A stretch of DNA of 20,808 nucleotides, from positions 1 through 20,808 of IMG/VR virus record IMGVR_UViG_3300026519_000471; one strand, 5' to 3'. This DNA comes from a virus. Shown here one piece after another: positions 1 to 20,808 of this stretch (positions are counted from its first letter, which is position 1; each line of letters begins with the position of its first letter). Both the position numbers and the translations under genes were made by a program. The notes under the pieces were generated by a model. That model had not been told where the DNA came from. It did no database searches and saw only the letters and a list, made by a program, of their open reading frames with translations.

Positions 1-45
1 GCCCTCTTGTCAGCGCCGCCCATGCGCCCTATGAACCGCCTTCGA

Positions 46-120
46 GGGCGCGTAGCTCAGCGGGAGAGCACTACGTTGACATCGTAGGGGTCGCTGGTTC
101 GATCCCAGCCGCGCCCACCA
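46..120 (+). tRNA. tRNA-Val (anticodon GAC), CCA encoded
   Basis: A complete cloverleaf can be folded by hand. The 7-bp acceptor stem is 46-52 with 110-116. The D stem is 55-58 with 66-69. The anticodon stem is 71-75 with 83-87, around the loop TTGACAT. The variable region is 5 nt (88-92), and the T stem 93-97 pairs with 105-109 around TTCGATC. Anticodon 78-80 is GAC, so the tRNA reads valine GUC/GUU codons. Position 117 is the discriminator A, and CCA is encoded at 118-120. It is the only + strand gene in the window and converges on the phage late operon. Such tRNA 3' ends are classic integrase targets. The sequence reminds me of alphaproteobacterial tRNA-Val, which is a recollection and not a search result. 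Confidence 0.97.
93..120 (+). other. candidate phage attachment (att) core at the tRNA 3' end
   Basis: The phage gene block ends 140 bp from the tRNA CCA, and the tail-fibre genes point toward it. In lambda-type prophages the tail-fibre end of the late operon lies against one att site, which fits. Tyrosine integrases commonly recombine within the T arm and 3' acceptor strand. No duplicate of this stretch is visible inside the window; if the element is a prophage the second copy should lie beyond the right edge. The tRNA could instead be carried by the phage itself. Confidence 0.3.
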
Positions 121-226
121 CGCAACGTATTGATACAGCAGCGTTTTTCGAGCCGCCGCCGTTCCGGTCCCGTTCCGTATCCGGCAGACAGCGGCAGGAA
201 CATGTCGTAAACCGGCACTGAAAGTG

Positions 227-243
227 GTGCACCAGCGGTGCAC
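227..243 (-). terminator. hairpin after the last late gene; weak terminator candidate
   Basis: A perfect 7-bp inverted repeat, GTGCACC/GGTGCAC with a 3-nt loop, begins 17 nt beyond the stop codon of the last phage gene (stop at 260-262). Read on the minus strand it is followed by CACTTTC, so the T-tract is poor. It could be a weak intrinsic terminator or a 3'-end stabiliser lying between the convergent late operon and tRNA gene. The rest of 121-259 shows no gene. Confidence 0.35.
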
Positions 244-259
244 GATGTTCTCGTCCCGT

Positions 260-943
260 TCATGCCGCCATCATCATGGCGCCTCTGGCTGCGGCCTTCC
301 ACCCTGCAACCACAATCGCTCGGTCCGTGCGCGAGGCGCTGAATGTCACATCCGCGATCTGGGCGCTGGCGTCGGGCGCAGTTTTGCTTTCGAGACGGGC
401 TTCGACTGCATAACTGCTGGTTATCGCCGACTCCGCAGTGCCTTCATCCGTCCAACCGCTGCCTTCGTACACTGAGCCATTTGATCCGACACAACCGCCT
501 TCGGCCACCAACAATTCGCCTGACACGGCTGGTGTGTAGCTGACGCTGACCGCCGTCGCGCCGCCGTCGTTCACGCTTGTAGCGGCTCCTCCAGCGGCCC
601 CTCCCGTATCGGCGATGTCTACTGCCCACCCAACAAAATGCCGCCCATCGTTGCCGCTCAGAGTCACAGTAACCGTCTGCGCCCCAGTCGGGCCGACGCC
701 GGGGTCGAGCGTCGCGACTGCACAGATCAGACGTCCGACGCCGTCAACCTTGTCCTGCGCCTGGATCGTCATGGTCTGCGATCCAAACGTGATAGAAGTG
801 ACTGTCCTGGACGGATTGCTGTTTGACTTGATCAAACACATAACCTGAAGGCCGGAATCCGCAGCACGAGTGTGCGACCAGCTATAGCTTGAGACGTCGG
901 TACTAGGGTTTTCTGTATATGCTGTCTTTGTCCCGATTGGCAT
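260..943 (-). CDS. beta-sandwich hypothetical protein, distal to the tail spikes
   Basis: This encodes a 227-aa protein with no recognisable catalytic motif. It is rich in Thr, Ser, Val, Gly and Ala in alternating patterns, with spaced tryptophans (SYSWSHT near residue 20, GWAVDIAD, AGWKAAARG near the end). That suggests an all-beta sandwich of the sort often found in phage tail accessory and adhesin-like proteins. The ATG at 943 is preceded by GAGG at an 8-nt spacing. The Shine-Dalgarno overlaps the TGA of the spike gene, leaving a 10-nt gap. It is the last gene of the late operon, so a role as a tail-tip accessory protein, spike chaperone or decoration is an inference from position. No signal peptide or membrane segment is visible. 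Confidence 0.75.
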   Translation of the reverse strand: MPIGTKTAYTENPSTDVSSYSWSHTRAADSGLQVMCLIKSNSNPSRTVTSITFGSQTMTIQAQDKVDGVGRLICAVATLDPGVGPTGAQTVTVTLSGNDGRHFVGWAVDIADTGGAAGGAATSVNDGGATAVSVSYTPAVSGELLVAEGGCVGSNGSVYEGSGWTDEGTAESAITSSYAVEARLESKTAPDASAQIADVTFSASRTDRAIVVAGWKAAARGAMMMAA

Positions 944-953
944 TATTCCATCC

Positions 954-3437
954 TCATGGAGCGTAAGGTCCTACATCGGCACTTGTAAGATTCGCTGGCG
1001 TAATGACTGGATAAGAAGACGTTCCAGATTGTGATGTATTCGTTTCGTTTTTCAGCGTCACAGTGCCGCTATGCGCTTCTACAGAAGTGCTGTCTGCCGG
1101 ATATGGGCGGCTCGAAAATTCGCCGATGATCGCGGTTCCCGTGCATCGCGCCAATGTCACATTGTAGGCTCTTTCCCATGCGGTAATGTCATTTGGCGGA
1201 CTGTCGTTCGTTACTGTTCCCGCATTCACGCGCAATCTGGTCGCGTCGCGGAACTCACAGCCATGAATAAGATGATTTTTACTTTGTATCGTGACGCCAG
1301 TCCATCCCGTCGCACGCGTTCCCTCGAACAGACACCCGACAGCCTGGTGCGAGTCACCATGTCTCATTTCCAGGCGGTTTAAACGCCGAAACGTGCAATA
1401 ATTCCAGCGGATATTTGTGGCTTTCGCTACAATGTTTATACCTAGATCCGGGTCATACATATCCTGGAACAGGGAATATTCGATCTGTGTATCGACATCC
1501 TTGTCTCCTGTTTCGCCGGAATATCCGATGCGAAAACGGGCTCCATCGGAGAGATCGTGCATATAGAGCCTCTTGATGCGCACCCCAGTGGGACCATTCG
1601 ACCCACTGAACCGTGTTTCGTATCCGTAGGCTGTGTAGTTGCCAGTAATCTCACAGTACGCGACTGAAAGTCGGTCGCCATTTAGCTGGTTGAGCAATCC
1701 ATTGCTCTGACCGGCACCACTGAACTTGCACCTCCTAAAAGTGTTATCAGCAGCCCAATTTGTGGCCGTTTCTGTCATTACCCCCCAAAGAAACAGGTAA
1801 GACCCATTCAGGTCAATTGCGGTGAACGAAGCCTGCAAGAGGTTCTCGGCCCGTATCACGATTGGGTTCGCGGCCGTGCCTGACGGATCCATGGACACGG
1901 CCCCATAGCTTCCATCCGCCAGTACGATGTGGTCGCCGGGCTGCGCGGAAGCCAGGGCCGCCGTGAGCTCAGAGGAGTTGGCGACATTCACAGTGCGGAG
2001 CGGATCGGGGTATTCGCCACTCCCAGCGGCACCCGTTACCTCCACATACACCTTGCTGGTCGAGGTCGTCGATCCGCCCGTGATCGTGAAAGCCGCCGTC
2101 CCGTCGCCCGCGCTCGCACCAGACGTGACATTCAGTTTCCCGGCATTCACCGTTGCCGAGGAGACCGCCCCCGTGACGCCGCCCGCAGCAGTGAGTGAAG
2201 GGGCGTCGTCGGGATCGTAAGCCTGTGCTGCTACATCGTACGCTGTGGTAGCGCTCTGCGTTTGGGAGCCCTCCATCGGCAGGGCAACCACCGGGATGTT
2301 CGCCGGGGAGCCGGCGACGAATTGCGAGATTCCGTAGAGCCTGCGCGGCTCCACTGCATTCCTGGCCCGCGCCAGCGCATGCGCTGGCCCGATGAAATTC
2401 GGCGAGATCAGGACCTGTCCGATGCGTCCGTTCCACATCTGCAATGAAATGCCACCGATTTCGAGCGTTCCGCTCGGCATCTGCACGGTGCCAGAAACCG
2501 GCGCATCTTGCTCTGGTATGCCTGTGCTTTCTCGCACACGCCCTGTCCAGCCACCTACAGCTCGTTTGCCGTTGATGTAGAGTTCTGGCAGCGACCCGCT
2601 CTTCCATTGAAATCTGAGATGCATCCAATCCGTCGTCTGCACGCCGGGGCCGCTCTCGACCTGCACCGCCCAATATTCTGTGCCATCGTAGACCCGCAGT
2701 GTGGCGGAGATCGCATCCGCACTGCCCGAATAATACGCTGTCTTGTCAAACCAGAGGAGCACCCCGTGCATGCGGGGATCCGTGGAGTGCGGCCCCTGCG
2801 CGATGATACGCGCATCAGTGCTGGCGCTGTTCGACTTGACGAGCGCCTCGACGGCGAACTCCGTCATGCCGTTCAGAAATGCGCCATCGGCATGGCTCAT
2901 GTGCGAGGTGGCGCCATCGTAAACGCCAACCCAGGGATCGGAGCTGTCGGCGGTGACGCTGGTAACCGTGAGGTTGCGCGCTGTCGTGCCCTCACGATTG
3001 GTGCCGCTCGCGCCAAACCATGCCGCCGTCCAGCCGTTCCACGCCCCGGCCATGTCCTGCTCGGTGGCACCGCTCTTCCCGGCGAGCATCCGGAAATCGA
3101 ACCGGGCGTTCGCGGCAATGGTGCCGGGCCGCACAAAGGCTACCAACCGCCCGCTGGCGCCATCATAATGCACCAGATCCCACGCCAGCGCTCCGCCATC
3201 GGAGACCCGCTCGAAGCGTACATCCTGTGCCGAGGCACTCGTCAGCGCCCCTCCATTTGCCGTCTGCTTGAGCTCGCCGGCGGTCTCGTCGATCAGCAGG
3301 TTGAAGTTGTCGAACTGCACCGGCTGCGCCGGAATTGCGAGCCGCCCTTCCTTCGCCCATCCGCTTGGCGGCGGTGGCGGCGGTGGCTGCGTGATCGGTG
3401 TGCCGATCCGGAAGGGTTTGAAGGGCAGCCCGATCAT
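954..3437 (-). CDS. tail spike with DUF2341, LamG-like and PL6/chondroitinase-B-like beta-helix domains
   Basis: This 827-aa product is a probable receptor-binding, polysaccharide-degrading spike. After a short N-terminus and a run of prolines (18-24), residues 27-120 resemble DUF2341. Residues about 165-355 resemble a LamG/concanavalin sandwich (INGKRAVGGW, LEIGGISLQMWNGRIG). Residues 380-470 look Ig-like, and about 475-800 form a parallel beta-helix. The helix carries AKATN and MRHGD, matching the catalytic Lys and Arg segments of chondroitinase B (PL6); here they are K672 and R692. No T7-type anchor domain is present. The ATG at 3437 forms an ATGA overlap with the upstream fibre stop, so I prefer it to an in-frame start at 3476. 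The lyase half (about 957-1850) has clearly lower GC than the rest of the window. The polymer substrate is unknown. Confidence 0.8.
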   Translation of the reverse strand: MIGLPFKPFRIGTPITQPPPPPPPSGWAKEGRLAIPAQPVQFDNFNLLIDETAGELKQTANGGALTSASAQDVRFERVSDGGALAWDLVHYDGASGRLVAFVRPGTIAANARFDFRMLAGKSGATEQDMAGAWNGWTAAWFGASGTNREGTTARNLTVTSVTADSSDPWVGVYDGATSHMSHADGAFLNGMTEFAVEALVKSNSASTDARIIAQGPHSTDPRMHGVLLWFDKTAYYSGSADAISATLRVYDGTEYWAVQVESGPGVQTTDWMHLRFQWKSGSLPELYINGKRAVGGWTGRVRESTGIPEQDAPVSGTVQMPSGTLEIGGISLQMWNGRIGQVLISPNFIGPAHALARARNAVEPRRLYGISQFVAGSPANIPVVALPMEGSQTQSATTAYDVAAQAYDPDDAPSLTAAGGVTGAVSSATVNAGKLNVTSGASAGDGTAAFTITGGSTTSTSKVYVEVTGAAGSGEYPDPLRTVNVANSSELTAALASAQPGDHIVLADGSYGAVSMDPSGTAANPIVIRAENLLQASFTAIDLNGSYLFLWGVMTETATNWAADNTFRRCKFSGAGQSNGLLNQLNGDRLSVAYCEITGNYTAYGYETRFSGSNGPTGVRIKRLYMHDLSDGARFRIGYSGETGDKDVDTQIEYSLFQDMYDPDLGINIVAKATNIRWNYCTFRRLNRLEMRHGDSHQAVGCLFEGTRATGWTGVTIQSKNHLIHGCEFRDATRLRVNAGTVTNDSPPNDITAWERAYNVTLARCTGTAIIGEFSSRPYPADSTSVEAHSGTVTLKNETNTSQSGTSSYPVITPANLTSADVGPYAP

Positions 3438-6391
3438 GTCATCGCCGTGTAGCTGCCGCCGAGAACCACCCGCCACTCGCTCGCCGAGCGGAAGATGGCG
3501 AAGGTCTCGCCGGCGGGCACCGAGACGCTGCCGCTGGTGGCGCCGGAGATGGTCAGCGCGGCGCTACCAGCATTGAACCCGGGCCATGCGCCCTGGACGC
3601 CGTTCCATGCCGCCGGGAGGGTGAGCGGGCCACTCGTTGTGCCCGTGTACTCGAGCTCGTATCCCTGATCGGCCTCGGCGAGCGTGTAGGCTCCGGAGAA
3701 GCTCCGGACGCCTCTCCGGCCGAGTGCCGCTACCAGAGGGTCGGCCAGGCTCCAGTAGCCGTCCTTGGGAGCCACATCGCCGGCCGCTTTCCAGCTAGCG
3801 GATGCGCCATCCGCGTTGGCGGCGCACTCGAACACGAGCTTCCGCTCCACCCCATTGCCGAAAGCGGTCGCAGCCCTCCAGGTGGTACTGCCATCCTGGA
3901 ATGTGGCGCCGCTTTGGAGTCCGATCGTGACATCCGCTGTCTTCGAGTCGGGGACGGCGACGACGATCTGTTCCAGCGGCTTCGCATCGTTGTGCAGGTC
4001 GATCCGCTGGGCGACCGCATTCCCCGCTGTCGCCTCGAGCTTCGTCAGGACGACGTCGTAGCCGGACCGGCTCAGATACCTGTCGGCACGCGTCGTGCTG
4101 TACGGGGTGGTGCTGATCTGCTTGGTCTGCTCGACCGTCGAGCCCTTGTCCGGCACGAGATCCGGCCGCAGGGCCGCGCCGGACGCGCCCTGCGAATGGA
4201 TTCCCGCCTCGCTGCCATCGGTCAGCACGGTGCCGATGGAGATGCGGCTGAATTTCGTGCCGGTCGTGTCGTCGTCGACGGCGTAGCCGGTGCAGCTGCC
4301 CAACACCAGGCTGTCGACGGCGATCTCGCCGCCGTCGATGCTGCCGTCCCCCTTGCAGGTGACCACGTCGACACAGTCCTCGGCGACGCAGGCGACGACC
4401 GAGACGCCCTTGGAGGGCGCATGCACGTCGATGGCGCCGTCGGTGTCCTGGAAGCCGCGGAACGTGCAGGCGAGGTAGCGCACATCGCGGTCGCCGGCCT
4501 GGTGGGTCGGGTTGCCCACCGTCCCGGCGCTCTGGTTGGTCGCATCCGGCGGCCGGCTGGGGCCGGCCACCGACAGGCAGGAGGCGAAGGTGATGCCGAT
4601 GTTGTCGCCGCCGTGGGTATCCAGGCCGTTGATCAGGCAGTCGTCGGTGACAGCGCCGCGCACCAGCATGTTGGTGTTCGAGCTGCCGAAGGCGATGCCG
4701 TGCCGGCATCGCTCGAAAAACCCACCCTCGACGATGCCGTCGCGGCAGCCGACGAAATAGAGCCCGTAGCGGTCGCCGCTGCTGGCATCGCTGGTATCGA
4801 GCTTGCCGATGCGGACGGAGTCGACGACCCGCGGGCGGTAACAGGCCTCCATGCGCACGAGCTGGCCGCGGGTGGTGTGGGTGGTGGCGGTATCATCGAG
4901 CCTGGCCCCGATGATCGTCGGCTCGATGCAGTATTTCGCTTCCCAGGCCGGGATCCGGGAAGCCGGCGCCGCCGCCGGCGCCTGGGCGAACTCCGTCTCT
5001 GGCGGGCAGATGATGGTCGGCTGCCAGCACGGCCGCAGCTTCGTGATCCGCGCCTTGTAGCTGGTCTGGAAATCCCGCACGACGCCCACATCGAGGGTGA
5101 CCGTCGTGCTGCTGACCGCCTGCACCCGGTGCACCTCGAGGCGGATGCGGTTCGAGCTCGTGCCCTGCACATCGCCGGCGGTGCGGTCGTCCTGCACATA
5201 CACCCAGTCGCCCACGGCGAGCGCGCCGGTGGGATCCGTGGAAAGGCTCAGCACCCGGGCGCCCTCGGCCGCATCGGCCGACAGCGTCCACTCGTCGACG
5301 ACGGTGACGAGGGTCCGGTCCGGTCCGCCACCCTCGGGTGTCCAGGCCGAGTTCGGATACTCGATCTTGAAATCCGCCGGCAGGGGATCGTTGGCGAAGG
5401 TCACGGTGGCGCCGGATACCGCGGTAATGATCGCCTCGTGGCGCTGCCCCGACATGGGCTCGCCGTGCTTGTCCTGCTCGCCACGGATGATGATCCGCGC
5501 ACCGACCACGAACCGCGACATGTCGCCATTCTGCGGGCTCGCGTCGATGGTGATGCTCGTGTCGTTCTGGTTGGCGTCCGCGGACAGCCTGTAGAGGTTG
5601 CTGGTGGGGAATTCGGAGAAGCTCCCCAGCGCGCGGATCCGCACCCCGTAATCGAGCCGCTTGATCTTGCTGCAGCGGCGGAAATCGAGCACGTAGGGCC
5701 GCTGGCTGTCGCGGTTGCGGATGTTGATGGTTCGGCCGATGGCGAGCACGCCACCCGGCGGTGAGACGATCGCGCGATAGGTCGTGCCCTTGGCAAGGTC
5801 GTCATCGATCAGCGCCTGCAGCGCATCCGCCTCGTCCGTGATGCCATCGAATTTGAGGCCCGGCGTCGCCGCGCTCGGGTCGTCGGTGATCGTCGTCACG
5901 GCCCCGCTGGTATCGAAGCCGAGATATTTGCCGGCCCGGGCGGTGGCCGCCGGCAGTTCCATCGCCAGCGTCGCGTCCGTCTCCGGCTGCCGGATCGCCC
6001 GCGCGATCTGGCTTTCGAGCTGGCGTGCGATCGCGGTGAGCCGGTCGAGCTCCGTATTCAGCGCCTTGATGTTGAGCACCGAGCTCGGATAGGGGAAATC
6101 GGTCGTGCGCTCGATCGCGATGTCGGCCACGATCACGACCGTGGCATTCGTGATCGCCGCCCCCAGCGTGATGGAGCCGCCGTCATAGCCGCCGTCGACG
6201 GCGTTTCCGGCCACCGAGAATTCGGTGCTGGTGGTCGGGGAGGTCGTATAGTTGGCCTCGACACCATCGACCCAGACACGGATGTCCTTGAATGCCGTGA
6301 ACTCGAACGGGATCTGGAAGGTGCTCTGGGCCGTGGTACCCACGCTGTAGAGGATGCGGGGCTCGATGTCGGAGATCTGCAGATGCGTCAT
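3434..6391 (-). CDS. tail fibre/spike with T7 gp17-like anchor and beta-helix
   Basis: The product is a 985-aa trimeric-fibre type protein. Residues 1-95 match the T7 tail-fibre N-terminal pattern (short strands around FQIPFEFTAFKDIRVWVDG), which attaches fibres to the tail tube. Residues 105-135 are a likely coiled coil (LNTELDRLTAIARQLESQIA). From about 180 the DGITDEADALQALI and PPGGVLAIG signatures mark a pectate-lyase-3-like parallel beta-helix continuing to about 760. The C-terminal ~100 residues are a small beta domain (LTLPAAW, SEWRVVLGG), probably a tip or trimerisation unit. Its start overlaps the upstream stop as ATGA, and its own stop overlaps the next spike as ATGA. Glycan-binding or depolymerase activity is inferred from the fold; I could not assign catalytic residues. 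Confidence 0.88.
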   Translation of the reverse strand: MTHLQISDIEPRILYSVGTTAQSTFQIPFEFTAFKDIRVWVDGVEANYTTSPTTSTEFSVAGNAVDGGYDGGSITLGAAITNATVVIVADIAIERTTDFPYPSSVLNIKALNTELDRLTAIARQLESQIARAIRQPETDATLAMELPAATARAGKYLGFDTSGAVTTITDDPSAATPGLKFDGITDEADALQALIDDDLAKGTTYRAIVSPPGGVLAIGRTINIRNRDSQRPYVLDFRRCSKIKRLDYGVRIRALGSFSEFPTSNLYRLSADANQNDTSITIDASPQNGDMSRFVVGARIIIRGEQDKHGEPMSGQRHEAIITAVSGATVTFANDPLPADFKIEYPNSAWTPEGGGPDRTLVTVVDEWTLSADAAEGARVLSLSTDPTGALAVGDWVYVQDDRTAGDVQGTSSNRIRLEVHRVQAVSSTTVTLDVGVVRDFQTSYKARITKLRPCWQPTIICPPETEFAQAPAAAPASRIPAWEAKYCIEPTIIGARLDDTATTHTTRGQLVRMEACYRPRVVDSVRIGKLDTSDASSGDRYGLYFVGCRDGIVEGGFFERCRHGIAFGSSNTNMLVRGAVTDDCLINGLDTHGGDNIGITFASCLSVAGPSRPPDATNQSAGTVGNPTHQAGDRDVRYLACTFRGFQDTDGAIDVHAPSKGVSVVACVAEDCVDVVTCKGDGSIDGGEIAVDSLVLGSCTGYAVDDDTTGTKFSRISIGTVLTDGSEAGIHSQGASGAALRPDLVPDKGSTVEQTKQISTTPYSTTRADRYLSRSGYDVVLTKLEATAGNAVAQRIDLHNDAKPLEQIVVAVPDSKTADVTIGLQSGATFQDGSTTWRAATAFGNGVERKLVFECAANADGASASWKAAGDVAPKDGYWSLADPLVAALGRRGVRSFSGAYTLAEADQGYELEYTGTTSGPLTLPAAWNGVQGAWPGFNAGSAALTISGATSGSVSVPAGETFAIFRSASEWRVVLGGSYTAMT

Positions 6392-8895
6392 GGCGCGATC
6401 CCGATGGCGTTGCGGAGGTCCGGCGGACGGCGGGGAGTGGCATCACCGGCGCGCCACCAGAACCGCTGCCCGAAATCCCTGCGGTAGCGGCGCTCGCGCC
6501 GCTTCCAGGTGCCGGCCGCGTCCGGATCGGCGAGCTCCTCGAGGCGGTCCCAGAGCATGCGGTCGAGCGCCAGGCGCGCGTACCAGAGCGTGGTGCCGGG
6601 CGTGTAGCGGCGGGCGAAACGGACGAGGTCGCGGCCCAGACGCGGATCCTTGCCCCCGAGGGCCTCGGCGACATTGCCGATGGTCAGGCCGCCGAGGTCC
6701 TCGAGGAAGCCGGTGCTCGGTCCTGTGGCAGTGGTGGAGATGCCGTGTCCCGCCCTGTCGGTGGCGGCGTAGAGGAAATCCCCGAGGATGCCGGCGCCGC
6801 CACCCTGCAGAAAGGCGGCGAGCCAGAATTCCTTGGTGTTCATCGGCCGCGGATCGCGTCCCGCGGCGATCTGCTTCATCTGGGAGGAGAGCGCACCGGA
6901 GAAGGTCATGGCGGTGGCGAAGGCCACCAGATAGAGGCCGCGGGCGTCGCGCGTGGCGAGCGCCGCCATGCCGCGCATGGCATGGGTCATCAGAATGGTG
7001 AGGCCGAAACTCTTGTACTGGCCGAAGGCGCGGGTGACCTCGCCGAGAAATTTTCCCGGCCGTGTGCCCATGGTCATCATCGAGCGCTCGAGCGGGCCGG
7101 GCGTCGGCACGGCGAAGCGGGTTTCGGCGGCGATGATCTGCTGCAGCCGGTGGGCGGCCTCGAGCGCATCCCGGTCGCCGCTCCTGACGAACGCGACGAT
7201 GTCGAAGAAATGCACACCCTCCGCCTCGAGGACCGGGCCGGCGCGCAGCCGGTTCCACAGTTCCGGTGTCAGACCGCCACGCTGGAAGGCGCGGCGGGTG
7301 GCGGCCGGCAGCCGGGCGAAGGGGCGCTGCCGCAGCTCGGCGATCGAGGCCATGAACTCCATGCCGAACGCGTGCTGCAGGGCCTGCGTGTGGGCACTGA
7401 GCCCCGAGGCGCGGATCACGGTGTCCGCCACCTTTTCCGGCAGGCCACGGCCGACGATGTCGAACTGGTGACGGATACGGCCGGTCGCGGCGCGGGCCCA
7501 GGCATCGGCCACCAGACCCATGCGCAGCGCGATCTTGCGGTGCTCGGCGTTGCGCGGATCGAGCAGCTTGACGTAGCGCGCGAGGATCCGTCCCGCGGGG
7601 ATGCCGTTCCAGCGGGCGGTGAAGGCGGTGGCCACGAAATCGGTGGTCGAGGACAGGGTGGCCGAGCCGAGCTGGGCGGCGGACAGCCACGCCCGCAGGC
7701 CGCCACCGATACGCGCCCAGAACTCGTCCACCGGCACATTGAGTTCGCCGCTCACCGCCAGGTACAGGTTTTCCAGCGCATCGGCCACGCGCTTGGCCTT
7801 GAAGATCCGGATACGTTCCATCGCTGGCCCGCCCGTGGCGCGGCGGACGGCGTCCTGCAGTCCGGTATCGGCCAGGAGACGCACGGTGTGCTGTGGGTTG
7901 GGCCCGAGGACCTCGAGCATGGCGATGTCCCGGGCGAAGCGCTCGAGATGGCCCATCAGGGCCTTGAAGATGCCGGCGGTGCCCTCGCCCCACTGTTCGT
8001 TGTAGGCCAGCCAGGCATCCGGGCTCTGCCACTCGAACACCCGCGGATCGGTGCGGGCGTTGGCCCGCTTTCCCTTTCCGCGCACCGTGCCGGGCTGGAG
8101 GTCGGAGAGGCCTCCCGTGCGGATGCTCTCGAAGGCCCGGTCGAGGATCTCCTCGATCTTCTCCGGCGAGGCCGGCAGGCCGGTATCGAAATCGCGGATC
8201 ATCAGACCGCCCGCAGCGATCTGCTCGCGCATGAAAGCCTTCCAGGTGGCGCGATTGCCGCTGGTGAACAGCTGCGCGTTGTGGTGCGGGTTCGGCAGTC
8301 GCCAGTCCTTGCGCTCGAACAGGGTGCCGCCCGCGGCTTTCCAGCGTTTGGCCATCCACTCGGTGACCTCGTGCCAGGCCCGGGCGTACTCCTGGACCAG
8401 CGGATCCCCGGTATTGCGCCCGAACAGTTCCTGGACGAATTTTCGCAGCTCGACGGTCTCGTGCTGCAACCCGAGGAGTTTCGGGCGCAACGCCGCGACG
8501 GCGTCGGCGAACATGGCGTGGGCGGTGCCGAGAATGGCCTCGCTCCGGGCCCAGACGTTCGTGAGCCCGCCGATCTCCCATGGGTCGCGGTCCAGCAGCG
8601 CAAAGGCGCCCGCCAGAATGCCCCTGGGGTGCGTGCGCGCGGCGTCGAGCGCCCGTTTCTGCGCGAGGATCTGCAGCACCTTCTGGATCTTCTGCTGCCG
8701 GGCCTCGGCCTCGAGCCGCTCGGCCGTGCGCCGGCGGGCGGCGGCCTCGGCGGCGGCGTCACCCATGCTGCCACGGTATTGCTGCCGCTGCCCCTCGAAC
8801 ATCCGCCGGACCCGCTCGGCCTCGCTCCGCGTGATCTTGCCGGCCTTGACGGCCTTCGCGAGGCAGCTTTCCAGGGGATCGCGTCTACGCGGCAC
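6388..8895 (-). CDS. large internal virion (ejection) protein
   Basis: This is an 835-aa, mostly helical protein. The N-terminal ~100 residues are charged and coiled-coil-like (KITRSEAERVRRMFEGQRQQ, AEAAARRRTAERLEAEARQQ). The C-terminal part has hydrophobic stretches at about 650-710 (LYLVAFATAMTFSGALSS, FWLAAFLQGGGAGILGDFLY) and ends with an aromatic motif QRFWWRAGDATPRRPPDL near residue 810. I recall this C-terminal pattern from large internal or ejected proteins of podoviruses. By position, between tail tube and fibre genes, it would be the analogue of T7 gp15/gp16. I see no lysozyme or transglycosylase active-site motif. I chose the GTG at 8895 because GGAGG sits 8 nt upstream; the GTG at 8904 abuts that site. 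It overlaps the upstream gene by 11 nt. Confidence 0.72.
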   Translation of the reverse strand: MPRRRDPLESCLAKAVKAGKITRSEAERVRRMFEGQRQQYRGSMGDAAAEAAARRRTAERLEAEARQQKIQKVLQILAQKRALDAARTHPRGILAGAFALLDRDPWEIGGLTNVWARSEAILGTAHAMFADAVAALRPKLLGLQHETVELRKFVQELFGRNTGDPLVQEYARAWHEVTEWMAKRWKAAGGTLFERKDWRLPNPHHNAQLFTSGNRATWKAFMREQIAAGGLMIRDFDTGLPASPEKIEEILDRAFESIRTGGLSDLQPGTVRGKGKRANARTDPRVFEWQSPDAWLAYNEQWGEGTAGIFKALMGHLERFARDIAMLEVLGPNPQHTVRLLADTGLQDAVRRATGGPAMERIRIFKAKRVADALENLYLAVSGELNVPVDEFWARIGGGLRAWLSAAQLGSATLSSTTDFVATAFTARWNGIPAGRILARYVKLLDPRNAEHRKIALRMGLVADAWARAATGRIRHQFDIVGRGLPEKVADTVIRASGLSAHTQALQHAFGMEFMASIAELRQRPFARLPAATRRAFQRGGLTPELWNRLRAGPVLEAEGVHFFDIVAFVRSGDRDALEAAHRLQQIIAAETRFAVPTPGPLERSMMTMGTRPGKFLGEVTRAFGQYKSFGLTILMTHAMRGMAALATRDARGLYLVAFATAMTFSGALSSQMKQIAAGRDPRPMNTKEFWLAAFLQGGGAGILGDFLYAATDRAGHGISTTATGPSTGFLEDLGGLTIGNVAEALGGKDPRLGRDLVRFARRYTPGTTLWYARLALDRMLWDRLEELADPDAAGTWKRRERRYRRDFGQRFWWRAGDATPRRPPDLRNAIGIAP

Positions 8896-10708
8896 CGGCG
8901 GCACCTCCGATCAGGCAGGCGATGGGGCCCTCGCGCAGGGCGTTTTCCTCGCGCTCGAGGTTCTCGAGCAATTCGCGGGCGCTCAGCCGTCCGTCTTCGA
9001 GCTGTACCTCGAAGTCTTCCGCCTCTGCGATCCGCCTGGCCTCGGCGATCCATTGCTCGGCCAGAGCATCGGTGTCATCGAGCACTCCTGCGCTGTCGCG
9101 TGCCTGGCGGGCCCGGTCGGAGAAACGGTGCGGCGCTCGCACCGGCCGATCCGCGGAGGTCTTGACGGCTGCGCCCGCCGTCCCCATTGTCGGTTCGGAT
9201 GCGCGCGTCGTGTCCAACCGGCCGGTTCGCCGATCCACCGGTGCGGCTCCGCGAGATCCCGGACTCTCTCGAGGCTGGGTCGTCCGCTGATCATAAGGCG
9301 GCGCGGCAGTATCCCCGGAAGGGCCTGCAAAAGCTCGTCCGGGGGATCCCACCGGGCGGATCGGCGAAATCTCCTTCGCCCCCGGATCGTCCAGTACGTG
9401 AATGGTCACTACCCGCCGCCCGGTTCGGCCGCTCACGGGGGAATCGACGTAGACCACACGCTCCCCGTCTGCCCGCTCGACGACCCATTCGCGCTGTTGT
9501 CCGCGTACCCGTGGCGCACGGGTACGGATGACCTCGGGAAACCGAAGAACGTCGTCCAAAGTGACCTGCTTGGTTGCTGCCTTCGGGCTTTTCTCTCCAT
9601 GCCGCCAGATGAACTTGACGAGCCCCCAGCCGGCGCCCTTGACGCGCACGTCGCCGAGGCCCTTGAAACCACCCCGCGCGATGATCGTCTCCTCGATATC
9701 CTCGGGGCGGATGTTCACCAGTGGATCGTCCGCCGGACCGGACGGCTCCTGCATCACACGCCTGTATGCTCGCCTCAGGTCCTCGCGTTCCCGCACCATG
9801 CGCTCGACGTCGACGATCTCGCCGCTGCGCACGGCGCGCAATGTTTCCGGCAGGAGTTCGCGGTGCACCCGGCTCGCCGTGTGCCTGTCGATGCCGAGCC
9901 CCCGGGCCAGGCGGTCGATTTCCTCGAGCGTCTTCTCCTGGTGCTGCACGACCCGGCTGGCGTCCCGAACATGCAGTGGCAGCCGCTCGGCGCGCCCCAT
10001 CAGCGCACGGGCCCCCTTCGCCAGAGCCTTGATGCCACCGCCGAGGACGCCACCTCCGGCGGCGGCCAGGGCGACATTGGTGGCGCTCTCTCCGAGCGAC
10101 ACCTCGATGCCGAGTTCCTTCTTCTGCGGCGCCACCATGGCCTGGATGCCCGCCTCCGACGCAGCGGCGATGCCGGCCTCGATCATGGCGGTGCGCAGAA
10201 TGCCGGCAGCGGCGGGCGCGCCCCAGGCCATGGTGGCGATGTTGATGGGGTCCACCATCACGGCCGCCATGGTGCCGGCGAGATCACCCAGCGTGCCGCC
10301 GAGCGTCGGCACCTCGCCGGCCCTGGCGCGTTCGCTCCGGATGTCCTCGACCTCGCGACGGATGTCCGCGTCGAAGCTGTCGGGGTCGGGAAGATCGGGA
10401 TGCGCGGCGCGAGCCTCGATCAGCGCTTCCCTGGCGCGCTTCAGGGCTTCGCGCTGGGTCGGGCCGCGCAGCGCGAAGGGGTTCGGCAGAGCTCGTCCCG
10501 TTTTTTCCTCGAGGGCGTCGAGCGCCGTCTGCCAGCGCTCGTAGCGCATCCATTCGACACCGACGGAGGTTTCGGTCCGGATCGCATCGCGGAAGGCGAG
10601 TTCGGTCCGGTCCCAGAAGGTGGCCGGCTGCTGCGGCAGGACCGGGCGGCGGGCATAGTCCTGCAGAGCCTGTCTGCCGTCCGCCGCAAACAGGTCGAGC
10701 GCGCTCAC
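8885..10708 (-). CDS. internal virion protein carrying a BECR/MuF-C-like nuclease-type domain
   Basis: This 607-aa protein appears modular. Residues 1-130 are helical. Residues about 137-230 are Ala/Gly-rich and hydrophobic (LGDLAGTMAAVMVDP, ALAAAGGGVLGGGIKALA), suiting membrane insertion or core packing. Residues 240-330 are helical, and about 355-445 contain GWGLVKFIWRHGEKS followed by TLDDVLRFPEVIRT and beta strands with W408, R417, Y420 and T435. That layout resembles the MuF-C/PBECR group (barnase-EndoU-colicin-RelE fold nucleases) of phage polyvalent proteins. A disordered Pro/Arg/Ser-rich linker (460-540) leads to a helical tail, SARELLENLEREENAL. The GTG start forms a GTGA overlap with the upstream stop and has GGAG 8 nt before it. 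Nuclease activity is inference; the domain could be degenerate or structural. Confidence 0.72.
   Translation of the reverse strand: MSALDLFAADGRQALQDYARRPVLPQQPATFWDRTELAFRDAIRTETSVGVEWMRYERWQTALDALEEKTGRALPNPFALRGPTQREALKRAREALIEARAAHPDLPDPDSFDADIRREVEDIRSERARAGEVPTLGGTLGDLAGTMAAVMVDPINIATMAWGAPAAAGILRTAMIEAGIAAASEAGIQAMVAPQKKELGIEVSLGESATNVALAAAGGGVLGGGIKALAKGARALMGRAERLPLHVRDASRVVQHQEKTLEEIDRLARGLGIDRHTASRVHRELLPETLRAVRSGEIVDVERMVREREDLRRAYRRVMQEPSGPADDPLVNIRPEDIEETIIARGGFKGLGDVRVKGAGWGLVKFIWRHGEKSPKAATKQVTLDDVLRFPEVIRTRAPRVRGQQREWVVERADGERVVYVDSPVSGRTGRRVVTIHVLDDPGAKEISPIRPVGSPGRAFAGPSGDTAAPPYDQRTTQPRESPGSRGAAPVDRRTGRLDTTRASEPTMGTAGAAVKTSADRPVRAPHRFSDRARQARDSAGVLDDTDALAEQWIAEARRIAEAEDFEVQLEDGRLSARELLENLEREENALREGPIACLIGGAAGAA
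8904..8908 (-). promoter_or_regulatory. Shine-Dalgarno GGAGG deciding the ejection-protein start
   Basis: On the minus strand GGAGG is followed by 8 nt and then GTG at 8895. The earlier in-frame GTG at 8904 overlaps the Shine-Dalgarno itself, so it is unlikely to be used. Confidence 0.6.
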
Positions 10709-12918
10709 TGCCCGATCTCCACCGGCACGCCGGTCATGTCGCGGCGCCGGGCGGCTGCGGCGCCGAGGTCGAACACCCATGGCTGACCGTCCGGCGTGGC
10801 CAGGCCGAAGCCCTCGACGGTCACGAGGTACCTGCCGTCGCCTATCGGCAGAAGCTCTCCGAAATCGCGCACGGTCTCCGCGCCCACCGGCCTGCCATCC
10901 GCCAGCCGACCACGCGTTTCCGGGGGGCCGAGATCCTCGTCCGTGAGCTGCTCCATGAGCGTGTCGAATGCGTCCTGGTCCATGCCGCGCACCGGCGGCG
11001 GGAGCGGTGCGCCCTTCCACTCCACGAGACCGCCCGTGACGAGCTCGATCGCCCGCTGTAACCGGTCCTCGTCCAGGGTCGCGGTGAGGTCTCCCTCCTC
11101 CGCCGACAGCGCTGCGTAGGTGGCCCGTACGGCGCCGCGGGCGGCCTGGAGATAGCCCGGCAGGTGGCCGAATGCCCGGCCGAGGTCTCGCGATACGGTC
11201 TCGCGCCAGTCCGCGTCCTGCTGCGGCAGCAGCTTGGGGTCGGCCCTGGCCAGCTCGAGACCCTTGAGGATGCGCTCCGCGACGACCCGGTCCTCCGACG
11301 AAAGGCCGGCGGCCAGAGCAACTGTCGGCGCGGTCTTTCCTGTGACCTTTTCCAGGACCGCGCGGAACTGGGCCGGCGGCAGAGCATCACGGAAGGCGTC
11401 AATCACCGAGAGCCGCTCGGCGGCGGTGGCGGTCTCCAGCAGACCCGCCAGACGGTCGATCTCCGGCTCGCGCAGGGGCGGCACCTCGATGCCTTCCCGT
11501 GCGGCCACCCGGCCGGCGGCGTCCACCCGCTGCCGAAGGGTGTCGCGGAGGGCCGTCGACGAGCCCCAGTCGAGCTCGGGTACGCGATCGATGACGCCGG
11601 CGCCTTCCGCCCAGCCCAGGGGATCCTTCTCCAAGGCCCTCCGCTTGGCGTCGAAGGAGCGCTTCATGGCGTCGAGCTGCTCGACATCTCCCTCGAAGCC
11701 CCTGCCGGCGCGCATGCGGGCGTCGAGCTCGAGGATGCTCTGGCGCTGCTCGGCCAGCGGAAGCCGTGCGAACGCCGTCATCTGCTGCTGCCGTACCGCC
11801 ACCCCCGTGAGGCGGTCGGCGAGCTCGTCCTCTCCGGCGCTGCGCAGCGCCTGCACATGCTCCTGGAGGGTGCCGGCGGGAAGCGGATAGCCGAGCTGCA
11901 GACGCTCGAGGTCCTTTGCCGCATCCTGCACGGCCTGGCGCGCTTCGAGGCGCCGGAGGCCTTCGGCATCGGCGATCCTGGCCTCGACCGTGCTGGCGAT
12001 CGCCTGCCGTCGCGCCTGCGGGACTCCCAGTGCGGGGTCGTCGAGCAGCCGGTCGAGCCGCTGGCGTGCGGCTCGGACACCCTTCGTTCCGCCGCCGGCG
12101 GCGCGATAGGCGTCGAGGGCCTCGGCGGCGATCGTCCTGGCCTCGTCCTCGTCGGCCTGCGCCCTGCGGATCACCGCCGCGCGCTCTGGCGCCATGAGCC
12201 CGGCCTCGACGGCCGTCTCCAGCAGCGCCGCGAGCCTCGACGCAGCCTCCCCGTATTCCGGAGCATCGGCGCGCCCGGCGGCGGCGAGGTTGGCCATGTC
12301 TCTCTGGAGGGCACCGAGCTCGGCATCGATGGCGTCGCGCTGGAGCGTTCGCTCCTCGCGAAACCGCTCGTCCAGCAGCGCCGTGCGCGTCTGGAGACCG
12401 ATACGTTCGAGCTCGAGAACGGCGGTACCACGCAGAGAATCCGGCACCTCTTTCGCGGTGCCCTGCAGGTAGCCCTGCCAGGCCGCCGAGAATGCGTCGG
12501 GGTCGGCGCGGTGCCTGTTCCTGAGCTCGGCTGCACGCTTCCTGGCGTCGAGCGCGAACTGCGCGATGTAGGCCGCTTCGGCTCCACGGTTGAAGGCCCG
12601 TCCGGCCACTGTGTCGTCGGCCATGCGCCGGATGGTGAGGTTGCCGTCCGGATCGCGCACCACTGCCTCGTTACGCCCCGCGCGGCCCGCCTCCGCGGCT
12701 ACCTGACGCCTCTCCGCCGCGATCTCCTGCACCGCGACATCCCGGGCGACGTTGGCGAGCTGGCCGAACGCTCCGGCGAGGCCGCGGGCTGCGCGGACCA
12801 CGCCGATGTTCTGCGCGATCCGTGTCCGCTCGGGAATGACGAGGTTCCCGCCGGGACCCACGCTGGTCGGCGCCAGCCGGCCCACCGCGCCCGAAGCGGT
12901 GCCGATACCCTCGGCCAT
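10705..12918 (-). CDS. helical internal virion protein (ejection/core protein)
   Basis: The 737-aa product is almost entirely helical, dominated by Ala, Arg, Glu, Leu and Asp, with extended coiled-coil-prone stretches. Residues 138-170 contain DPDAFSAAWQGYLQGT and a following helix, a pattern I associate with long internal virion proteins of podoviruses. The C-terminal ~60 residues turn beta-rich (GDGRYLVTVEGFGLATPDGQ). No enzyme motif was recognised. It lies between a small core protein and the BECR-domain protein, overlapping the first by 1 nt (TGATG) and the second by 4 nt (GTGA). This implies coordinated stoichiometry. Assignment as a core/ejection protein analogous to T7 gp15 rests on size, composition and gene order, not on clear sequence homology. 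Confidence 0.68.
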   Translation of the reverse strand: MAEGIGTASGAVGRLAPTSVGPGGNLVIPERTRIAQNIGVVRAARGLAGAFGQLANVARDVAVQEIAAERRQVAAEAGRAGRNEAVVRDPDGNLTIRRMADDTVAGRAFNRGAEAAYIAQFALDARKRAAELRNRHRADPDAFSAAWQGYLQGTAKEVPDSLRGTAVLELERIGLQTRTALLDERFREERTLQRDAIDAELGALQRDMANLAAAGRADAPEYGEAASRLAALLETAVEAGLMAPERAAVIRRAQADEDEARTIAAEALDAYRAAGGGTKGVRAARQRLDRLLDDPALGVPQARRQAIASTVEARIADAEGLRRLEARQAVQDAAKDLERLQLGYPLPAGTLQEHVQALRSAGEDELADRLTGVAVRQQQMTAFARLPLAEQRQSILELDARMRAGRGFEGDVEQLDAMKRSFDAKRRALEKDPLGWAEGAGVIDRVPELDWGSSTALRDTLRQRVDAAGRVAAREGIEVPPLREPEIDRLAGLLETATAAERLSVIDAFRDALPPAQFRAVLEKVTGKTAPTVALAAGLSSEDRVVAERILKGLELARADPKLLPQQDADWRETVSRDLGRAFGHLPGYLQAARGAVRATYAALSAEEGDLTATLDEDRLQRAIELVTGGLVEWKGAPLPPPVRGMDQDAFDTLMEQLTDEDLGPPETRGRLADGRPVGAETVRDFGELLPIGDGRYLVTVEGFGLATPDGQPWVFDLGAAAARRRDMTGVPVEIGQ

Positions 12919-13364
12919 CAGGGAGCCTTCCCGGTTTCCCGGCGCGCGCGGGCCAGCGAGAAGAGGTTGCCGGCAGCACCGCCGACGCCGCCTACGAGCC
13001 CCCCGATGGCATTGATTCCGGCCTGCTCGGCGCCGAGCCCGAAGCGACGCTGCCGCCGTCTGCTGTCGAGGCGGATCGCGGAAATATCGTGTTCGGCTTC
13101 GCGCACCGTGGTCCTGCGGATGACGTCGGCCTGGGGCGAGGTGAGGCTCAAGCCGCGGGCGGCACGCAGGGCATTCTGGGTGGCCAGCGCCTTCGCCAGT
13201 CGCTGCCGGCGCACGACCTCCTCCTGCTGCCCGGCGAGCTCGGCGGTTTTTCTCTCTTCCTCGTACTGTGCGCGCTCGGCCTGTGCGGCCCGGTAGGAGG
13301 TGTAGCCCTGGGCCAGACTGGCCGCCGCCGTCGTCACGGCTGCGATCGTGATCGGGTCAGCCAC
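12918..13364 (-). CDS. small internal virion/core protein, T7 gp14-like by position
   Basis: This encodes a 148-aa protein. The N-terminal ~20 residues form an Ala/Thr-rich hydrophobic helix (ITIAAVTTAAASLAQGY). Residues 24-75 are a charged coiled coil (AQYEEERKTAELAGQQEEVV, LAKALATQNALRAARGLSL), and a glycine-rich segment lies near 118-135 (GGLVGGVGGAAGNLF). This hydrophobic-helix plus coiled-coil layout, with the RGLSLTSPQAD motif, is typical of small internal proteins encoded just after tail tubular protein B, the position of T7 gp14. The GTG start at 13364 has GGGAGG 9 nt upstream and overlaps the previous gene by 8 nt in the string GTGGCTGA. It overlaps the next gene by 1 nt. A role in forming the ejection channel across the outer membrane is inference. 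Confidence 0.72.
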   Translation of the reverse strand: MADPITIAAVTTAAASLAQGYTSYRAAQAERAQYEEERKTAELAGQQEEVVRRQRLAKALATQNALRAARGLSLTSPQADVIRRTTVREAEHDISAIRLDSRRRQRRFGLGAEQAGINAIGGLVGGVGGAAGNLFSLARARRETGKAP

Positions 13365-15288
13365 CGATTTCGACCTCCCGCGTCAGTCCGAGGATCGTCA
13401 CCTTCCCCGGGCGCACCACCTCGACATCGAACTGGGCGCGGTCGGACCAGCCGAGCAGCCGGAACTCGATGTCTCCGGTGACCGTGGGCGCAGACGCCGG
13501 CAGCACATCACCCACGAAGTCGAGCAGCAGCGCATCGCCGTCCACGCTGTAGGACATCGACCGGTCGCATGTGACGACCGCGCGCCGGATGCGCTTCCTG
13601 CGCCCCCTGACGGCCACGTCGTTGGCCAGAAAATCGAACGGCATCGGCCGCAGCTTCGGCTGGTAGCCGAGTCCCGCGGTGATGCTGGTCACGTCGGGAT
13701 CGAGCGCATCGAGGGTGATCGTGCCGTCGGCCGCGACCGTCTGCTGGCCGAGGTAGAAGTCGCCGGCGACCACCTCCACGGTCTCGCCGGCAAGATGATC
13801 GAAGCCCGAAGCGACTCCGGCGCTCACCGGTGCCGTCCTGGCCGCATCCATGACCAGGTCGTCATCGAACCTCTCGAGAAACCAGACCGTGTTGCCGCCG
13901 ACCGTGCGTTCCACCGCCACGAAGATCTGTGCGGCCACCACGCACAGGGCCTTGATGGTTCCCTTCGTACGCCAGGGCACCCAGCCGGCGATCCGCTCGG
14001 AGCGCACCGAGTGGAATACCGCCAGGGAGCCGTCGCCGTTCACCAGGAAGGCATACTGTTCGGGCCAGGTCGCGCCGCCATAGAGCACGGCCAGCTCGAT
14101 CGGGCCGGTGATCAGGTGCGGCGACAGGAGGGAGACGGCATCCGAACGGTAGGCCTGTTCGGTGTCCACGAACAGGAACTCGCGCACCGTCTTGCCGTTG
14201 CGGTCGACGAACAGGGTGGCCCCGTCGAACGGCGTGGGATGCGCCCAGCCGGCCCCGTAGGCGGTCTGCTGGCGGAAGGCGATGCTGGTCGGTGTGATCG
14301 GCCGCGCCTCGGACGAGGGCACGTAGTATTCGGCGATGTCGGTGAAGATCTGCAGATGGCGGTGCCCCACCAGATGGCGCACTTCGGAGACCCGCGCCCC
14401 GGCGATTTCCTCCCAGATCGATTCATCGTCCTTGGCGGTCCCGATGTCGAAGTTGAACCAGGCACCCACCTTGGAGGCCCAGACGCCGGAGGGCTTACTC
14501 CTGGCTCCGCCGAACCACAGGCGGCCGTCGAAAAACAGCACCGACTTCGGCCAGCCGCGATAGGCGGAGAAGGCCTGTTCGTCCCAATCGGTGGTGGCGG
14601 ACGTATCGACCAGCGTATCGCGCACCGTGCCGGAGACCTGGGTGGCCGATGTGTAGGCCGTGATCTCGATTTCCTTGTTCTTTATGCGGATGATGTCGCC
14701 CACCTGCGCGGCGTCGAACACGGCCGAGGAGGCGGTGACCGTGATGCTGCCGGTGGTACCGCTCGGCGTGAGAGTGATGTTCGTGGGCGCGTAGCGCTGG
14801 TAGGGCTGGTAGCGCTGCTTGCCGTCGGCACTGTCCTCGAAGGCCAGATCCTGTCGGGTAAAGCTCGAGGCGCCGGTGCGCTTGATGAGCTGCGGCGCCA
14901 TGTCCGGATGTACGACGACGATCGTGTCGCCCGTCCATGTCCAGTCGAGCTGCGGCAGCATCGTCGCCGTCCAGGGGCAGCCGCTGAGCTCCGTGGCGAC
15001 GGTCCCGTCCGTGAAGAAGATCGTCAGATGCTGGTCGGCGAACGCCAGCACATAGGCCTGCGAAGGGTTGAACTCGTACGGCGCGAGGCGGCAGGGATAC
15101 TGCGCGGAGGTGAAGCTGTGCAGATATTCGAGCCCGGGCCGGTTGCGCACACCGCCCTGGGCGAGCAGCGCCCAGTCGCTGAGGATTTCGGCGCCATTCC
15201 CATAGAGGCTGGTGTCGATACGTGCCGCCATCAGCGGTGACAGCTCGCCGGCGGTGAAATTCGTCTGCTGCGTGGCGATCCTCGGCAT
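13357..15288 (-). CDS. tail tubular protein B (nozzle)
   Basis: This 643-aa protein fits the tail nozzle (T7 gp12-like) family. The N-terminus has the signature NFTAGELSPLMAARIDTSLY, followed by GGVRNRPGLEYL. This is the usual opening of nozzle proteins, in which a GE-SP motif precedes an R-D-Y stretch and a G-R-PG turn. The rest is beta-propeller-like, with many aromatic turns (GWPKSVLFFDGRLWFGGAR, VRHLVGHRHLQIFTD, GWVPWRTKG). Its job is to form the distal tail tube, dock the fibres and gate DNA exit. It immediately follows the adaptor gene with a 1-nt TGATG overlap. I see no strong Shine-Dalgarno, so it is probably translated by coupling to the adaptor gene. Confidence 0.88.
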   Translation of the reverse strand: MPRIATQQTNFTAGELSPLMAARIDTSLYGNGAEILSDWALLAQGGVRNRPGLEYLHSFTSAQYPCRLAPYEFNPSQAYVLAFADQHLTIFFTDGTVATELSGCPWTATMLPQLDWTWTGDTIVVVHPDMAPQLIKRTGASSFTRQDLAFEDSADGKQRYQPYQRYAPTNITLTPSGTTGSITVTASSAVFDAAQVGDIIRIKNKEIEITAYTSATQVSGTVRDTLVDTSATTDWDEQAFSAYRGWPKSVLFFDGRLWFGGARSKPSGVWASKVGAWFNFDIGTAKDDESIWEEIAGARVSEVRHLVGHRHLQIFTDIAEYYVPSSEARPITPTSIAFRQQTAYGAGWAHPTPFDGATLFVDRNGKTVREFLFVDTEQAYRSDAVSLLSPHLITGPIELAVLYGGATWPEQYAFLVNGDGSLAVFHSVRSERIAGWVPWRTKGTIKALCVVAAQIFVAVERTVGGNTVWFLERFDDDLVMDAARTAPVSAGVASGFDHLAGETVEVVAGDFYLGQQTVAADGTITLDALDPDVTSITAGLGYQPKLRPMPFDFLANDVAVRGRRKRIRRAVVTCDRSMSYSVDGDALLLDFVGDVLPASAPTVTGDIEFRLLGWSDRAQFDVEVVRPGKVTILGLTREVEIGG

Positions 15289-15857
15289 CAGAAGCGGCCG
15301 GCGATGAGCCGCGAGCGGAACAGACGCCGCGTCGTCTGCTGCTCGCTGTCGAGGAAGCGCGCCCGAGGCCAGAGACGCTTTTCCGCCTCGTCGCGGAGTT
15401 CTCTGGCCATTTCGACGTTACTGGCCACCGCCATTGCCATGGTGGCGGCGAAGGCCACGGTGAAGGCCTCCAGGAAATACGGCGGCCAGCGGTACTCCGG
15501 CACGCGGAAGGTATAGCTGGCGACGACATCCTCCTTGTAGTCGCAGAAGACCTTGTCGCCGTACCGGTCATAGGGAACGATCACGCCGCCGGCGCGCACC
15601 GTGTGCAGCACGAGCAGGTCCGCCGGCAGTTGGAGGGCGTAGGTCCAGACGTTGTGCGGCGTCTCCTGGAGCGCGACCAGCTCCCGCTGGTCGGACGCGA
15701 AGCGCCAGCGGTGCATGGTGAGCGCGCCCGAGGCCGCTGCCTCGTATTCCCGGCCGGCGGCGGTCGCCTCGGCCGTGCCGTCGTCGAAGCTGGTGATCGG
15801 CTTGGCGCCGATCCGCACCAGGGCCCTCGAGGCGATGTCGAACTTGCTGTCGGCCAT
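15288..15857 (-). CDS. tail tubular protein A (head-tail adaptor)
   Basis: This 189-aa protein resembles the T7 gp11-type adaptor that joins portal and nozzle. The N-terminal helix FDIASRALVRIGAKPITSFD is the characteristic opening. RRWRF-like turns follow (HRWRFASDQRELVAL), then beta strands (VWTYALQLPADLLVLHTV, YKEDVVASYTFRVPEYRWPP). A C-terminal helix LEAFTVAFAATMAMAVASN precedes a charged tail. The start at 15857 fits the family N-terminus, but no Shine-Dalgarno lies upstream. Instead a very stable GC-only hairpin ends 11 nt before the ATG. It is the only gene whose start follows a hairpin so closely, so its translation may depend on RNA structure or be reinitiated. Confidence 0.85.
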   Translation of the reverse strand: MADSKFDIASRALVRIGAKPITSFDDGTAEATAAGREYEAAASGALTMHRWRFASDQRELVALQETPHNVWTYALQLPADLLVLHTVRAGGVIVPYDRYGDKVFCDYKEDVVASYTFRVPEYRWPPYFLEAFTVAFAATMAMAVASNVEMARELRDEAEKRLWPRARFLDSEQQTTRRLFRSRLIAGRF

Positions 15858-15868
15858 GCGCGTTGGGC

Positions 15869-15898
15869 CCGGGGCCCGGCGGAAATGCCGGGCCCCGG
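15869..15898 (-). promoter_or_regulatory. 12-bp GC-only RNA hairpin between the capsid pair and tail genes
   Basis: A perfect inverted repeat, CCGGGGCCCGGC / GCCGGGCCCCGG with loop ATTTCC, starts 5 nt after the stop of the small capsid-adjacent gene and ends 11 nt before the adaptor ATG. No T-tract follows (GCCCAACGCGC), so it is not a canonical intrinsic terminator. It may be an attenuator, a 3' stabiliser for the capsid mRNA, or an endonuclease processing site. Confidence 0.7.
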
Positions 15899-15903
15899 CT
15901 CCG

Positions 15904-16161
15904 TCAGACGCTGATGTCGCTCTTCGTCACCGCGACGGTCGAGCCGTCGTTGCTGGAGACGATGAGCGTGCGGGTTGCGGGAGTGCCGTCGACGTCGAGC
16001 GCCGTGAGAATGAGGTCGCCGACCTGCAGCAGCGCAGCGGCGCCGTTGAAATAGCCGGCGCCGACCACTGTGGCGAGGGGATCGTTCGTCCTGTACATCC
16101 ACAGCTTCGACTTGCCCGGCCCGTAGCCCAGGGCGATGAGATCGGTCTGGCTGTACGCCAT
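15904..16161 (-). CDS. small capsid-adjacent structural protein (possible head decoration)
   Basis: The product is an 85-aa acidic, beta-rich protein: SQTDLIALGYGPG, then LWMYRTND, AGYFNGAAALLQVGDLILTA and TLIVSSNDGSTVAVTKSD. I recall this type of small protein directly after the capsid gene in many phages, with the conserved AGYFN and GDLI turns. Its exact function is not established to my knowledge; head decoration or head completion are the obvious candidates. The ATG has AAGGAG at an 8-nt spacing, one of the better ribosome sites here, and it begins 12 nt after the capsid TAA. A strong hairpin follows its stop. The good ribosome site and shared unit with the capsid gene suggest high copy number. 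Confidence 0.78.
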   Translation of the reverse strand: MAYSQTDLIALGYGPGKSKLWMYRTNDPLATVVGAGYFNGAAALLQVGDLILTALDVDGTPATRTLIVSSNDGSTVAVTKSDISV

Positions 16162-16173
16162 CTTCCTGTCTCC

Positions 16174-17013
16174 TTACGGGATGGCCGCGGTATCGTCGCA
16201 GGCGATCTCGACGACGCCCGTGTCGTCGATCCGTACCGCTCCACCGGACATCATGTGGTTGATGAAGTGGGAAGCGCGGTCGCCGTGCCAGGTAATGTCC
16301 GCGGTGATGTCCGCACCCTCGGCCCAGCCGATGGCCGTCTTGTGGTACATCAGGCAGTAGCGGGTGGTGGAGCTGAGCGGCAGGCCGGAATGGACGATCC
16401 AGACGGTGTTCCGCCAGCGGCGGGCCTCGGTGCCCTTCAGCCACGGGTATTCTTCGCCCACCATGTCCGAGGACACGAACTGGCTGATGGTGAGGAGTTC
16501 CTCCCACTGGTGGGGGCCGACGATGGCGAAGCGGTCGCCGTCGTCCGGCACATCGGCGGCGTTCAGTTTTTCGATCGCCTGCTGCACCTTGGCGCGGGTC
16601 AGCCCGCTCGTGTTCACCGCGATCTTCTGGCCGGAGGGAAGACTGGCCCGCGCGGCCGCGATGATCTGCTCGTCGCATTTGCGGCCGAGTGCCCAGGCGC
16701 CGGCGCGCGCCAGGACCTGCCGTTCGTCGATGTTGGTCTTGATCTCGTCGAGCTTGTCGACCCAATCGCCCGCGTAGTAGTCGGCGAGGATCGCCTCGAC
16801 ATTGCTGTGCTCGACGTTCATGACCGGCACCAGGCCGTGCCGGGTCTTCTGCCCGGCGGTGCCCTTGCCGACCTTCTGCCAGGTGACGGAGGTGCCGACC
16901 ACACCCGATTTGGTACGGACGGTACCCTTCAGCTTCGTGCCCATCCGCTGGTAGGCGGCGTGGACCTCGGCCTCGTACTGCTTGATGAATGCCTGGTCGA
17001 TCGTGGTGGACAT
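16174..17013 (-). CDS. major capsid protein
   Basis: This 279-aa protein fits the short HK97-fold capsid proteins of podoviruses related to BPP-1-type phages. Its opening (TIDQAFIKQYEAEVHAAYQR) and the segments GKGTAGQKTRHGLVPV, DWVDKLDEIKTNIDERQV, ALGRKCDEQIIAAA and WHGDRASHFINHMMSGGAV match the family pattern I remember. It follows the scaffold gene and precedes a small head protein, the usual order. It is one of the few genes with a real leader: 174 bp of non-coding DNA containing inverted repeats. The Shine-Dalgarno is weak (GTGAGA about 9 nt upstream), which is odd for the most abundant virion protein. Alternative starts were not convincing. Confidence 0.85.
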   Translation of the reverse strand: MSTTIDQAFIKQYEAEVHAAYQRMGTKLKGTVRTKSGVVGTSVTWQKVGKGTAGQKTRHGLVPVMNVEHSNVEAILADYYAGDWVDKLDEIKTNIDERQVLARAGAWALGRKCDEQIIAAARASLPSGQKIAVNTSGLTRAKVQQAIEKLNAADVPDDGDRFAIVGPHQWEELLTISQFVSSDMVGEEYPWLKGTEARRWRNTVWIVHSGLPLSSTTRYCLMYHKTAIGWAEGADITADITWHGDRASHFINHMMSGGAVRIDDTGVVEIACDDTAAIP

Positions 17014-17031
17014 GGACTGGTCTCACACGCT

Positions 17032-17055
17032 GGTTACCGACATCGCCGGTTAACC
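17032..17055 (-). promoter_or_regulatory. hairpin in the capsid gene leader
   Basis: On the minus strand GGTTAACCG and CGGTAACC form an 8-bp stem with one bulged A and a 7-nt loop. It sits 18 nt upstream of the capsid ATG, close enough to affect ribosome access or protect a processed 5' end. Confidence 0.45.
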
Positions 17056-17144
17056 CTCGGTGCGGATCGTCGCCGGTTGGCTCGGGTGAGGCCGGCATCC
17101 GCGTCCTGCGGGGCCGTCATTTCCCATGATACGGAGGCTTCGGG

Positions 17145-17183
17145 TATCGTCCACGCAGTATACTGCACATTTCTGGGACGATA
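17145..17183 (-). promoter_or_regulatory. nested inverted repeat with central 12-bp palindrome in the scaffold-capsid gap
   Basis: The arms TATCGTCC (17145-17152) and GGACGATA (17176-17183) are perfect complements. Between them lies the 12-bp palindrome GCAGTATACTGC (17155-17166). The structure starts 4 nt after the scaffold stop codon. The palindrome contains TATACT on both strands, resembling a -10 box, but I find no good -35 element. It could be an operator, a 3' stabiliser for the scaffold mRNA or part of a promoter. Nothing coding is evident in the 174-bp gap. Confidence 0.5.
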
Positions 17184-17187
17184 TTCC

Positions 17188-17907
17188 CTATCCTGCACCC
17201 CCATAAAGCTGCCGGAATCCCTCGGTGACCTGTTTGACGAAGGCTGGGTCCCGATCCCGCCAGTAACGCGGATCACGGACCCAGCGATCGAGGGTCTCGG
17301 CGTCGATCTTCTCGGGCTTGTCCGCCGGTACGAACCGACGCTCGCCGACGCTCTCCATGAGCTTCTCGAGGGCCTCGATGGCAGCAGCGGAGGCCAGCAG
17401 CGGCTCGAGCGCCGCGACCGCCTCCTCGCCGATCCTGGCCCGCATCCACCCTTCGACGTGCTGAACCCGTTGCGTGCCGTGCTCGCCGAGTTTGCCGAGC
17501 TCTTCCTCGAGCGCTTGCGCCTGCGCCTCGGTGCTGTCCACCTGCCAGCGCACGAACTGCTGCAGACCGGCATTGAACGCCTCATGGTCCAGCCCGTGCT
17601 CCCAGGCGAACTCGCGCCACCAGGACATGAGCGGGTGATCATCCGCGAGTTCCACCTTCCCGGCGAGCTCCTCGGGCAGCTCGGGCTCGTAGGCGTCGGG
17701 TTTTTCGGGGCGTGCAGACAGTCGCTCTGCCTCGAGCTCGCGCGCCCATTCCTCCTTCTTGGCGCCCACTTGGCGCTTGAGCTCGCCCGCCATGCGCTCG
17801 AGCTCGACATAGCTCTTGGCGAGCTCGTCGATCCTGGGAGCGCCGGTTTCGGCGTCCCAGAATTTTTCGGGAATATGATCAGGCCGTCCGGCTCCGCTTT
17901 CGTCCAC
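17188..17907 (-). CDS. capsid assembly scaffolding protein
   Basis: The 239-aa product is acidic and helical. It opens with RPDHIPEKFWDAETGAPRID and a coiled coil (YVELERMAGELKRQVGAKKE, EEWARELEAERLS). It ends with DPRYWRDRDPAFVKQVTEGF and LYGG, a C-terminal signature typical of scaffolds that dock onto the capsid shell. It lies directly upstream of the major capsid gene, as expected. The start is GTG at 17907 with GGAG 10 nt upstream; it overlaps the preceding small gene by 29 nt. The 174-bp spacer behind it, rather than an overlap, breaks translational coupling with the capsid gene. I see no protease domain, so the capsid may mature without a fused protease. Confidence 0.82.
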   Translation of the reverse strand: MDESGAGRPDHIPEKFWDAETGAPRIDELAKSYVELERMAGELKRQVGAKKEEWARELEAERLSARPEKPDAYEPELPEELAGKVELADDHPLMSWWREFAWEHGLDHEAFNAGLQQFVRWQVDSTEAQAQALEEELGKLGEHGTQRVQHVEGWMRARIGEEAVAALEPLLASAAAIEALEKLMESVGERRFVPADKPEKIDAETLDRWVRDPRYWRDRDPAFVKQVTEGFRQLYGGAG

Positions 17908-18136
17908 GGTTCACACGCTCCATGATGATTTGCACGACGTATCGCTGGCCCTCGAGATGCCTGAGGGCGCCGTCGGATGCCTCCGGCCCCATGACCCGCC
18001 CGAAGGTGATGCTGCCGAGCCAGGCGAGCACCTTTTCCCCGGCGGGAGAGGCGAAGGTGCTCGCGAATGCGGCGTCGAGTTCGCGCTCGCGGCGCCTCCG
18101 GTCGGCGGCCGCAGCTGCCCGCTCCTCCACGGTCAC
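17879..18136 (-). CDS. Bbp19-like small phage protein
   Basis: This encodes an 85-aa basic protein. A charged helix (DRRRRERELDAAFASTF) precedes ASPAGEKVLAWLGSITFGRV and LEGQRYVVQIIMERVNRGR. The pattern F-x-x-x-F, then G-x-x-VL-x-x-L, then EG-x-R-x-VV-x-I, matches the Bbp19 family named from Bordetella phage BPP-1, whose role is unknown. The family is typically encoded between portal and scaffold, exactly as here. The GTG start at 18136 forms a GTGA overlap with the portal stop and has GGGAG 7 nt upstream. A longer open frame extends to the right on the same strand but overlaps the portal gene and is not credible as coding. Family assignment is from memory. Confidence 0.75.
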   Translation of the reverse strand: MTVEERAAAAADRRRRERELDAAFASTFASPAGEKVLAWLGSITFGRVMGPEASDGALRHLEGQRYVVQIIMERVNRGRKRSRTA

Positions 18137-19665
18137 GGTGTTTCTCCCGGCGGCTGGGCCTGTTGGGCCGTCGCTGCGATCGCCTCGACGACCTGCTGGC
18201 GCTCGACCTCGTCGCGGATCAGCCGTGGGTCGACCCCCATGTGTCGCGCCAGCCAGGCTCCATACTCGTCCACCTTGAGGGCGAGGGCGGTCTGCTGCGG
18301 CCCGAACCTTCCGTTCATCATCTCGACCCACCGGTCGTGCCGCAGCACCTCTTCCTGTGCCTGGGCCCGCGCCAGCGGCGAGAGCGGCCGGAGGGCGACG
18401 AACCTGCCGTCGATCGGCGGCAGCTCGATGCGGCCGGCCTGGCGCAGTACATGGGCCACGCGGTAGACAACGGGAAACAGGAATTCCTTGAGATACCGTC
18501 CGAGCGGCGCCGCGACACGCTCCGCCTGGTCCGCCTTTCGCTGCATCACCTCGGTCGCCGACATCGGCGTTCCCTCGGGAGGTCCCAGGTCGTCGTCGAG
18601 CAGGGTGGCCTTGATCTGGGCACGCAGGTCCTCGAGGACGAGCTGGGCGACGTCGAACCGTCCAGCCGCTTCCAGAGGGCGCAGGCCACTGGACCCGGGG
18701 GCGATGGGAATCACCGTCCCCGGGATGATCTGGACATTGTCCACGTTGATGGTGCCGTCGTCCTCTGCCTGCCAGGCTCCGGACACGGCCAGATCCGCGT
18801 TCTCCAGGATCAGCTGCTTGGTCAGGTTGATGGTGCGGATGTCCGGCAGAGCCATGAGGACGGGGCCGTGCCCGTACGCCTCGTCGGGCGCCGCCGACCA
18901 GCGGAACCCGATCACCGGTGCCGAACCATGTCCTTCGAAGCGGCTCTCGTCCAGGCGGGCCCTTTGCACGGGTTCCAGCAACAGCCACCGCCAGGCCTCG
19001 GCCGTGCGCACGTCCCAGTCGCGCCAGATCGCCTCCACGAGCTCGACCTCACGGTCCGGCTTCTCTAGGGCATGGCGGGCGAGCTCCCCGGTCAGCTGCG
19101 CCTGTGGCCAGATCGTGCGGATCTGGCCCGCGCGCGGCCGGTGCCGGAAGAAATACCCGTCGAGCAGGCCGAAGGGTCCGACATCGGGGATCACCCGGGA
19201 CATGGGAATGGCCCGGAAACGGACTGGCTGCACGGCGTCGCCGACATCGATCCGGAGCGTCCCGACGCTGATCAGACTGTCGAGCATGGCCTCGTGCGCC
19301 TGGGTGTAGAAATCGCTGTTGGAGATCGCCCGCCGGATCTCTTCGGTCACGTCCTTCAAACGGCGGTCCACCTCGTCCCGCTCCTCGTCAGCCACGTCGG
19401 GACCGGCCCGGAGCTCGAACCAGGGCTCGGTTGGCGGAGCCAGCTCGAACAGCAGCCGTGAGGCGGTGTTCTGCAGCGCGGCGATCGCCGTGCCGTCGAA
19501 CACCCGCTCCATCGCCGCGCGCGGGTTCTGCTGCCGGCGGATGCGCTCGCGCATCGGCAGCACGTAGTCGTAGGCGTCGTCGATCAGACCGGCGAGCTCG
19601 TCTCGCCGCCGCTCGGCCCTCGCCAGGCGGCGGAGCACGGAAACCACCAGAGGATCGTCAGCCAC
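18133..19665 (-). CDS. portal (head-to-tail connector) protein
   Basis: This 510-aa protein matches the podovirus head-tail connector family (T7 gp8 type). The N-terminus ERRRDELAGLIDDAYDYVLP, then RVFDGTAIAALQNTASRLLF and LAPPTEPWFELRAGP, is the characteristic first part of the clip/wing region. SNSDFYTQAHEAMLDSLISVG, RAIPMSRVIPDVGPFG and NLTKQLILENADLAVSGAW follow in family order, and PEGTPMSATEVMQRK marks the stem region near residue 360. Twelve copies would form the DNA entry channel and bind the terminase and the adaptor. The start is GTG at 19665 with AAGGA 8 nt upstream. It overlaps the upstream gene by 8 nt in GTGGCTGA. Gene order terminase-portal-scaffold-capsid supports the call. 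Confidence 0.9.
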   Translation of the reverse strand: MADDPLVVSVLRRLARAERRRDELAGLIDDAYDYVLPMRERIRRQQNPRAAMERVFDGTAIAALQNTASRLLFELAPPTEPWFELRAGPDVADEERDEVDRRLKDVTEEIRRAISNSDFYTQAHEAMLDSLISVGTLRIDVGDAVQPVRFRAIPMSRVIPDVGPFGLLDGYFFRHRPRAGQIRTIWPQAQLTGELARHALEKPDREVELVEAIWRDWDVRTAEAWRWLLLEPVQRARLDESRFEGHGSAPVIGFRWSAAPDEAYGHGPVLMALPDIRTINLTKQLILENADLAVSGAWQAEDDGTINVDNVQIIPGTVIPIAPGSSGLRPLEAAGRFDVAQLVLEDLRAQIKATLLDDDLGPPEGTPMSATEVMQRKADQAERVAAPLGRYLKEFLFPVVYRVAHVLRQAGRIELPPIDGRFVALRPLSPLARAQAQEEVLRHDRWVEMMNGRFGPQQTALALKVDEYGAWLARHMGVDPRLIRDEVERQQVVEAIAATAQQAQPPGETP

Positions 19666-19870
19666 CGAGCGTGTCCTTCCGCTTGAAACCGAGTTCTCCT
19701 GCCAGGGAAAACAGGCCCCTGCGCCCTCGCAGCCCCCGCATCCGTGCCAGCTCCTCCTCGCGCCGCTTCCGCTCGAGCTCCTCCCGTTCGCGCTTCGCCC
19801 TGGCGGCCGCCTCCCGGCGCTTGCGCTCCAGTTCCGGATCGCGCTTCGGCTTGGAGATCAGTGAACCCAT
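19658..19870 (-). CDS. 70-aa highly charged hypothetical protein
   Basis: A short protein is encoded between the cysteine-motif gene and the portal gene. It begins MGSLISKPKRDPELERKRRE and continues as an Arg/Glu/Lys-rich helix (about residues 10-45), ending in RGRRGLFSLAGELGFKRK and DTLGG. Small proteins with a charged or proline-rich middle and a C-terminal Gly-Arg-Leu-Gly tail are common just before the portal in such phages. I do not know a proven function. The ATG at 19870 has AAGGAG at a 7-nt spacing. It overlaps the upstream gene by 13 nt and the portal by 8 nt. A longer open frame in this phase runs right to 20254, but overlaps the neighbour and lacks coding character. The high charge could suit nucleic acid or portal interaction. 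Confidence 0.7.
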   Translation of the reverse strand: MGSLISKPKRDPELERKRREAAARAKREREELERKRREEELARMRGLRGRRGLFSLAGELGFKRKDTLGG

Positions 19871-20286
19871 CCTCGGTCTCCTTCCGGCCATGGTGTGCAC
19901 CCGGCAGCACGTAGGCGGCGGTACAGCCGCCATGGCGTCCAGCTCGTGAGCCAGGGCACGCCCAGCAGGTGTTCCACCAGACCCACGCAGGTCATGCACG
20001 GTCTCGGGATCTGCCGCGCCCCGTCGGAATAACGGCAACGCAGCCACCGTCCGTGTTCGAGGCCATCGGCGAGCACCAGATCGACGGTCTCCTGCGGCAA
20101 GGGCCGCACGATCATGCCGCCGATCTTGCTGTCGGCGAGCAGCCAGATGTCGCTGGCGGCATCGTAACCGAGCGCGAACACGTGCCGGAAACCGGGCCGG
20201 AGAAAGCGGCACCACCAGTGCCGCTCGCCATAGTCGACGAACGCGACCAGCCATTCCGGCAATGGCTGCGGGGGCCAGTGGATCAT
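19858..20286 (-). CDS. phage protein of unknown function with His...Cys motif (possible permuted papain-like fold)
   Basis: This 142-aa protein is rich in aromatic residues: PEWLVAFVDYGERHWWCRFL, GFRHVFALGYDAASDIWLLA, then RPCMTCVGLVEHLLGVPWLT and TPWRLYRRLRAAG. I recall homologues encoded between terminase and portal genes in proteobacterial phages. H35 followed by C100 in a helix-like C-V-G-L-V-x-x-L-L-G context recalls the His-before-Cys order of circularly permuted NlpC/P60 (LRAT-like) papain folds. That is inference from a motif only, and no enzymatic role is shown. The ATG at 20286 forms an ATGA overlap with the HTH gene and has GGAG 8 nt upstream. The longer open frame to 20379 overlaps that gene, so I reject its start. 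Confidence 0.72.
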   Translation of the reverse strand: MIHWPPQPLPEWLVAFVDYGERHWWCRFLRPGFRHVFALGYDAASDIWLLADSKIGGMIVRPLPQETVDLVLADGLEHGRWLRCRYSDGARQIPRPCMTCVGLVEHLLGVPWLTSWTPWRLYRRLRAAGCTPWPEGDRGWVH

Positions 20287-20522
20287 TCTGCCGTCTCCAG
20301 CAGTACGATGCGAAGCCCGAGGGCCTCGGCCCACGCTACCAAGGCGCCGAGGGTCGGCGCGTGGCGTCCGCATTCCCATTTGCTGACCATGCGCTCGGCG
20401 CAGCCCAGTCGTTCGTCGAGTTCCTCCTGGCTCAATCCCAACCGCCGCCGTCGGCGCGCGAGCTCGTCGCGCAGCCGCACGGTCTCCGGGTGGACGATCG
20501 ACAGGCGGGCGGTGGCTGTCAC
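20283..20522 (-). CDS. small XRE-family helix-turn-helix DNA-binding protein
   Basis: The 79-aa product has a clear XRE/Cro-type helix-turn-helix at about residues 27-68: LGLSQEELDERLGCAERMVS, then KWECGRHAPTLGALVAWAEA. The SQEEL first helix, the recognition-helix VSKWE and the P-T-L turn are standard for the family. An Arg-rich stretch, LARRRRRLG, precedes it. It contains no other domain and could act as a dimer. It is encoded within the late operon between terminase and portal, with a GTGA overlap to the terminase stop and an ATGA overlap to the next gene. Its start is GTG with AGGAG 9 nt upstream. It is therefore a late protein, perhaps a late-gene modulator or packaging accessory; the target site is unknown. 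Confidence 0.85.
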   Translation of the reverse strand: MTATARLSIVHPETVRLRDELARRRRRLGLSQEELDERLGCAERMVSKWECGRHAPTLGALVAWAEALGLRIVLLETAE

Positions 20523-20808
20523 GCCCGCAGTCTCCTGGAGAGCCGGGCGGAACGGTCGGTCTGCTGCGCCCGGGTGATACGGTCCCAGACGCTGTAGGGC
20601 CTGGCTGTCAGGCCGGGATCGGCGGCACTCCGCTTGCGGCGCACGAGGTCGGCGCCCTCGCCGCCACCGAGCATCAGGTATTGCAGCGCATCCGCGACAT
20701 GGCTGTAGCGGTTCTTGTCCGGATGATCGTCGTAGCGCGGCATGGTGCCCTTGACCTTCAGGCGGCGATAGCAGTAACCGCCGGCCATGGCGGCCTTGAG
20801 CATCCGGC
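20519..20808 (-). CDS. terminase large subunit, C-terminal part (cut by window edge)
   Basis: Only the last ~96 residues lie in the window; the frame is open through the right edge, so the in-window ATG at 20803 is internal. The segment DDHPDKNRYSHVADALQYLM followed by LGGGEG is the typical C-terminal end of podoviral large terminases. The Asp in SHVADAL would be the last metal-binding residue of the RNase H-like nuclease domain that cuts the genome during headful or site-specific packaging. The remaining tail (VWDRITRAQQTDRSARLSRR) is basic. The ATPase domain is outside the window. The TGA stop overlaps the HTH gene's GTG start as GTGA. Confidence 0.85.
   Translation of the reverse strand, partial: RMLKAAMAGGYCYRRLKVKGTMPRYDDHPDKNRYSHVADALQYLMLGGGEGADLVRRKRSAADPGLTARPYSVWDRITRAQQTDRSARLSRRLRA

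Follow-up and report, generated by a model that had tools for sequence, protein, structure and literature searches.

A gp16-type phage ejection protein that carries a putative PBECR3-related RNase domain in a cargo slot

Ejection proteins are mostly seen as conduits for DNA. According to PMC8954989, the phages T7, P22 and epsilon15 eject internal virion proteins. In Iyer et al. 2017 (PMC5512222), virion-packaged PBECR RNases are predicted and a signature of a His plus a Ser or Thr is defined for them, polyvalent proteins are proposed to be injected, and proteins with a lysozyme plus DdrB-ParB in Acinetobacter prophages are considered probably injected. Virion-borne PBECR and DdrB-ParB proteins were already predicted in 2017. 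What is new here is that a PBECR3-related domain fills a swappable slot of a gp16-type carrier. The open-access papers searched describe neither this domain family nor a gp16-type cargo slot, and absence there does not mean absence overall.

The window, by which we mean the whole stretch of 20,808 bases analysed here, is the IMG/VR virus record IMGVR_UViG_3300026519_000471, and its minus strand carries every recognised virion gene: a portal-like gene (phrog_332), a major head gene (phrog_3437), tail genes (phrog_394 and phrog_376), and the genes for a small internal virion protein of 148 aa (12918..13364; phrog_418), a gp15-type head/ejection protein of 737 aa (10705..12918; phrog_992) and a gp17-type ejection/virion structural protein of 838 aa (6388..8904; phrog_684, E 4e-153). 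The last product aligns over most of its length with proteins of phiV10, SPN1S, BcepC6B and other epsilon15-type podoviruses. Between the gp15-like and gp17-like genes lies the minus-strand gene of interest (8885..10708), which has a GTG start at 10706-10708 that overlaps the stop of the upstream gene and encodes a 607-aa homologue of epsilon15/phiV10 gp16, matching phrog_342 (E 3.4e-10), a family labelled 'internal virion protein with endolysin domain'. In phiV10 the annotation of the gene upstream of the phrog_684 homologue points to similarity with epsilon15 gp16, and in VP5 that of the phrog_684 homologue to similarity with epsilon15 gp17; the order in the window, phrog_992 (gp15-like), the 607-aa gene (gp16-like) and phrog_684 (gp17-like), matches the epsilon15-type order. 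The original prediction, made from the DNA alone, had taken this product for an ejection-type protein, and both the flanking genes and the gp16 homology of its N-terminal part and C-terminal tail bear this out.

Other features of the window deserve mention in their own right. A tRNA-Val gene (46-120) lies at the record edge, beside the last tail gene, and is a possible prophage attachment site. The minus-strand products of 840 and 985 aa (954-3476 and 3434-6391) are tail-spike-like in look; the 985-aa product has a weak PHROG tail match (phrog_13768), which the 840-aa product lacks. At the right edge, a small XRE-like helix-turn-helix ORF sits beside the apparent C-terminal end of a large terminase (20283-20522 and 20519-20803, minus strand). 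The window contains no direct repeats of relevance.

The 607-aa protein can be divided into four parts, all encoded on the minus strand. The carrier N-terminal part (residues 1-298; 9815..10708) has hydrophobic segments at residues 143-161, 166-184 and 212-230. It is followed by a conserved cargo domain related to PBECR3 (residues about 299-443; 9380..9814), delimited by alignment, hhalign and AlphaFold2 (AF2), then by a linker (residues 444-555; 9044..9379) that is poorly conserved, with low identity, and judging from its sequence probably disordered, and finally by the conserved C-terminal tail of gp16-type carriers (about residues 556-607; 8885..9043). All the features singled out beforehand in this ORF, namely GWGLVKFIWRHGEKS, the TLDDVLRFPEVIR helix, R417, Y420 and T435, stand at the residue numbers given for them. 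Polyvalent proteins combine at least two disparate enzymatic domains, whereas in the window protein only one candidate was recognised; two are combined in its relatives L002 (with DdrB-ParB) and L031 (with SLT).

Copies of the domain were first found with the whole protein in one viral and one Rhodospirillales record, and the rest through a degenerate FIWRHGE pattern and alignments; tblastn with the protein or the domain against phages and plasmids gave no match. There are 13 distinct full-length copies, that of the window and those of 12 other phage or prophage records, the latter 39-67% identical to the window's domain. One further record (L046/L059), whose copy is cut by the contig end, stands outside the 13. 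Pattern matches in L030, L033 and L034 lay outside an ejection gene, with the rest of the domain absent, and were discarded. When 385 genomes from the host class of L003 were searched whole, the single additional match, a weak one in L007, sat in an unrelated repeat-containing protein and was rejected.

The domain is the best conserved part of the gene, with 53-70% identity to five relatives, compared with 21-37% in the N-terminal part before it and 28-34% in the C-terminal part after it. In the 13-copy alignment H370 (codon 9599..9601, minus strand), G371, K365, S374 and W408 are invariant, position 435 (Thr in the window, in the last strand; 9404..9406, minus) is Ser or Thr in every copy, position 431 (Arg in the window; 9416..9418, minus) is always Arg or Lys, and position 406 (9491..9493, minus) is Arg in 12 of the 13. 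Position 420 is Tyr or Phe. The conservation of a His/Arg/Thr set, anticipated by the original prediction, therefore stands for H370 and S/T435 but not for R417, the conserved basic positions being instead R406 and R431. Since the Ser/Thr is in no search pattern, and since four copies (L003, L038, L041 and L042) were retrieved by patterns that do not require the His, the conservation of these two positions is not solely a search effect.

Searches of Pfam, NCBIfam, PHROGs and PDB sequences with the domain found no BECR match; the weak matches that did come up (PHROG 7913, of unknown function, E 0.0018; DUF1150; TlmB) have no known meaning. With a cut-off of E<=10 the PF18812 (PBECR3) model picked up no copy in any of 13 records, and hmmscan gave no match to it either. 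Compared by hhalign with a PBECR3 profile of eight sequences from genomes and phages, which include Helicobacter jhp1044-type proteins, Rhodobacter phage RC1, a Rhizobium phage and others, the domain scored 34.7 (P 3.1e-5, probability 73%), as against a mean of 11.5 (s.d. 2.4, maximum 20.3) in 300 column shuffles. The alignment runs over about 80 columns from the His to the C-terminal Ser/Thr, and sets the His on the invariant His of PBECR3 and the Ser/Thr on its Ser/Thr. The score was still 30.5 when the His motif was masked, and stayed at 28-35 when any single PBECR3 member was dropped, while the control profiles PBECR2, DdrB-ParB and SLT scored 11-15. For PBECR2 (PF18810) the score of 11.5 equalled the shuffle mean of 11.5, and PBECR3 itself was likewise negative against PBECR2 in this comparison. 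MuF_C (PF18819) had no hmmscan match in the domain, and a single strong MuF_C sequence was retrieved; the genomes searched yielded no sequences of PBECR4. The relationship to PBECR3, as judged from sequence profiles, is well supported, specific and remote. Because the PF18812 model is blind to the domain and its structural matches are weak, we regard it as a divergent relative of PBECR3 and not as a member of the Pfam family; the BECR/PBECR likeness first proposed holds to that extent.

The AF2 model, built with the 13-row alignment, has a strand at model positions 64-70, a helix at 86-98 and then four strands (pTM 0.71, core pLDDT 80-92), and S/T435 falls in the strand at 133-140, the last of the core. 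His370 falls in a loop that directly follows a strand and adjoins the model's least confident part; it is not clearly inside the N-terminal helix, where the PBECR clade has its His. The first five VIA matches were RelE, BrnT, a Salmonella toxin-antitoxin complex, HigB2 and a second RelE (Z 3.1-3.6), and with the first AF2 model ranks 1-12 stood at Z 3.5-4.2; all structural matches were below Z 5, NTF2-like folds scored close below or were mixed in, and Foldseek against BFVD and PDB found nothing significant. The helix, the four strands and the top rank of RelE, BrnT and HigB are compatible with the BECR-type fold predicted at the outset, but since these toxin matches at Z 3-4 are close above the NTF2-like folds, we take the structural evidence as supportive only.

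Weak structural matches of this kind, in a slot within a structural protein, are what one would also see if the domain were an inactive or non-catalytic BECR-like module that binds nucleic acid or packs against the genome and portal in the ejection machinery, and phage Mu MuF has a PBECR domain that PMC5512222 describes as inactive. We consider this unlikely: the His, the Ser/Thr and the basic positions are kept in copies only 39-67% identical to the window's domain, and many gp16 homologues of working phages do without the domain, from which it follows that it is dispensable for ejection as such.

The slot itself is defined by what surrounds it. The N-terminal parts of gp16-type proteins with and without the domain are homologous at P 6.6e-41 for one N-terminal type and at P 4.1e-12, by group profiles, for the type that includes the window, and their last 55 residues at P 6.1e-13 (score 60.5, shuffle maximum 13.4). 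These sequence comparisons strongly support the view that the domain sits in a cargo slot, with a conserved N-terminal part ahead of it and a conserved C-terminal tail behind. They likewise support the position proposed for a cargo domain, but the N-terminal hydrophobic region, which had been thought to suit cargo, belongs to the carrier and is common to homologues without the domain.

The contents of the slot differ between phages. No enzyme is recognisable in phiV10p19, Shamal, YeP5 and K225; BcepC6B has SLT, APEC DdrB-ParB, TPWB-05 SLT plus DdrB-ParB, and L016 GH108. The APEC protein bears the annotation lytic transglycosylase and is similar in sequence to the SLT stretch of TPWB-05. The window and several relatives have the PBECR3-like domain alone, L031 has SLT and then the PBECR3-like domain, and L002 has the PBECR3-like domain plus DdrB-ParB. 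Proteins of L018 (1765-4440), L042/L043, L045 and L038 have long slot regions without a Pfam match, which may hold further unrecognised cargo domains.

With murein hydrolases among its neighbours in the slot, and SLT directly ahead of it in L031, the domain might be thought to act in the envelope, aiding DNA passage through the periplasm like SLT or GH108, its PBECR resemblance reflecting shared ancestry only. That we hold to be very unlikely, as the PBECR3 relationship comes with the putative catalytic residues kept, and the same slot is occupied by DdrB-ParB, a predicted DNase-type intracellular domain.

In L003 the carrier and a gp17-type part form one fused protein. Klebsiella and E. coli phage proteins match its residues 36-247 with their residues 53-273, and its residues 470-1378 with their residues 243-1125; since its flanks align in this way, the stretch 248-469, which contains the domain, is read as a clean insertion. 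Residues 991-1319 of L003 also have distant similarity (E 5e-7) to the 6388-8904 product of the window, which indicates a gp16-/gp17-type fusion in the group of L003. The sister contigs L041 and L048, about 90% identical in DNA, are 96% identical in the N-terminal part of the protein, 70% in the domain and 34% in the C-terminal part. In L048 extra genes follow the domain gene, and a sequence similar to the carrier tail forms a 131-aa ORF of its own, which suggests recombination at the slot. The extra genes, about 2.7 kb and fibre-like (L048:7628-10436 compared with L041:7583-7761), come directly after the cargo-domain gene. On the slot, L003 and L041/L048 comparisons together, the domain is found in three carrier contexts and varies independently of its carrier.

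Sister phages that differ in the domain and C-terminal part while the N-terminal part stays constant recall arms-race modules, and toxin-antitoxin and polymorphic toxin systems commonly use BECR folds (PMC5512222). The domain could then be a toxin or anti-competitor device that works inside the cell producing it or on superinfecting phages, and is not delivered. We give this little credence: the domain is built into an ejection protein whose gene is a late virion gene, the window has no recognised antitoxin-like gene beside the 607-aa gene, and PADLOC gave no match.

The reading that we moderately favour is that of a gp16-type ejection protein with a PBECR3-related, RNase-type cargo that is delivered to the host and cuts RNA early. 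By homology and gene order, the protein, encoded by an epsilon15/phiV10-like podovirus, would travel inside the capsid and enter the envelope and the host together with the DNA. Its slot contains, as seen at the profile level, a divergent relative of PBECR3, a family of predicted metal-independent RNases. The putative active site consists of His370 and Thr435, probably with Arg406 and Arg431, as conservation and the PBECR3 alignment suggest, and catalysis would follow the His plus Ser/Thr signature given for PBECR RNases in PMC5512222. By analogy with the polyvalent proteins proposed to be injected, the most likely course is that the domain enters the host cytoplasm as infection begins and cleaves RNA in it, although its cytoplasmic exposure is not assured, because murein hydrolases, whose place of action is the periplasm, also occur in this slot. 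Such cutting would shut down host expression or blunt RNA-based or early defence; the phage may thus turn on host RNA, attacking or reprogramming it, as soon as infection starts.

We see an even chance that the gp16-type slot at the gp16/gp17 junction is general among short-tailed phages and recombinationally exchanged, and that it loads murein hydrolases, DdrB-ParB and the PBECR3-related RNase family into the virion for delivery to the host along with the DNA. If true, a fixed slot in which enzymes are swapped would make ejection proteins carriers of early effectors, and its cargo includes a predicted RNase family without a Pfam, NCBIfam or PADLOC match. The 13 homologues and two putative catalytic residues make it possible to test whether host RNA is a target of short-tailed phages ahead of their first transcript.

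The locus differs from each of the known systems that it resembles. PBECR3 (PF18812), which comprises phage BECR RNase-like domains of polyvalent proteins, shares with it the profile match of His with His and Ser/Thr with Ser/Thr, and likewise occurs in the company of virion genes and next to DdrB-ParB, but the window domain has its own conserved N-terminal block (DPLV.I.P.DIE...RGGWKGLGDVEVKG) and KFIWRHGE motif, escapes the PF18812 model and is carried by a gp16-type ejection protein. The gp16 proteins of epsilon15/phiV10 (phiV10p19) and BcepC6B are likewise encoded upstream of a gp17-type phrog_684 gene and have homologous N-terminal parts and C-terminal tails, but phiV10p19, with no recognisable enzyme, and BcepC6B gp16, with an SLT murein hydrolase, lack the PBECR-like domain. 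Acinetobacter phage TPWB-05 and E. coli phage APEC (SLT plus DdrB-ParB) use the same carrier and the same slot for other cargo, without a PBECR-like domain. The RelE, HigB and BrnT toxins, the top structural matches of the window-domain model (Z 3-4), are free-standing and have antitoxins, and their structural score is weak, with no sequence match to the window domain. Finally, T7 gp16 is also an ejection protein that joins an enzymatic domain, a transglycosylase, with channel functions; its enzyme, however, is N-terminal and periplasmic, and the review PMC8954989 describes no PBECR-like domain for it, whereas the gp16-type protein of the window carries its PBECR3-related domain between the conserved N-terminal part and the C-terminal tail.
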